51,652 nt of DNA, taken from assembly GCF_003697815.1 (NCBI RefSeq), contig NZ_RDQG01000051.1:1-51652 (forward strand), read 5' to 3'. Under the pieces are notes generated by a model. That model was not told the DNA's origin. It was given only the letters and a program-made list of their open reading frames with translations, and made no database searches. This DNA comes from Halalkalicoccus subterraneus (lineage in GTDB: Archaea > Halobacteriota > Halobacteria > Halobacteriales > Halalkalicoccaceae). Both the position numbers and the translations under genes were made by a program. The number at the start of each line of letters is the position of its first letter. The stretch's first letter is position 1. Shown here piece by piece: positions 1-51,652 of the stretch.

Positions 1-888
1 GGCGGCGATGATGCGGATCTCCCCGCGCTCGTCGAAGCCGTCCATTTCGCTGAGCAGCTGCATCATCGTGCGCTGGACCTCCGCGTCGCCCGACGTTTTG
101 GACTCTGTTCGGGTGGCTGCGATGGCGTCGATCTCATCGATGAAGACGATCGCCGGCTCGTGTTCACGGGCGAGCTCGAACAGATCACGGACGAGGCGCG
201 AGCCCTCGCCGATGAACTTCTGAACCAGCTCCGAGCCGGCCATCTTGATGAAGGTCGCGTCGGTCTCGTTGGCGACGGCCTTCGCCAGCATCGTTTTTCC
301 GGTACCCGGCGGGCCGTGAAGCAACACGCCGCCCGGCGGGTCGATACCGACCTCCTCGAACTGGGCGGGGTTCGTCAGTGGGTCCTCGACGGCCTCCCGT
401 ACCTCGCGGATCTGCTCGTCGATCCCGCCGATATCCGCATAGGTGACGTCGGGGCTCGCCTCGACGGCCATCGCTTGGGCGCGTGCATCGGTCTCGACGT
501 CCAGGGTCGTCTCCACGCCGAACGAGTCGTTGACCGCGACCCGGTCGCCCGCCTCGAGCTCCTCTGCGAGCCCGGGGTCGATCTCGGTCAGGACCTCCTG
601 GTTCGTGCCGTGCTGTTTGACGACCGCTCCGTCCTCGGTGAACTCCTCGACGGTCGCGACGTACAGCGAGGCGGTCTTGAGCGCACTGTTCTCGCGTTCG
701 AGGTCGTCGACGCGTTCGTGGAGCGTCTCGCGGCGATCGTCGGCCTCGTCGATGCGCTCTTCGAGCTGGTCGTTGATCCTGACGATATCGGTATAGTGTT
801 CACGCAGGGCGGTGAGCTGCTCGCCTTCGGGCATCTCGGGGTCGAGGTCGAGATGCGGTCGGTCGGGAACAGAGGGGCTATGGGCCAT
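1..888 (-). CDS. pan: Proteasome-activating nucleotidase, C-terminus outside window
   Basis: Hexameric AAA+ unfoldase that feeds substrates to the archaeal 20S proteasome in the cytoplasm. The 296 visible residues show an N-terminal coiled coil (about 30-75), an OB-type domain (about 75-135) and the first part of the AAA module with Walker A GPPGTGKT (192-199) and Walker B IVFIDEID (247-254). The frame is open to base 1, so roughly the last quarter (rest of AAA, C-terminal HbYX tail) lies outside. The start is the ATG whose complement ends at 888, giving MAHSPSVPD. It lies 53 bases downstream of pepF on the same strand. The coiled coil plus OB domain separates PAN from Cdc48-type ATPases, so the call is firm. 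Confidence 0.95.
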   Translation of the reverse strand, partial: MAHSPSVPDRPHLDLDPEMPEGEQLTALREHYTDIVRINDQLEERIDEADDRRETLHERVDDLERENSALKTASLYVATVEEFTEDGAVVKQHGTNQEVLTEIDPGLAEELEAGDRVAVNDSFGVETTLDVETDARAQAMAVEASPDVTYADIGGIDEQIREVREAVEDPLTNPAQFEEVGIDPPGGVLLHGPPGTGKTMLAKAVANETDATFIKMAGSELVQKFIGEGSRLVRDLFELAREHEPAIVFIDEIDAIAATRTESKTSGDAEVQRTMMQLLSEMDGFDERGEIRIIAA

Positions 889-941
889 TGATGTACCTTC
901 TAGGAAAGCGCGCCAAAAGTGCCTTTGGGTGGCGGCTGATC

Positions 942-2732
942 CTACAACAACGAGTCCATCTCGTCGAGGTAGTCGTCGTAGACGGCAAGCGCGTCCTCGA
1001 TGGGCTCGGGCGAACGCATATCGACGCCCGCGATATCGAGCAGTTCGAGGGGGTAAGCAGTCGAACCCGACCGCAGAAACTCCCGATAAGCCTCGGCTGC
1101 GGGCTCACCCTCTTCGAGGAGTTTCTCCGAGAGCGAGACGGCCGCGCTGATTCCCGTCGAGTACTGGTAAACGTAGTACGCCCGGTAGAAATGCGGAATG
1201 CGCATCCACTCGCAGGCGATCCGGTCATCGACGACGGCGGGTTCGTAGAACTCCGATTTTAGCTCGCCGTAGAGTTCGTCGAGTGCGTCGGGCGTGAGCG
1301 CGCCGCCCTCCTCGTCGATCTCGTGAGCACGGTGCTCGAACTCCGCGAACATGGTCTGGCGATAGAGCGTCGAGCGAAAGCGCTCGAGGTACTCGTTGAG
1401 CACGTGCAGGCGGAACCGTTCGTCCTCGACGGTGTCGAGCAGGTGATGCGTGAGCAGCGCCTCGTTGACCGTGGAGGCGACTTCGGCGACGAAGATCTCG
1501 TAGCCAGAATAGGTGTAGGGCTGATGTTCGCTGGTGAGTTGCGAATGGAGGGAATGGCCCAGCTCGTGGGCCAAGGTATACATCGAGGGGATGTCGTCCT
1601 GGTAGTTCATCAGGATAAACGGTTGAGTGTCGTAGGTTCCCCCCGAGTACGCGCCCGACTGCTTGCCGGCGTTCTCGTAGACGTCGACCCACCGCGAATC
1701 GAGCCCCTCCGCGACCCGTGATTGGTACTCCTCGCCCAGCGGCGCGAGCGCCTCGACGACGTGCTCTGTGGCCTCGTCGTACTCGATGTCAGGACTTTCA
1801 CTTTGAGCGACCGGCATGTAGAGGTCCCACATCTGGAGCTCGTCGACGCCGAGCGCCTCGCGTTTGAGGTCGGCGTGACGATGGAGCGCATCAAGGTTCT
1901 CGTGGACCGTGTCGACGAGGTTGTCGTAGACTTCCACGGGGATGTTGGGACCGTCCATCGCCGCCTCGCGGGCGGTGTCGTAGTTTCGCGCTCGCGCGAG
2001 CTTCACGTCGGCCTTCACGCTGTTCTTATAGGAGGCGCCGACCGCGTTTCGGACCTCCTCCCACGTGTCGTAGAACGCCTCGTAGACCTCGCGACGGAAC
2101 TCTCTGTTCTGATGCTTCTGCAGTTTCGTGAAGTTCGCCTGCGTGATCTCGACGGCCTCGCCGTCGGGATCTTCGATCGTGGGAAATTCGAGATCCGCGT
2201 TCGAGAGCATGGTGTAGATCTCGCCCGACGCGCCGGTCACCTCGCCCAGTTCGGCCAGCAGGCTCTCGACCTCCGCCGATCGGGTGTGGGGTTTCATCCG
2301 CAACACGTCGTCGAAGTAGTGGTCGTACTCCGAAAGGGCGGGCTCCTCGTCGATCAGCGCGTCGAGTTCGTCCTCCGAGAGCGCCTGGAGTTCGGGCTCC
2401 AGAAAACTCACCGCGCTCGACGCTTCGGAAGCCAGCGACTGGGATCGGGCGGTCAGCGCCTGGTACTCCTGATCGCGAGTGTCCTCGTCGCGGCGCATCC
2501 GGGCGTAGGCGGCGACCTGCGAGAGCTCGCGCATGACCTCCTCGCGAAGGTCGAGTAACTCGGACAGCGTCTCGCCGCTCTCGGTCGCGCGCCCCTCGTA
2601 GGATTCGAGCTCCGGGATCCGCTCTTTGACCGCCTCGTAGGCGGCCTCCCAGTCGTCGTCGTTCGCGTAGATGCTCTCGAGGTCCCACGTGTACTCCGTG
2701 GCGATCTCCTCGCGTTCGGGAACCGAACTCAT
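942..2732 (-). CDS. pepF: Oligoendopeptidase F, M3 family zinc peptidase
   Basis: Cytoplasmic zinc metallopeptidase that cleaves short oligopeptides, plausibly those released by the proteasome. It has 596 residues, the usual length for the M3B family. The signature HELGH lies near residue 385, followed about 25 residues later by the downstream glutamate region (EVASTVNE) expected for the third zinc ligand. The long alpha-helical N-terminal half fits the family. It begins at the ATG just inside a short palindrome (2734-2748) and is divergent from a second peptidase gene of the M28 family. PAN follows on the same strand, so the neighbourhood brings together unfolding and peptide breakdown; a shared transcript is an inference. 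Confidence 0.95.
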   Translation of the reverse strand: MSSVPEREEIATEYTWDLESIYANDDDWEAAYEAVKERIPELESYEGRATESGETLSELLDLREEVMRELSQVAAYARMRRDEDTRDQEYQALTARSQSLASEASSAVSFLEPELQALSEDELDALIDEEPALSEYDHYFDDVLRMKPHTRSAEVESLLAELGEVTGASGEIYTMLSNADLEFPTIEDPDGEAVEITQANFTKLQKHQNREFRREVYEAFYDTWEEVRNAVGASYKNSVKADVKLARARNYDTAREAAMDGPNIPVEVYDNLVDTVHENLDALHRHADLKREALGVDELQMWDLYMPVAQSESPDIEYDEATEHVVEALAPLGEEYQSRVAEGLDSRWVDVYENAGKQSGAYSGGTYDTQPFILMNYQDDIPSMYTLAHELGHSLHSQLTSEHQPYTYSGYEIFVAEVASTVNEALLTHHLLDTVEDERFRLHVLNEYLERFRSTLYRQTMFAEFEHRAHEIDEEGGALTPDALDELYGELKSEFYEPAVVDDRIACEWMRIPHFYRAYYVYQYSTGISAAVSLSEKLLEEGEPAAEAYREFLRSGSTAYPLELLDIAGVDMRSPEPIEDALAVYDDYLDEMDSLL

Positions 2733-2733
2733 T

Positions 2734-2748
2734 ACACGTGGTACGTGT
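2734..2748. promoter_or_regulatory. Perfect 6-bp inverted repeat at the pepF start, operator candidate
   Basis: The sequence ACACGT-GGT-ACGTGT forms a perfect 6+6 palindrome one base upstream of the pepF ATG (complement at 2730-2732). A TATA-like stretch lies further out around 2758-2766. If pepF is transcribed leaderless or nearly so, the palindrome would cover the transcription start, a common place for an archaeal repressor to bind. Function is inferred from position and symmetry only. Confidence 0.3.
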
Positions 2749-2822
2749 CAGTACGCCCTAAACACTAGCGGTTCGCCCACACGCAACACAACGACCATGT
2801 GGCGGGCGCGATAGTTCCGAAT

Positions 2823-4145
2823 ATGGCCGATATCGACACGCTTCTCGGACGGGCGTGGCACGACGACGCGGCGTGGGATCTGCTGACCCGACTGACCGAA
2901 CTCGACGAGCGCATGGGCGGCCATCCCGGCGAGCGCCGCGCGGCCGAGTACGTCGCCGAGAGCTTCGAGGACGGCGGCGTGGAGGAGATCGAGATCGAGG
3001 AGTTCGAAATGAACCGCTGGGACCGTGGGCGCGCGGAGCTGGCGGTCACCGAGCCCGTCGAGCGCTCCTTCGAGACGCTCGCGCTGCCGTACTCGGCGGC
3101 CGGCGAGGTCTCGGGGGAACTCGTCGACGTCGGCTACGGCACGCCCGACGAGATCGAGGAGAGCGACGTCGCCGGCAAGATCGTCGTCGCGAGCACGACC
3201 ACGCCCCCCGAGAAGGGGCGGTTCGTCCACCGCATGGAGAAGTTCGGCCACGCGATTGCGGCGGGCGCCGAAGCGTTCGTCTTCGCGAACCACGTTCCCG
3301 GTCAGCTCCCGCCGACGGGAGCGCTACGATTCGACGCCGAGGCCGCCGCCCCCGGCGTCGGCGTCTCGAAGGAGACCGGCGCATGGCTGAGCGACTACGC
3401 CGAGCGGGGCGCACGCGCGAAGCTCTCGGTCGCGGCCGACACGGAGCCGGGGACGAGCCAGAACGTCCACGGGACGTTAGGGGAGGGTGAGGAGGAGATC
3501 GTCCTGCTAGGACATTACGACGCCCATGACATCGCGGAGGGCGCGCTCGACAACGGGTGTGGGATCTCCGTCGTCGCGGGCACGGCCCGCCTCCTCTCAG
3601 AGATGGATCTCGACTGTCGGGTCCGGGTCGCGGGCGTCGGCTGCGAGGAGGTCGGGCTGATCGGCGCGGGGGCGCTCGCCGACTCGCTGGACCTCGAGTC
3701 CGTCAGAGCCGTGGTCAACGTCGACGGAGCGGGCCGGTTCCGAAACCTGCAGGCGTACCTCCACGGCTCCGAACGGGTCGGGGAGCTCGCCGGGAGCGTC
3801 TGTAGGGAGTGGGGCCAGCCGGTTTCCTTTTCTCGCGATCCCCATCCCTACAGCGACCACTGGCCCTTTCTCCAGCGCGGCGTTCCGGCGCTCCAGCTAC
3901 ACAGCGAGGCACCAAGCGGGGCCGAGCGGGGACGAGGATGGGGCCACACCCACGCCGACACCCGCGACAAGGTCGATCGACGGAACCTCCGCGAGCACGC
4001 GATGCTTACGGCACTGGTGGTACGAGAACTCACCCGGAGCGAACTCCCCCGGATCGACGAGGGAGAATTGCGCGAACGGTTACAGGAAAGCGATGCCGAG
4101 GTCGGGATGCGCGCGGCCGAAGTGTGGCCCGATCACTGGGAGTGA
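2823..4145 (+). CDS. M28 family zinc aminopeptidase-like protein
   Basis: Predicted M28 (aminopeptidase S/Y-like) di-zinc exopeptidase, 440 residues. A PA-type insert region is followed by the zinc-binding series read in order: GHYDAH (about 230), ALDNGCG (about 242), CEEVGLIGA (about 276), VNVDGAG (about 298) and SDHWPF (about 340). These supply the His, Asp, Glu, Asp and His expected of M28 enzymes. I chose the ATG at 2823 (MADIDTLL); an in-frame GTG at 2799 is an alternative. No signal peptide is visible, so it probably acts in the cytoplasm. Its 3' end overlaps the convergent small membrane-protein gene by 13 bases. Confidence 0.9.
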   Translation: MADIDTLLGRAWHDDAAWDLLTRLTELDERMGGHPGERRAAEYVAESFEDGGVEEIEIEEFEMNRWDRGRAELAVTEPVERSFETLALPYSAAGEVSGELVDVGYGTPDEIEESDVAGKIVVASTTTPPEKGRFVHRMEKFGHAIAAGAEAFVFANHVPGQLPPTGALRFDAEAAAPGVGVSKETGAWLSDYAERGARAKLSVAADTEPGTSQNVHGTLGEGEEEIVLLGHYDAHDIAEGALDNGCGISVVAGTARLLSEMDLDCRVRVAGVGCEEVGLIGAGALADSLDLESVRAVVNVDGAGRFRNLQAYLHGSERVGELAGSVCREWGQPVSFSRDPHPYSDHWPFLQRGVPALQLHSEAPSGAERGRGWGHTHADTRDKVDRRNLREHAMLTALVVRELTRSELPRIDEGELRERLQESDAEVGMRAAEVWPDHWE

Positions 4146-4366
4146 GGCCCCTCGGACAGCGCGATCCTGACGACGAGGACGAGCGCGTTGACGACGAGCC
4201 ACCAGCCGGCGAAAAGCACGAGGGCAGATATAATCGCCCCGACAACCAGTACGGCAAGGGAACCGGATCCCAGCGCGAACCCGAACCCGTTCACCCCGAG
4301 TCCAGCGACAATCGACCCCGCCGTGAGGGTCACCGCGGCGTCCGTTTGCCCGCTCGAATCCGCCAT
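4133..4366 (-). CDS. Small two-helix membrane protein, unknown function
   Basis: A 77-residue protein starting MADSSGQTDA, with two hydrophobic segments: one around residues 13-40, rich in Gly/Ala/Val, and one around 40-70 containing the Trp pair FAGWW. It ends in a short polar tail. I took the internal ATG at 4366 rather than the longer reading because the acidic/polar N-terminus is typical of haloarchaeal proteins. It lies convergent with and overlaps the M28 gene by 13 bases, and is upstream of truA on the same strand with a gap of about 38 bases after the truA stop is counted from the other side. No family recognised. Confidence 0.65.
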   Translation of the reverse strand: MADSSGQTDAAVTLTAGSIVAGLGVNGFGFALGSGSLAVLVVGAIISALVLFAGWWLVVNALVLVVRIALSEGPHSQ

Positions 4367-4404
4367 AGCTCGACGAGGACACAGCGTCAGCATAGTCCTT
4401 GTGG

Positions 4405-5205
4405 CTACCCGTCGAGTTCGCCCGCGATCCGCCCGGCGACCCGCGCGCCCGTCTCGCGGTCGATCCGCTTTCGCTCGAACACAGTGCGTGCGCTCGCGGC
4501 CGCCTCCTCGTCGACCGCGAACTCGAAACCGTACGCGACGTCGGTGAGCACGAGTGGTTCGGGCGGGGCCGAGGCGATCCCCTCGGGACCCGAGAGACGT
4601 TCCTCGGAGAGCGCCCGATCGAGAAACGTCGGGTCGCGCTCGCCGGCGGCGACCGCCGAAACGAGCGAGACGAGCCGACGGACGAGTCGCTGGAGGAAAC
4701 TATCGGCCCGAAGCGTGATGGCGACGAACGACCCGTCTCTCTCGGCCCGAGCGTCCCAAATCGCCCGCGTCGTCTCGCCGTCCTCGGGCGTGAGGTTGTG
4801 AAAGTCGTGCGTTCCCGGTAGCTCGGCGAGCGCCGCCCGGAGGCGATCGATGTCGATATCGGGCGCGTGGAGGAGGTAGGTATACTCGCGCGATCGGGCG
4901 TCGTATCGCGCGTGAAATCCCGAGCGGGCGTCGGCCGCCGCCCAGACTCGAATGTGGCCGGGGAGTTCACTGTTGAACGCGGCGGGCGTGAGCCACTCGG
5001 GGGCCTCGAAACCGACCGTCTGGAAGAGCGCCGACACCCCCCGATCGGTTCGTCCGGCAGCGGCGTACCCGTCGGGTTTCGCGCCCTCGAACCCGACGAG
5101 CCGGTCGAGGGCGCGAAACAGCGTCCCCTCGACCGTTTCGACGTCGGGCTGGCGCTGGAAGCCGTAGTAGGGCGTGCCGTCGTAGGCGACGCGAAAGGCG
5201 CGCAT
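4405..5205 (-). CDS. truA: tRNA pseudouridine(38-40) synthase TruA
   Basis: Converts uridines 38-40 of the tRNA anticodon arm to pseudouridine. The 266-residue length fits the family. It opens with MRAFRVAYDGTPYYGFQRQP, the usual TruA beginning, and carries the catalytic motif AGRTDRGVSA with the nucleophilic Asp at residue 54. Further family blocks include the FHARYDARSREYTY region and RLVRRLVS near the C-terminus. The open frame runs far upstream, but the conserved N-terminus fixes the start at 5205. It is divergent from an MFS transporter across a 190-base gap. Confidence 0.95.
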   Translation of the reverse strand: MRAFRVAYDGTPYYGFQRQPDVETVEGTLFRALDRLVGFEGAKPDGYAAAGRTDRGVSALFQTVGFEAPEWLTPAAFNSELPGHIRVWAAADARSGFHARYDARSREYTYLLHAPDIDIDRLRAALAELPGTHDFHNLTPEDGETTRAIWDARAERDGSFVAITLRADSFLQRLVRRLVSLVSAVAAGERDPTFLDRALSEERLSGPEGIASAPPEPLVLTDVAYGFEFAVDEEAAASARTVFERKRIDRETGARVAGRIAGELDG

Positions 5206-5395
5206 ACGTCCGATAGCGGGTCGGTACCGATAGTCCCCTCGGCACCGATCTCTCGAAATCCCCCGTGGGTTACTCCCTTCGAAGCGTTGATCAGACCGAG
5301 CGACGAACCTATCGAAGACTGATGTTTTCTCGGAACACACACCGGATGCGGGCCGACCCGTCCGCGCTGGAGCGACGAGCGGGGGCGAGACGTCC

Positions 5396-6688
5396 GTGAG
5401 CGAACCGACGCTGTTCGGCGCCAACCGCCAGGTGTTGACGCTCTCTCTCGCGCGGGCGGCCGACGCGGTGGGCAACTCGTTTCTGATCGTCGTCCTGCCG
5501 CTGTACGTCGCGAGCGGGGTCGTCTCGGGGGCCACCTACGGGCTGAGCGAGGCGCTTCTGACGGGACTGATCCTCTCGGCGTTCGGCCTGTTCAACAGCG
5601 CGCTCCAGCCCTTTGCGGGCCGGATCACCGACGCGGTCGGCCGACGCAAGCCGTTCGTCCTGTTCGGGCTCGGGGTGCTCGCGGTCGCGAACTTCGCCTA
5701 CTCGTTCGGGTCGAGCTACTGGGCGCTGCTCGCGATCCGCGCCACCCAGGGGATCGGGGTCGCGTTCACCATCACGGCCTCGATCGCGCTGGTCAACGAA
5801 CTCGCGACCGACACCACCCGCGGCGGGAGCATGGGGACGTACAACACCTTCCGACTGCTCGGGTTCGGGATCGGCCCGATCGCCGCCGGGACCGTCGTCA
5901 ACGGCGGACCCTACACGATCGGTGGCGTCGGGATGAGCGGGTTCGAGGCCTCCTTCTACATCGCGGCGGTTTCCGCGGTGATCAGCTTCCTGCTCGTGAC
6001 GCTCCTCGTAAACGACCCGGACATCGAGCGCACGGGCGGCTCCGAGAACACGTCGATCGCGATCCTGGATCACGAGTCCGAGGGACTGCTCGATCCGGTC
6101 TTTACCCTCGGGATCGCCTCGCTCTTCATGGCGATCGGGATCGCGCTGCTCTCGGCGATCGAACCAAGCGTCAACGCCCGCCTCGGACAGGATGCGACCC
6201 TCTTCGGCATCGAGTTCGCCGCGTTCGTCCTGGTACAGGTGCTCGTACAGGCACCCATCGGCAGCGCGAGCGACCGCTACGGTCGCCGACCGTTCATCCT
6301 CCTCGGGCTCGCGGTCCTCGCGCCGGTCACCGTCGTGGAGGGGTTCGTCGTCGCACCCTGGCAGATGATCGCGGCCCGGGCCATCCAGGGGCTGGCGGCG
6401 GCGATGGTCTTCGCGCCCGCGCTCGCCCTTGCGGGCGATCTCGCGAGCGAGGGAGCGTCGGGAACCCAGCTGTCGGTGCTGACGATGGCCTTCGGCCTCG
6501 GGACCGCGATCGGCCCGCTGGCCTCGGGATTCCTGATACAGTACGGCTACCCCACCCCCTTCGTCTTCGGGGGGGTGCTCGCGTGTCTCGGGATCGTGCT
6601 CGTCTACACGCAGGTCCACGAGACCATCGAAGGCGGCGGGATCGAGTTCCTCCTCGAGGACCTCCGGGGGACTCTCGCCCGGGACTGA
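5396..6688 (+). CDS. Major facilitator superfamily transporter
   Basis: Inner-membrane secondary transporter, 430 residues with about 12 hydrophobic segments. MFS motif A appears between predicted helices 2 and 3 as FAGRITDAVGRRKP, and a related copy, IGSASDRYGRRP, sits at the start of the second six-helix half. Motif A of this form is common in drug/H+ antiporters and sugar-phosphate exporters, but the substrate cannot be read from the sequence. The start is a GTG at 5396. A long open frame on the opposite strand is a GC-bias shadow. The gene converges with hisS. Confidence 0.9.
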   Translation: MSEPTLFGANRQVLTLSLARAADAVGNSFLIVVLPLYVASGVVSGATYGLSEALLTGLILSAFGLFNSALQPFAGRITDAVGRRKPFVLFGLGVLAVANFAYSFGSSYWALLAIRATQGIGVAFTITASIALVNELATDTTRGGSMGTYNTFRLLGFGIGPIAAGTVVNGGPYTIGGVGMSGFEASFYIAAVSAVISFLLVTLLVNDPDIERTGGSENTSIAILDHESEGLLDPVFTLGIASLFMAIGIALLSAIEPSVNARLGQDATLFGIEFAAFVLVQVLVQAPIGSASDRYGRRPFILLGLAVLAPVTVVEGFVVAPWQMIAARAIQGLAAAMVFAPALALAGDLASEGASGTQLSVLTMAFGLGTAIGPLASGFLIQYGYPTPFVFGGVLACLGIVLVYTQVHETIEGGGIEFLLEDLRGTLARD

Positions 6689-6807
6689 TGCCGTCGGCTG
6701 TACCGTCATGAAACAGTACGTCTCGGTTTTGTACGACTCAAAGCCTGAAACGCACAGCTATCGGATGCGTCTTCACAGGACGACAGCCAACGGTAGGAGC
6801 CGCCCCG

Positions 6808-8106
6808 CTACGCGACGTCGTCGTATGTGGGCCGCTCGTGCTCGCCGGGGAACGCCTCGACGGGGACGGTCGTCTGTTCCCCAGAGTGCATCTCCTTGAC
6901 AGTGATCTCGTCGTTTTCGAGGTCGCGTTCGCCGACGATCACGACGGTCTCGGCGTCGATCGAGTCGGCGTAGTTCATCTGTGCGCCGAAGCTCCGCCCC
7001 GAGACGTCGGTCTCGACGACGTGACCCCGCTCGCGTAGGTCGCGGGCGATCCGGGCGGCGACGGGGCGGGTATCGCCGACCGTGAGGACGTAGTAGTCGG
7101 TGTCGAGGGCCCCGTCGGAGCGGGCGTCGGCGCGATCCAGCAGGAGCGAGAGCGTCTCGTGGCCGACGGCGAACCCCACTGCGGGCGTCGGCTGGCCGCC
7201 GAATCCCTCGATCAGGTCGTCGTACCGGCCGCCGCCGAAGACCGACCTGCTCACGTCGCCCGCCGAGTCGAAACACTCGAAGACGACGCCGGTGTAGTAA
7301 TCGAGCCCGCGGGCGGTTTCGAGCGAGATCGTACAGTACTCCCGGGCGCCGAAGTCCTCGGCCGCCGCGAGGACGTTCTCGAGGTTCTCGACGGCGGCCG
7401 CGACGCGGTCGGTACCCGCGAAGTCGACGAGCTCCGTCAGGTCGTCCGTCGAGAGCAGGGCGTCGAACTGCTCGGCGTCCGCGGAATCGAGACCGGCATC
7501 GGTCAGCAGACCGTAGTACTCGCCCGTCTCGATCTTCTCGCGCTTGTCGACCGCACGGATCGCCGCCTCGGTGTCGACCGCCCCGTCGAAGGCTTCGAGC
7601 AGCCCCCCCAGAATGTCGCGATGGGAGACCCGGAACTCGAAGTCCTCACCGTCGAGTCCCAGCCCGGTCAGGGCGTCCGCACAGTACGCGAGGATCTCGG
7701 CGTCGGCCTCCGGCTCGCTGGAGCCGAAGACGTCGACGTTGGTCTGGTAGAACTCGCGAAAGCGGCCCTGCTGGACCTGCTCGTAGCGCCAGAACGGCCG
7801 CGTGGAGAACCACTTTATCGGCTTCGAGAGCGCCTGCTGTTTGGCGACGACCATCCGCGCCACCGTCGGGGTGAGTTCGGGCGTCATCGCCACGTCGCGC
7901 CCGCCCTGATCGGTGAAGTTGTAGAGCTCGTCGGTGATCTCCTCGCCGCTCTTGTCGATATACAGTTGGGTCCGCTCCAGCGCGGGCGTCCCGATCTCCC
8001 GGAAGCCGTAGCGCCGGGCGGCGTCCTCCAGCCCGTCGGTCACGGCCCGCCGCGCGCGCATCTCCTCGGGGTAGAAATCACGAAACCCCTTGATCCGCTC
8101 GTACAT
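6808..8106 (-). CDS. hisS: Histidyl-tRNA synthetase
   Basis: Charges tRNA-His in the cytoplasm. It is a 432-residue class II synthetase starting MYERIKGFRDFYPEEM. Motif 2 appears as RPFWRYEQVQQGRFREFYQ, and the two histidine-binding signatures as ARGLDYYTGVVFE and GGGRYDDL. An anticodon-binding alpha/beta domain fills the last roughly 100 residues. The small zinc-ribbon gene at 8172-8324 lies directly upstream on the same strand, so the two may be co-transcribed. Length and motifs are complete. Confidence 0.97.
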   Translation of the reverse strand: MYERIKGFRDFYPEEMRARRAVTDGLEDAARRYGFREIGTPALERTQLYIDKSGEEITDELYNFTDQGGRDVAMTPELTPTVARMVVAKQQALSKPIKWFSTRPFWRYEQVQQGRFREFYQTNVDVFGSSEPEADAEILAYCADALTGLGLDGEDFEFRVSHRDILGGLLEAFDGAVDTEAAIRAVDKREKIETGEYYGLLTDAGLDSADAEQFDALLSTDDLTELVDFAGTDRVAAAVENLENVLAAAEDFGAREYCTISLETARGLDYYTGVVFECFDSAGDVSRSVFGGGRYDDLIEGFGGQPTPAVGFAVGHETLSLLLDRADARSDGALDTDYYVLTVGDTRPVAARIARDLRERGHVVETDVSGRSFGAQMNYADSIDAETVVIVGERDLENDEITVKEMHSGEQTTVPVEAFPGEHERPTYDDVA

Positions 8107-8171
8107 GGACGGTGGTTCGCGTGAGGGGCGCTTGAAACTGTTCTTCTTGGCTCATGATCCGGCCGTGGCGG

Positions 8172-8324
8172 TCAGTTGAACCATGGGCGGTCGACCGGCT
8201 CGAACCGGGCGCCACAGGCCGGGCACTCGAGACTACGGCTCGCCTCGGTTTCGACGGCTGAGAACCGGGGACCCAGCCCGAGGTGGCCACAGGTGGGACA
8301 GCGACGGACCAGCGGTGGGATCAC
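8172..8324 (-). CDS. 50-residue zinc-ribbon microprotein
   Basis: A short ORF beginning with GTG (M-I-P-P-L-V-R-R) and carrying two CPxC knuckles, CPTCGH at about residue 9 and CPACGARFEP at about residue 34, separated by 25 residues. That spacing suits a single four-cysteine zinc ribbon. The C-terminus is RPWFN. It sits just upstream of hisS (66-base gap) on the same strand. Such microproteins are frequent and mostly uncharacterised in haloarchaea. The paired cysteine knuckles argue for a real gene; the start codon is less certain because no ATG is available. Confidence 0.6.
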   Translation of the reverse strand: MIPPLVRRCPTCGHLGLGPRFSAVETEASRSLECPACGARFEPVDRPWFN

Positions 8325-8367
8325 GCGGGACGATAGGTTCCCGACTCACAAGGTCTCGTCGGCGTTC

Positions 8368-9228
8368 CTACAGCGCGATCAGTGCCACGCCGATCACGGC
8401 GAGGGCGGCCGCGGCGAGTCGCGTTCTGAACGCCTCTTCGCGCAGGAAGAGGCCGGCGAGGACGACCACGACGATCGCCTGCGTGTTGATGATCGGCGAG
8501 GCGATGCTCGCGGGCACCAGCGAGAAGGCAAGCGCCGTGACGTGCTCGGCGGACGCCACCAGTGCGCCCGCCACGAGGAACTTCGGTCGGTCCCCCGCGG
8601 TGGCGCTCCAGTCGCGGGCGGCCAGTGGCGAGAGGATGACGATCATCCCCGCGAGAATCCCGAGAACGAGCAGTTCCGGAGGTAAGGCGAGCTCCTGAAG
8701 CGTGACTCGCCGGCCCACGTCGCCGACCGCATAGAGTGCCGCGCTGAGCAGGGCGAACCCGGCCGCCCGCGAGCCGAGCGCGTCTCTGATCGGGTCGAGC
8801 AACGACCCGCCGGTGAAGTTCGCGACGTAGACCGCAAGCGTCGCGAGCGCAACGCCCAGGAGCTGGATCGGCGCGAGGAACTCCCCGAGGAACAGGATCT
8901 CGATCGGGAGGACGAAGGCGGGGACGATCTTGCTGATCGGGGCGACATAGGAGAGCTCGCCGGCGTCGATCGCCTCGATGAACGCCACGAAGGCGAGCGA
9001 GTTCGCGACGACGATCACGGCCAGGCCGGGCCCGCCCGAGACGAGGCTACCGAGCGCCTCGCGGGGCACGGTGGCGGCCGCGACTGGGAGATAAAAGGCG
9101 ATGGCGATCGTGTGGACGACGACGATGATCTCGCTCGCCGAGTAGTTCGAAAAGAAGCGTTTGAGCGCGAAGAGATAGCTCCCCCAGAGGAGGGCTGCGA
9201 GGACGCTCGCGAGGAGTCCGGGGTCCAT
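8368..9228 (-). CDS. DMT superfamily (EamA-like) transporter
   Basis: Integral membrane protein of 286 residues with about ten hydrophobic segments in two repeats of five, the architecture of EamA/DMT exporters. It starts MDPGLLASVLAALLWGSYLF; small residues and an aromatic Trp-Gly pair in helix 1 are typical. The second repeat begins near residue 150 and contains a conserved Pro/Ser-rich loop (LVPASIASPIINTQAI). Likely a metabolite or drug exporter; the substrate is not predictable. It is downstream of the ATP-PPase-like gene on the same strand. Confidence 0.85.
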   Translation of the reverse strand: MDPGLLASVLAALLWGSYLFALKRFFSNYSASEIIVVVHTIAIAFYLPVAAATVPREALGSLVSGGPGLAVIVVANSLAFVAFIEAIDAGELSYVAPISKIVPAFVLPIEILFLGEFLAPIQLLGVALATLAVYVANFTGGSLLDPIRDALGSRAAGFALLSAALYAVGDVGRRVTLQELALPPELLVLGILAGMIVILSPLAARDWSATAGDRPKFLVAGALVASAEHVTALAFSLVPASIASPIINTQAIVVVVLAGLFLREEAFRTRLAAAALAVIGVALIAL

Positions 9229-9264
9229 GCCGGGAGGTCGCCGCTACGAACAATGAACGGTTCG

Positions 9265-9855
9265 TTATCGAAATCCGGTGACGTAGGTCTGCTCGTGATC
9301 GGGAAACACCTCCGCGACGGCGTCTCGACCCTCTCGCTCGACGAGCAGCGTGCGGAGCTCGGCCTCGTAGTCCGCTCGCGAGATGGATTCGCTGGGGCCC
9401 GATTCGACGTCGAGGTGGGCCTCGACCAACCGGTCGACCGCGCTCCGACCGAACCCCGAGAGGGGGGCGACGTAGTCGACGCCGTGACGGTCCTCCAGAC
9501 TCTGGGCCTGGGCCCGCGAGACGGACGGAACCCGGTCGTCCCGGCGGGTTCCGTCCGCGATCGCCGAAAACTCATCTTCCGCGAGCTCCTCCAGGGCGTG
9601 GAGGTGGACCCGCTGGATCGCGTTGCGGGGAAAACCGTCCTCGACCAGCCGGTCGACGGCCTCCTCGGCGACCGGCTGGTCGAGTTCGAGGTGTTCGAAC
9701 GGAAAGCCGGTCGATTCGGCGGCGCGCTCGGCGTGCGTCCAGTCGTCGGTGATCCCGAAGGTCGCGGTGACGAGGGTCACGTCGTAAAACGAGTCGAGCA
9801 GCAACGCGGCGAGGGAGGAGTCCTTACCGGCGCTGTACAGCAGCCCGAGGTCCAT
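9265..9855 (-). CDS. N-type ATP pyrophosphatase-like (PP-loop) protein
   Basis: A 196-residue protein whose N-terminus reads MDLGLLYSAGKDSSLAALLL; SAGKDSS is the PP-loop that binds ATP in N-type ATP-pyrophosphatases (tRNA thiolases, asparagine synthetase, diphthine-ammonia ligase relatives). I recognise it as a haloarchaeal conserved family (annotated as DUF7411, from memory) with no established substrate. It is the last gene of an apparent operon S19e - PDCD5 - this gene, with 7 bases separating it from the PDCD5 stop. The link to ribosomal genes suggests an RNA- or translation-linked role, but that is inference. Confidence 0.8.
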   Translation of the reverse strand: MDLGLLYSAGKDSSLAALLLDSFYDVTLVTATFGITDDWTHAERAAESTGFPFEHLELDQPVAEEAVDRLVEDGFPRNAIQRVHLHALEELAEDEFSAIADGTRRDDRVPSVSRAQAQSLEDRHGVDYVAPLSGFGRSAVDRLVEAHLDVESGPSESISRADYEAELRTLLVEREGRDAVAEVFPDHEQTYVTGFR

Positions 9856-9862
9856 CGCGACC

Positions 9863-10216
9863 TCAGCGCCGCTTGATATCGAACTGCTGCTGGTCGGGGC
9901 TCAGCTCCTTGAGCAGCGCCTTCATCTTCTCCTCGTCGATCTTGCCCTGGACGCGCCCGCTTCGGGCAAGCGCGATCACCTGCTGTTCGACCTGGTCAGC
10001 GAAGTCGGGCTTGCTCATTCGCACGGAGTTGAGCCGTTTTCTCGCCCCGTCGGTGAGGTGCTGGCGCAACATCGCCTTCTTCTGGGCGTCGGCCTGCTGT
10101 TGGGCCTGTTGCTGGGCCTTCTCGTTCCCGGCGCCGCCCTCCTGTTGGTCCTGTAGCTGTTCGAGCTTCTTCTGTCGAAGCTCCTCCAGTCGATCGTCGT
10201 CGGGGCGTTCGCTCAT
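9863..10216 (-). CDS. PDCD5/TFAR19-family DNA-binding protein
   Basis: A 117-residue basic/acidic helical protein starting [20 protein letters not shown]. The N-terminal coiled segment runs into a Gln/Ala-rich stretch and then the family core ([18 protein letters not shown], followed by a region ending [16 protein letters not shown]). Archaeal PDCD5 homologues bind DNA in vitro and are usually annotated as DNA-binding proteins; the cellular role is unsettled. The start at 10216 is fixed by the conserved N-terminus. It lies between rps19e (43-base gap) and the PP-loop gene (6-base gap), an arrangement seen widely in haloarchaea. Confidence 0.92.
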
Positions 10217-10259
10217 ACCCAACTGTTCCGACGCGGGCGACAAAACGATTACGGAGACC

Positions 10260-10721
10260 CTACGCGTAGCGCTCGAGTTCGGGGCGCTCCTCGGTGAGCG
10301 AGGAGAGCACGTCACCGGCGGCTTCGTCGACGAAGCTGCGGCCCTCGGCTGTCAGGACGCGGCCGGCGTCGCCCTGCTGTTCGACGAACCCCTCGTCTTC
10401 GAGCTGCTGGAGGATCGTCCGAATGATGTTGTCGCTACCGTCGGTCTGTTTCGGCGGGGCGACCGTATAGCGGTTCGAGCCGCGCTTCGCGTCGCCGTAG
10501 TGGGTCGCGAGGCGTTCGACGCCGACGGGGCCGTCGACGGCGACCTTCCGCAGCAGGCTCGCCCCGCGAACCGCCCAGAAGTCCTCTTGTTCGGGCGGGA
10601 GTTCGCGGCTGGCGCCGGTCTTCGCGTAGGCGGCCCAGTCGGGCTGTTCGAGTCGATCCGCGAGCCGATCGGAAAGCTCCTCGATGATCTCCTCCGCGGG
10701 CACGTCGTAGAGCGTCGTCAT
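10260..10721 (-). CDS. rps19e: 30S ribosomal protein S19e
   Basis: Archaeal/eukaryotic small-subunit protein of 153 residues, beginning [20 protein letters not shown]. It shows the family core [22 protein letters not shown] followed by [10 protein letters not shown], then a helical C-terminus ([13 protein letters not shown]). The start is the ATG at 10721; a TATA-like box centred about 28 bases upstream suggests a leaderless transcript. It heads the operon with PDCD5 and the PP-loop protein and is divergent from thiL. Confidence 0.96.
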
Positions 10722-10744
10722 TGCCCGCAGTTCGGTGCTGCCGT

Positions 10745-10752
10745 GTTTAAAA
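10745..10752 (-). promoter_or_regulatory. TATA-like box for rps19e operon
   Basis: On the reverse strand the sequence GCTTTTAAACACGG lies about 28 bases before the S19e start codon. The spacing matches an archaeal TATA box driving a leaderless mRNA. It stands in the 88-base divergent gap to thiL. Confidence 0.55.
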
Positions 10753-10809
10753 GCATCGTTGTCCCGTTTCGACCGGGCCGTTTTTGCCCATCTCGATGGA
10801 TGCACTGGC

Positions 10810-11682
10810 ATGGACGAACGCGCCGTCTTGGAACTGCTCTCGGGATCGCTTTGCCACGCCGGCGACGACACCGCCGTCGTCGACGGGCTCCTGCTCACCA
10901 CCGACATGCTTCACGAACGGACCGATTTTCCGGCGGAGACGACCCGGTACACCGCCGGCTGGCGGGCCGTCGGCGCATCGCTGTCGGACGTGGCGGCGAT
11001 GGGCGGCGAGGTCGCGGCTGCGGTCGCGGTCTACGCTGCCCCCGAGTTTCGCGAGGGGGAGGTCCGCGAGTTCGTCGCGGGCGCGGGCGACGTCTGCGAG
11101 GCGGTCGGCGGGGCGTACGTCGGCGGCGATCTCGACACCCACGAGGAGTTCACCGTTGTAAGCACCGTCGTGGGTCGGTCGGACGACCCCGTCTATCGCT
11201 CGGGCGCGCGGCCGGGCGAGGCGGTCTGTGTCACCGGCACCCTGGGGCGCAGTGCGGCTGCTCTACGGCTGTTCGAGGACGGCGAATCGACGCGGGCGAA
11301 CGAGCTCTTCCGGTTCGAGCCCCGCGTCGGGGCCGGGCGCGCGCTCGCCCCGCACGCGAGCGCGATGATGGATTCGAGCGACGGGCTCGCCCGGTCGCTC
11401 CACCAGCTCGCGGAGGCGAGCGACTGCGGGTTCGCGATCGAGCGTTCGAGGATCCCGATCGACGGGGCGGTCGACGAGGTCGCAGACGACGAGGTGGACG
11501 CCCACGAGATGAGCGTCTCCTTCGGCGAGGACTTCGAACTCGTCTGTACGATTCCCGAGGACGATCTATCGGCAGTCGAGGCCGCATCTCCGACACCGAT
11601 CACCGTGATCGGGGAAGTCACCGAGGAAGGCATCGAAATGGACGGTGAGGCGCTTTCGGATCGGGGTTTTACCCACGGTTAA
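10810..11682 (+). CDS. thiL: Thiamine-monophosphate kinase
   Basis: Phosphorylates thiamine monophosphate to the active cofactor thiamine diphosphate. It has 290 residues and the AIR-synthase/ThiL fold. Family blocks visible in order are GDDTAVVD (about 18-25), SLSDVAAMGG (about 58-67), GGDL (about 110), SSDGLARSL (near 193) and SFGEDFELV (near 238). The ATG at 10810 gives MDERAVLELL and is preferred over the longer open frame from 10735. It is divergent from rps19e and convergent with the site-2 protease gene, whose stop is one base away. Confidence 0.94.
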   Translation: MDERAVLELLSGSLCHAGDDTAVVDGLLLTTDMLHERTDFPAETTRYTAGWRAVGASLSDVAAMGGEVAAAVAVYAAPEFREGEVREFVAGAGDVCEAVGGAYVGGDLDTHEEFTVVSTVVGRSDDPVYRSGARPGEAVCVTGTLGRSAAALRLFEDGESTRANELFRFEPRVGAGRALAPHASAMMDSSDGLARSLHQLAEASDCGFAIERSRIPIDGAVDEVADDEVDAHEMSVSFGEDFELVCTIPEDDLSAVEAASPTPITVIGEVTEEGIEMDGEALSDRGFTHG

Positions 11683-11683
11683 C

Positions 11684-12790
11684 TCAGCCGACGATCCGGA
11701 TCGGGACGGGCGTGAAACACAGTAGCCCGAGAACGATGGCGAACACGCCGACCGCGATCCGACCGGTTCCGAGTTCCCGGTCGTCGATCGGGCTTGCGGA
11801 GCCCACGAACGAGAACAGCAGGGTGAGAAAGCCCCAGAACGCCCAGATGAACGCCGAATCGGCGGGGACGTCTCGAACGTAGTAGAGGTACGCCGCGAGC
11901 GAGAAGAGGATCGCGGGGACGAACGCCGCGACCCTGTCCTGACTCTCGCCGAGGATCGCGCGAAGGACGTGTCCGCCATCGAGCTGCCCGACCGGGATCA
12001 TGTTGAGGAACGTGATGAACATCCCCACCCATCCCCCGATCACGACGGGATTGACCGCCATCGCGGGGTCGTCGTAGTGAAGGGGCTGGTCGACGAGCCA
12101 TGCGAGCCCCTGCAACAGCGGCGGGTAGCCCAGTTCGATCTGGACCGCGTTCGGGTTTCCGATCAAGCTCTCGGGGGCCATCACCGGTGGGAGATGCAGC
12201 CCGACAACCGTGACGACGACCGTCGCGGCGAGCCCAGCCAGCGGCCCGGCGACGCCGATGTCGAACAGCGCCTTCCGGCTCGGGATCTGGCCTTTCATCT
12301 TGATGACTGCACCCATCGTTCCGATGAGTGTGGGAATCGGGATGAAATAGGGAAGCGAGGCGCTGACCTTGTGGTACCGACTCAGGACGTAGTGACCGAG
12401 TTCGTGCACCCCGAGCACGCCCATGATCGCGACCGTGAAGGGCCACGCATGGATGACCTCCGCCGAGAAGGGATCGAGGTGATACCAGATCGAGCCGGCG
12501 AACAGCGTCGAGGCGACCGTGAGGACGAACAGGACGACGTTGGTCCACGGGACACCATTGACACCCAGATCGAGGGGCTCGGCGATGAGTACCCACTCGC
12601 CGTACTCGCGGGTCAATCGGAGTTCGTAGCCCCGCTCGCGGAAGACCGGCCAGAGCTCCCGTAGCACGGTCCGACCGGGGGCACGCGGGCTGCCGTAGTA
12701 GCGAAGGACCTCGCCGTCGGTCTCGGTTTCGTAGACCGAGAAGACGTCCTCGACGTCTACAATGGGGGGACCCGACTGGGGCGCGCTCAT
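11684..12790 (-). CDS. Site-2 protease family (M50) membrane metalloprotease
   Basis: Intramembrane zinc protease of 368 residues. A soluble N-terminal domain of about 80 residues precedes several membrane segments. The zinc motif HELGH is at residues 129-133 within a transmembrane helix (MGVLGVHELGHYVLS), and the second metal site QLDGGH lies in a later helix after NMIPVG. A conserved AGPLAGL stretch is between them. Such enzymes release membrane-bound regulators; the substrate here is unknown. It has no PDZ domain, unlike the other M50 gene at 16894. Convergent with thiL. Confidence 0.92.
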   Translation of the reverse strand: MSAPQSGPPIVDVEDVFSVYETETDGEVLRYYGSPRAPGRTVLRELWPVFRERGYELRLTREYGEWVLIAEPLDLGVNGVPWTNVVLFVLTVASTLFAGSIWYHLDPFSAEVIHAWPFTVAIMGVLGVHELGHYVLSRYHKVSASLPYFIPIPTLIGTMGAVIKMKGQIPSRKALFDIGVAGPLAGLAATVVVTVVGLHLPPVMAPESLIGNPNAVQIELGYPPLLQGLAWLVDQPLHYDDPAMAVNPVVIGGWVGMFITFLNMIPVGQLDGGHVLRAILGESQDRVAAFVPAILFSLAAYLYYVRDVPADSAFIWAFWGFLTLLFSFVGSASPIDDRELGTGRIAVGVFAIVLGLLCFTPVPIRIVG

Positions 12791-12839
12791 CGTCCGAGGT
12801 TGGAACCCGAGAAGTATAAGGGTTCGACGACTGGTTGGC

Positions 12840-13085
12840 TCAGACCGACGTCACGCGCCAGGTCGTCGCGCTCGTATAGGACCACTTCTCGATCACCAGA
12901 TCCTCCTCGGAGGCGCTGAGTTTCACCATCAGCGCGCCGATCTCCTTCGCCGAGAGGCCGACGTCGTCGGCGATGAACTTGCTCTTGAAGTAGAGCTCGC
13001 CATCGGCAGCGCGGTGATTAAGGTACTGTTTAAGCCGGTCTTCCTTCGATTCCTGGGTCGTGGAGGGCTGTGTGGTAGTGCTCAT
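12840..13085 (-). CDS. Small conserved haloarchaeal protein (DUF7123-like)
   Basis: An 81-residue soluble protein: a Thr/Gln-rich N-terminal tail followed by a compact domain (DRLKQYLNHRAADGELYFKS onward) with predicted helix-turn-helix character (FIADDVGLSAKEIGALMVKL), ending in a strand-rich segment. The HTH-like core suggests a winged-helix DNA-binding role; I recall the family as DUF7123 but not a function. It is preceded by an unusually AT-rich spacer containing a TATA-like box, so it is probably its own transcription unit and strongly expressed. Confidence 0.75.
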   Translation of the reverse strand: MSTTTQPSTTQESKEDRLKQYLNHRAADGELYFKSKFIADDVGLSAKEIGALMVKLSASEEDLVIEKWSYTSATTWRVTSV

Positions 13086-13317
13086 CGTCTGCTTCGAGTG
13101 GTCCTTAACAGAGCACTAAGGATATAAGCATAGGATATTTGAATACAATTACATATATTTTAGATAGAATTAGAGTGATTAAAACCGTTCGAAACGTTTT
13201 ATTTGACCTCTATATCGTTTATTGTTCTCTCTCAACTCTTCGTTACTAATACGTGTTCGAACCGTACGACCCTTCCGGTTCGGAGTGTTGATCGGAATCA
13301 TTGCCGTCTCTGGAGGC
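13086..13317 (-). promoter_or_regulatory. AT-rich 232-base spacer with TATA box for the DUF7123-like gene
   Basis: The spacer is sharply more AT-rich than its surroundings. On the reverse strand CTTATATC lies at 13121-13128, about 40 bases before the start of the small conserved gene, suggesting a transcript with a short leader. Further upstream are several more TATA-like stretches (around 13131-13165) and an inverted repeat AAACCGTTCGAAACGTTTT near 13181-13200. I see no ORF in it. It may hold multiple promoters or regulator sites. Confidence 0.5.
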
Positions 13318-14145
13318 TCAAACGCGGGTGTGAACCCAGAACTCCTCGTCGTCAGTCACTTCCTTTTTGAAGATGGGGACCTCGTCCTTGAGCCGGTCGA
13401 TGCCGTCCTCGACGGTTCGGAACGCTTCCGTCCGATGGCCCGCGAGGACGACGACGAAGACGATGTCGGCGCCCGACTCGATCACGCCGGTCCGGTGGTG
13501 CAGCAGGACCTCGTAGATGCCCTCGCGGGCCTCGAGTTCCTCGCGGATCGTCGCGAAGCGCTGCTCGGCGACCCCCTCGTAGGTCTCGAACTCCAGGAAC
13601 TCCGTGGATGCATCGTCGGCCGAGTCCTTCTCGCGCACCCGCCCGGTGAAGGTGGCGATCGCGCCGGCACGATCAGCACGAGGGGACTCCTTCGCCTCCC
13701 GAACCAACGACTCGAGGGTAACGTATGGCTCGGTCGCTTCCAGGGAGTCGATCACCGCGTCGACGTCGATCTCGCCGGCGCGCTCGCCGGTCGCGAGCGC
13801 CTCGCCGGCGTGCTCGTGGTCAGCGAGGACCACCTGCGGGACCGCCGCGTCGTCGAATCCATCGAGGATCGCGTACTCGTACGTCGGCGCGAGGTCGTCG
13901 AGCGTCTCGGCGAGTGTACGGTCCTTTCCGGCGGCGAACCAGCCCGACCCGGATAGTCCGTAGGTCGCGTCGGCGCCGGCCTCGCGATGGCGGTCCGTAT
14001 CCGTGTCGCCGGTGTCGATATCGGGAGTGTCCCGGCAGCGCTCGACGGTCGCGACGCGGCCGCGTTCCGCGAGGTGGGTCACGAGCGATTCGAGCAGGTG
14101 GGTTTTCCCTGCGTCGTCGGGGCCGACGACTCCGAGTACGTACAT
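13318..14145 (-). CDS. moaE: MobB-MoaE fusion: molybdopterin synthase large subunit
   Basis: Makes molybdopterin from precursor Z together with a ubiquitin-like MoaD/SAMP partner that is not encoded nearby. It has 275 residues. The N-terminal part (about 1-140) is a MobB-like P-loop domain starting MYVLGVVGPDDAGKTHLLES; the C-terminal part (about 145-275) is MoaE with AGHRTEAF and the lysine-containing active-site strand LKDEVPIFKKE. The ATG at 14145 directly precedes the P-loop strand. In haloarchaea such MoaE proteins also serve SAMP biology (known from Haloferax). It is divergent from pyrH. Confidence 0.9.
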   Translation of the reverse strand: MYVLGVVGPDDAGKTHLLESLVTHLAERGRVATVERCRDTPDIDTGDTDTDRHREAGADATYGLSGSGWFAAGKDRTLAETLDDLAPTYEYAILDGFDDAAVPQVVLADHEHAGEALATGERAGEIDVDAVIDSLEATEPYVTLESLVREAKESPRADRAGAIATFTGRVREKDSADDASTEFLEFETYEGVAEQRFATIREELEAREGIYEVLLHHRTGVIESGADIVFVVVLAGHRTEAFRTVEDGIDRLKDEVPIFKKEVTDDEEFWVHTRV

Positions 14146-14200
14146 ATGCGTGGGAACGGTCGGTTCGGCCTTGTACGTGTCGCCATCGGGAGTTGACAAT

Positions 14201-14208
14201 CCTTAAGC
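14201..14208 (+). promoter_or_regulatory. TATA-like box for pyrH-lysS
   Basis: CCTTAAGC is centred about 31 bases before the pyrH ATG at 14236, good spacing for an archaeal promoter with a very short leader. It lies in the 90-base divergent gap between moaE and pyrH. Confidence 0.45.
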
Positions 14209-14235
14209 CGAGGACGGGGCTACCCGGGTGCAAGC

Positions 14236-14961
14236 ATGAACGTGGTCGTTTCTATCGGCGGCAGCGTCCTCGCGCCGGATCTCGGTGCCAACCGGGTCGA
14301 GGACCACGCCGGAGTCATCCGGGAGCTCGCCGACGAGGGCTGTTCGATCGGCGCGGTCGTCGGCGGCGGCGGGATCGCACGCGAGTACATCTCCACCGCT
14401 CGCGGGCTGGGAGCAAACGAGATCGAACTCGACACTATCGGGATCGACGTCACCCGCCTCAACGCCCGGCTGCTGATCGCCGCGCTGGGCGAGGCGGTCG
14501 TCCCCGCACCGGTCAAAACCTACGAGGAGGCCGGCGAAGTCCTGCGGGACGGCGACGTCTGCGTGATGGGCGGGGTCGCCCCGGCTCAGACCACCGACGC
14601 GGTCAGCGCCGCCCTCGCCGAGTACACCAACGCCGATCTGCTCGTCTATGCGACGAGCGTCCCGGGTGTCTTCGACGCCGATCCCAACGAGAACCCCGAC
14701 GCCGAGCGTTTCGAGGAGGTGACCGCGAGCGAACTGGTCGATACGATCGCCGACATCGAGATGAGTGCGGGTTCCTCGGCGCCCGTCGACCTGCTCGCGG
14801 CGAAGATCATCGAACGCTCCGGGATGCGTACCATCGTCCTCGACGGCACCGAACCCGAACGGATCGCGAGCGCGATCAGGTACGGCGATCACGAGGGAAC
14901 CGACGTCGTCCCCGAGGGTGTGGGCGACGAACCCACCTACTGGGCCGAGGATGAGCGATAG
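14236..14961 (+). CDS. pyrH: UMP kinase
   Basis: Amino-acid-kinase-fold enzyme that phosphorylates UMP to UDP in pyrimidine synthesis. It has 241 residues and opens MNVVVSIGGSVLAPDLG with the first glycine-rich phosphate loop; GGGGIAREYI follows near residue 38, and a nucleotide-binding block (YATSVPGVFDADPNENPDA) lies near 140. The form lacking a long N-terminus is typical of archaeal PyrH. The last 11 bases overlap the start of lysS, so the two are probably translationally coupled. Confidence 0.94.
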   Translation: MNVVVSIGGSVLAPDLGANRVEDHAGVIRELADEGCSIGAVVGGGGIAREYISTARGLGANEIELDTIGIDVTRLNARLLIAALGEAVVPAPVKTYEEAGEVLRDGDVCVMGGVAPAQTTDAVSAALAEYTNADLLVYATSVPGVFDADPNENPDAERFEEVTASELVDTIADIEMSAGSSAPVDLLAAKIIERSGMRTIVLDGTEPERIASAIRYGDHEGTDVVPEGVGDEPTYWAEDER

Positions 14962-16627
14962 CGTCGACGCGGACGCCGACCCGTACACGCTCCGTGACGA
15001 AGACGAGGACGGAACCGGGGAACGCGGGTTCGTCTTCTGGGCCGACGAGGTAGCCGACGAGGTGGAGGCCCGAAACCCCGACGAATCGATCGTCATCAAG
15101 GGGGGGATCTCCCCCTCCGGAGTGCCCCACATCGGCAACGTCAACGAGATCATGCGCGGGTACTTCGTCGCGGAGGTCCTCCGCGAGCGCGGTCACGAGG
15201 TCCGACAGGTCTTCACCGCCGACGACAAGGACCGACTCCGGGGGCTGCCCCGAAAGCTCGCGGATCTGGACGGTGACATCGTCGATCTGGGCGACGTGGA
15301 TGCCGGGGCGCTCGGGCGCAACCTCGGCAAGCCCTACACCGCGATCCCCGACCCCTTCGGCTGTTGTGAATCGTACGGCGCGCACTTCTCGACGCTGATC
15401 GGGCGAAGCGCCGAGCTCCTAGGGGTGCCCATCGAGATCGAATCGAACACCGCGATGTACGCCGACGGGGAGTTCGAAGACTCGACGCGGTATCTGCTCG
15501 AACACCGCCAACGTGCCCGCGAAGTCCTCTCGGAGTATCAGGACGGCGTCGACGAGAACTACGTCCCGTTTCTCGCCGAGTGTTCAAACTGTGGGCACCT
15601 GACCGACCGGATCACGGGCGTGAACCTCGAATCGGACACGGTCGAGTACGAGTGCGTGGACGTCGAGGCCGGCGAGCAGGTCATCGAGGGCTGTGGCCAC
15701 GAGGGAACCGCAACGGTCCGGGAGGGCAAGCTCCCGTGGCGCTTCGAGTGGGTCGCCCAGTGGCGCGCACTCGGGGTGGACTTCGAGCCGTTCGGCAAGG
15801 ACCACGCCGAAGGCTCGTGGCCGAGCGGGGTCGATATCGCCCGAAACGTCTTCGAGTTCGAGCCGCCGGTGCCGATGGTTTACGAGTGGTTCACCCTCGA
15901 CGGCGAGGCTTTCTCCTCGTCGGCGGGCAACGTCATGCTCGTCTCCGAAGTCTTAGAGCTGATCGAGCCCGAGGTGCTCAGGTACTTCTTCGCGAAGGAC
16001 CCGGGCCGCGCGCGGGACTTCAACGTCGAGCGGATCGATCTTTTAGTTGATGAGTTCGACCGGCTCGAGCGGATCTACTTCGGGGAGGTCGAGGCCGACG
16101 AGCGCGAACAGCGGCGCGCCGAGCGGATCTACCCGTTCTGCGTCGACGAGGTACGCGAAGACCGGATTCGTCTGCCCTACACCTTCGCCGCCGTGCTGGG
16201 CATGACCGACGACCCCGACCTGCGCGAGGAGATCGCCCGCCACGAGGGTCACATCCCGAAGGATACCCCCGACTGGGCCGTCGAGGCAGCCCTCCAGCGC
16301 GTCGAACTGGCGCGAAACTGGGCGCGCGAGACCGGAAACGAGTACGACTACGACCTCAAGCGGACCGAACTCCCCGACGTCGCCGTCTCGGAGCGCACGG
16401 AGGAGGCACTCGAAGAGCTCGCCGATTTCGTCGAGGCGGGCCACACACCCGAGGAGATCCAGGGCGAGATCTACGAGGTCGCAAAGCGCAACGACGTCCC
16501 GATCGGGGAGTTCTTCGCCACGGGCTATCGCCTCTTTTTCGATCAGGACCAAGGTCCCAAGCTGGGTCAGTTCCTCGGCAAACTCGACCGGGAGTTCGTC
16601 CTCGCGCGGCTTCGCCGCGAGCGCTGA
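14951..16627 (+). CDS. lysS: Lysyl-tRNA synthetase, class I
   Basis: Charges tRNA-Lys. The class I form (558 residues) is characteristic of most archaea. The HIGH-type motif is SGVPHIGN and the KMSKS-type motif is FSSSAGN, both as expected for class I LysRS. A CxxC pair (CSNCGH) and a downstream Cys/His pair form a zinc insert. The ATG at 14951 overlaps the pyrH stop by 11 bases. The C-terminal helical domain ends FLGKLDREFVLARLRRER. Confidence 0.97.
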   Translation: MSDSVDADADPYTLRDEDEDGTGERGFVFWADEVADEVEARNPDESIVIKGGISPSGVPHIGNVNEIMRGYFVAEVLRERGHEVRQVFTADDKDRLRGLPRKLADLDGDIVDLGDVDAGALGRNLGKPYTAIPDPFGCCESYGAHFSTLIGRSAELLGVPIEIESNTAMYADGEFEDSTRYLLEHRQRAREVLSEYQDGVDENYVPFLAECSNCGHLTDRITGVNLESDTVEYECVDVEAGEQVIEGCGHEGTATVREGKLPWRFEWVAQWRALGVDFEPFGKDHAEGSWPSGVDIARNVFEFEPPVPMVYEWFTLDGEAFSSSAGNVMLVSEVLELIEPEVLRYFFAKDPGRARDFNVERIDLLVDEFDRLERIYFGEVEADEREQRRAERIYPFCVDEVREDRIRLPYTFAAVLGMTDDPDLREEIARHEGHIPKDTPDWAVEAALQRVELARNWARETGNEYDYDLKRTELPDVAVSERTEEALEELADFVEAGHTPEEIQGEIYEVAKRNDVPIGEFFATGYRLFFDQDQGPKLGQFLGKLDREFVLARLRRER

Positions 16628-16668
16628 GCCGGGACAAAGCTTTTGTTTCGTGGTATTCTGTAGCACAC

Positions 16669-16848
16669 ATGAACGAGACGTTCGTGCGCCTGCTGTGTCC
16701 CGAGTGCGGGAAATCCTGGGAACGAAAACCCAAGGAGCTACCGACCCATACCGAGGGGTTCGCCTGCGACAGCTGCGAGGCCGAACGCCGGACCGCGGAG
16801 TTCGCCCGGACCGACCGGGATCTGGACGTTTTGAAACAGTTCCAGTAA
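16669..16848 (+). CDS. 59-residue zinc-ribbon microprotein
   Basis: A short ORF starting ATG with M-N-E-T-F-V-R-L-L. It has two Cys-x-x-Cys knuckles, CPECGKSW (about residue 10) and CDSCEAER (about residue 34), followed by a charged helical tail ending VLKQFQ. One four-cysteine zinc ribbon is likely. It sits 41 bases after lysS and 45 bases before the PDZ site-2 protease, same strand. A TATA-like stretch (AAGCTTTTG) lies about 30 bases upstream. Function unknown. Confidence 0.75.
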   Translation: MNETFVRLLCPECGKSWERKPKELPTHTEGFACDSCEAERRTAEFARTDRDLDVLKQFQ

Positions 16849-16893
16849 CGCCGGAACCAAACCCATTTGAGCGGGGCCACCTGAAAGAGGGTA

Positions 16894-18648
16894 ATGAGTA
16901 CGCTCACGTGGGTCCTCGTGGGTCTCGCGCTCTACTGGGCGATCCTGCTCTCGGCTCGCAGCCGGGGGCTGTTGCCCGAGTACGTCGGGACGCAGGGCCC
17001 GATCATCACCCTCCACACGAAACGCGGGCGGGTCCTTTTGGACACGCTCGCGCGCCCCAAACGGTTCTGGCGGGCCTTCAGCAACGTCGGCGTCGGGATC
17101 GCGCTCGTCGTGATGGCGCTGAGTTTCGTGTTCGTCCTCTTCGCCGCGGTGCAGGCGCTGTACTCCCCCGAAACGACCGCGAGCGCCGTCACCGAACCGA
17201 GAAACGTCGTGATTATTCCCGGCGTCAACGACTTCCTCCCGCTGTCGGCGGCCCCGCATATCATTGTCGGCATGCTCATCGCGCTGGTCGCCCACGAGGG
17301 CGCCCACGGACTGCTCTGTCGGGTCGAGGACATCGACATCGAGTCGATGGGTGTCGCGCTGCTCGCGATCATCCCGATGGGCGCGTTCGTCGAGCCGAAC
17401 CAGGAGAGCCAGGAGAGAGCTGACCGCGGCGGCAAAACCCGGATGTTCGCCGCGGGCGTCACCGCGAACTTCCTCGTAACGGTCCTCGTCTTCGCGCTGC
17501 TGTTCGGCCCGGTCGCCGGCTCGATCGCGGTCGCGCCGGGCGCGGCGGTCGGCGGGGCGTTCCCCGGATCGCCGGCCGACCAGGCCGGCATCAGCGAGGG
17601 CGACCGCATCACCGCCGTCGGGGGCCAGTCGGTAGCCGACGAGGGCGAACTCACCGACGCGCTGGCAGAAGCCGACGGCCAGGTGGCGGTGACGCTCGCG
17701 GACGGCGACGACCAGCGCGAGGTCGCGGTCGAGCGCGAGGTGAGCGTCGTCGAAGCCGTCGAAAGTGGCCCCAGCGGGCTCGGAACCGGCGACTCGATCG
17801 CGACCGTCAACGGCGAGCCGGTGACGACCGAAACCGAGTTCCGCGAGGCGATCGGCGAGGAGCCCGTTGTGACCGTCGAGACGGGCGACGGCGAGGAACA
17901 CACCTTCGCCGCGGGTGCGCTCTCAAGCGTCGTCGACGGGCCCGGTGCCGAGGCCGGAATGCCCGAGGGCGAGTCGGTCGTGATCACCGCGGTCGACGGC
18001 GAACGCGTCCTCGACAGTGGGGAGTTGACGGGCGTGCTTCAGGGCACCGAACCCGGCCAGACGGTCGAGATCGAGGCCGTCGTCGGCGGCGAGACCGAGA
18101 CCTACAGCGTCGAACTCGGCGAACATCCCGACGGCTATGGACAGGTCGGGATCAACGTTCAGCCCGGTATCACCGGACTGGTGCTCGACGATCTGGGCAT
18201 CCAGCCCTACCCCGCCGCGACGTACCTCGGCTTCGTGAGCGGCGAGGGTGGCGGCAACTTCATCGGCGCGATCACGCTCGCGCTGATCCTCCCCATTGCG
18301 GGCATCGGCGGGTTCGGCCTGCCCTTCAACTTCGCGGGCTTCACCGGCTTCGTGACGAACTTCTATGTCGTCGAGGGCGCGCTCGCGCCGCTCGGTAGTG
18401 GCGTCTTCCTGCTCGCGAACATGCTGTTTTGGACCGGCTGGATCAATCTCAACCTCGGCTTCTTCAACTGCATTCCGGCCTTCCCCCTCGACGGCGGGCA
18501 TATCCTCCGGACCAGTACGGAGGCGATCGTCTCCCGACTTCCGATCGAGGGCAGCTACGAACTGACGAAGACGGTGACGGTCTCGGTGGGCGTGACGATG
18601 CTGATGGGGCTGTTGCTCATGATCTTCGGACAGGGGCTGCTCGCCTAA
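16894..18648 (+). CDS. Site-2 protease family (M50) with PDZ domains
   Basis: Membrane zinc protease of 584 residues related to RseP/S2P. Transmembrane helices near 1-20 and 65-88 are followed by the catalytic helix with HEGAH at 134-138. After another membrane segment come two PDZ-like domains (roughly 190-310 and 310-420; GIXXGDXI-type carboxylate-binding loops such as QAGISEGDRITAV). The second metal motif FPLDGGHILR is near 525. The PDZ repeats imply recognition of C-terminal tails or substrate gating. It overlaps the convergent padR-type gene by 4 bases. Confidence 0.92.
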   Translation: MSTLTWVLVGLALYWAILLSARSRGLLPEYVGTQGPIITLHTKRGRVLLDTLARPKRFWRAFSNVGVGIALVVMALSFVFVLFAAVQALYSPETTASAVTEPRNVVIIPGVNDFLPLSAAPHIIVGMLIALVAHEGAHGLLCRVEDIDIESMGVALLAIIPMGAFVEPNQESQERADRGGKTRMFAAGVTANFLVTVLVFALLFGPVAGSIAVAPGAAVGGAFPGSPADQAGISEGDRITAVGGQSVADEGELTDALAEADGQVAVTLADGDDQREVAVEREVSVVEAVESGPSGLGTGDSIATVNGEPVTTETEFREAIGEEPVVTVETGDGEEHTFAAGALSSVVDGPGAEAGMPEGESVVITAVDGERVLDSGELTGVLQGTEPGQTVEIEAVVGGETETYSVELGEHPDGYGQVGINVQPGITGLVLDDLGIQPYPAATYLGFVSGEGGGNFIGAITLALILPIAGIGGFGLPFNFAGFTGFVTNFYVVEGALAPLGSGVFLLANMLFWTGWINLNLGFFNCIPAFPLDGGHILRTSTEAIVSRLPIEGSYELTKTVTVSVGVTMLMGLLLMIFGQGLLA

Positions 18649-19163
18649 CGCTCCTCCAACCCGTACCGTTCCGCGAACTCCTCGGGAGTTTCCGAGACTC
18701 GGTCGAATTCACCGAAATCGCGCTCGTAGTGGCGGATCACCTGTTCTGCGATCCACGCGCTGAACGTCTCGTCGAAGTTCCAGTGGCCCTCGGCGGCGGG
18801 GAGGTCGAACCGCTCGTCGGTCGCGAGCGCGACGTAGACGTGGTAAAACCCCAGGATCACGTCGGCGAACTCCTGGCCCGTTTCGGCGGTCGATTCGCGC
18901 TTCTTCTCCAGTTTTTCGTGACCCGACTCGGTGAGCGCGAAGTACTTGCGGTCAGGTTCGTCCTCGCGTTCGATCCGCTCGGCCCAGCCCTCCTCCTCGA
19001 ACTTATAGAGAATGGGGTAGACCGATCCGTAGGAGGGTTCCCAGTGGCCGCCACTGATCTCGGTGATCTCCTTCAAGATCTCGTAGCCGTAGCGGGGCTT
19101 TTCGTCGAGGAGTTCGAGAACGAGATACGAGATGACCCCTTTCGGCGGCCCACTCTTTCGCAT
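18645..19163 (-). CDS. PadR family transcriptional regulator
   Basis: Winged-helix DNA-binding regulator of 172 residues. The N-terminal wHTH reads MRKSGPPKGVISYLVLELLD, then RYGYEILKEI and SYGSVYPILYKFEEEGWAER, the standard PadR recognition-helix pattern. The C-terminal half is helical and includes a VVYVALATDERF-like block. PadR proteins usually repress a transporter or stress gene near their own locus; no efflux gene is directly adjacent, so the target is open. The start at 19163 matches the conserved start MRKSG. Confidence 0.9.
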   Translation of the reverse strand: MRKSGPPKGVISYLVLELLDEKPRYGYEILKEITEISGGHWEPSYGSVYPILYKFEEEGWAERIEREDEPDRKYFALTESGHEKLEKKRESTAETGQEFADVILGFYHVYVALATDERFDLPAAEGHWNFDETFSAWIAEQVIRHYERDFGEFDRVSETPEEFAERYGLEER

Positions 19164-19240
19164 TGACCACTGTTCAGACGGGCGAGGTGAAAGCGTTTCG
19201 TTTCCGATACTCAACCCGTCAGGCTGCCGTACAGTCGTAC

Positions 19241-19496
19241 CTGAGTGAGCGCGTTCGCGTCCGGCTGGTCGAACGCACCTACTCCGACGACGAGCAGAAC
19301 GTCATCGTCCTCATCTACGCGACTTCCGGAAGGAGTGCGCCCTGCCGAGGTTTTCGGGACCCGGCCGCGAGGCGAAGGTCTGGCCTTCGGTCGATCCCGA
19401 CAACCTCGGTCACGTAAGCGATCCCGAAACCCGCGAGGTCTACGCCGCCGAAGTCGAGCGTGTGCGTGACTGCCACGACCCCGACGATGCCGTGTA
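19241..19496 (+). pseudogene. Decayed small haloarchaeal gene (start lost, frameshifted)
   Basis: Two adjacent frames together read as one small protein. From 19241 one frame encodes SERVRVRLVERTYSDDEQN and then VIVLIYAT; from 19321 a different frame encodes DFRKECALPRFSGPG and continues to DPDNLGHVSDPETREVY and HDPDDAV, then stops at 19494-19496. The codon where a start would be expected is CTG, not ATG. The combined product resembles a short haloarchaeal family I know only loosely (VERTYSDDEQN near the N-terminus, then RKERAL). The join falls at 19316-19323 and seems to lack about six residues. Either a genuine pseudogene with a small deletion or an assembly error. Confidence 0.6.
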
Positions 19497-19538
19497 GAAT
19501 GTAGAAAAGTCCTTCCGGCACGCCCCCCAACGCCCGAT

Positions 19539-21278
19539 ATGGAACGACGTGACCCGCCGAGAACCGAAGAGGGGCTGTACGTGCTACACGACCTCCGGCG
19601 CGTCGATTGGGATGCCTGGCGCGGGGCCGCCGAACGCGACCGCGAGGCCGCAATCGAGGACGGTGTCGCGTACCTCGAGGACCACGCCGCCGTCGAGGAG
19701 GGTGACACGGCGGTCTTCAGCGTCCTGGGCCACAAGGCCGATCTACTCGTCGTTCACCTCCGGCCCACGCTCGAAGCACTCGACCGGGCCGAACGCGAGT
19801 TTGAGGGCTGTGCGCTCGCGTCGTTCACTGACCGGGCGAGTTCCTATCTCTCGGTCGCGGAGGCGTCGGGCTACACCGAGGCCGCGGAGGACTACTTCGA
19901 TCCCGACGCCGAGGCCGACCCCGGGCTGCAGCGCTACATGGACTCACGGCTCCATCCCGAACTCCCCGAGACGGAGTTCGTCAGCTTCTACCCGATGTCG
20001 AAACGCCGCGACCCCGAGTACAACTGGTACGACCTGCCCTTCGACGAGCGCCGGGAACTCATGGCCGCCCACGGCGACATCGGGCGCGAGTATGCGGGGA
20101 AGGTCACCCAGATCATCTCCGGCAGCGTCGGCTTCGATGACCACGAGTGGGGCGTCACCCTCTTCGCCGACGACATGACCGACATCAAACAGCTCCTCAC
20201 CGAGATGCGCTTCGATCCCTCCTCCTCGAAGTACGCCGAGTTCGGGCGCTTTTACACGGGTCGGCGGTTCGCGCCCGCGCAGTTGGACGCGTTCCTCGCC
20301 GGCGAGTCGGTCTCGTTCGATGGGATCGACGAGAGCGGAGGCGAGGGGGCCGTCGACACCGAACTCGCCGAGGAGTTCGGCCGCCTCGGCGTCACCGTCG
20401 ACATCCCCGAGGGCGCCCACGGTCTCGTGCTTCGCTCGGAGGTGGACGTCGAGACGGTCCGGGAGGAGGTCGACGGGCTGCGCGGGAACTTCGAACACTA
20501 CGACAGTCACGTGTTGACGGAGGTCAAAGAGGACGAGGGGGAAGCGGCGATCGTCAGCGTCTGGGAGACCGAACGCGCCGCGGGTACGGCGCGCGGGTTC
20601 CTCGAAGAGCTACCGGGCGTCCACGAGGTGATCGCGGGCGCGCTCGCCGACGAGGACGTCGAGCCGGAGGAGACCGGCGAGGCCGAGGCTGACACCGACG
20701 ACATCCGCGGCGAGCTCGCGGAGCTCGACATCTACGCGGGCAAGCCCCACGGCGAGGACGTCTACGCGATGGTGCTCTACTCCGAGGCCGACCCCGACGA
20801 GCTGGCCCCGGCGGTCGAGGACCTCTCCGACGGCTTCGACCGCTACGACACCCACGTCAAGACCGCGACTTATCAGGCGGAAGACGGGAGCCGCTCGGCC
20901 GTCGTCAGCATCTGGGGGACGGCCGACGCCGCCGACACCGCCGGCGGCTTCTTGGCCGACCTGCCCGGTATCGTCGCTCGTGCGGGAGAAGAATCGGGCT
21001 TCGGGACGATGGGGATGTTCTACACCGTCAAGCCCGACTACCAGGAGGACTTCGTCGAGAAATTCGGGGTCGTGGGCGGCCTGCTGGAGGACATGGACGG
21101 CCACCACGACACCGACCTGATGGTCAACGTCGCCGACGAGAACGACATGTTTATCGCCAGCCAGTGGCGCTCGAAGGAGGACGCGATGGGCTTCTTCCGC
21201 TCCGACGCCTTCCGTGATACCGTCCAGTGGGGTCGTGACGTCCTCGCGGACCGGCCCCGCCACGTCTTCCTCGCATGA
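19539..21278 (+). CDS. hemQ: HemQ/chlorite-dismutase-like haem protein with duplicated middle domain and C-terminal monooxygenase-like domain
   Basis: The N-terminal region (1-250) is a chlorite-dismutase/HemQ domain, with the proximal haem histidine H178 in MAAHGDIGREY; HemQ oxidatively decarboxylates coproporphyrin to haem. Residues 276-366 and 390-482 are two copies of one module (compare FEHYDSHVLTEVK with FDRYDTHVKTATY, and SVWETERAAGTARGFLEELPG with SIWGTADAADTAGGFLADLPG). The last roughly 95 residues resemble an antibiotic-biosynthesis-monooxygenase (ABM) ferredoxin-like domain. Cld-ABM fusions are known in haloarchaea (PitA of Haloferax). At 579 residues it is long for the family. The start is ATG 19539, with a TATA-like stretch near 19500-19510. 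Confidence 0.85.
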   Translation: MERRDPPRTEEGLYVLHDLRRVDWDAWRGAAERDREAAIEDGVAYLEDHAAVEEGDTAVFSVLGHKADLLVVHLRPTLEALDRAEREFEGCALASFTDRASSYLSVAEASGYTEAAEDYFDPDAEADPGLQRYMDSRLHPELPETEFVSFYPMSKRRDPEYNWYDLPFDERRELMAAHGDIGREYAGKVTQIISGSVGFDDHEWGVTLFADDMTDIKQLLTEMRFDPSSSKYAEFGRFYTGRRFAPAQLDAFLAGESVSFDGIDESGGEGAVDTELAEEFGRLGVTVDIPEGAHGLVLRSEVDVETVREEVDGLRGNFEHYDSHVLTEVKEDEGEAAIVSVWETERAAGTARGFLEELPGVHEVIAGALADEDVEPEETGEAEADTDDIRGELAELDIYAGKPHGEDVYAMVLYSEADPDELAPAVEDLSDGFDRYDTHVKTATYQAEDGSRSAVVSIWGTADAADTAGGFLADLPGIVARAGEESGFGTMGMFYTVKPDYQEDFVEKFGVVGGLLEDMDGHHDTDLMVNVADENDMFIASQWRSKEDAMGFFRSDAFRDTVQWGRDVLADRPRHVFLA

Positions 21279-21469
21279 GGAACTCGGAGCCGGCCGAGGG
21301 ACACGCTGCTGGAGGGCTGCGGATTGCGATTCTGGCGGGGTTTCCCGTCGTCGTAGCGCTCCTGATCGGGCTACTGGGTGGAAACGCCCGCTCGGGGCTG
21401 GTGATCGGCGCGGGAATGGGGTTGGGGCTGGCACTCGCGGTCGTCATCTACGGGCGGCTCGCGGGCTGA
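21275..21469 (+). CDS. 64-residue two-helix membrane protein coupled to hemQ
   Basis: The ATG overlaps the hemQ stop (ATGA), implying translational coupling. A 15-residue polar N-terminus (RNSEPAEGHAAGG) is followed by two hydrophobic helices (about 16-35 and 40-62) separated by a short GGNAR loop. The coupling suggests a membrane partner or a passenger in haem metabolism; no family is recognised. The position of the gene is well supported by the overlap. Confidence 0.7.
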   Translation: MRNSEPAEGHAAGGLRIAILAGFPVVVALLIGLLGGNARSGLVIGAGMGLGLALAVVIYGRLAG

Positions 21470-21475
21470 ACGCGG

Positions 21476-21637
21476 TCAGTGGCCCGCGAACAGGTAGCCC
21501 GCGACGCCGCCGAGCCCGAAGGCGAGCGTGAGCGCGATCCATTTTCCGGCCGAGCGGTCCCGCCGCCGGGCGTGAAGCAGGACGCCGACAGCCAGAACCG
21601 TGTGAAACCCGGCGGTCAGCACGAGGAACCGGCGCAC
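21476..21637 (-). CDS. 53-residue membrane protein
   Basis: Read from GTG at 21637, the product begins VRRFLVLTAGFHTVLAVGVLL, a hydrophobic helix, followed by a basic loop HARRRDRSAGKW and a second helix ending GYLFAGH. Two membrane segments with a positive inside loop look convincing, though the gene is short and the start codon is a guess. It is convergent with the 21275 membrane gene (6-base gap) and lies 13 bases downstream of the aldo/keto reductase on the same strand. Confidence 0.55.
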   Translation of the reverse strand: MRRFLVLTAGFHTVLAVGVLLHARRRDRSAGKWIALTLAFGLGGVAGYLFAGH

Positions 21638-21650
21638 GTCAGTCGGCGGG

Positions 21651-22694
21651 CTACTTGTCGATGCCCGCCTCACGGAGGTCCGTGCCGTCGACCGAGGATC
21701 GGAGACTGTCCATACCGTCGTCGCGCTCGATCCCGAAGTTCGTCGCGTAGAGCTCGGCAATGCGGTCGAGTTCCCCTTCGGAGAGCGGCGGGACTTCGCT
21801 CGTATCTGCCCACTCGTCGATGTCGGCGGTCGTGCGGAAGGTGGGCGTCACGCTCGCGACGGCGTCGTGGGCGAGGAGCCACTTGATCGAGGCCTGTCCC
21901 ATCGTGCGTTCTCCCTCTCGTTCGAGGAAGCGAAGCGTTTCGAGCTTCTCCCAGCCCGTCTCGTACCACGCATCGGGGCGAAAGCCCCGATGATCGCCCT
22001 CTCCGAGTTCGGTCTCGGGGGTGACTTGCTCGTTGAGCAGCCCCGACGAATGGGGCACGCGGGGGATGAGGCTCGTCTCGGCGTCGAGCTCCTCGATGGT
22101 CTCGAGGAAATGGTTGCCGACCTCCTGTTCGAGGAGGTTCCAGACGAGCTGGACGGCGTCGAACCCCTCGGCGATGGCCGTATCGCCCTCGGCGAGCCAT
22201 CCGATGGAGGGGCCGAGTGCGAGCCCGCGAGCGCGGATCCGACCCTCGTCTTCGAGCTCGTCGAGCACGTCGAGCACCTCGGGGGTGAGCTCCTCGGCGT
22301 CGGCGTTGTGGAGCTGGAGCACGTCGATGTAGTCGGTGTCGAGCCGATCGAGGCTCTTCTCGACGGCGTCGCGGAGGTAGTCGGGGTCCATCTCCTTCGG
22401 GAGTTCGCCGTGGCCGGCCTGGGGGTTGTTGTAGAAGTCGTAGCCGACCTTCGTGGCGATGGTCACCTCCTCGCGGCGGTCGGCGAAGGCCTCGCCAACC
22501 AGCTCCTCCGAGCGACCATGGCCGTAGACGTCGCCCGTGTCGAAGTAGGTGATCCCCTGTTCGAGGGCGTGTTCGAGCATCCCGATCGCGTCCTCGTCGG
22601 TCCGGTCGCCCCACCAATCGGTGCCGACGGTCCAGGCGCCGAAGCCGACCTCGCTGACCTCGACCTCCGAGTCGCCGAGCGTGCGGTAGTGCAT
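21651..22694 (-). CDS. Aldo/keto reductase
   Basis: NADPH-dependent oxidoreductase of the AKR superfamily, 347 residues, (beta/alpha)8 barrel. The catalytic tetrad is visible as D52 (FDTGDVYGHG, also giving Y57), K82 (TIATKVGYD) and H129 (LQLHN). It begins MHYRTLGDSEVEVSEVGFGA, close to the AKR11/12-type bacterial reductases. The cofactor site (GPS/xxN region near 240-280) cannot be read clearly by eye. Substrate unknown. Start at 22694 fixed by the conserved N-terminus. Confidence 0.93.
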   Translation of the reverse strand: MHYRTLGDSEVEVSEVGFGAWTVGTDWWGDRTDEDAIGMLEHALEQGITYFDTGDVYGHGRSEELVGEAFADRREEVTIATKVGYDFYNNPQAGHGELPKEMDPDYLRDAVEKSLDRLDTDYIDVLQLHNADAEELTPEVLDVLDELEDEGRIRARGLALGPSIGWLAEGDTAIAEGFDAVQLVWNLLEQEVGNHFLETIEELDAETSLIPRVPHSSGLLNEQVTPETELGEGDHRGFRPDAWYETGWEKLETLRFLEREGERTMGQASIKWLLAHDAVASVTPTFRTTADIDEWADTSEVPPLSEGELDRIAELYATNFGIERDDGMDSLRSSVDGTDLREAGIDK

Positions 22695-22837
22695 ACTCGA
22701 GGTATGGCACGGGGGATACTTAGCGGATGCGGACCGTTCCCGGAGCCCGGAAATCGGTCCCGAGCCCATGGCGACCGGACCACCCGCTCCCTTCCGCAAC
22801 CGAACCCCATTTGAACGGTCCTGCCGAAACGAGCGGC

Positions 22838-23746
22838 ATGACGAAACGTCACGTCTCGCTCCCCGAGGAGGCGGAAGAAGGGGTCGAGGCGTTCATCGCG
22901 GAGGTCGACGACCGGCTCGCCGGCGAGGAGGACACCTGCGAGGTCGTCCGCGACACCCTCGTGGACCTCTACGGGGATCGGGAGGCCTACGAGCGCTGGC
23001 AGGCCGGCGAGGAGGTCTCGCCCGCAGAACGGGTTCGCCTGCAGGGGTACGACCCGTGTAACGCCACCCTCGAAAGCGAGTACTACGCCGAGAAGGACGA
23101 GGCGAAGTTCAGACGCTCGAAACACCTCCAGTGGCTCTGGCGGCAGTTCGACGCCACACCGATGGCCGACAACGTCGAGTTCGCGCTTCGGTTCCGGCGG
23201 ATGCTCGCGAGCCACCTCTTCGCCGACTGTGGCGAGGGCTGTCGCTTCTTCAAAGGGATCTCGGTTACGTACGGCCACAACATCACCGTCGGCGATAACA
23301 CGGTGATCCACGACGGCGTCCACCTCGACGACCGCGGACGACTGGAGATCGGGGATCGGGCGTCGATCTCCGACGGCGCGCACCTCTACAGTCACGACCA
23401 CGACGTCGTCGATCAGACCGAGGTGACGAACTTCCGGACCGTCGTCGAGGACGACGCGCGGGTGACCTACGACGCGATGGTCCGGGCGGGCTGCGTGGTG
23501 GGCGAGAACAGCATCGTCGGGGCGCGTGCGATCGTCCAGGGCGACGTCCCGGCCCACCACGTCGTCGTCGGCTCCCCCGCGAGAAGCGTGCGGATCAAAC
23601 CGGGTTTCGAGGACCGGGCCGAACCGATCGGGGACGGTCTGACGAACCGACGGGACGACCGCGAGGTTCCCTACGAACTGCCGGACGAGCTTGAGCGCTT
23701 CGACGAGTTCGGTCGGGATTTCGGGACGACGGACGGGACTGGATAG
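22838..23746 (+). CDS. Left-handed beta-helix (hexapeptide-repeat) acyltransferase
   Basis: A 302-residue protein related to maltose/galactoside O-acetyltransferases. The first 110 residues are an acidic helical N-terminal domain; from about residue 145 hexapeptide repeats of the (I/V/L)-G-x-x-x-x type start (GISVTYGHNITVGDNTVIHDGV, GRLEIGDRASISDGAHL) and the family ends with IVGSPAR-type VVGSPARSVRI. A catalytic-type His pair (SHDHDVV) is in the expected place. It probably acetylates a sugar or amino sugar with acetyl-CoA; the substrate is open. The ATG at 22838 is preferred over the longer reading. Confidence 0.85.
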   Translation: MTKRHVSLPEEAEEGVEAFIAEVDDRLAGEEDTCEVVRDTLVDLYGDREAYERWQAGEEVSPAERVRLQGYDPCNATLESEYYAEKDEAKFRRSKHLQWLWRQFDATPMADNVEFALRFRRMLASHLFADCGEGCRFFKGISVTYGHNITVGDNTVIHDGVHLDDRGRLEIGDRASISDGAHLYSHDHDVVDQTEVTNFRTVVEDDARVTYDAMVRAGCVVGENSIVGARAIVQGDVPAHHVVVGSPARSVRIKPGFEDRAEPIGDGLTNRRDDREVPYELPDELERFDEFGRDFGTTDGTG

Positions 23747-23881
23747 GACACACTCGGGCGGGGTGAGCCGAAGGAGTGCGATCACTATGGGGCGAACGTG
23801 TCGTTGCCGGGACGCCGTGCGCTCGCGGAGGAACCGACCCGAGGTCGACTATCGACCGACGCGATCGCGCCTGCCGGTCGT

Positions 23882-23890
23882 ACTTTTAAG
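23882..23890 (+). promoter_or_regulatory. TATA-like box before the acidic-tail protein
   Basis: ACTTTTAAG is centred about 30 bases before the ATG at 23916, consistent with an archaeal promoter giving a leaderless or near-leaderless transcript. Confidence 0.5.
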
Positions 23891-23915
23891 CGTCTAGGTC
23901 GAGTAGCTCCGGGCG

Positions 23916-24539
23916 ATGCAACCACAACAGTACGTGCCGCTCGCGGTTTCGACGGATAGCGAGGATCGACTGCCGGCGGGCGTGCGATCGGCGGTCGAGA
24001 CGCTGCGGCCGATCGTCGTCAAACACGGCCGGATGGGGACGCTCTCGTTGCTCGCCGGCGGCTATACGGTCCTGAAGGGGCTCGCGTCGCTGCGCTCGAG
24101 CAAGGGGAAGGCCCTGCGCCAGATCGCCGTCGGGGCCGGCTGGATCGCCATCGGGCGCGCCCAGCAGCAGGCCTCGGACGCCGACGTCGAGGTCAGCGAG
24201 CCGTGGACGAGCGACGATGACGACGATCCCAAAAAGGAGGAGCCCGGCGTGATCGCCGAGGAGAACACCGAATCACCGCGGGACTTCGGCGACCCCGAGA
24301 CGGGCGAGACGCCCGATGACGAGGCCCAGGGCGCCGGTGAGGACGCCGAGATCGCCGGCCCGACGGAGGGCGACGCGGTCCCCGAGACGGATAAGGAAGG
24401 TGGCTCCGAAGGGCATCCGGCCGACGACGTCGAAATGGTCGATACGGACACGGACGAGCTCAACGAAGGAAGCCTCCAGACAGACGAGCAGGAAGAGGAG
24501 GTCGCCGAGAACGACGACGAAGACGATACCGAGGAGTAG
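23916..24539 (+). CDS. Hypothetical protein with a hydrophobic N-terminal half and a long acidic tail
   Basis: A 207-residue protein. The first 85 residues are a compact region with hydrophobic stretches (GTLSLLAGGYTVLKGLASL, then QIAVGAGWIAIGRAQQQ), perhaps membrane-associated. The remaining 120 residues are extremely rich in Asp/Glu with few hydrophobics, ending in DDEDDTEE. Long acidic tails are common in haloarchaeal proteins as a salt adaptation and may act as a disordered linker. No family is recognised; the conserved part is likely residues 1-85. Convergent with the small hypothetical gene 24543-24824. Confidence 0.75.
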   Translation: MQPQQYVPLAVSTDSEDRLPAGVRSAVETLRPIVVKHGRMGTLSLLAGGYTVLKGLASLRSSKGKALRQIAVGAGWIAIGRAQQQASDADVEVSEPWTSDDDDDPKKEEPGVIAEENTESPRDFGDPETGETPDDEAQGAGEDAEIAGPTEGDAVPETDKEGGSEGHPADDVEMVDTDTDELNEGSLQTDEQEEEVAENDDEDDTEE

Positions 24540-24542
24540 TCG

Positions 24543-24824
24543 TTACTCGCCGTTCTCGTCGTTACTCTCGTCGGTTTCGTCGTCTTCATCACCTTCGGCC
24601 GCGGTTCCGTCGCCCTCCTCGCGCAGTTTCTCGACGTCCTCGTAGTCCTTCGCCAGCAGGTGAAGCTGTTTGACCGGCGTGTAGTCGGCCATGCCGTCGG
24701 GTTTCTCGAACTCGACGATCCGGTAGTTCGGGGGGTAGTCCGCACCGGTGCGGCCGTCCCAGTGGATCTCCCAGCCCGCTTCGAGCAGTTCTTTGACGTC
24801 GTCCAGGGAATCGGGAGCTGACAT
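24543..24824 (-). CDS. Small hypothetical protein
   Basis: A 93-residue soluble protein. It starts MSAPDSLDDVKELLEAGWEI and contains a compact aromatic core (EIHWDGRTGADYPPNYRIVEFEKP) followed by a helix (YTPVKQLHLLAKDYEDVEKL) and an acidic C-terminal tail. It resembles uncharacterised haloarchaeal proteins; I know no function. A TATA-like stretch (GATTATAACGG, reverse strand) lies near 24850, about 25-30 bases upstream, so it is probably its own transcript. tRNA-Gly follows further upstream on the same strand. Confidence 0.7.
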   Translation of the reverse strand: MSAPDSLDDVKELLEAGWEIHWDGRTGADYPPNYRIVEFEKPDGMADYTPVKQLHLLAKDYEDVEKLREEGDGTAAEGDEDDETDESNDENGE

Positions 24825-24925
24825 AGCTACGAGGTAGTTACTAGAGGACCGTTATAATCGTTGGTGGCCGCTCGCCGGGGGGGGAACCCGGCGGAGACAC
24901 CAGGCGACATCGCGCCCGGCAGAAG

Positions 24926-24996
24926 TGCGCTGGCCGGGAATTGAACCCGGGCTATGAGCTTGGGAAGCTCATGTCCTACCACTAGACCACCAGCGC
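24926..24996 (-). tRNA. tRNA-Gly (anticodon CCC)
   Basis: A complete cloverleaf reads on the reverse strand: acceptor GCGCTGG/CCAGCGC, D arm GTCTAGTGGTAGGAC, anticodon arm TGAGC-TTCCCAA-GCTCA with CCC at 34-36, T arm CCGGG-TTCAATT-CCCGG, discriminator A. The loop T33-CCC is unambiguous, so it decodes GGG. No intron. Length 71 bases; the CCA tail is not encoded. Confidence 0.93.
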
Positions 24997-25173
24997 GTTC
25001 GTCGCTTCGTTTCTCGCGCGCCGAGCCCCATTCCTGCACTCGGTGAGACACCAGCGCTCGATCGGAGGTAGCCGACCGCGTCACTTGAACGTAGCGCTTC
25101 GTTCCGGTGGACACGTATCCAGTTTTCCGGTCCTACAGATGGCTATTAGACGCTGGGGTCGCTACGGGTAGCC

Positions 25174-25962
25174 ATGATCGACCTGCGATTCTCCGAGGAG
25201 GAACTCGACACCGTCCACGACCGGATCACCGGATTCATCGCCGACACGATCGACGAGGCGGGCGCCGACGGCGCGATCCTGGGGCTGTCGGGCGGGATCG
25301 ACAGCACGCTGACCGCCTACTTGGCCGTCGACGCACTCGGCAAGGAGAACCTCCGCGGACTCGTCCTGCCCGGACAGGTGAGCAGCGAGGAGAACATGAG
25401 CGACGCCGAACGGGTCGCCCGTGATCTCGAAATCGAGTACGACGTGATCGAGATCGACCCGATCGTCGACACATTCGTCTCGACGGTACCGGAAGTCAAG
25501 GGCGATCACGTCGCTGTCGGCAACGCCCGCGCGCGGGTCCGGGCGGTACTCAACTACCTGCTGGCGAACCACGAGAACCGGATCGTGCTGGGGACCGGCA
25601 ACCGCGCCGAAGCCGCGGTGGGCTACTTCACGAAGTACGGCGACGGCGCGGTCGACTGTCATCCCATCGGAAACCTCTACAAACAGCAGGTCCGCCAGCT
25701 CGCACGCCACGTCGGCGTCGCCGAGGACCTCGCGGCGAAGACCCCCACCGCCGAACTCTGGGAGGACCAGACCGACGAGGGCGAACTCGGGATCGATTAC
25801 GACACCCTCGACGCGGTGCTCGCACTGCACATCGACGGGCCGCTGTCGACCTCGGCGACCAGTGAAGCCGTCGGCTGCGAGGAGCGCGTGGTCGAGGACG
25901 TCCGGACGCTCTACGAGCGAAGCGCCCACAAGCGTGCGGTGCCGCCCGCACCCGAGCGCTAG
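25174..25962 (+). CDS. nadE: NH3-dependent NAD+ synthetase
   Basis: Makes NAD from nicotinic acid adenine dinucleotide using ammonia and ATP. It has 262 residues and no glutaminase domain, so it is the ammonia-dependent form. The N-type PP-loop is LSGGIDS at 38-44; downstream blocks NARARVRAVLNYLLANHENR and TGNRAEAAVGYFTKYGDGAVD are standard NadE signatures. The ATG at 25174 follows a 177-base gap after tRNA-Gly. It converges with the crotonase gene, 4 bases away. Confidence 0.94.
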   Translation: MIDLRFSEEELDTVHDRITGFIADTIDEAGADGAILGLSGGIDSTLTAYLAVDALGKENLRGLVLPGQVSSEENMSDAERVARDLEIEYDVIEIDPIVDTFVSTVPEVKGDHVAVGNARARVRAVLNYLLANHENRIVLGTGNRAEAAVGYFTKYGDGAVDCHPIGNLYKQQVRQLARHVGVAEDLAAKTPTAELWEDQTDEGELGIDYDTLDAVLALHIDGPLSTSATSEAVGCEERVVEDVRTLYERSAHKRAVPPAPER

Positions 25963-25966
25963 CGGG

Positions 25967-26641
25967 TTACGGGCGCTCGTATCGCCCGATCAGTTCGGCG
26001 AACGCGGTCGCCTCCGCCGTTTCCTGTTCCGTACTCGAAGAGACGTCCCGGAGCCGTTTCTTGGTCAGCGCGAGCGCGCGGTGATCGTTTTCGGCGACCT
26101 CGCGGGCGACCGTTTCCGGATCCTCGACGATCCGCGAGACCAGTCCCATTCGGAGGGCCTCCTCGGCGTCGATTACCCGACCGGAAAGCGAGAGGTCCGC
26201 CGCGTCGGCCCCACTGACAAGGCGGGGCAGACGGACGGTGCCGCCCCACGCGCCGAACAGGCCAAAACCGACGCCGGGCTCGCCGAAAGTCGCCTCAGGG
26301 GTTGCGATCCGCAGGTCGCAGGCCAGCGCCATTTCGAGGCCGCCGCCGCGGGCCGGGCCGTCGACCCCCGCGACCACGACGCTCTCGGCCCCTTCGATCG
26401 CGCGGGCGGTGCGCTGGCCCCGCTCGGCGAACGCCCGGCCGTCCTCCAGGTCGGCGACCACGTCCAGATCCGCGCCCGCACAGAACGCCGAGCCGGCCCC
26501 CGAGAGGTAGACGACGGGTTCGTCGGCCCCACGGACGGCGCGAGCCAGCGCGTCGAGGCCGTCGGGGGTGAGCGCGTTGCGCCGGTCGGGGCGGGCGAGC
26601 GTGACGTGGCAAACGTCGCCTTCGGAGCGAGTTTCGATCAT
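25967..26641 (-). CDS. Enoyl-CoA hydratase/isomerase (crotonase) family protein
   Basis: Crotonase-fold protein, 224 residues, shorter than the usual 255-260. It begins MIETRSEGDVCHVTLARPDRRNAL, with the oxyanion strand FCAGADL near residue 60 and GPARGGGLEMALACDLRI near residue 95. The usual first catalytic Glu of the hydratases (Q-P-E-I segment) is replaced: the matching segment here reads GEPGVGFGLFGAWGG. By eye the second catalytic Glu position reads AADLSL. It may therefore do a crotonase-type reaction other than hydration. The gene is divergent from the helical hypothetical at 26695. Confidence 0.88.
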   Translation of the reverse strand: MIETRSEGDVCHVTLARPDRRNALTPDGLDALARAVRGADEPVVYLSGAGSAFCAGADLDVVADLEDGRAFAERGQRTARAIEGAESVVVAGVDGPARGGGLEMALACDLRIATPEATFGEPGVGFGLFGAWGGTVRLPRLVSGADAADLSLSGRVIDAEEALRMGLVSRIVEDPETVAREVAENDHRALALTKKRLRDVSSSTEQETAEATAFAELIGRYERP

Positions 26642-26694
26642 GCAGACGGGTGGTTTCCAAAGGTCTTTGCCCCTTCCATCCCTACCGCAGTCAA

Positions 26695-27336
26695 ATGGAA
26701 CAGGCCGAGTTGGCTCGCGACGGCGTGCGGGAGGCCGTGGCCGACATCGAACCACCGCGGCTGGCCGAGCGCATCGACGCCATCCTCGCCGGCGCCTCCA
26801 TGGCCCCCGGCGCGCTCGTCTGTCTGCTGGCCCAGCGGACCGATCCCGAGGCTGACCGGGAAGCGGTCGCAGAACGCGCCGCCGGGGTTCAGCTCATCTA
26901 CGAGGGGCTTCGCCTCACCCGCCGGCTCGCCCAAGAGGAGCCGTGGGCCGACTCGGAGGAGCATACCGCCGCGAACCTCGACGTTCTCGCCGCCGACATC
27001 CTCGTTTCCCGGGGGTTCTACCTGCTCGCGACCACCGAGGCCGCAGCGACCGCCGTCGAGACCATCCGCGCCTTTGGCCGGGATCAGACCCACCGCCGCG
27101 AGCCCGACGCCGACCGGGAGGCGCTCGACAGTTCGCTCGAACGGGACGTGATCGCGCTGGCGGGCGTCGCCGGCGAGAGCGCCACTGACGGATCGCTCCC
27201 CGATACGCTGGGCGGGACCGTCGAGCGTCTCGCCGCACGGGCCGGCCGGCCGCTTGCGGACGCCGAGGAGCTGTTTTCCGGGACTGCTCTCATGGGAACC
27301 GACGGACAGGCCAAAGCGTCGGCGACCGACACCTAA
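26695..27336 (+). CDS. All-helical hypothetical protein (DUF7114-like)
   Basis: A 213-residue protein rich in Ala, Glu, Asp and Arg with predicted long helices, starting MEQAELARDGVREAVADIEP. Blocks such as GASMAPGALVCLLAQ and LDVLAADILVSRGFYLLATTEA look helical and buried, and loosely recall an isoprenoid-synthase fold, but no DDxxD motif is visible, so I do not claim one. It is divergent from the crotonase and ends 60 bases before tRNA-Thr. I recall the family as DUF7114 only from memory. Confidence 0.65.
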   Translation: MEQAELARDGVREAVADIEPPRLAERIDAILAGASMAPGALVCLLAQRTDPEADREAVAERAAGVQLIYEGLRLTRRLAQEEPWADSEEHTAANLDVLAADILVSRGFYLLATTEAAATAVETIRAFGRDQTHRREPDADREALDSSLERDVIALAGVAGESATDGSLPDTLGGTVERLAARAGRPLADAEELFSGTALMGTDGQAKASATDT

Positions 27337-27361
27337 CCACACGAGGGGGCGCGGATGGAAA

Positions 27362-27371
27362 CCCTTAAAAA
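27362..27371 (+). promoter_or_regulatory. TATA-like box for tRNA-Thr
   Basis: CCCTTAAAAA is centred about 31 bases before the 5' end of tRNA-Thr at 27398, matching an archaeal tRNA promoter. Confidence 0.6.
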
Positions 27372-27397
27372 CGTTCCACGGGAAGGAAGCGATGCGC

Positions 27398-27469
27398 GCC
27401 TGGGTAGCTTAGCGGTAAAGCGCGTCCTTGGTAAGGACGAGAGCCCGGGTTCAAATCCCGGCCTAGGCT
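27398..27469 (+). tRNA. tRNA-Thr (anticodon GGT)
   Basis: A full cloverleaf: acceptor GCCTGGG pairing CCTAGGC with one G-U, D arm GCTTAGCGGTAAAGC, anticodon arm CGTCC-TTGGTAA-GGACG with GGT at 34-36, variable loop AGAGC, T arm CCGGG-TTCAAAT-CCCGG, discriminator T. No intron. It reads ACC codons (and ACT by wobble). CCA is not encoded. Confidence 0.93.
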
Positions 27470-27475
27470 CTGCAC

Positions 27476-27528
27476 GCAGCTTTTGCGCTGCGCTCCTTCG
27501 CTTCGCTCAGCCGCTGGGCAAAAGCTGC
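27476..27528. repeat. 10-bp inverted repeat downstream of tRNA-Thr
   Basis: GCAGCTTTTG (27476-27485) pairs with CAAAAGCTGC (27519-27528), enclosing a 33-base GC-rich stretch with internal GCG/CGC complementarity. It starts 7 bases after the tRNA. No U-run follows, so it is not a standard terminator; it may help 3' processing or be a small element. Observation only. Confidence 0.45.
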
Positions 27529-27745
27529 ACCAAAAGCGCAAAAGACGACCATCGGAAGGCTTCTGCTATACCGCTCGTTTCCTTTCGATTACTTGCGGGC
27601 GTTCTCGTATCCCCACTGTGAGTTCGCCGACCCCGTCGGTGGACTCCAGACTGGATTCGCAGCGTTACCCACGCCCGGTTCGACGATCAACGTCCTTTCA
27701 CACGACGGGTCAACGCATTAGTGCCGGAGTGATCGAAATGGAAGT
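27529..27745. other. Stretch without a recognised gene
   Basis: About 217 bases between the tRNA-Thr hairpin and the candidate peptide. Short open frames exist but none has convincing start, composition or motif. A possible Shine-Dalgarno-like GGAG lies near 27725. Base composition is less GC-rich than the surrounding genes. I see no tRNA fragment or integrase. Confidence 0.4.
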
Positions 27746-27829
27746 ATGCAAATCGGACTCAAAAGCCTGCTCAAGCGAATCCTCACGATGAAAGCGCTCC
27801 GAAAACTCCTGAAGAAGTTCCGAAGGTAA
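27746..27829 (+). CDS. Candidate 27-residue cationic amphipathic peptide
   Basis: An ATG-started ORF of 28 codons whose product is MQIGLKSLLKRILTMKALRK and then LLKKFRR. It has ten Lys/Arg and no acidic residue, remarkable in a haloarchaeal proteome. Hydrophobics fall at 3, 5, 8, 9, 12, 13, 15, 18, 21, 22 and 25, giving a clean amphipathic helix. A GGAG lies about 20 bases upstream. It sits alone in a gene-poor stretch and is followed by a hairpin (27859-27880). It could be a membrane-active peptide, a basic microprotein, or chance. Confidence 0.35.
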   Translation: MQIGLKSLLKRILTMKALRKLLKKFRR

Positions 27830-27968
27830 GCGACGTCGAGTCGTTCGGCCCGATGATCACCGTCCGGCATGAACGACGGTTTCAACCACGGTCCCGGTTC
27901 CGCGGCTCGCTACCGTGGGACCTCTCACCGAACCGGCCGCGAAACCGAACGGTCCGGGCCTGTACTGC
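27830..27968. other. Hairpin-rich spacer between the peptide ORF and pterin dehydratase
   Basis: Two inverted repeats can be read: ACCGTC ... GACGGT (27859-27880) followed by TTT, and CCACGGT ... ACCGTGG near 27887-27918. The first could serve as a weak terminator for the small ORF at 27746; the second faces the 3' end of the reverse-strand pterin dehydratase gene. No gene is visible. Positions are approximate by eye. Confidence 0.35.
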
Positions 27969-28322
27969 TCATTCCGGCGCGTACTCCTCGTAGATCCGGT
28001 CCATCCGCGCGGCCATCACGAAATCGCTCGTGTGGAGGCCGTCAATCTTGTGTGTCCACATCTCGACCACCACTTCGCCCCACGAGAGGTGGAGGTCCGG
28101 GTGGTGCCACTCCTCCTCGGCGAGTTCGCCGATCTCGTAGGTGAACTCCAGGGCGTTCCGAAAGTCCTCGAACTCGTAGGCCCCTTCCAAATGGTGGTCC
28201 TCGACGACCGTCCAGACCTCGCCGTCGAGTTCCTCCAGATATTCGGCGTATTCGTCCTCGCTGAGCGAGTCGTCCTCAGAGGTACACGCCTCACACTCCT
28301 GATCCGCGAGTCGCTGTGCCAT
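27969..28322 (-). CDS. Pterin-4a-carbinolamine dehydratase family protein
   Basis: Dehydrates 4a-hydroxytetrahydrobiopterin in pterin recycling in other organisms. In archaea the physiological substrate is less certain. It has 117 residues, starting [17 protein letters not shown] and showing the PCD fold: [20 protein letters not shown], then the [20 protein letters not shown] signature that holds the active-site histidines. The N-terminal extension with two cysteines (CEAC) is a little unusual. The start at 28322 is an ATG following a longer open frame. It stands 97 bases from the 3' end of the mnh operon. Confidence 0.85.
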
Positions 28323-28419
28323 ATCGTTCCTATTCCCCTCCCGACGCTTGTAGCTTCGCCCAGAGCCGTCGATCAGCTCAGCCGTTCCCACGGCGGGCGG
28401 GTCGTGCTGAGAGAGACGG

Positions 28420-28767
28420 TCACTCCTCGGAGTCGTCGTCGGAGGGCTCGGGCCAGGTCACGCCCTCCATGAACGGCACGCCCATGCGCTGGGCGGCGCG
28501 GGCGATCATGTGCGCGCCCGTCGGCACGGTCAGAAAGAGGAAGAAGATCCCGAGCAGTGACGTGAGCCCGGCGTTTCCGGGTCCGAATTCGACGAACGCC
28601 GCGAAGAAGATCGCGGCCGTGCCGAGCGTCGTCGGCTTGCTGGTGGCGTGCATCCGGTTGTAGACGTTCGGGAATCGGAGCAGTCCGATCGTTCCGACCG
28701 TCAGGAAGAAACACCCGACGACGATCAGCGCGACGATCAGGACGGAGTGGAGCGTGGCGAGCGTCAT
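28420..28767 (-). CDS. mnhG: Multisubunit Na+/H+ antiporter subunit G
   Basis: Last subunit of the Mrp/Mnh antiporter, 115 residues with three predicted helices. The family block [21 protein letters not shown] appears near residues 27-47, typical of MnhG/MrpG/PhaG. A short acidic tail follows. It overlaps mnhF by 4 bases (ATGA), continuing the pattern of overlaps through the operon. It has a role in stable assembly of the complex; MnhG itself is not known to carry ions. Confidence 0.93.
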
Positions 28768-29060
28768 TCGATCACCTCCCCTTCGGTGACGAACTTCGCG
28801 ACGCTGACGGTCGTGATGAAGCCGATGATCGCGAGCACGAGCGCGCCCGTAACGAAGAGGCTACGCCCGGTTAGCAGCGCGAACAGCACCGCGATCGCGA
28901 CGACGTTGGTGACGATCGCGTCGATGGCGACCACGCGGTCGGGCACCGTCGGCCCGGCGATCGCGCGGTAGGCACAGAGAACGCACAGCGCCGCGACCAC
29001 AACCAGCCCGGCGCGAACCGTGAGGGTCACGAACGCGGGGTCGGCACCCTCAGTCACCAT
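28764..29060 (-). CDS. mnhF: Multisubunit Na+/H+ antiporter subunit F
   Basis: Small membrane subunit of 98 residues, three helices. The family pattern YRAIAGPTVPDRVVAIDAI (near 32-50) matches MnhF/MrpF. I started it at the ATG at 29060, which overlaps the end of mnhE by 11 bases; an ATG at 29069 and a GTG at 29057 are alternatives. Part of the cation/proton antiporter complex in the cytoplasmic membrane. Confidence 0.92.
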   Translation of the reverse strand: MVTEGADPAFVTLTVRAGLVVVAALCVLCAYRAIAGPTVPDRVVAIDAIVTNVVAIAVLFALLTGRSLFVTGALVLAIIGFITTVSVAKFVTEGEVIE

Positions 29061-29622
29061 CGGAGCCACCCCCGTCGACGACGATCTCCGGAGCCGGCGA
29101 GCCCGGATCGAGCTCCTCGTCGAAGATCAACAGCGCGTAGTCCTCCCAGCGCCGGATCGTCCCGACGACCGACTCCGGATCGCGCCCGTCGATCACGTGG
29201 ACGTACAGCGCGTTGCTGGCCTCGTCGTAGTCCTGGGTGACGGTCCCGGGCGTGATGGTGATGGTGTTCGCGATGGTCGTGACCCCGAAGTCCCCCTGCA
29301 CACGAAGCGGGATCAGGATGACCTCGGGGTGGATTGTCGAGCCCGGCGCGAGCACGCGGTAGGCGACGTCGAGGTTGGCGACCACGACCTCCCGAGTGAA
29401 CGTGATCAGGTACAGCCCGACGTAGGGGACCGCGGTCACCAGCCGTCCGAGGGCGATCCGGTCGTCGTACAGCCGCCGGAAGAGGTAGGCGATCGGGAGC
29501 CCGACGACGACGCCCGTCAGGAACTGCCCGAAGACTCCCACAGGGGTCGTCTGGGCGTCGCGGGCGAATACGAACATCACGCCGAGGCCGACGCCGACGA
29601 CGAGCCAGGTTCGGGCCTTCAT
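29050..29622 (-). CDS. mnhE: Multisubunit Na+/H+ antiporter subunit E
   Basis: Membrane-anchored subunit of 190 residues. Two hydrophobic segments near the N-terminus (MKARTWLVVGVGLGVMFVFA, and one near 30-45) precede the MrpE block TFTREVVVANLDVAYRVL and a soluble C-terminal domain with TPGTVTQDYDEASNALYVHVID, a hallmark of the family. The true start is the ATG at 29622; the open frame further upstream is a shadow within mnhD. It overlaps mnhD by 4 bases. Confidence 0.94.
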   Translation of the reverse strand: MKARTWLVVGVGLGVMFVFARDAQTTPVGVFGQFLTGVVVGLPIAYLFRRLYDDRIALGRLVTAVPYVGLYLITFTREVVVANLDVAYRVLAPGSTIHPEVILIPLRVQGDFGVTTIANTITITPGTVTQDYDEASNALYVHVIDGRDPESVVGTIRRWEDYALLIFDEELDPGSPAPEIVVDGGGSDGD

Positions 29623-31202
29623 GCGCCTCCACCCCCGGTCAGGTCGACGGCATCGATATACGCCCCCCGATCGGTCGCGGCCGTCGCGGCCGCGTCGGCG
29701 AAGCGATAGACCGGGTCGAACCCGATGCCGACCGCGACGAGCGCGACCGCGAAGGCGACCAACACGGTCAACTGTACGGGGTCGGGGCTCGAAGCGTCGA
29801 CCACCGCCGAGGGATCGCCCCAGAACGCGCGGTTCCACACCCGCGTCGTGTAGGCGATGGTCAGGCCCGTCCCGCCGATCAACAGCACTAATCCGGGGAC
29901 TGCCCCCGCCCGCACCGCGACGTCGAACACCAGCAGCTTGCCGAAAAAGCCCGACAGCGGCGGGATTCCCACGAGCGCGAGCGCACAGACGAACACCACG
30001 CCCGCGAGGACCGGCGACCGTCCAGCAAGCCCGCCCAGATCCCCGAGTCGGCTGGTTCCGACGGCGTCACGGACCGTGCCGGCCGCGAGGAACAGCGCCG
30101 CCTTCGCGAGCGCGTGGTTGAGCGCGTAGACCAGCGCCGCAAGCACCGCGAACCGGCGGATCGCGGGCGTCGTGGCCGCCGCCCCGATCGCCAGCGGGAT
30201 CGCGATAAAGCCGAGCTGGCTGATCGAGGAGTAGGCGAAGACTCCCTCAAGGGAGTCGGCGTCGAGCGCGCCGAGCGCGCCGACGACGACGCTCGCTACC
30301 GCCATGCAGAACAGGACGGGCCCGTAGAACGCGAGGAGGGACTCCCCGCTCACGCCGGGGATCGAAACCGAGAGCTCGGCGGCCCCGAAGACCGTGAAGT
30401 AGAGCCGGACGATCGCGTAGAAGCCGACCTTCTTGGTCACGCCGGCGAACAGCGCCGTCACGGGCAGGGGGGCAGCGCGGTAGGCCGAAGGCACCCAGAA
30501 CTGGAACGGGACCAGCCCGCCCTTGAGCGCGAACACCGCAAACAGCAGCGCCGAGAGACCCACCACGGCGTCGGTTTCGATCCCGGCGGCGGCCGGATCG
30601 GCGAGCCGAGTCGCCATATCGGCCATGTTGAGCGTGCCCGTGACCGCATAGAGCCCGCCGATCGCGAGCAACATGACCGCGCTGCCGATCAGGTTGAGCG
30701 AGACGTACCGGAGCGCGGCGCGGGTGTGTTCGGCCCGGCCGTAGAAGGCGACGAAGGCGTAGCTCGCCATCAGCATCACCTCGAACCAGACGAAGAGGTT
30801 GAACAGGTCGCCCGTGAGGAAGGCACCGGTGACGCCGAGCAGTAGGGCGTGAAACAGCGGGTGATAGAACACGCGCTGTTCGTCGGGGGGCATGTAGCTC
30901 ACCGAGAAGACGAGCGCCCCGACGCCGACGACGGCCGCCATCGTGAGCATGAACGCCGAGAGGGCGTCGGCGACGAGGGTGATCCCGAACGGGGCGGGCC
31001 AGCCCCCAAGTTGGTAGGTCGCGGGGCTCGCACCCGGCGAGAGCGCGACCCGCCAGGCGATCGCCCCGATCGTCCCCGCGTACGCGAGCACGCCAGCGAG
31101 GCTTAGGACGATCTGGACGCCCAGCCGACGGCGGGTTCCGAGCGTCGCGACGATGCTGAGCAGCGCGACGAGCATCGGCGCGATGACGAACGGGTCGGTC
31201 AT
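29619..31202 (-). CDS. mnhD: Multisubunit Na+/H+ antiporter subunit D
   Basis: Polytopic subunit of 527 residues related to the proton-translocating NuoN/NuoM family of complex I, with about 14 helices. The charged residues expected in the channel are visible: Glu in FVWFEVMLMASY near 135 and Lys in FAGVTKKVGFYA near 250. The GLVPFQFWVPSAY block is typical of MrpD/NuoN. With MnhA it forms the ion-conducting core. Overlaps mnhC by 4 bases. Confidence 0.95.
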   Translation of the reverse strand: MTDPFVIAPMLVALLSIVATLGTRRRLGVQIVLSLAGVLAYAGTIGAIAWRVALSPGASPATYQLGGWPAPFGITLVADALSAFMLTMAAVVGVGALVFSVSYMPPDEQRVFYHPLFHALLLGVTGAFLTGDLFNLFVWFEVMLMASYAFVAFYGRAEHTRAALRYVSLNLIGSAVMLLAIGGLYAVTGTLNMADMATRLADPAAAGIETDAVVGLSALLFAVFALKGGLVPFQFWVPSAYRAAPLPVTALFAGVTKKVGFYAIVRLYFTVFGAAELSVSIPGVSGESLLAFYGPVLFCMAVASVVVGALGALDADSLEGVFAYSSISQLGFIAIPLAIGAAATTPAIRRFAVLAALVYALNHALAKAALFLAAGTVRDAVGTSRLGDLGGLAGRSPVLAGVVFVCALALVGIPPLSGFFGKLLVFDVAVRAGAVPGLVLLIGGTGLTIAYTTRVWNRAFWGDPSAVVDASSPDPVQLTVLVAFAVALVAVGIGFDPVYRFADAAATAATDRGAYIDAVDLTGGGGA

Positions 31203-31552
31203 GGCTCACCCCCGATCTCCAAGAGATCCAGCGTGTGGTGCTCCTGGTAGACGCGGTAGGTCAACACGAGTGCGAAAGCGGTCATGGCGAAGCTGATGAC
31301 GATGGCCGTCAGGACGAGCGCCTGGACGAGCGGGTCGGTGGTCTGGGGGACGTGCTCGCCGTGGCCGGCCAGCACGGGAACGGCGTCGCCCGAGGGCTCG
31401 ACGATGCCACCCATCGTCATGAGGTAGACGTTCGCGGCCTGGCTGAGCACCGTCAGCCCCCAGACGACGTGCAGGACGTCCCGGCGAAGCAACAGGAAGG
31501 TGCCGGCGGCAAAGAGCGTTCCCACCACGGCCGCGAGGACGAACGCGGTCAT
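31199..31552 (-). CDS. mnhC: Multisubunit Na+/H+ antiporter subunit C
   Basis: Three-helix subunit of 117 residues related to NuoK. The block YLMTMGGIVEP and the helix TDPLVQALVLTAIVISFAMTAFALVL match MrpC/NuoK (conserved DPLPQALVLTAIVI-type sequence). It sits between mnhB and mnhD with overlaps on both sides. Confidence 0.95.
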   Translation of the reverse strand: MTAFVLAAVVGTLFAAGTFLLLRRDVLHVVWGLTVLSQAANVYLMTMGGIVEPSGDAVPVLAGHGEHVPQTTDPLVQALVLTAIVISFAMTAFALVLTYRVYQEHHTLDLLEIGGEP

Positions 31553-32007
31553 TCGGCACCCACCACCGAGAGGACCGTGAGGAAGCCGCCGACGACGACG
31601 AGGAACACGCCGAGGTCGAACACGACCGCACTCGCGATCTCGACCTCGCCGTAGATCGGGACGTCGTGGAGGATCACGTACGTCTGTGAGAGGAAGGGCA
31701 GATCGAACAACAGCGGGACGAGCCCGCCGCCGATTGCGATCACCAGCCCGAGCAGGAAGGCCCGGCGGTAGAGGACGACGATCGGGTCGTCAAGGACGTC
31801 CGCGACGGGCTCCAGATCATGTCCCAGCACGCGCGGGAAGTCGAGCCCGTAGGAGATGTAGACCAGCGCGAACGCGGTCGTGGCGAGCACGCCCCCGATG
31901 AACCCGCCGCCGGGCAGGTTGTGACCTTGGAGGAACAGCGAAACCGCGACGACGAGGATGAGCGGGACGACCACCCGCGCGGTCGTCCGCATGATGACCG
32001 TCGTCAC
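31549..32007 (-). CDS. mnhB: Multisubunit Na+/H+ antiporter subunit B
   Basis: Membrane subunit of 152 residues with four predicted helices. It carries the MnhB signature GHNLPGGGFIGGV near residue 28. The ATG at 32007 overlaps the mnhA stop (ATGA); a later ATG at 31992 is possible but loses the overlap. Homologous to the C-terminal part of large MrpA proteins and to MbhF/MbxF of membrane hydrogenases. Confidence 0.94.
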   Translation of the reverse strand: MTTVIMRTTARVVVPLILVVAVSLFLQGHNLPGGGFIGGVLATTAFALVYISYGLDFPRVLGHDLEPVADVLDDPIVVLYRRAFLLGLVIAIGGGLVPLLFDLPFLSQTYVILHDVPIYGEVEIASAVVFDLGVFLVVVGGFLTVLSVVGAE

Positions 32008-34358
32008 GCAGTGTCACCCCTGTCGCGCCTGCTCATGAGCGCGAGCACCCCGATGGCGGCGAGCGCGACCACCGTGATCTCGCCGAGGGTGTCGAACCCG
32101 CGGAAATCGACGAGAATCACGTTGACGATGTTGGTCCCGCCGCCCTCGGGGACCGCCTGTTCGGCGAAGTAGCGCGCGATCGAGTCACCACCCCCTGGCG
32201 GCGAGCGCGTCGTCAGCAAGACGGTGAGAAAGACCGTCGCGCCGACGCCGACCGAGAGCAGCCCGTCGCGGACGGCCCGACCCGAATCGAGGTCGCCGTA
32301 GAACTCGGGGAGCTCCTCGACGACCAGCAGGAAGACGAGCAACAACAGCGTCTCGACGACGAGCTGGGTCAACGCGAGGTCCGGGGCGCTCGCGAGGATG
32401 TAGAAGACGGCGATCATCACCCCGAGGACCGAGAGGGTGAGCACGCCGGCGATGTGCGAGGGCGCACGCGTCACCGCGAGGGCGACCGACACCGCGACGA
32501 CCAGCACGAGGATCGTCGGCAGCGACACCCCGAGCCCGTCGTAGGCCGGCAGCGAGACGCGCGTCGCGGCGTAACCCGCGAGCGCGAGCGCGCTCGTCGC
32601 ACCCAGCACCCACGTCACGGCCGTCCGTAACCGCCCGTTTTGGATCGCGGGTATCGACCGGGCGCTCGCGGATTCCAGACCAGCCAGCCCGGCGTCGTAC
32701 CACCAGTTCGCGCGGACCGGCCCGGCCGCGGTGAGCGCCCGGACGCCGTCACGGATCCGATCGTAGAACGGGTAGGCGGCCAGCCCGGCGAGGATCGTGA
32801 TGATCGACATCGCGACCGGCGGGGTGAGCGAGCTCGGGAGCCCGGCGTGCATCTCGTGAGCCTCCAGTGCGGTCGGCTCGACCGCCCATCCGACGAAGCT
32901 ATCGACCGCGAACTGGGGAGCGATGCCGACGACGGCCGCGACGGCCACGAGGACGGCGGGCGGGACCAGCAACGTCGCGGGCGGGTGGTGGATCGAGCCC
33001 AACTCGTCGGGGCGCGTTCCGAAGAAGAGCGCGAGGAATCGAAGCGAGTACAACACGGTGAAGACGCTCGCGAACACCGCGAGGACGGGGTAGAGCCACG
33101 CCAGACCGCCGGCGGTGTGGGCGACCTCGTAGGCCGCCTCGAACAGCAACTCCTTCGAGTAAAATCCGTTGAAGGGGGGAAAGCCGGCCATGCCGAGCGC
33201 CGCGACGGCGGTGAGGAGCGCCGTCACGGGGAGGTCGCGCCGGAGCCCACCCAACTCGTCGATCCGGCGGGTGCCGGCCTCGTGGGCGATGATCCCCGCG
33301 ATCAGGAACAGCGGCGCTTTGAACAGGGCGTGGTTCAGCAGGTGAAAGACGCCGGCTTCGGCACCATAGGGTACGGTGAACCCGAACGCCGCGACCATCA
33401 ACCCGAGGTGGCTCGCCGTCGAGTACGCGAGCAGTTCCTTGATGTCCGTCGAGGCCACCGCCAGTATAGCGGTGACCGCCATCGTCGCGAGACCGAGGGT
33501 TGCGAACAACAGCATCCACTCGGGACTCTCCAAGAGCGGCCTGAGCCGTCCGATGAAGTAGACACCGACTTTCACCATCGTCGCCGAGTGAAGAAACGCC
33601 GAGACGGGCGTGGGCGCCTCCATGGCGTTGGGCAGCCAGAAGTGGAGGGGTATCTGTGCGGATTTGGAGGCCGCCCCGACCGCGAGCAAGAACAGCGCGG
33701 GGACGAACAGACCCGCATCCCGAAGCGCCGCACGCATCGCAGCGGGCTGTTCGAGCATCGCCACCAGCGAGAACGTCTCCGTTCCGAGCGCGCTGCCGGA
33801 GGCGACGAACAGCGCGAGAAAGCCCACGAGGACGAACAGCCCGCCCCCGACCGTGACGATCATCGCCATCCGGGCGGCATACCGCGAGTCGGCCTCGCCG
33901 GTGTGGTGGCCGATCAGCAGGAACGAGCAGACGCTCGTGAGCTCCCAGAACAGAAAGAGCGCGATCAGATCGGCCGACAGCGCCACTCCGAGGATCGACC
34001 CCATGAAGGCGAGCAACGCCGCGTAGTACCGCACCAGTCCCTCCTCGCCGTACATATATCCCACCGAGTAGGTGAACACCAGCGCGCCGATCCCGCTCGC
34101 GAGCAGGGCAAACAGCAGCGCCCAGCCGTCGACGTGAAATCGAAGCGAGACCTCCAAGGCGGGGATCCACGGGATCGAAACGGTCGCCTCCGAGCCGATC
34201 TGGGTGGCTAGCATCCCGAAACACGCGAGCGCGACAGCCGCCCCGACGTAGCCGGTTCGCTCGCCGACCGCCCGGTGGACCGCCGGAACCAACACGGCGA
34301 CGGCGAACGGCAGACAGACGGCGAGAACCGTCACCTCCGGGCCGACGGGCGAAACCAT
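32004..34358 (-). CDS. mnhA: Multisubunit Na+/H+ antiporter subunit A
   Basis: First and largest subunit of 784 residues, about 20 membrane segments. The N-terminal 500 residues are NuoL-like (motifs GHHTGEADSRYAA, FWLPNAMEAPTPVSAFLHSATM and HLLNHALFKAPLF). The C-terminal 200 residues correspond to MrpA-specific domains (NuoJ-like MbhD/E part, including APDLALTQLVVETLLLLVFLLVVEELPEF-type sequence). Together with MnhD it likely exchanges Na+ (and perhaps K+) for H+, critical for a halophile. It heads the operon; promoter elements lie in the 206-base gap to the divergent methyltransferase. Confidence 0.95.
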   Translation of the reverse strand: MVSPVGPEVTVLAVCLPFAVAVLVPAVHRAVGERTGYVGAAVALACFGMLATQIGSEATVSIPWIPALEVSLRFHVDGWALLFALLASGIGALVFTYSVGYMYGEEGLVRYYAALLAFMGSILGVALSADLIALFLFWELTSVCSFLLIGHHTGEADSRYAARMAMIVTVGGGLFVLVGFLALFVASGSALGTETFSLVAMLEQPAAMRAALRDAGLFVPALFLLAVGAASKSAQIPLHFWLPNAMEAPTPVSAFLHSATMVKVGVYFIGRLRPLLESPEWMLLFATLGLATMAVTAILAVASTDIKELLAYSTASHLGLMVAAFGFTVPYGAEAGVFHLLNHALFKAPLFLIAGIIAHEAGTRRIDELGGLRRDLPVTALLTAVAALGMAGFPPFNGFYSKELLFEAAYEVAHTAGGLAWLYPVLAVFASVFTVLYSLRFLALFFGTRPDELGSIHHPPATLLVPPAVLVAVAAVVGIAPQFAVDSFVGWAVEPTALEAHEMHAGLPSSLTPPVAMSIITILAGLAAYPFYDRIRDGVRALTAAGPVRANWWYDAGLAGLESASARSIPAIQNGRLRTAVTWVLGATSALALAGYAATRVSLPAYDGLGVSLPTILVLVVAVSVALAVTRAPSHIAGVLTLSVLGVMIAVFYILASAPDLALTQLVVETLLLLVFLLVVEELPEFYGDLDSGRAVRDGLLSVGVGATVFLTVLLTTRSPPGGGDSIARYFAEQAVPEGGGTNIVNVILVDFRGFDTLGEITVVALAAIGVLALMSRRDRGDTA

Positions 34359-34533
34359 ATACTCACACTGATCGAGGACGCTCCTTAGCTATTGTCCATT
34401 CGTTCGAAACCGACCGGCCAACGCGGCGGCACTTCCATCCGCGGATCTCCCGATCTCCGCGGGCGGAGAGACGGTCCGAACGCGTCCGCCATCGACGTAA
34501 CAGGCCATCTTGAATCAAGGCGAGCAATACGAG

Positions 34534-34541
34534 CATATAAC
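34534..34541 (+). promoter_or_regulatory. TATA-like box for the DNA methyltransferase
   Basis: CATATAAC is centred about 28 bases before the methyltransferase ATG (34565), the expected spacing for a leaderless archaeal transcript. The divergent mnh operon promoter must share the 206-base gap. Confidence 0.55.
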
Positions 34542-34564
34542 CCGCTGGCGGCGAACGGTCGCGT

Positions 34565-35617
34565 ATGCGGACCGAACACACCCTCCGCGCCGCCGACGCG
34601 CGGGACCTCGCGCTCGCCGAGGGGTCGGTCGATCTCGTCGTCACCTCGCCGCCGTACCCGATGATCGAGATGTGGGACGAGGCGTTTTCGAGCCTCGACC
34701 CCGAGGTCGAAGCCGCGCTCAACGCCGAGGAGGACGACCGGGCGTTCGAGCTGATGCACGGGGTGCTCGATTCGGTGTGGGACCGGCTCGAGTGTGTCCT
34801 CCGGGAGGGGGGGATCGCCTGCATCAACGTCGGCGACGCGACCCGCACGGTCGAGAACACGTTCCAGACCTACCCGAACCACGTCCGGATCACCGAGGCG
34901 TTTCGCGAGCGAGGGTTCGTCTCCCTGCCGGGCATCCTCTGGCGAAAGCCGACCAACAGCGCCGCGAAGTTCATGGGCTCGGGGATGGTGCCGACCAACG
35001 CCTACCCCACCCTCGAACACGAGCACATACTGGTCTTTCGCAAGGGCGGTCCCCGACGGTTCGAGCCCCACTCGGAGGCGCGCTACGAGAGCGCGTACTT
35101 CTGGGAGGAGCGAAACCGCTGGTTTTCGGACCTCTGGTCCGACGTAAGAGGGGTCGACCAGCGCCTCGACAGCGAGACCCGCGAGCGCTCGGGGGCGTTC
35201 CCGTTCGAACTACCCTACCGGCTCATCAACATGTTCTCGGTCCACTGCGATACGGTCTGTGATCCGTTCTGGGGGACCGGAACGACGACGCTCGCGGCGA
35301 TGGTCGCCGGCCGGAACTCCGTGGGCTACGAACTCGATCCCGAACTGATCGGGCGGTTCGACGACCGAATCGAAGATCTGTCCACCTTCTCCCAGGAGGT
35401 GCTCGAAGGCCGACTCGCGGCTCACCGCGAGTTCGTCGAGCGGGTCGGGGCCGACGATCTCTCCTACGACGCCACCCACTACGACTTCCCCGTACGGACG
35501 AAACAGGAACGGGAGATCAGGCTGTACAGCGTCGAAGGAGTCGGAGAACGCGGGGAAACCGACGACAACGGTTCGGGCTATCGGGTCGAGTACCGCCCGT
35601 TCGAGGGAAGCGAGTGA
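34565..35617 (+). CDS. Solitary N4-cytosine/N6-adenine DNA methyltransferase
   Basis: S-adenosylmethionine-dependent DNA methyltransferase of 350 residues. Motif IV is TSPPYP (27-32), typical of N4-cytosine enzymes, and motif I (CDPFWGTGTT) lies near residue 232, after motif IV, giving the beta-class order. No restriction endonuclease or specificity subunit is nearby. From memory the N-terminal block PPYPMIEMWD resembles the conserved orphan haloarchaeal enzyme known to make m4C in CTAG (HVO_0794 of Haloferax); I rate this as likely but unproven. It probably marks the chromosome rather than protecting from its own restriction. Confidence 0.88.
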   Translation: MRTEHTLRAADARDLALAEGSVDLVVTSPPYPMIEMWDEAFSSLDPEVEAALNAEEDDRAFELMHGVLDSVWDRLECVLREGGIACINVGDATRTVENTFQTYPNHVRITEAFRERGFVSLPGILWRKPTNSAAKFMGSGMVPTNAYPTLEHEHILVFRKGGPRRFEPHSEARYESAYFWEERNRWFSDLWSDVRGVDQRLDSETRERSGAFPFELPYRLINMFSVHCDTVCDPFWGTGTTTLAAMVAGRNSVGYELDPELIGRFDDRIEDLSTFSQEVLEGRLAAHREFVERVGADDLSYDATHYDFPVRTKQEREIRLYSVEGVGERGETDDNGSGYRVEYRPFEGSE

Positions 35618-35677
35618 CCAGCGGGTCGATGGCGATGAGGGGCTAACGTTTTTCTAGCGGGTGAGCATAGGGAGTGC

Positions 35678-36352
35678 ATGAAGTTCGTTATCGTTGGGTA
35701 CGGTCGGGTCGGAATGCGGACCGCACGGATCCTCGACGAGGAGGGCCACGAGGTCGTGATCGTCGACAACGACCCGGACAAGGTCAAGCGGGCCAAAAAC
35801 GCGGGATTCGAGGCGGTCGAGGGCGACGGCAGCGACGAGGGGATCCTCGAAGCCGTCGGAATCGAGGACGCCGACGCGGTCGGGGGGCTGACCGGCGACC
35901 TCAACACCAACTTCGCGACGTGTACCATCGGCAACCATCACGACTGTCGGACCGTCATGCGGATCGATAACGACTACCGCGAGGACGTCTACAAGCAGTA
36001 CGCCGACGACGTCGACGAGATCGTCTACCCCGAACGCCTCGGCGCCGCGGGGGCAAAGACGGCGCTGTTGGGTGGGGATTTCAACCTCGTTACCGACCTC
36101 ACCGAACGGCTGCAGCTCGTCACGATAACGGTCCGCGAGGGATCGCCCGCGCTCGGCCAGCGTGTCACTGAGGTCGACCTCCCCGATAGCGCACGGATCT
36201 ACGCACACGGAGCGAACCACGAGGCGATGACGATCCCTCTTCCACGGACGACGATCGAAACGGGCGACCGGGTCGCCGTCATCGTCGAACAGGAGGGAGT
36301 CGAAGGGGTCAGGACGGCGCTTCTCGGAACCGAGGAACAGGTGGGCGCGTGA
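35678..36352 (+). CDS. TrkA-type potassium uptake regulator (RCK protein)
   Basis: Cytoplasmic regulatory protein of K+ channels/transporters, 224 residues. The N-terminal RCK_N Rossmann fold shows GYGRVGMRTA with the acidic residue closing strand 2 in VVIVDNDPDKV. A linker (about 120-135) leads to an RCK_C domain (about 140-220). It binds NAD(H) or ATP and gates a membrane Trk/Ktr or channel subunit that is not encoded next to it. A TATA-like region lies in the 60-base gap behind the methyltransferase. Start MKFVIVGYG is fixed. Confidence 0.9.
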   Translation: MKFVIVGYGRVGMRTARILDEEGHEVVIVDNDPDKVKRAKNAGFEAVEGDGSDEGILEAVGIEDADAVGGLTGDLNTNFATCTIGNHHDCRTVMRIDNDYREDVYKQYADDVDEIVYPERLGAAGAKTALLGGDFNLVTDLTERLQLVTITVREGSPALGQRVTEVDLPDSARIYAHGANHEAMTIPLPRTTIETGDRVAVIVEQEGVEGVRTALLGTEEQVGA

Positions 36353-36413
36353 CGTGTGGGTGGGATCGATCTCGCGCCCTATCAACTGATCCGACTCGAT
36401 GGCCAATAAATCT

Positions 36414-36524
36414 ATGTCAGACGACCGAATGACGCGGTTCAGCTGGGCGGAGCTGTTCGAGCGCGCCCCGAACGGGACGGACGAAGAGACGATCCAGAAG
36501 CGACTCGCGGAGCTTCGCGAATGA
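36414..36524 (+). CDS. 36-residue ORF translationally coupled to a PIN-like gene
   Basis: The product begins MSDDRMTRFSWAELFERAPN and ends RLAELRE. The last codons overlap the ATG of the next gene as ATGA, a classic coupled arrangement. Short acidic/helical proteins of this size upstream of nuclease-like genes can be antitoxins, though this one is too small to show a DNA-binding domain. A TATA-like ACCAATAAATC lies about 14 bases upstream. Real gene likely from the coupling. Confidence 0.55.
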   Translation: MSDDRMTRFSWAELFERAPNGTDEETIQKRLAELRE

Positions 36525-36991
36525 GCGAGCCCGATCCGACGCGAATCATCGCCGACGCGGACGTGCTCGCGGCGGATCTGCTCGCGGGTGGGTCGGCCCG
36601 CGAGGCGATGGACCGCGTCAGGAGCCACTCGTGGCTCACCCTCGTCGCCACCGAACCGCTGTTCGACGACGCCCAACGGATCATCGCGGAACTCGCCGAC
36701 GCGGACCTCGCGCTCGCGTGGCGGACGACGATCGAAACCCTTGCACAGGTAGTCGACCAGCCGCCGGACGATCACCCCGCGCTCGCGGCCGCCTATCGGG
36801 GCGACGCCGCACAGGTGCTCTCGTTCGACGAGGCGCTCGCGAGCGCCGAGACGGGAGCGAAACTCAGACCGCACGTCGCGACGAGCGTCCGCTCGCCCGA
36901 CGCCTTCCTCACCGTCTTCGACCCCGAACGGCTCTACCCGGCCGTCGAAGACGGATCCTACCCCGGTCCCGACCGGGACCCACGATTTTAG
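36521..36991 (+). CDS. PIN-like domain protein, unknown function (DUF7384-like)
   Basis: A 156-residue protein starting MSEPDPTRIIADADVLAADL. The early acidic pair (ADADVLAADLL) and later acidic residues (FDDAQRII near 48; SFDEALA near 102; SPDAFLTVFDP near 125) fall where PIN nucleases place metal-binding Asp/Glu, and hydrophobic strands alternate in between. I recall the family as DUF7384, with no proven activity. Coupled by ATGA to the 36-residue ORF. It may be a ribonuclease toxin, a tRNA-processing enzyme or a degenerate fold. Confidence 0.65.
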   Translation: MSEPDPTRIIADADVLAADLLAGGSAREAMDRVRSHSWLTLVATEPLFDDAQRIIAELADADLALAWRTTIETLAQVVDQPPDDHPALAAAYRGDAAQVLSFDEALASAETGAKLRPHVATSVRSPDAFLTVFDPERLYPAVEDGSYPGPDRDPRF

Positions 36992-37029
36992 CCACAACGC
37001 ATATATATTCGTATATTTATTCAAATATT

Positions 37030-37215
37030 ATGATATCGAATATATCCGGGGTCGACTCCCGAACGCTCGCGGTCAGTGGTGCATTCGTGCTCATCGCGAC
37101 AGTCGTCATCCTCTCGATCGGAATCGACGGGAGTCAGTCAATCGGGTACGCCGGACCCCCGATCGCCGCGAGCGGGGTTCTGATCGCAGTGTTCGCGCTG
37201 TTGGGTTTCGACTGA
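37030..37215 (+). CDS. 61-residue two-helix membrane protein
   Basis: ATG-started ORF; the product reads MISNISGVDSRTLAVSGAFV and goes on with a first helix (LIATVVILSIGI) and, after a GSQSIGYAGPP loop, a second helix (GVLIAVFALLGF). The upstream AT-rich run (36993-37029) includes TATATATTCG, a good TATA box about 25-30 bases away, supporting independent transcription. It is convergent with rdgB, 5 bases apart. Function unknown. Confidence 0.65.
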   Translation: MISNISGVDSRTLAVSGAFVLIATVVILSIGIDGSQSIGYAGPPIAASGVLIAVFALLGFD

Positions 37216-37220
37216 GCGAG

Positions 37221-37751
37221 CTACCGCTCTGCCAGCCAGTCGCCGAACGCCGCGAGCGCGCGCCCCCGGTGGGAGACGGCGTTTTTCTCCTCGACGTCCA
37301 TCTCCGCGAACGTCTGTCCGCGGTGTTCGAAGATGGGATCGTAGCCGAAGCCGCCCGACCCCCGCGGCGGGACGATCCGACCGCGCACCGCACCCTCGAA
37401 CGTTTCGACCCCCCCACTATCGACGTAGGCGACGACCGACCGGAACCGCGCCCGGTCGTTTTCTTCGCGGGCGGCGAGGGCCTGGACGCGCTCGATGCCG
37501 AGTTTCTCGTCGACGTACGAGGAATAAGGTCCCGGAAAGCCGTCGAATGCGTCGATGAACAGCCCCGAATCGTCGACGAAGACCGGCTCGCTGATCTCGC
37601 GGTAGGCGTCGCGTGCGCCCGCGGCAGCGATCTCCGCCAAACTATCGGACTGGATCTCCGGGTAGTCGTACTCGATCCGCTCGACCTCCTCGGGGAGGTA
37701 CTGGGCGGCCTCGCGGGCCTTGCCGGCGTTGCTCGTCACGAACCGTAGCAT
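37221..37751 (-). CDS. rdgB: XTP/dITP pyrophosphatase (RdgB/HAM1 family)
   Basis: Removes damaged purine nucleotides such as dITP and XTP from the pool. It has 176 residues. The N-terminus MLRFVTSNAGKAREA is the family substrate-binding block; further motifs are SDSLAEIAA, FVDDSGLFIDAF, GYDPIF and SHRGRALAAF. The ATG at 37751 is preferred over the longer frame. Part of a reverse-strand cluster rps24e - rps27ae - kae1-bud32 - DUF5808-like - rdgB. Confidence 0.95.
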   Translation of the reverse strand: MLRFVTSNAGKAREAAQYLPEEVERIEYDYPEIQSDSLAEIAAAGARDAYREISEPVFVDDSGLFIDAFDGFPGPYSSYVDEKLGIERVQALAAREENDRARFRSVVAYVDSGGVETFEGAVRGRIVPPRGSGGFGYDPIFEHRGQTFAEMDVEEKNAVSHRGRALAAFGDWLAER

Positions 37752-37789
37752 ACCGAAACCGGAGCGGCGAAAACGGAAAGCCGCGTCGA

Positions 37790-38065
37790 TCAGTCGTCGA
37801 CGATGACCTCGACCGGCTCCTCCTCGTCGGCCTCCTCGGGCTCTTCGGTACCGCTTCGCTCGTTGTAGAGCAGGACCGCGGCCACGAGCAGTACGATCCA
37901 CGAGCGCCAGCTCGCGAGGTTCAGCGTGTAGCCGACGCCGAACGGCTTCTCGACGAGCATCCCTTTGCCCGGCTGCCAGTACGCCGACAGCAGGCGCCCG
38001 ACGCTCGGTCGTTCGAAGTTGTACGGCATGCCGAACAACGTTCCGAAGTCTTCTTTCTCGGCCAT
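37790..38065 (-). CDS. Small membrane-anchored protein (DUF5808-like)
   Basis: A 91-residue protein, start ATG at 38065 (MAEKEDFGTLFGMPYNFERPS). A soluble N-terminal half with a Trp/Tyr-rich motif (AYWQPGKGMLVEKPFGVGYTLNLASW) precedes one membrane segment (SWIVLLVAAVLLYN) and a highly acidic tail. From memory it belongs to DUF5808. It is located between kae1-bud32 (39-base gap) and rdgB (38-base gap), so co-transcription with the KEOPS gene is likely. Confidence 0.75.
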   Translation of the reverse strand: MAEKEDFGTLFGMPYNFERPSVGRLLSAYWQPGKGMLVEKPFGVGYTLNLASWRSWIVLLVAAVLLYNERSGTEEPEEADEEEPVEVIVDD

Positions 38066-38104
38066 ACCTCCCCTGAGGTCCGCCCGCATTATAAAGCCTC
38101 AGGA

Positions 38105-39670
38105 CTACCGGTAGCGTCCCCGACCCTCGATCTCGCGGAGCTGATCGAGAACCGCGGGATCACCGGCCTCGCGGTAGCCGGCCTCGAACGCCTCCCGGCA
38201 GGCCTCGAAGTCGGTGGCCGTCCCCGAGAGCGCCCGCTCGAAGACGTGTACGTCCATCGCGTGGTCCTCGAGTTCGTCGGTGTGATAGCCCAGCCCGAAA
38301 TCGATGCAGTAGAGGCGATCCTCCGAGAGACGGGCGTTTCGCGGCGTCGGATCCCCGTGGACGATCCCGTTTCGGTGTAGCGTCGCGAGGTGAGTGCCGA
38401 GCTCGCGAACCCGCTCGGGGGCGAGGTCGGCGCTCAGGTCCGCCCGTCCCACGTGTTCGAGGACTAGCGTTCCCTCGCGGAGGTCGACGTCCCGGACGAC
38501 CGGCGTCGGAACCCCCGCGCGCCGGGCGAGGCTCGTCAGGCGGGCCTCGCTCGCAGTGCGCTCGTGACGCAAGCGCGCGTCGAGCGTGGGGTGGCGATAC
38601 GCCCTCGCATGCCGGCGTTTTCGGACGACGTCGCCGAGTTCCACGGTCGCCTCCGCACCCGCGACGTCCGACCCGGTCTCTACCCGCTTCGAAACCGATT
38701 CCCCGCCGCGCCAGGTCACCTCGACCTGATCGGGTCGGAAGTCCGAGTCGACTCGCGACTCCTCGATCGCGAGGGTGTCGCCCGCCGCGGCCATTTCGGC
38801 ACCGAGCACGGCGATCATGCCCGCGTTGTCCCGCAGGAATCGCGGTTCGGGCGCGTAGAAGGACGCGTCCCGTGCCTCGCACATCGTTTCGAGCATCCCG
38901 CGTAGCCGGGCGTTCTGCCCGACCCCACCTCCCAAAACGAGTTCGTCGCTACCAGTAAGGGAAAGTGCGCGCTCGCTCACCTCGGTCAGCATCGAAAAGA
39001 CGTTCTCCTGAAGGGCGAAACAGACGTCCTCGATTCGCTCGCCGGAATCGACGGCGTCCTTCGCGGCGCTCATGATCCCCGAAAACGAGAAGTCCATCCC
39101 CTTGACGACGTATGGCAGGTCGACGTACTCGCCGTTTTTCGCACGGTCCTCGACCTTCGGCCCGCCCGGATGGCCCCAGTCGAGGTGACGTGCGAACTTG
39201 TCCAGCGCGTTGCCCACGCCCGTGTCCATCGTCTCGCCGAGCACCTGATACCGGCCGTTGTGATAGCCCAATACGTGGGCGTTCGCGCCACTCGCGTTCA
39301 GACAGACCGGGTTCGCGAACCCCGAGCGATGCCGGCCGATCTCGAGGTGCGCGACCATGTGATTGACGCCGACCAGCGGCACGTCGAGGGATTGGGCGAG
39401 CGCCCGGGCGGCGCTGGCGACGATCCGTAGACAGGGACCCAGTCCGGGCCCCCGCGAGAAGGCGACCGCGTCGACCGACTCGGCCTCCGAGAGCGCCCAC
39501 TCGATTACCTGGGGAATCGCCTCGCTCATGTGTTCTGCGGCCTCGCGAGGGTGAATACCGCCGCTGTCGGGCTGGTAGGGATCGGACTCGATGAAGACCT
39601 CGTCGGTTGCGGAATCGAAGTACGCGGCGCTCGCGGCCCATGCGGTGCCTTCGATCCCGAGAACGCGCAT
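38105..39670 (-). CDS. kae1-bud32: Kae1-Bud32 fusion, KEOPS tRNA t6A synthesis
   Basis: Bifunctional KEOPS core protein of 521 residues for N6-threonylcarbamoyladenosine at A37 of ANN-decoding tRNAs. The Kae1 domain (1-325) starts MRVLGIEGTAWAASAAYFDS and has the metal-binding HMVAHLEIGR plus the GGGVGQNARL block. The Bud32 kinase domain (about 335-521) shows a short glycine-containing loop, catalytic VHGDPTPRN and DFGLGYHT. Fusion of the two is common in euryarchaea. It follows rps27ae and is probably part of one transcript. Confidence 0.95.
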   Translation of the reverse strand: MRVLGIEGTAWAASAAYFDSATDEVFIESDPYQPDSGGIHPREAAEHMSEAIPQVIEWALSEAESVDAVAFSRGPGLGPCLRIVASAARALAQSLDVPLVGVNHMVAHLEIGRHRSGFANPVCLNASGANAHVLGYHNGRYQVLGETMDTGVGNALDKFARHLDWGHPGGPKVEDRAKNGEYVDLPYVVKGMDFSFSGIMSAAKDAVDSGERIEDVCFALQENVFSMLTEVSERALSLTGSDELVLGGGVGQNARLRGMLETMCEARDASFYAPEPRFLRDNAGMIAVLGAEMAAAGDTLAIEESRVDSDFRPDQVEVTWRGGESVSKRVETGSDVAGAEATVELGDVVRKRRHARAYRHPTLDARLRHERTASEARLTSLARRAGVPTPVVRDVDLREGTLVLEHVGRADLSADLAPERVRELGTHLATLHRNGIVHGDPTPRNARLSEDRLYCIDFGLGYHTDELEDHAMDVHVFERALSGTATDFEACREAFEAGYREAGDPAVLDQLREIEGRGRYR

Positions 39671-39687
39671 CGTCTCGCGCTACCGGA

Positions 39688-39822
39688 CTACTGCCACTCG
39701 GTGTAGCTACAGCGCCCGCAGTGCATGCGGTCGCCGTAGTCCCCGAGGAACGAGTCGCCACAGCGAGGACACTGTTCGCGATCCGTCGAGCCGTCCTCGG
39801 CGTAGAGTTCGTGTCGGGCCAT
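39688..39822 (-). CDS. rps27ae: 30S ribosomal protein S27ae
   Basis: A 44-residue zinc-ribbon ribosomal protein: start [17 protein letters not shown], then CPRCGDSF and CGRCSYTEW as the two Cys knuckles, ending in WQ. It is too short for most ORF screens but matches the archaeal family fully. The ATG shares its base with the rps24e stop (TAATG), and kae1-bud32 starts 17 bases further on, so these genes form an operon. Confidence 0.95.
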
Positions 39823-40145
39823 TATGCCTCCTCACCCTCATCGGCGCCCTCGCCGTCGGCCTCGCCGGCGCTGATCTTGTTGCGCTCGAGCATGTGTTCC
39901 TGCTCGACGTCGCGCGCGAAGTCGGGGCTCTCGTAGACCTTCGCGTAGCCGACGGTCGTCCGCATCCCGAACTTCGTGTTCATCTCGCGGATGACGACCT
40001 CTTCTGCGTCCTTGTTGAGCTTCGCCGCGAGGCTATCCCTGACGGAGAGACGCTCGGGGGTGGCCTCGTCGTGGGTGATCTCGAAGGTGACGTCCGTGCG
40101 GTGCAACATCGGGTTTTCCTCCTCGGAAACGATTGAGATGTCCAT
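39822..40145 (-). CDS. rps24e: 30S ribosomal protein S24e
   Basis: A 107-residue small-subunit protein beginning [20 protein letters not shown] with the family block [15 protein letters not shown] near residue 65 and an acidic Glu/Asp/Gly-rich tail. The start at 40145 is chosen by the conserved beginning MDISIV. It heads the rps27ae - kae1-bud32 cluster. The hairpin-rich 285-base spacer toward radB lies upstream. Confidence 0.95.
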
Positions 40146-40188
40146 GATACTCAGTTGCCTGTACTTCTCCCTGAAGCGGGTAAAAGGA

Positions 40189-40390
40189 TTTCGACCCGCA
40201 CGCACGTTTTTCGTTGTCGAGTGTCCTCGTGCGGCCGAAGCCCGCACTGCGGGCACCACTCCTTGCTCACGGCGGCGAAGCCGCCGTTCGCATGGTCCGC
40301 GGGATCTTCAGTCCCACACTACTCGCAAAAACCTGTCTGGCGGGACCGGAGGTCCCGCTGACGCTACTGAGCTTTGCTCAGTAAGCGCAC
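40189..40390. other. Hairpin-rich non-coding block between radB and rps24e
   Basis: No convincing ORF. Several perfect inverted repeats are packed together: GGCGGC-GAA-GCCGCC (40271-40285), GCGGGACC-GGA-GGTCCCGC (40340-40358) and TACTGAG-CTTTG-CTCAGTA (40365-40383), plus CCCGC/GCGGG near 40240. The reverse strand after the GGTCCCGC hairpin contains TTTTT (40328 area). The sequence can also be read as fragments with CPQC-like codons on the reverse strand, but stops interrupt it. It may be a small structured RNA, a set of terminators, or an eroded repeat element. Confidence 0.45.
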
Positions 40391-40391
40391 T

Positions 40392-40420
40392 AAAAAACCG
40401 AGCGAGCAAAGCACGCTCGG
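40392..40420 (-). terminator. Intrinsic-type terminator after radB
   Basis: On the reverse strand the radB message would read CCGAGCG-loop-CGCTCGG followed by TTTTTT (complement A-run at 40392-40397). A 7-bp stem with a U-run 10 bases past the radB stop (40431) has the classic form, though archaeal termination relies mainly on the U-run. Confidence 0.6.
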
Positions 40421-40430
40421 TCAGCACAGC

Positions 40431-41132
40431 CTACGTCCCCGCCAGTTCGTCGATCCCCTCAAGACCCGCGTCGGTGATCCGGAACTGGGCGCTCTCGCCG
40501 GCGGGTTTCGAGCGGTGTTTTTCGAGGGTGGCTCGGCGCTTTCCCCCCCGAAACCGGTCGATTCTCACCACTGTGCCGGTCCAGTGTTCGAGCGTGTTAC
40601 CTCCAAGCGGACGGGTCATGTCCGAGTCGGGATCCGAGAAGACCTGATTGGTGATCACGACCGCCAGATCGTGCTTTCGCGCGAGCGCGAGTAGATGAGT
40701 TACCTGGCGGGCGACCGAGCGAAGCGCGTCGCCCTCGCGTTCGTCCTCGGTTCGCTGGAGCCGATAGAACCCCGTTGCGCTGTCGAGGACGATCAGCGAC
40801 ACCTCCCCGGCGAGGTCCTCGACGTCCCGCACCGCCTCCTCCTGTTCCTCGAACGTGTGGGCCTCGCTGACGACGATCCGCGAGGAGAGGGATTCGATGG
40901 GCTCGTCCCCGCGGGCGGAAAGGAGCTGCTCGAATCGATCGGGCGAGAGCCCCTCGGTGTCGATGTAGGCGACCCGTTCGCCGGCCGCAGCGCACTCGAC
41001 GGCGGCACACAGCCCGAAGTTCGTCTTGCCGGCGGCGGGCGGGCCGTACACCTGCGTGACGGTCCCGCGCTCGATCCCGCCGCCCAGCAGGTCGTCGATC
41101 GGGGAACAACCGACGGGGATGGCGTCGTTCAC
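40431..41132 (-). CDS. radB: DNA repair and recombination protein RadB
   Basis: Archaeal RecA/RadA paralogue of 233 residues that assists homologous recombination. It lacks the N-terminal HhH domain of RadA. Walker A is GPPAAGKTN (near 30-38); Walker B lies in SLIVLDSATGFY. The start is a GTG at 41132, giving MNDAIPVGCSPIDDLLGG, the usual RadB opening. It is divergent from a RuvC/RNase H-like gene across 77 bases, and a hairpin/U-run terminator follows its stop. Confidence 0.94.
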   Translation of the reverse strand: MNDAIPVGCSPIDDLLGGGIERGTVTQVYGPPAAGKTNFGLCAAVECAAAGERVAYIDTEGLSPDRFEQLLSARGDEPIESLSSRIVVSEAHTFEEQEEAVRDVEDLAGEVSLIVLDSATGFYRLQRTEDEREGDALRSVARQVTHLLALARKHDLAVVITNQVFSDPDSDMTRPLGGNTLEHWTGTVVRIDRFRGGKRRATLEKHRSKPAGESAQFRITDAGLEGIDELAGT

Positions 41133-41209
41133 GCGGGGAATCGGGTCGACGGGGGCAAAAACGCCCCGGTCCGCGAAAGGGTTTAGCGCTCGCCGGGCGA
41201 ACCCCGGTC

Positions 41210-41935
41210 GTGATCGTCGTCGCCACCGAGGACTTCGAGGTGTACCACGGCGTCGTGGGCGAACTCCGCGAGCGGGGAGTCGAGTTCACGACGATCGAAC
41301 CCGGCGAGGAGCTCCCCGAACACACCCGGGTCGCGATCACCGGGCGAGGCGAGCCGCCAATTGAGGGCATCGAGCGCGTCGAGGCGAACCCCGAGGACCC
41401 CCGGGAGGCGGTCGAAGCCGCGCTGTCGATCCTCCGGGGCGGTGACGGCCGGACGGTGATCGGCGTCGATCCCGGCGATCGACCGGGGATCGTGGTCTGC
41501 TCGGGCGAGACGATCGTCGCGGCCTTTCAGGTGCCGCTGGCGGACGCCCCGGCAATCGTCCGCGAGGAAGTACGCGAGGGGGTCGATCCCCTGGTCCGGA
41601 TCGGCGACGGCGCACGCCTACAAGGTGCGACGATCGTCAACGCCCTCGAGGACGTCCGGGTGGAACTGGTCGACGAAACGGGGACGACCCCCTCGCTTGG
41701 CACCGGCGCACGGGGCATGGGCGACGTGCTCGCGGCGGTCAACATCGCACGGTTGGACGGAGAGGCGATCGAAAGCCGCGAGATCGAACCGACCGACGGG
41801 GAGCTGACGACGATCAAGCGGCGCTCCCGGGAGCGCTCACCGGAGAACCGCGAGATCGACGAGGGACTAGCGAGGCGAGTCGCTCATGGCGAACTCACCG
41901 TCGAGGAAGCCCTAGAAGAACACCGCGAGCGGTAG
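41210..41935 (+). CDS. RuvC/RNase H-like fold protein, unknown function
   Basis: A 241-residue protein from GTG 41210. The first 75 residues form an alpha/beta domain (MIVVATEDFEVYHGVVGELR; VAITGRGEPP). From about residue 83 comes TVIGVDPGDRPGIVVCSGETIVAAFQVP, which matches the first strand of RuvC/YqgF-type RNase H folds (GIDPG...G). Later acidic positions (VRIGDGARL; MGDVLAAVNIA, near 180) are placed like catalytic Asp/Glu. The C-terminal 60 residues are a charged helical region. Its divergent pairing with radB suggests a role in recombination or replication-fork repair; the activity is inference. Confidence 0.7.
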   Translation: MIVVATEDFEVYHGVVGELRERGVEFTTIEPGEELPEHTRVAITGRGEPPIEGIERVEANPEDPREAVEAALSILRGGDGRTVIGVDPGDRPGIVVCSGETIVAAFQVPLADAPAIVREEVREGVDPLVRIGDGARLQGATIVNALEDVRVELVDETGTTPSLGTGARGMGDVLAAVNIARLDGEAIESREIEPTDGELTTIKRRSRERSPENREIDEGLARRVAHGELTVEEALEEHRER

Positions 41936-41936
41936 T

Positions 41937-42083
41937 CTAACGGCCGCAATCAGGACAATCGAGCAGGCCCTGAACGTTGATCGCACGCTCGCCGCAGTCG
42001 GGGCAGGCGGCGCTCTCGAAACGGGTTGGTTCGGCCGGGGTCGATTCCGCGTTCGTCTTCGGAGCAGTGAGTGTCTGCGTCAT
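41937..42083 (-). CDS. 48-residue zinc-ribbon microprotein
   Basis: ATG start at 42083 (M-T-Q-T-L-T-A-P). After a 25-residue Thr/Pro/Glu tail come two CPDCG knuckles at about 31 and 44, the second ending the protein (CPDCGR). The stop abuts the RuvC-like gene (1-base gap) on the other strand. AT-rich upstream sequence (42095-42165) with TATA-like stretches points to an independent, possibly strong promoter. The family is known from genome surveys but not by function. Confidence 0.75.
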   Translation of the reverse strand: MTQTLTAPKTNAESTPAEPTRFESAACPDCGERAINVQGLLDCPDCGR

Positions 42084-42166
42084 TATCGGATGCTAACCGT
42101 GTCCGTCGTATAACCGTACCCCTGATATTGATTTGAAGATAATATGAGTATAGTTCCGTATTATGG

Positions 42167-43414
42167 TTAGAGCTCGCGCCACGCAGACTCGGCGCGGGCC
42201 ATCACCTCCCGGATCGTCGCACCCGTCTCGCGGGCGACGGCTGCCGCGTCGTCGTACTCCGGGCTAGCGTCGTAAACCTCTCCAGAGTCGTCGCTCGCGA
42301 TCTTGATCGCGATCCCGTAGTCCTCACCGTCGACCGCGATGGAGACGGTCTCGATCTCGCGGCCCGCGACCCAGCGGTGCGTGGCGGGCGTCGCGCGCAC
42401 CCCCAGCGTCCCGGTCTCCGCCGCGAGTTTCCGGGCGACCGCTCGGGCGTCCTCCGGGCGACAGATCACCTTCACGAGGTGGCCGGGCCGGGACTTCTTC
42501 ATCGTCGCCGGCAGGACGGTCACGTCACGAGCACCCGCCCCCGCGAGGGTGTCTTGGAGTCCGCCGAGGATCTCAGGGGGGATGTCGTCGACGTTGGTCT
42601 CGAGGACCGTGATCCCCTCGTGGCTGGCGTGGTTCCCGTGGGCGTCTCCGACGATCGCGCGCAGGACGTTCGGGTGCCCGTCCAGATCTCTGTCGCCGGC
42701 ACCGTAGCCCGAACCCTCGACGCGCAGGTCGGGAAGCGTTTCGCATCCCTCGGCGACGACCGCGAGGATCGCGGCGCCGGTCGGGGTCAGCAGTTCGGCC
42801 TCGACGGGACCGCCGCGGATCGACCAGTCCGCTTTTTCGGCGACCTTCACGACCGCGGGACCCGGCACCGGGTAGGTGCCGTGGCTCATCTCTACCACAC
42901 CGCCGCCGGCCGACAGCGGCGTCGTGACCACTCGATCCGGATCGAGATCCGCGAGGAGGAGAACGGCGCCGACCACGTCCGCAATGGCGTCGTCCGCCCC
43001 CACCTCGTGGAAGTGGATCGAGTCGAGGTCTGCGCCGTGGACGCTGGCTTCCGCCTCCCCGAGGGTCTCGAAGATCGCGAGCGCGTCGGCCTCGACCTCG
43101 GAGGCGAGTCCCATCGATTCGACGAGCTCGCACACTTCGCGGTACGAGCGGTGTGGGCCCGTCCCCTCGGCGTGTGTACGCCCCTGATCGTGCTCTCCGT
43201 GCCGGTCGTGTCCCGGGTCCGAACGGTCGTCGCGGACCACGTCCACACCCGTCGCCCGGATGTCGTTTTTCATCACGTCATCTATCCCGTAGCGGACGTC
43301 GAGCGTCGACTCGACCGGCCCGAGAACGTCCGGATCCGCGCCGGCGGCCAGCAGCGCCCCCACGATCATGTCGCCGCTCGCACCGGTCCGGCCGTCGAAC
43401 GCAAGCGTGCTCAT
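42167..43414 (-). CDS. larC: Nickel-pincer cofactor biosynthesis protein LarC
   Basis: Inserts nickel into the pincer nucleotide cofactor of lactate racemase-type enzymes, by analogy with Lactiplantibacillus LarC. It has 415 residues, starting [21 protein letters not shown] histidine-rich insert lies near residues 66-90 (His at 69, 72, 75, 81 and 88). Conserved blocks include [22 protein letters not shown] and TMKKSRPGH. It is encoded as one intact frame, whereas the bacterial gene is split by a programmed frameshift. No larB, larE or larA is in this window. Confidence 0.93.
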
Positions 43415-43609
43415 ACCGGAGTCTCGCGCTCGCGGGCAAAAGGTCACACCATCCGCCGCCTCCCGACCCGTCCAAGCAGTAGTGTTTTGTACCCCGTCGT
43501 TCGTAGCATACTATGCGAAGAACTACCACACAACCGTGTCGGAAGCGGCCGCCAGCACAAGACCTATCGGGGCCGCTGCCCGACACTCCCTCATCCCCGC
43601 AGCCCCATC

Positions 43610-45835
43610 ATGAACGAAGTACAACTCGAGGTGGCGAAAGCCTACCCGAACGACTCGGGAAGGGGCATCGCCCGCCTCGACCCGGATACGCTGTTGCACC
43701 TGAAGCTGAGTCCCGGAGACATCATCGAGATCGAAGGCGGCGACACGACCGCCGCGAAGGTCTGGCGCGCCGACCGCCAGGACTGGAACACCGACACCGT
43801 CAGGATCGACGGGTTCACCCGCCAGAACGCCGACGTCGGTATCGGCGAGCGCGTCACCATCCGCAAGGCCGACGCGACGAAGGCCGAGAAGCTGGTGTTG
43901 GCCCCGCCCGAGGAGGCGTCGGTCCAGTTCGGTTCGGACGCCGCCGGCATGGTCAAACGTCAGATCCTCAAGCGCCCGGTCGTCGAGCGCGACATCGTCC
44001 CCGTGATGTCGAGCACGAACCATCCCTTCATGCGCTCGCCCGGCCAGGCGATTCCTCTCATCGCGGTCGAAACCGAGCCCGAGGGCGTCTGTCTGATCAC
44101 CGAGGACACCGACGTCGAACTGCGAGAAGAGCCCATTTCCGGCTTCGAGAAGGCCGGCTCGGGGATCACCTACGAGGACATCGGCGGCCTCCAGAACGAG
44201 ATCCAGCGTGTGCGAGAAATGGTCGAACTGCCGATGAAACACCCCCAGATCTTCAAGAAGCTGGGGATCGAGCCGCCCCAGGGGGTCCTTCTCCATGGTC
44301 CGCCAGGGACGGGTAAAACGCTGCTCGCGAAGGCCGTCGCCAACGAGACCAGCGCGAGCTTCTTCTCGATCGCCGGCCCCGAGATCATCTCGAAGTACTA
44401 CGGGGAGAGCGAACAACAGTTGCGCGAGATCTTCGAGGACGCAAGCGAGGAGTCGCCCTCGATCATCTTCATCGACGAGCTCGACTCGATCGCGCCGAAA
44501 CGCGAGGACGTCACCGGTGAGGTCGAGCGCCGGGTGGTCGCCCAACTGCTGACGATGATGGACGGCCTCGAATCCCGTGGCCAGGTCATCGTCATCGCCG
44601 CGACCAACCGGGTCGACAGCGTGGATCCGGCTCTCAGGCGACCGGGCCGGTTCGACCGGGAGATCTCGATCGACGTGCCCGACGAAACAGGGAGAGAGGA
44701 GATCCTCCAGATCCACACGCGTGGAATGCCGCTCTCGGACGACGTGAGCCTCTCGGAGCTCGCCGACGACACCCACGGCTTCGTAGGCGCGGACGTCGAG
44801 AGCCTGACCAAGGAGGCCGCGATGCGCGCGCTGCGGCGCTACCTCCCGGAGATAAATCTGGACGAGGAGGAGGTGCCCCCCGAGCTGATCGACCGGATGA
44901 TCGTCAAACGCGGGGACTTCCGCGGGGCGCTAGGCGAGGTCGAGCCGAGCGCGATGCGCGAGGTGCTGGTCGAACTCCCGAAGATCACGTGGGACGACGT
45001 TGGCGGGCTCGAGGACGCCATCGGCGACATCAAGGAGAGCGTCGAGTGGCCCCTGACCAATCCCGACCGCTTCGACCGGCTGGGAATCGATCCGCCGGCG
45101 GGCGTTCTCCTCTACGGCCCGCCGGGCACGGGGAAAACGCTGATGGCGAAGGCGGTCGCCAACGAGACCAACGCCAACTTCATCTCGATCCGCGGGCCCC
45201 AGCTACTCAGCAAGTGGGTCGGCGAATCGGAGAAGGCGATCCGGCAGACGTTCCGGAAGGCCCGACAGGTCTCTCCCACGGTGATCTTCTTCGACGAGCT
45301 CGACAGTCTCGCGCCCGCACGAGGCGGAGAGGTCGGTTCGAACGTCTCCGAGCGGGTGGTCAACCAGCTCCTGACGGAGCTCGACGGGCTCGAGGAGATG
45401 GAGAACGTGATGGTGATCGCCGCGACCAACAGGCCGGACATGATCGATCCCGCGTTGATCCGCTCGGGTCGGTTCGACCGACTCGTGATGGTCGGCCAGC
45501 CCGGTGAGGAGGGGAGAAAGGAGATCCTGCGGATCCACACCGACCCGATCCCGTTGGCCGCGGACGTGAGTCTGAACGAACTCGCGGAGATCACCGACGG
45601 GTTCGTCGGCAGCGATCTCGCGAGCATCGCCCGCGAGGCCGCGATGACGGCCCTTCGCGAGGACAGCGACGCCGACGTCGTCGAGATGCGCCACTTCCGC
45701 GGGGCGATGGAGTCGGTTCGGCCCACGATCACCGACGACATCCTCGACTACTACGAACAGATCAAGGACGAGTTCGCCGGCGGCACCGCGGAACCCGGCC
45801 GGAGCAGACAGGGCGGTCGGATCGGCTTCCAATAA
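43610..45835 (+). CDS. cdc48: Cdc48-family two-ring AAA ATPase
   Basis: Hexameric unfoldase/segregase (VAT/p97 family), 741 residues. The N-terminal Cdc48_N/double-psi barrel (1-180) opens [20 protein letters not shown]1 has Walker A GPPGTGKT near 230 and Walker [11 protein letters not shown]2 repeats GPPGTGKT near 503 and VIFFDELDS. The C-terminal tail is short. The start is the ATG at 43610; an open frame that extends much further upstream is a shadow over larC. With PAN (1-888) the window carries two proteasome-linked unfoldases. Confidence 0.96.
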
Positions 45836-45871
45836 TCGCCCCACCTCGTGGTCGCTTTCGTGAGCACCGCT

Positions 45872-45879
45872 CGTTTTAG
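45872..45879 (+). promoter_or_regulatory. TATA-like box before the MTH1187-type gene
   Basis: CGTTTTAG is centred about 30 bases before the ATG at 45905, with spacing typical of an archaeal promoter. Confidence 0.45.
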
Positions 45880-45904
45880 GTGCGTGGCTGGCGACGACTC
45901 GCGT

Positions 45905-46213
45905 ATGACAGTCGTTGCACTACTGAGCGTCGCGCCAGTCACCGAGGGAAGCATGGGCGCGGAGGTCGCGAAGGCCGTCGACGCCCTGGAGGAGTTCGAC
46001 GTCAGCTACGAGACCAACCCGATGGGAACCGTCATCGAGGCCGAAACCATCGAGGAGCTGTTTTCCGCCGCGCGGGCGGCCCACGAGGCCGTCGACGGCG
46101 ACCGGGTGAGCACGGTGTTGAAGATCGACGACAAGCGCACGAGCGATGGGAGCGCAGACGAGAAGGTCGCGGCCGTCGAGCAGGAACTGGGGCGCGAGGC
46201 CCGAAGCCAGTGA
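45905..46213 (+). CDS. MTH1187/YkoF-like thiamine-binding family protein
   Basis: A 102-residue ferredoxin-like-fold protein, start MTVVALLSVAPVTEGSMGAE. The pattern SVAPVTEGS..EV.KAVDAL and YETNPMGTVIEA is that of the MTH1187 family, some of which bind thiamine or a related ligand. A thiL gene lies elsewhere in the window. Its gap to cdc48 is 69 bases and to mch 38 bases, so it could share a transcript with either. Confidence 0.85.
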   Translation: MTVVALLSVAPVTEGSMGAEVAKAVDALEEFDVSYETNPMGTVIEAETIEELFSAARAAHEAVDGDRVSTVLKIDDKRTSDGSADEKVAAVEQELGREARSQ

Positions 46214-46251
46214 CCGGTATGTCCAAGGGGACCCCCCCGTAACCGGAGGGC

Positions 46252-47184
46252 ATGGACAGTCTCAACCGGATGGCGCTCGAACTCGTCGACGAGGCGATCG
46301 AATTCACCGACGAACTCGACATCGCGGTCTCGGAACTCGACACCGAAACCACCGTGCTGGACTTCGGCGTCGACGTCGACGGCGGCCTCGAAGCCGGGCT
46401 GTTGCTCGTCGAGATCCAGACCGCGGGGCTCGCGACCGTCCAGACCCGCATGGACGAGGTCGGCGGCGTCCCCATGCCGTTCGTCGAGTTCTCGACCGAC
46501 CAGCCCGCACTCGCCGTGCTCTGCTCGCAGAAGGCCGGCTGGGAACTCGGCACCGAGGATTTCGAGGGGTTGGGCTCGGGGCCGGCCCGCGCGCTCGTCG
46601 CCGAGGAGGAGGAGTTCGCCCGCGTGGGCTACGAGGACGTCTTCGAGTTCGCGGTGCTTGCCGTCGAGAGCGAGGAGCTCCCCACCGACGCGGCTGCAGA
46701 GCAGGTCGCCGAGCTAACCGGAACGGATCCAGGCGCGGTCTTCCTGCCGGCGTTCTCGACGGCGAGCCTCACCGGTAGCGTCAACATGGCCGCCCGCGCG
46801 GCCGAACTCGCCGTCTTCCGGCTTTCCGAACTCGGCTACGACCCGCTCGACATCGTCAGCGCGAGCGCGAGCGCGCCCGTCGCGCCCGTCGCCGCCAGCG
46901 AGGAGGCCGCCATCGGCCGAACCAACGACGCGCTGGCCTACGGCGGGCGCGCCCACGTCGTCGTCCGCGAGGAGTTCGACCGCTTCGATGAAGTCGCCTC
47001 GAGCGCAAGCGACGAGTACGGCCGCCCCTTCGCCGAGATCTTCGCTGACGTCGACTGGGAGCTCTACGACGTCCCCGAGTCGATCTTCGCGCCGGCGGAG
47101 GTCACCATTGACGTGCTTGGCGGCGGGACCTACCACTACGGACGAACCGACGAGGAGCTTCTGACCAGTAGCTTCGGCCTATGA
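46252..47184 (+). CDS. mch: Methenyltetrahydromethanopterin cyclohydrolase
   Basis: Interconverts N5,N10-methenyl- and N5-formyl-tetrahydromethanopterin in C1 metabolism; haloarchaea keep it although they do not make methane. It has 310 residues, from MDSLNRMALELVDEAIEFTD, with the Mch block SNLTGSVNMAAR-like LTGSVNMAARAAE near 180 and GGGTYHYGRTDEE at the C-terminus. The next gene starts inside its stop (ATGA), suggesting coupled translation. Start ATG 46252. Confidence 0.94.
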   Translation: MDSLNRMALELVDEAIEFTDELDIAVSELDTETTVLDFGVDVDGGLEAGLLLVEIQTAGLATVQTRMDEVGGVPMPFVEFSTDQPALAVLCSQKAGWELGTEDFEGLGSGPARALVAEEEEFARVGYEDVFEFAVLAVESEELPTDAAAEQVAELTGTDPGAVFLPAFSTASLTGSVNMAARAAELAVFRLSELGYDPLDIVSASASAPVAPVAASEEAAIGRTNDALAYGGRAHVVVREEFDRFDEVASSASDEYGRPFAEIFADVDWELYDVPESIFAPAEVTIDVLGGGTYHYGRTDEELLTSSFGL

Positions 47185-47657
47185 GGGTCAAATCGGTCCC
47201 CGCGCCGCCCGCCACCCTCACAGCGGTCGAGACGATCCGCGAGGCCGTCCCGCTCGTCCCCGAGCCCGAGGAAAGCTGTTGTGACCGCCTCGTCGCGCGC
47301 ACTGGTGTCGCTCCCGACGAGGCGAGCGACTGGTTGACGTTTCTCAAGGGACTCGGTATGATCCACGAGGGCGACGCGGGGTTCTATCGGGTTCGAGAGG
47401 AGCCGGAGGACCTCGGAGCGGCGCTACTCGCCGGTGTGTACGGCGGACGCGAGATCGAGGGGATACTGCGCGACAGCGACCGCCCGCTCTCGAGCGAGGA
47501 GGTGTTCGAGCGCTTCGAGGCGATCCCGTACTGGGATCGCCATCATCACCCCGATCCCGAGGCGGTCTGGAGCGAGCGGATCGAACGCCTGCTCGACTGG
47601 TTCGTGCGGTTCGGGCTCGCGGAGCGCCGAAACGACGGCTATTCGCTCCGGTCCTGA
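47181..47657 (+). CDS. Winged-helix-like protein coupled to mch
   Basis: A 158-residue soluble protein from MRVKSVPAPPATLTAVETIR. Two helical units each ending in a wing-like Tyr/Arg strand can be read: CCDRLVARTGVAPDEASDWL ... GFYRVREE (about 32-75) and SSEEVFERFEAI ... GYSLR (about 105-157). This looks like a tandem wHTH, perhaps a regulator. It overlaps mch by ATGA and its end overlaps the convergent GTPase gene by 19 bases. I do not recognise the family. Confidence 0.7.
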   Translation: MRVKSVPAPPATLTAVETIREAVPLVPEPEESCCDRLVARTGVAPDEASDWLTFLKGLGMIHEGDAGFYRVREEPEDLGAALLAGVYGGREIEGILRDSDRPLSSEEVFERFEAIPYWDRHHHPDPEAVWSERIERLLDWFVRFGLAERRNDGYSLRS

Positions 47658-49258
47658 CCGTCGGGGTTCACGGCGGTGACCGTCCCCACACCCTTGCTCT
47701 GACCCTCCCGGAAGACGAAACGCTGGCCCTCCTCGACCAGATAGGGCCGGAACTTGAACCGGACGCGCGTCGTGCCGGTGTCGCCCGGCAACAAGCGCCC
47801 TCCGTCGGGAGTGAACACCGCGGCCTCGCTGATGGTTTCGAGGTGGACGACCGGCTCGTAGCCCGTGCCGATGCGCGTGGGGTGGTTGAGCACCATCACT
47901 TCGGCCTCGAACTCGCGGACGGGCTCGGGATCGGACTCCCGCGGGAGCAGCACCATTCCGCGCTCGATGTCGGCCTCCCGTACCCCCTTGAGAGCGATCC
48001 CGACGATCCGGCCCGACTGGGCCCGATCGACCCGGTGGTAGTGCATCTCGATCGAGCGCGCCTCGACCTCCGCGAACGTGCCGTCGGCGAGCGGCCCCAA
48101 GAGGAGTTCGTCGCCGGCCTCGACGACGCCCGATTTCACGGTGCCCGACGCGACCGCGCCCACGCCCGTCACCGAGTAGCTTCGGTCGATGTACAGCCGG
48201 AACTCGCCGTCGTCGACGGCGCGTTTCGGGAGCTGTTCGAAGATCGCATCCAGCGTTTCGAGACCCTCGCCGGTGACGGCGCTCGTCCGAACGACGGGCA
48301 CGACGGTCTCGTCGATCTCCTCGATCGCAGCGCTCACGCCGTGGCGCGCGACGGGTAGCGGGGTTCGACCCACGTCCCGCAGCAGGCGCTCGACCTCGCG
48401 GGTGACCTCCTCGAGGCGCTCCTCGTCGACGAGGTCGGTCTTGGTGAGCACGACCAGCGTCGGTAGGTCGGTCGCCAAGAGAACCCCGAGATGCTCGCGG
48501 GTGGTCCGCGTGGGGCCGTCGTCGGCGGCGATGGTCAACAGCCCGTAATCCAGTTTCTGTCCGACCAAACCACGAATGGTGGTTCGAAGCCACGGCTCGT
48601 GGCCCACCGTGTCGACAAAGGAGACCAACCGGTCGGCCTCGCGGACGACGCCCGCCCGGTCGTCCTTCCGATGGGGATTGTCCATGCGGACGGGTTCGCC
48701 GTCACGAAAGCCGTAGACGGCATAGGAGAGGTCAGCCGAAAGGCCGCGTTCGACCTCGTGGGGCTGGACGTCGAGGAACCCCCGAGTGCTACCCTCGCCG
48801 TCGTCGCGCTGGCCGGTGACGAGGCTGCCGACGAGGGTACTCTTGCCGTGGTCGACGTGGCCGGCGGTGCCGATCACGACGTGCTCGTCGTCCGTTTCGA
48901 GCATCGCGCCGTTCCTGAGGGTCGCGACACCGACGAGGCCGTTCCCGTCGGTGCTCCACGTCTGGACGTCGTGGATGTGAGCGCTCGCCTCCTCGGCAAG
49001 CAAGGACAGAACGTCCATGGATTCGGAGAACGCGTCGTGGCTGATACCGGCGATACCCCCCGAATCGGTGACGCCGACGACGTAGGTCGCCTCGCCGTCG
49101 CCGGAAAGCACGCGGTGGCGAAGCTGGGCGGCCAAACTCTCCATCCGGCCGCCCTCCAAGTGTTCGGCTCTGGTGAGTCGTTCCTTGAACTCGACGCTAC
49201 CGCCCTCGCGCTCGCCGTGTTCGATCGCTTCGCGCAACACGGCCCGGTCGGCGCTCAT
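47639..49258 (-). CDS. GTPBP1-type translational GTPase
   Basis: GTP-binding protein of the EF1A/EF-Tu superfamily, 539 residues. The first 120 residues form a separate helical domain not seen in EF1A. The G motifs follow: G1 GHVDHGKST (133-141), G3 DTVGHE and G4 TKTD. A beta-barrel domain II block (GTVKSGVVEAGDELLLGP) and a domain III end are present. Eukaryotic GTPBP1 acts in mRNA and ribosome-linked quality control; haloarchaeal homologues are uncharacterised. The start is the ATG at 49258. Confidence 0.88.
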   Translation of the reverse strand: MSADRAVLREAIEHGEREGGSVEFKERLTRAEHLEGGRMESLAAQLRHRVLSGDGEATYVVGVTDSGGIAGISHDAFSESMDVLSLLAEEASAHIHDVQTWSTDGNGLVGVATLRNGAMLETDDEHVVIGTAGHVDHGKSTLVGSLVTGQRDDGEGSTRGFLDVQPHEVERGLSADLSYAVYGFRDGEPVRMDNPHRKDDRAGVVREADRLVSFVDTVGHEPWLRTTIRGLVGQKLDYGLLTIAADDGPTRTTREHLGVLLATDLPTLVVLTKTDLVDEERLEEVTREVERLLRDVGRTPLPVARHGVSAAIEEIDETVVPVVRTSAVTGEGLETLDAIFEQLPKRAVDDGEFRLYIDRSYSVTGVGAVASGTVKSGVVEAGDELLLGPLADGTFAEVEARSIEMHYHRVDRAQSGRIVGIALKGVREADIERGMVLLPRESDPEPVREFEAEVMVLNHPTRIGTGYEPVVHLETISEAAVFTPDGGRLLPGDTGTTRVRFKFRPYLVEEGQRFVFREGQSKGVGTVTAVNPDGQDRSE

Positions 49259-49341
49259 ATCGTGTGAGTAGCGCGAGGCGAACAAAAACCACTCGTTTCG
49301 TGATACCGTTACACACAGTAACGATCCCTTACGCTCCGTAC

Positions 49342-49797
49342 TCACTCCGTCAGCCGGTCGTAGGCGTTTGCGACCTCCTTGAAGCGCTCCTCGTCGCCGC
49401 CCCGGTCGGGGTGCGTGGTCTTGACCTTCTCGCGGTAGGCGCGTTTGATCTCGTTCTCCCCGGCACCGGGGTCGAGGTCCAGCGTCCGGTAGGCCTCCTC
49501 GCGTGTCGGGCCGGTGGGTTGGCGCGGCGGGCGGGTGCGGTTCGCCCCCGCTGGTCCCTTGCGCGGGCCCGCTCGGGTTCGGGTCCTCGTTCGCCCGTTC
49601 GGTCGGCGGGCGCGTTCGCGCATCCGCAGGGCGAGCCGGCCGGTACCCTGGTACCAGAGGATGTAGCCGGTGGCGCCGAACGGCAGCGCGATCGCGAGCG
49701 GCACCGGCGTCCGGTAGGCCGACGCCAGCACGGCCATGACGACGGCGAGCGCGCCGAACACCGACGCGAGCCCCACGAGTAGCCGAGATCCGGTCAC
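49342..49797 (-). CDS. Membrane-anchored J-domain protein
   Basis: A 151-residue protein with two membrane segments at the N-terminus (about 5-28 and 32-48), a basic Arg/Pro-rich linker (about 55-95), and a C-terminal J domain: TREEAYRTLDLDPGAGENEI, then the HPD motif in KTTHPDRGG. The J domain would stimulate DnaK-type Hsp70 ATPase at the membrane. It is unusual that the J domain is C-terminal, but such DjlA-like layouts occur. The strongly basic linker is odd for a haloarchaeon. Confidence 0.85.
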   Translation of the reverse strand: MTGSRLLVGLASVFGALAVVMAVLASAYRTPVPLAIALPFGATGYILWYQGTGRLALRMRERARRPNGRTRTRTRAGPRKGPAGANRTRPPRQPTGPTREEAYRTLDLDPGAGENEIKRAYREKVKTTHPDRGGDEERFKEVANAYDRLTE

Positions 49798-49870
49798 GGG
49801 CGCTTTAGGGACGGTGACACCGTAAACGTCCCGCCGGGAGACTGAAGGGTCGGCACGATCGACGGACGGT

Positions 49871-50011
49871 ATGAGCCAGTTGGGTCTCTGTCAACACTGC
49901 GAGAGCGCGCTCGCGAACCACACCTGCCCGAACTGTGGGAGCCTGGTCTGTGAGCGACACTTCGACCGCGAGAAACGGGAGTGTGCGAGCTGTTCGGTCG
50001 GGATGGGATGA
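49871..50011 (+). CDS. 46-residue Cys/His-rich zinc-finger microprotein
   Basis: ATG start giving M-S-Q-L-G-L-C-Q-H-C. Metal-binding residues follow as CQHC (7-10), CPNC (19-22), C30/H33 and CASC near 40-43, a cross-brace (HIT/B-box-like) arrangement that would bind two zinc ions. The product ends SVGMG. It stands divergent from the J-domain gene and convergent with the inositol-phosphatase gene. Similar short zinc proteins are common in haloarchaea; no function is known. Confidence 0.75.
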   Translation: MSQLGLCQHCESALANHTCPNCGSLVCERHFDREKRECASCSVGMG

Positions 50012-50090
50012 CCCCCGGCCGCGACCGCGAGATCGTGGCGTCGGTCGCGAGGCTGGGACGCCGAGGAGGACGCGGAACCATGGCAGGCCT

Positions 50091-50885
50091 TCAGTTGCGA
50101 CCCGATCGGACGGCCTCGAGGACCGTCTCATGTATCCGACCGTTCGAGACGACCAGACCCTGGCTATCGTGGTGCCAGCGCTCGCCCTCGATATCGGTCG
50201 CTTTTCCGCCGGCGTTTCGCACGAGATGGACACCGGCAACGGTGTCCCAGGGGTTCGGGCGGACGTCGCTCAGGGTGCCGTCGAGCGCCCCGGTCGCGAC
50301 CATGCCCAGCGTGGCCTGCGCACAGCCGAACCGGCGCATGTCGCCGAAGCGCTCGACGATCGCCCGCACCGCCGTGGCGTAGTCCTCGCGGTGGTCGAAG
50401 TCCCACCACAGCGTCGGCGAAACCGTGCAGGTCTCGGGATCCGTCCGGTCGCTGACGGTTACCGGCTCGCCGTTCAGGCACGTCTCCTCGCTGTCGGCGA
50501 CGTAGTAGTCGTCGAGGGCGGGCATGGCGTTCGTCGCGGCGACGGGCTCGCCGTCGATCACCGCGGCGACGCTCGTCGCCCAGATCCGGACGTCCCGTAC
50601 GAAGTTGTTGGTGCCGTCGATGGGGTCGATCACCCAGGCAGGGCCCTCCGCAGGGACTTCCTTCAACTCGTCTTCCTCCTCACCGACGATCGCGTCGCCG
50701 GGGAACTCCTCGCGAATCACTTCGATCACGCGCGACTGGGCGTCCCGGTCGGCCTGCGTCACGACGTCGGTTTTCTCGCCTTTCGTTTCGACCGCGATGT
50801 CGTCGCGAAAGCGCGACAGCGCCAGTTCGCCGCCCGCGCGGGCGGCGCGTTCCGCGACCTCGGCTCGCCTCGTCAGGTCGTCCAT
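50091..50885 (-). CDS. Inositol monophosphatase family protein
   Basis: Lithium-sensitive-type phosphatase fold, 264 residues. The metal-binding motifs are visible: GEEEDE (about 70), IDPIDGTNNF (about 89-98) and PWDTVAGVHL (about 217). Possible substrates are inositol phosphate, fructose bisphosphate or 3'-phosphoadenosine phosphate. The start is ATG 50885 (MDDLTRRAEV). It lies 52 bases beyond the pyrF stop on the same strand, so the two could be co-transcribed. Confidence 0.92.
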   Translation of the reverse strand: MDDLTRRAEVAERAARAGGELALSRFRDDIAVETKGEKTDVVTQADRDAQSRVIEVIREEFPGDAIVGEEEDELKEVPAEGPAWVIDPIDGTNNFVRDVRIWATSVAAVIDGEPVAATNAMPALDDYYVADSEETCLNGEPVTVSDRTDPETCTVSPTLWWDFDHREDYATAVRAIVERFGDMRRFGCAQATLGMVATGALDGTLSDVRPNPWDTVAGVHLVRNAGGKATDIEGERWHHDSQGLVVSNGRIHETVLEAVRSGRN

Positions 50886-50937
50886 ACAGGCGTGGGTCGG
50901 GCCGGTCACATATACCGTCGGGTGTTCGTCGGCGTCC

Positions 50938-51652
50938 CTACCGATACCGGTTCAGCCGCTTTTTGAGACGTTTGGCCGCCTCGCCTGCGGCCTTCTCGAA
51001 CCCCTCGTCCTCGTTCGGGCCGCCCTCCGCCGCAAAGATGATCCCCCGCGAGGAGTTGACCAGTCCCATTCCATCCGCGAGCCCGAACTCGACGGCAGCC
51101 TTGGCGTCCCCGCCCTGCGAGCCGACGCCGGGCACGAGGAAGGGGAGGCGGGGGACCTGTTCTCGGAGTTCCTCCAGTTCGTCGGGCGCGGTCGCGCCGA
51201 CCACCAATCCGACGTTCCCGTTGCCGTTCCAGAGGTCCGCAAGGGCGGCGACCCGCTCGTAGACCGCCTCGCCGGAGGCGAGTTCGAGGTCCTGGAGGTC
51301 ACTTCCTCCGGGATTCGAGGTTCGACAGAGCACGAACACGCCCGTTTCTGCCTTCGAGAGGAACGGTTCGAGCGAATCTCGACCCATATACGGGTTGACG
51401 GTGATGGCGTCGGCGCTGTTGGGCCGATCGGGATCGACGAGTTTCGCGTACCGTCTCGCCGTGTTGCCGATGTCGGCGCGTTTCGCGTCGAGGATCACGG
51501 GAACGTCCTTCCCGTGGGCGTAGGCGATCGTCTCAGTCAGCGCACGCCAGCCCTCACTGTCCTCGTAGAAGGCGGCGTTGGGCTTGTAGGCGGCGGCGTG
51601 CTCGTGGGTCGCGTCGATGATCCGACGGTTGAACGCCCAGCGGGGCAGGTCG
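50938..51652 (-). CDS. pyrF: Orotidine 5'-phosphate decarboxylase, N-terminus outside window
   Basis: Last step of de novo UMP synthesis (OMP to UMP). The visible 237 residues contain the catalytic Asp-Lys-Asp motif LDAKRADIGNTARRY, AITVNPYMGRDSLEPFL, VGATAPDEL and FLVPGVGSQGGD. The last two are typical of the type 2 (longer) OMPDC family. The frame continues to the last base of the window (NRRIIDATHEHAAAYKPN), so the N-terminus lies outside. UMP kinase (pyrH) is elsewhere in the window. Confidence 0.93.
   Translation of the reverse strand, partial: DLPRWAFNRRIIDATHEHAAAYKPNAAFYEDSEGWRALTETIAYAHGKDVPVILDAKRADIGNTARRYAKLVDPDRPNSADAITVNPYMGRDSLEPFLSKAETGVFVLCRTSNPGGSDLQDLELASGEAVYERVAALADLWNGNGNVGLVVGATAPDELEELREQVPRLPFLVPGVGSQGGDAKAAVEFGLADGMGLVNSSRGIIFAAEGGPNEDEGFEKAAGEAAKRLKKRLNRYR

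Follow-up and report, generated by a model that had tools for sequence, protein, structure and literature searches.

YqgF-type enzymes are regarded as bacterial, and RadB is a proposed recombination mediator of the euryarchaea whose partners are poorly known. For the YqgF protein of D. radiodurans, the available text of PMC9601230 describes an Mn-dependent RNase without junction-resolving activity, in which the substitution D22A impaired the RNase activity and the substitutions E106A and D122A blocked it. From structure, the three-acid set of YqgF was doubted as a functional site (PMC3985635, available text), and in the same work Majorek et al. placed DUF460 (PF04312), a family of RNase H-like proteins from archaea, near YqgF, Tex and Spt6. 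RadB has been reported to act in recombination in Haloferax volcanii (PMC5480776). No title or abstract that we found in the open-access literature describes a RadB-linked RuvC/YqgF protein or the family of YqgF-like proteins analysed here.

The window, i.e., the whole stretch of 51,652 nucleotides of Halalkalicoccus subterraneus DNA that was analysed, contains an ORF at 41210..41935 on the forward strand that starts with GTG and encodes a protein of 241 aa, with GVDPGDRPGIVVC at residues 85-97. The protein start GTGATCGTCGTCGC is kept in four loci of the same genus. In comparison with three same-genus relatives, the differences at codon positions 1/2/3 numbered 19/25/80, 28/26/99, and 26/22/86; since the substitutions fall mostly at the third codon position, we concluded that this ORF is translated and subject to purifying selection. 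The reading frame called in an earlier note on this DNA was thus confirmed as a real gene, and its opposite-strand neighbor is indeed radB (40431..41132, reverse strand), encoding a RecA/Rad51-family recombination mediator recognized by the NCBIfam RadB equivalogs (E 2.3e-126 and 1.7e-78). Pfam and NCBIfam searches gave no model for the 241-aa protein, and a Pfam Big_3_3 match at E 0.14 was treated as noise. The ortholog in Natronorubrum bangense, also beside radB, carries the RefSeq label "hypothetical protein". Between the nuclease-like gene and the LarC gene of the window, a protein of 48 aa that has two zinc-finger knuckles of the CPxCG type is encoded at 41937-42083 on the reverse strand; it was found by tblastn in 2 of the 35 named loci.

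The structure of the 241-aa protein was predicted by AlphaFold2 (AF2) with 26 Halobacteria sequences (pLDDT 84.9). The model has an RNase H arrangement across residues 82-181, its elements (E82-87, E93-98, E101-107, H110-123, E128-132, H136-145, E151-154, and H170-181) succeeding one another as in the RNase H core (strands 1 to 3, a helix, strand 4, a second helix, strand 5, and the final helix). The RNase H-like domain with this RuvC/YqgF order was delimited by AF2 and VIA-align to residues 80-184 (41447..41761, forward strand). VIA-align, in which rows up to 1 Z apart are taken as tied, gave Tex (3bzk; Z 11.2, rmsd 3.5, 104 aligned residues), D. radiodurans YqgF (7w89; Z 10.9, rmsd 2.7, 101 aligned, 26% identity), M. 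tuberculosis RuvX (7ess; Z 10.4, rmsd 2.7, 104 aligned), and T. thermophilus RuvC (4ld0; Z 10.1, rmsd 3.9, 107 aligned), together with Spt6 at about Z 9-10 and the fowlpox and canarypox resolvases at Z 9.0-9.4. Also ranked among the top rows were IS621-type recombinases and a terminase nuclease, enzymes that likewise have RuvC-like nuclease domains. In profile comparison by hhalign, the family reached E 7e-4 against an 11-sequence YqgF set and E 4.6e-7 against 30 DUF460 domains; for both sets none of 100 column shuffles scored as well and reversed profiles scored worse. Foldseek alone returned no match at E <= 0.001 (the best, at 3.5e-3, was a chain of a Tsa complex), and its ranking (TsaB, Ppx, integrases; all E > 1e-3) was set aside for VIA-align and the profile comparison. 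PDB sequence searches with the protein found no RNase H protein; the hits to 3d7j, 8g9j, and ankyrin-repeat proteins were considered chance matches, the last because an ETGTTP-like stretch recurs in them, and such single stretches were all non-significant. The AF2 element order, the VIA-align scores of Z 9-11 to YqgF, Tex, and RuvC and the profile comparison bear out the RuvC/YqgF-type fold read from the letters in the earlier note, and we are nearly certain that the protein has an RNase H fold of this group.

Two further parts flank the RNase H-like domain. Residues 1-78 (41210..41443, forward strand; pLDDT 90.9 when modelled by AF2 as an isolated domain) form a small Rossmann-like alpha/beta domain with T6 and F9 conserved in 81/81 sequences and D8 in 80/81. 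Its best structural matches, PurE (Z 8.7) and receiver and PTS IIB domains (Z 7-8), are of a widespread arrangement, and no function was drawn from these common Rossmann-type folds. Homology of this domain to the part of DUF460 that precedes the RNase H domain was not seen by hhalign (second hit E 0.16). The C-terminal tail, residues 194-241 (41789..41932, forward strand), is helical (196-209, 218-225, and 231-240) and contains E198 and R207, both invariant in 81/81 sequences.

We examined the candidate active site in a conservation set of 81 sequences (61 from Halobacteria and 20 from other lineages; 77 distinct), in which D87, E156, and D172 never vary (81/81). D87 (41468..41470, forward strand), the first catalytic-type aspartate at the end of strand 1, corresponds to D22 of D. 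radiodurans YqgF by hhalign and VIA-align. E156 (41675..41677, forward strand) follows strand 5 directly in the motif VDExxTTP and was paired by hhalign with E106 in DERFTT of the same protein. D172 (41723..41725, forward strand), located where the last core helix starts, corresponds to D122 by both methods. On the YqgF side, the hhalign partners are thus the Asp of strand 1, the DERxTT Glu, and the last-helix Asp. The VIA-align end points on 7w89 (79 on 14, 183 on 133) agree with D87 = D22 and, if the alignment is ungapped there, with E156 = E106 and D172 = D122. D22 and E106 were numbered on the PDB sequence, and D122 is the position given in the available text of PMC9601230. The GVDPG segment that the earlier note had taken for the first RuvC/YqgF strand therefore stands (D87 in 81/81, at the end of AF2 strand 1, and 0/100 shuffles as good), and its expectation of plausibly placed later acids was right for E156 and D172, each in 81/81. 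As to a metal site, the alignments give the arrangement expected of one, and metal binding by these acids is a prediction.

The layout of the acids is that of YqgF, with the second acid on strand 5; the second acid of RuvC is on strand 4. At that strand-4 position, where RuvC and DUF460 have an acid, D133 occurs in 59/61 Halobacteria and is His, Asn, Ser, or Arg in 20/20 sequences from elsewhere; D133 is thus not a family-wide catalytic acid. The last helix (GDVLAAVNIA) contains D172 alone, with neither a second acid nor a His in the helix consensus. N178, E152, E198, R136, and R207 are also invariant in the 81 sequences. The 241-aa protein is predicted, with good confidence, to be an active nuclease.

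At the level of sequence families, PF04312 (DUF460) was reached weakly by 24/28 family members (best E 3.6e-4). Its curated cut-off is 28 bits, and the scores of five family members lay at 19-22 bits. A separate DUF460 gene is present in the window's genome (G000:C5:36406-36801, L116; 664-aa open frame), and DUF460 was detected in 115 of 120 genomes across the phylum. PF03652, the YqgF/RuvX model, matched 0/28 family members at E <= 1 and nothing in the window's genome, so that no other YqgF is present there.

The YqgF-like gene is encoded in 119/145 Halobacteria genomes. In a sample of 294 genomes drawn across Halobacteriota, strong matches (E 2e-34 or better) were found in 62 genomes, 39 from Halobacteria and 23 from six other families, and another 19 had weak matches alone (E 4e-4 to 0.01); several of the weak matches fall on the same place as DUF460 genes, and the same overlap is seen in the genome of the window. 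Many Halobacteriota of this sample lack the YqgF-like gene. In one draft genome it was seen in three pieces with a stop (G163:C14:26816-27547). Searches of viral contigs and phages found no relative of the protein, and a viral origin was rejected on that ground. The 241-aa protein belongs to an unnamed, old family of Halobacteria and several other Halobacteriota lineages.

The pairing with radB, which the earlier note had seen in this one window, was borne out and is wider than the window alone could show. Of the 119 Halobacteria genomes that encode the protein, 103 have radB head-to-head within 5 kb (71 at <300 bp, 21 at 300-1500 bp, and 11 at 1.5-5 kb); in the rest radB is >5 kb away (12), on another contig (3), or not found (1). 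In the other lineages, 14/20 fetched loci have radB as the adjacent, divergent gene, and with G217 the count is 15/23 genomes. These comprise all gene carriers of families f16 (1), f18 (4), and f24 (4) and 6/7 of f11, the seventh being the fragmented G163 copy; radB was not near the gene in f21 (0/5) or f33 (0/2). In the window the start codons of the two genes are separated by 77 bp (41133..41209), of which a core of ~30 bp is nearly identical in four same-genus loci; this common intergenic region probably holds two back-to-back promoters. The converse does not hold, as radB occurs without a match to the YqgF-like gene in 26/145 Halobacteria genomes and likewise in most of the phylum (radB is present in 283/294 sampled genomes). 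In Natronorubrum bangense the CBS-radB-nuclease stretch is found twice in the same order, once in the chromosome and once in an 828-kb plasmid record (L045 and L046). At four f21 loci (L111, L112, L113, and L115) the gene is 317-334 bp downstream of FEN1 on the same strand and not near radB; the FEN1 identity was tested for L113 (Pfam XPG domains). Because of this distance, and because the arrangement is limited to one family, FEN1 was not taken as evidence.

Beyond the gene, the conserved neighbors in the window are a LarC-type nickel insertion protein (42167..43447, reverse strand; PF01969, E 5.9e-126) and a Cdc48-type AAA ATPase (43610..45835, forward strand; Pfam CDC48_N, CDC48_2, and two AAA domains). 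LarC is on the same side of the gene in 23/35 named loci, and relatives recur in 11/20 distant loci; for Cdc48 the counts are 22/35 and 12/20. The S24e and KEOPS genes on the other side of radB were found in only one of the 35 named loci (L031) and in none of the 20 distant ones. Since LarC and Cdc48 recur in the distant loci and S24e/KEOPS do not, the radB-gene-LarC-Cdc48 order is old. It is no proof of a common function because radB often occurs without the gene, and with LarC and Cdc48 in the same block the neighborhood may be merely old synteny. On the S24e/KEOPS side, a 521-aa TsaD/Kae1-type protein whose C-terminal part is kinase-like (38105-39670, reverse strand) is probably the Kae1-Bud32 fusion of KEOPS, and the S24e-radB spacer (40200-40430) looks by eye rich in short inverted repeats and is perhaps a transposon remnant.

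In Haloferax (L051 and L064) the order is CBS, radB, YqgF-like gene, LarC, and Cdc48. Published numbers are HVO_2384 for the CBS protein, HVO_2383 for RadB, and HVO_2380 for Cdc48a; together with the gene order they indicate that the ortholog should be HVO_2382, which we presume to be the Haloferax volcanii member of the family. According to a personal communication cited in PMC3820547, HVO_2384 binds RadA and RadB. In the available text of PMC10470531, HVO_2382 is named among the uncharacterized proteins of interest that entered a neighborhood analysis with Cdc48a; it is the one open-access paper found to name it, and its synteny table (Table S2, Data Set S2) may already display the RadB neighborhood.

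We read the protein as an active, metal-dependent nuclease of YqgF type that is coupled to RadB and serves recombination or the metabolism of RNA/DNA hybrids, and consider this reading slightly on the probable side. D87, E156, and D172 would hold a divalent metal, and the site would cut phosphodiester bonds in some structured nucleic acid, with the N-terminal domain and the helical tail providing substrate or partner binding. The protein may work in RadB's process, as the conserved head-to-head arrangement suggests; its task there would be to trim or remove RNA/DNA hybrids, flaps, or branched intermediates at the sites of RadB-assisted RadA loading. Whether it acts in recombination or repair we judge to be evenly balanced. 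In the genome it is an old partner of radB, and it is probably a partner in function as well.

The strongest alternative, which we consider unlikely, is an RNA-processing enzyme, i.e., an archaeal YqgF counterpart acting on pre-rRNA or as a general RNase, next to radB by inherited synteny and without shared function. Both the acid layout and the structural neighbors point to YqgF and Tex, the D. radiodurans enzyme with the same acids is an RNase without resolvase activity in the available text of PMC9601230, LarC and Cdc48 in the block are not recombination genes, and the window's genome, in which PF03652 has no match, has no other YqgF. However, radB is commoner in the block than LarC or Cdc48 (29, 23, and 22 of 35 named loci, counts that are limited by the 5-kb flanks), PF03652 matches none of the 28 members, and the absence of the gene from many Halobacteriota is unlike a core rRNA enzyme.

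A Holliday junction resolvase acting with RadA/RadB as an alternative to Hjc and Hef is more doubtful. It would agree with the RuvC-type fold shared with TtRuvC and the poxvirus resolvases, with a gene divergent from a recombination mediator, and with the junction cutting reported for the M. tuberculosis and H. pylori YqgF proteins (PMC9601230, available text); in addition, of the 23 genomes that carry the gene outside Halobacteria, two match Hjc weakly (E 2.6e-5 and 2.4e-4) and none strongly. Most non-Halobacteria families without the gene also lack a strong Hjc, however, and the exclusion counted by family, 0/6 vs. 4/19, is not significant (hypergeometric p 0.31, by hand), so that replacement of Hjc is not supported. 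The genome of the window encodes Hjc (PF01870), as do all 53 Halobacteria in the phylum sample; Hjc was also present in 20/20 Halobacteria genomes that have the gene and in 13/13 that lack it. The strand-4 acid and second helix acid of RuvC are missing. As radB without the gene is common and Hjc is kept in Halobacteria, the protein is not their standard resolvase. The suggestion in the earlier note of a stand-in for Hjc/Hje was not upheld: the acid layout is that of YqgF and not of RuvC, and the D. radiodurans enzyme with the same three residues does not resolve junctions in the available account. Junction cleavage as the main role is at best unlikely. In the phylum sample, strong Hjc matches were limited to Halobacteria and 4/25 other families (f14, f17, f32, and f34), and a clear Hjc was not seen in many Halobacteriota, nor in the control Methanosarcina acetivorans.

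A catalytically dead RNase H fold that would provide a platform for binding, as the YqgF-type domain does in Tex/Spt6, is the least probable alternative: the nearest structures include Tex and Spt6 and there are three acids only, but these are invariant in 81/81 sequences across lineages with about 40% identity, and Tex has no third acid (PMC3985635, available text).

A conserved, unnamed nuclease candidate that shares an intergenic region with radB offers a genetically tractable handle on RadB partners and hints at an unstudied component of DNA or RNA repair in archaea. If the preferred reading of a RadB-coupled nuclease is true, YqgF-type enzymes also occur and act in Archaea. Its boldest form, put forward as speculation that we consider unlikely, is an undescribed archaeal recombination nuclease of YqgF type that would work with RadB on branched or RNA-containing intermediates, would predate the split of Halobacteria from several Halobacteriota lineages, and would possibly cut junctions where Hjc is unrecognizable.

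Compared with the known systems, the protein shares with RuvC the fold and the first aspartate (TtRuvC Z 10.1) but lacks a family-wide acid where strand 4 ends, carries a single last-helix acid instead of two, and has extra domains. The Tex/Spt6 YqgF-type domain gave the highest structural score (Z 11.2) and likewise has its second acid on strand 5, whereas Tex is a large multi-domain protein without the third acid (PMC3985635, available text) that is invariant here. DUF460/COG2433 (PF04312) is the closest at the sequence level, the (V/I)GIDPG strand being common to both; it differs in open frames of mostly about 610-700 aa, vs. 241 aa here, and in its acid on strand 4 (PMC3985635, available text). 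YqgF/RuvX (PF03652) has in common with it the RNase H fold, the D of strand 1, the E after strand 5 (DExxTT), and the D of the last helix, but is a single domain of about 138 aa, in contrast to 241 aa with an N-terminal domain and a helical tail in a halobacterial protein that is archaeal, has no PF03652 match, and is encoded beside radB. We concluded that by the features tested the 241-aa protein falls outside PF03652, RuvC, and DUF460, and that as far as the predicted site goes it would resemble YqgF in its mode of action.
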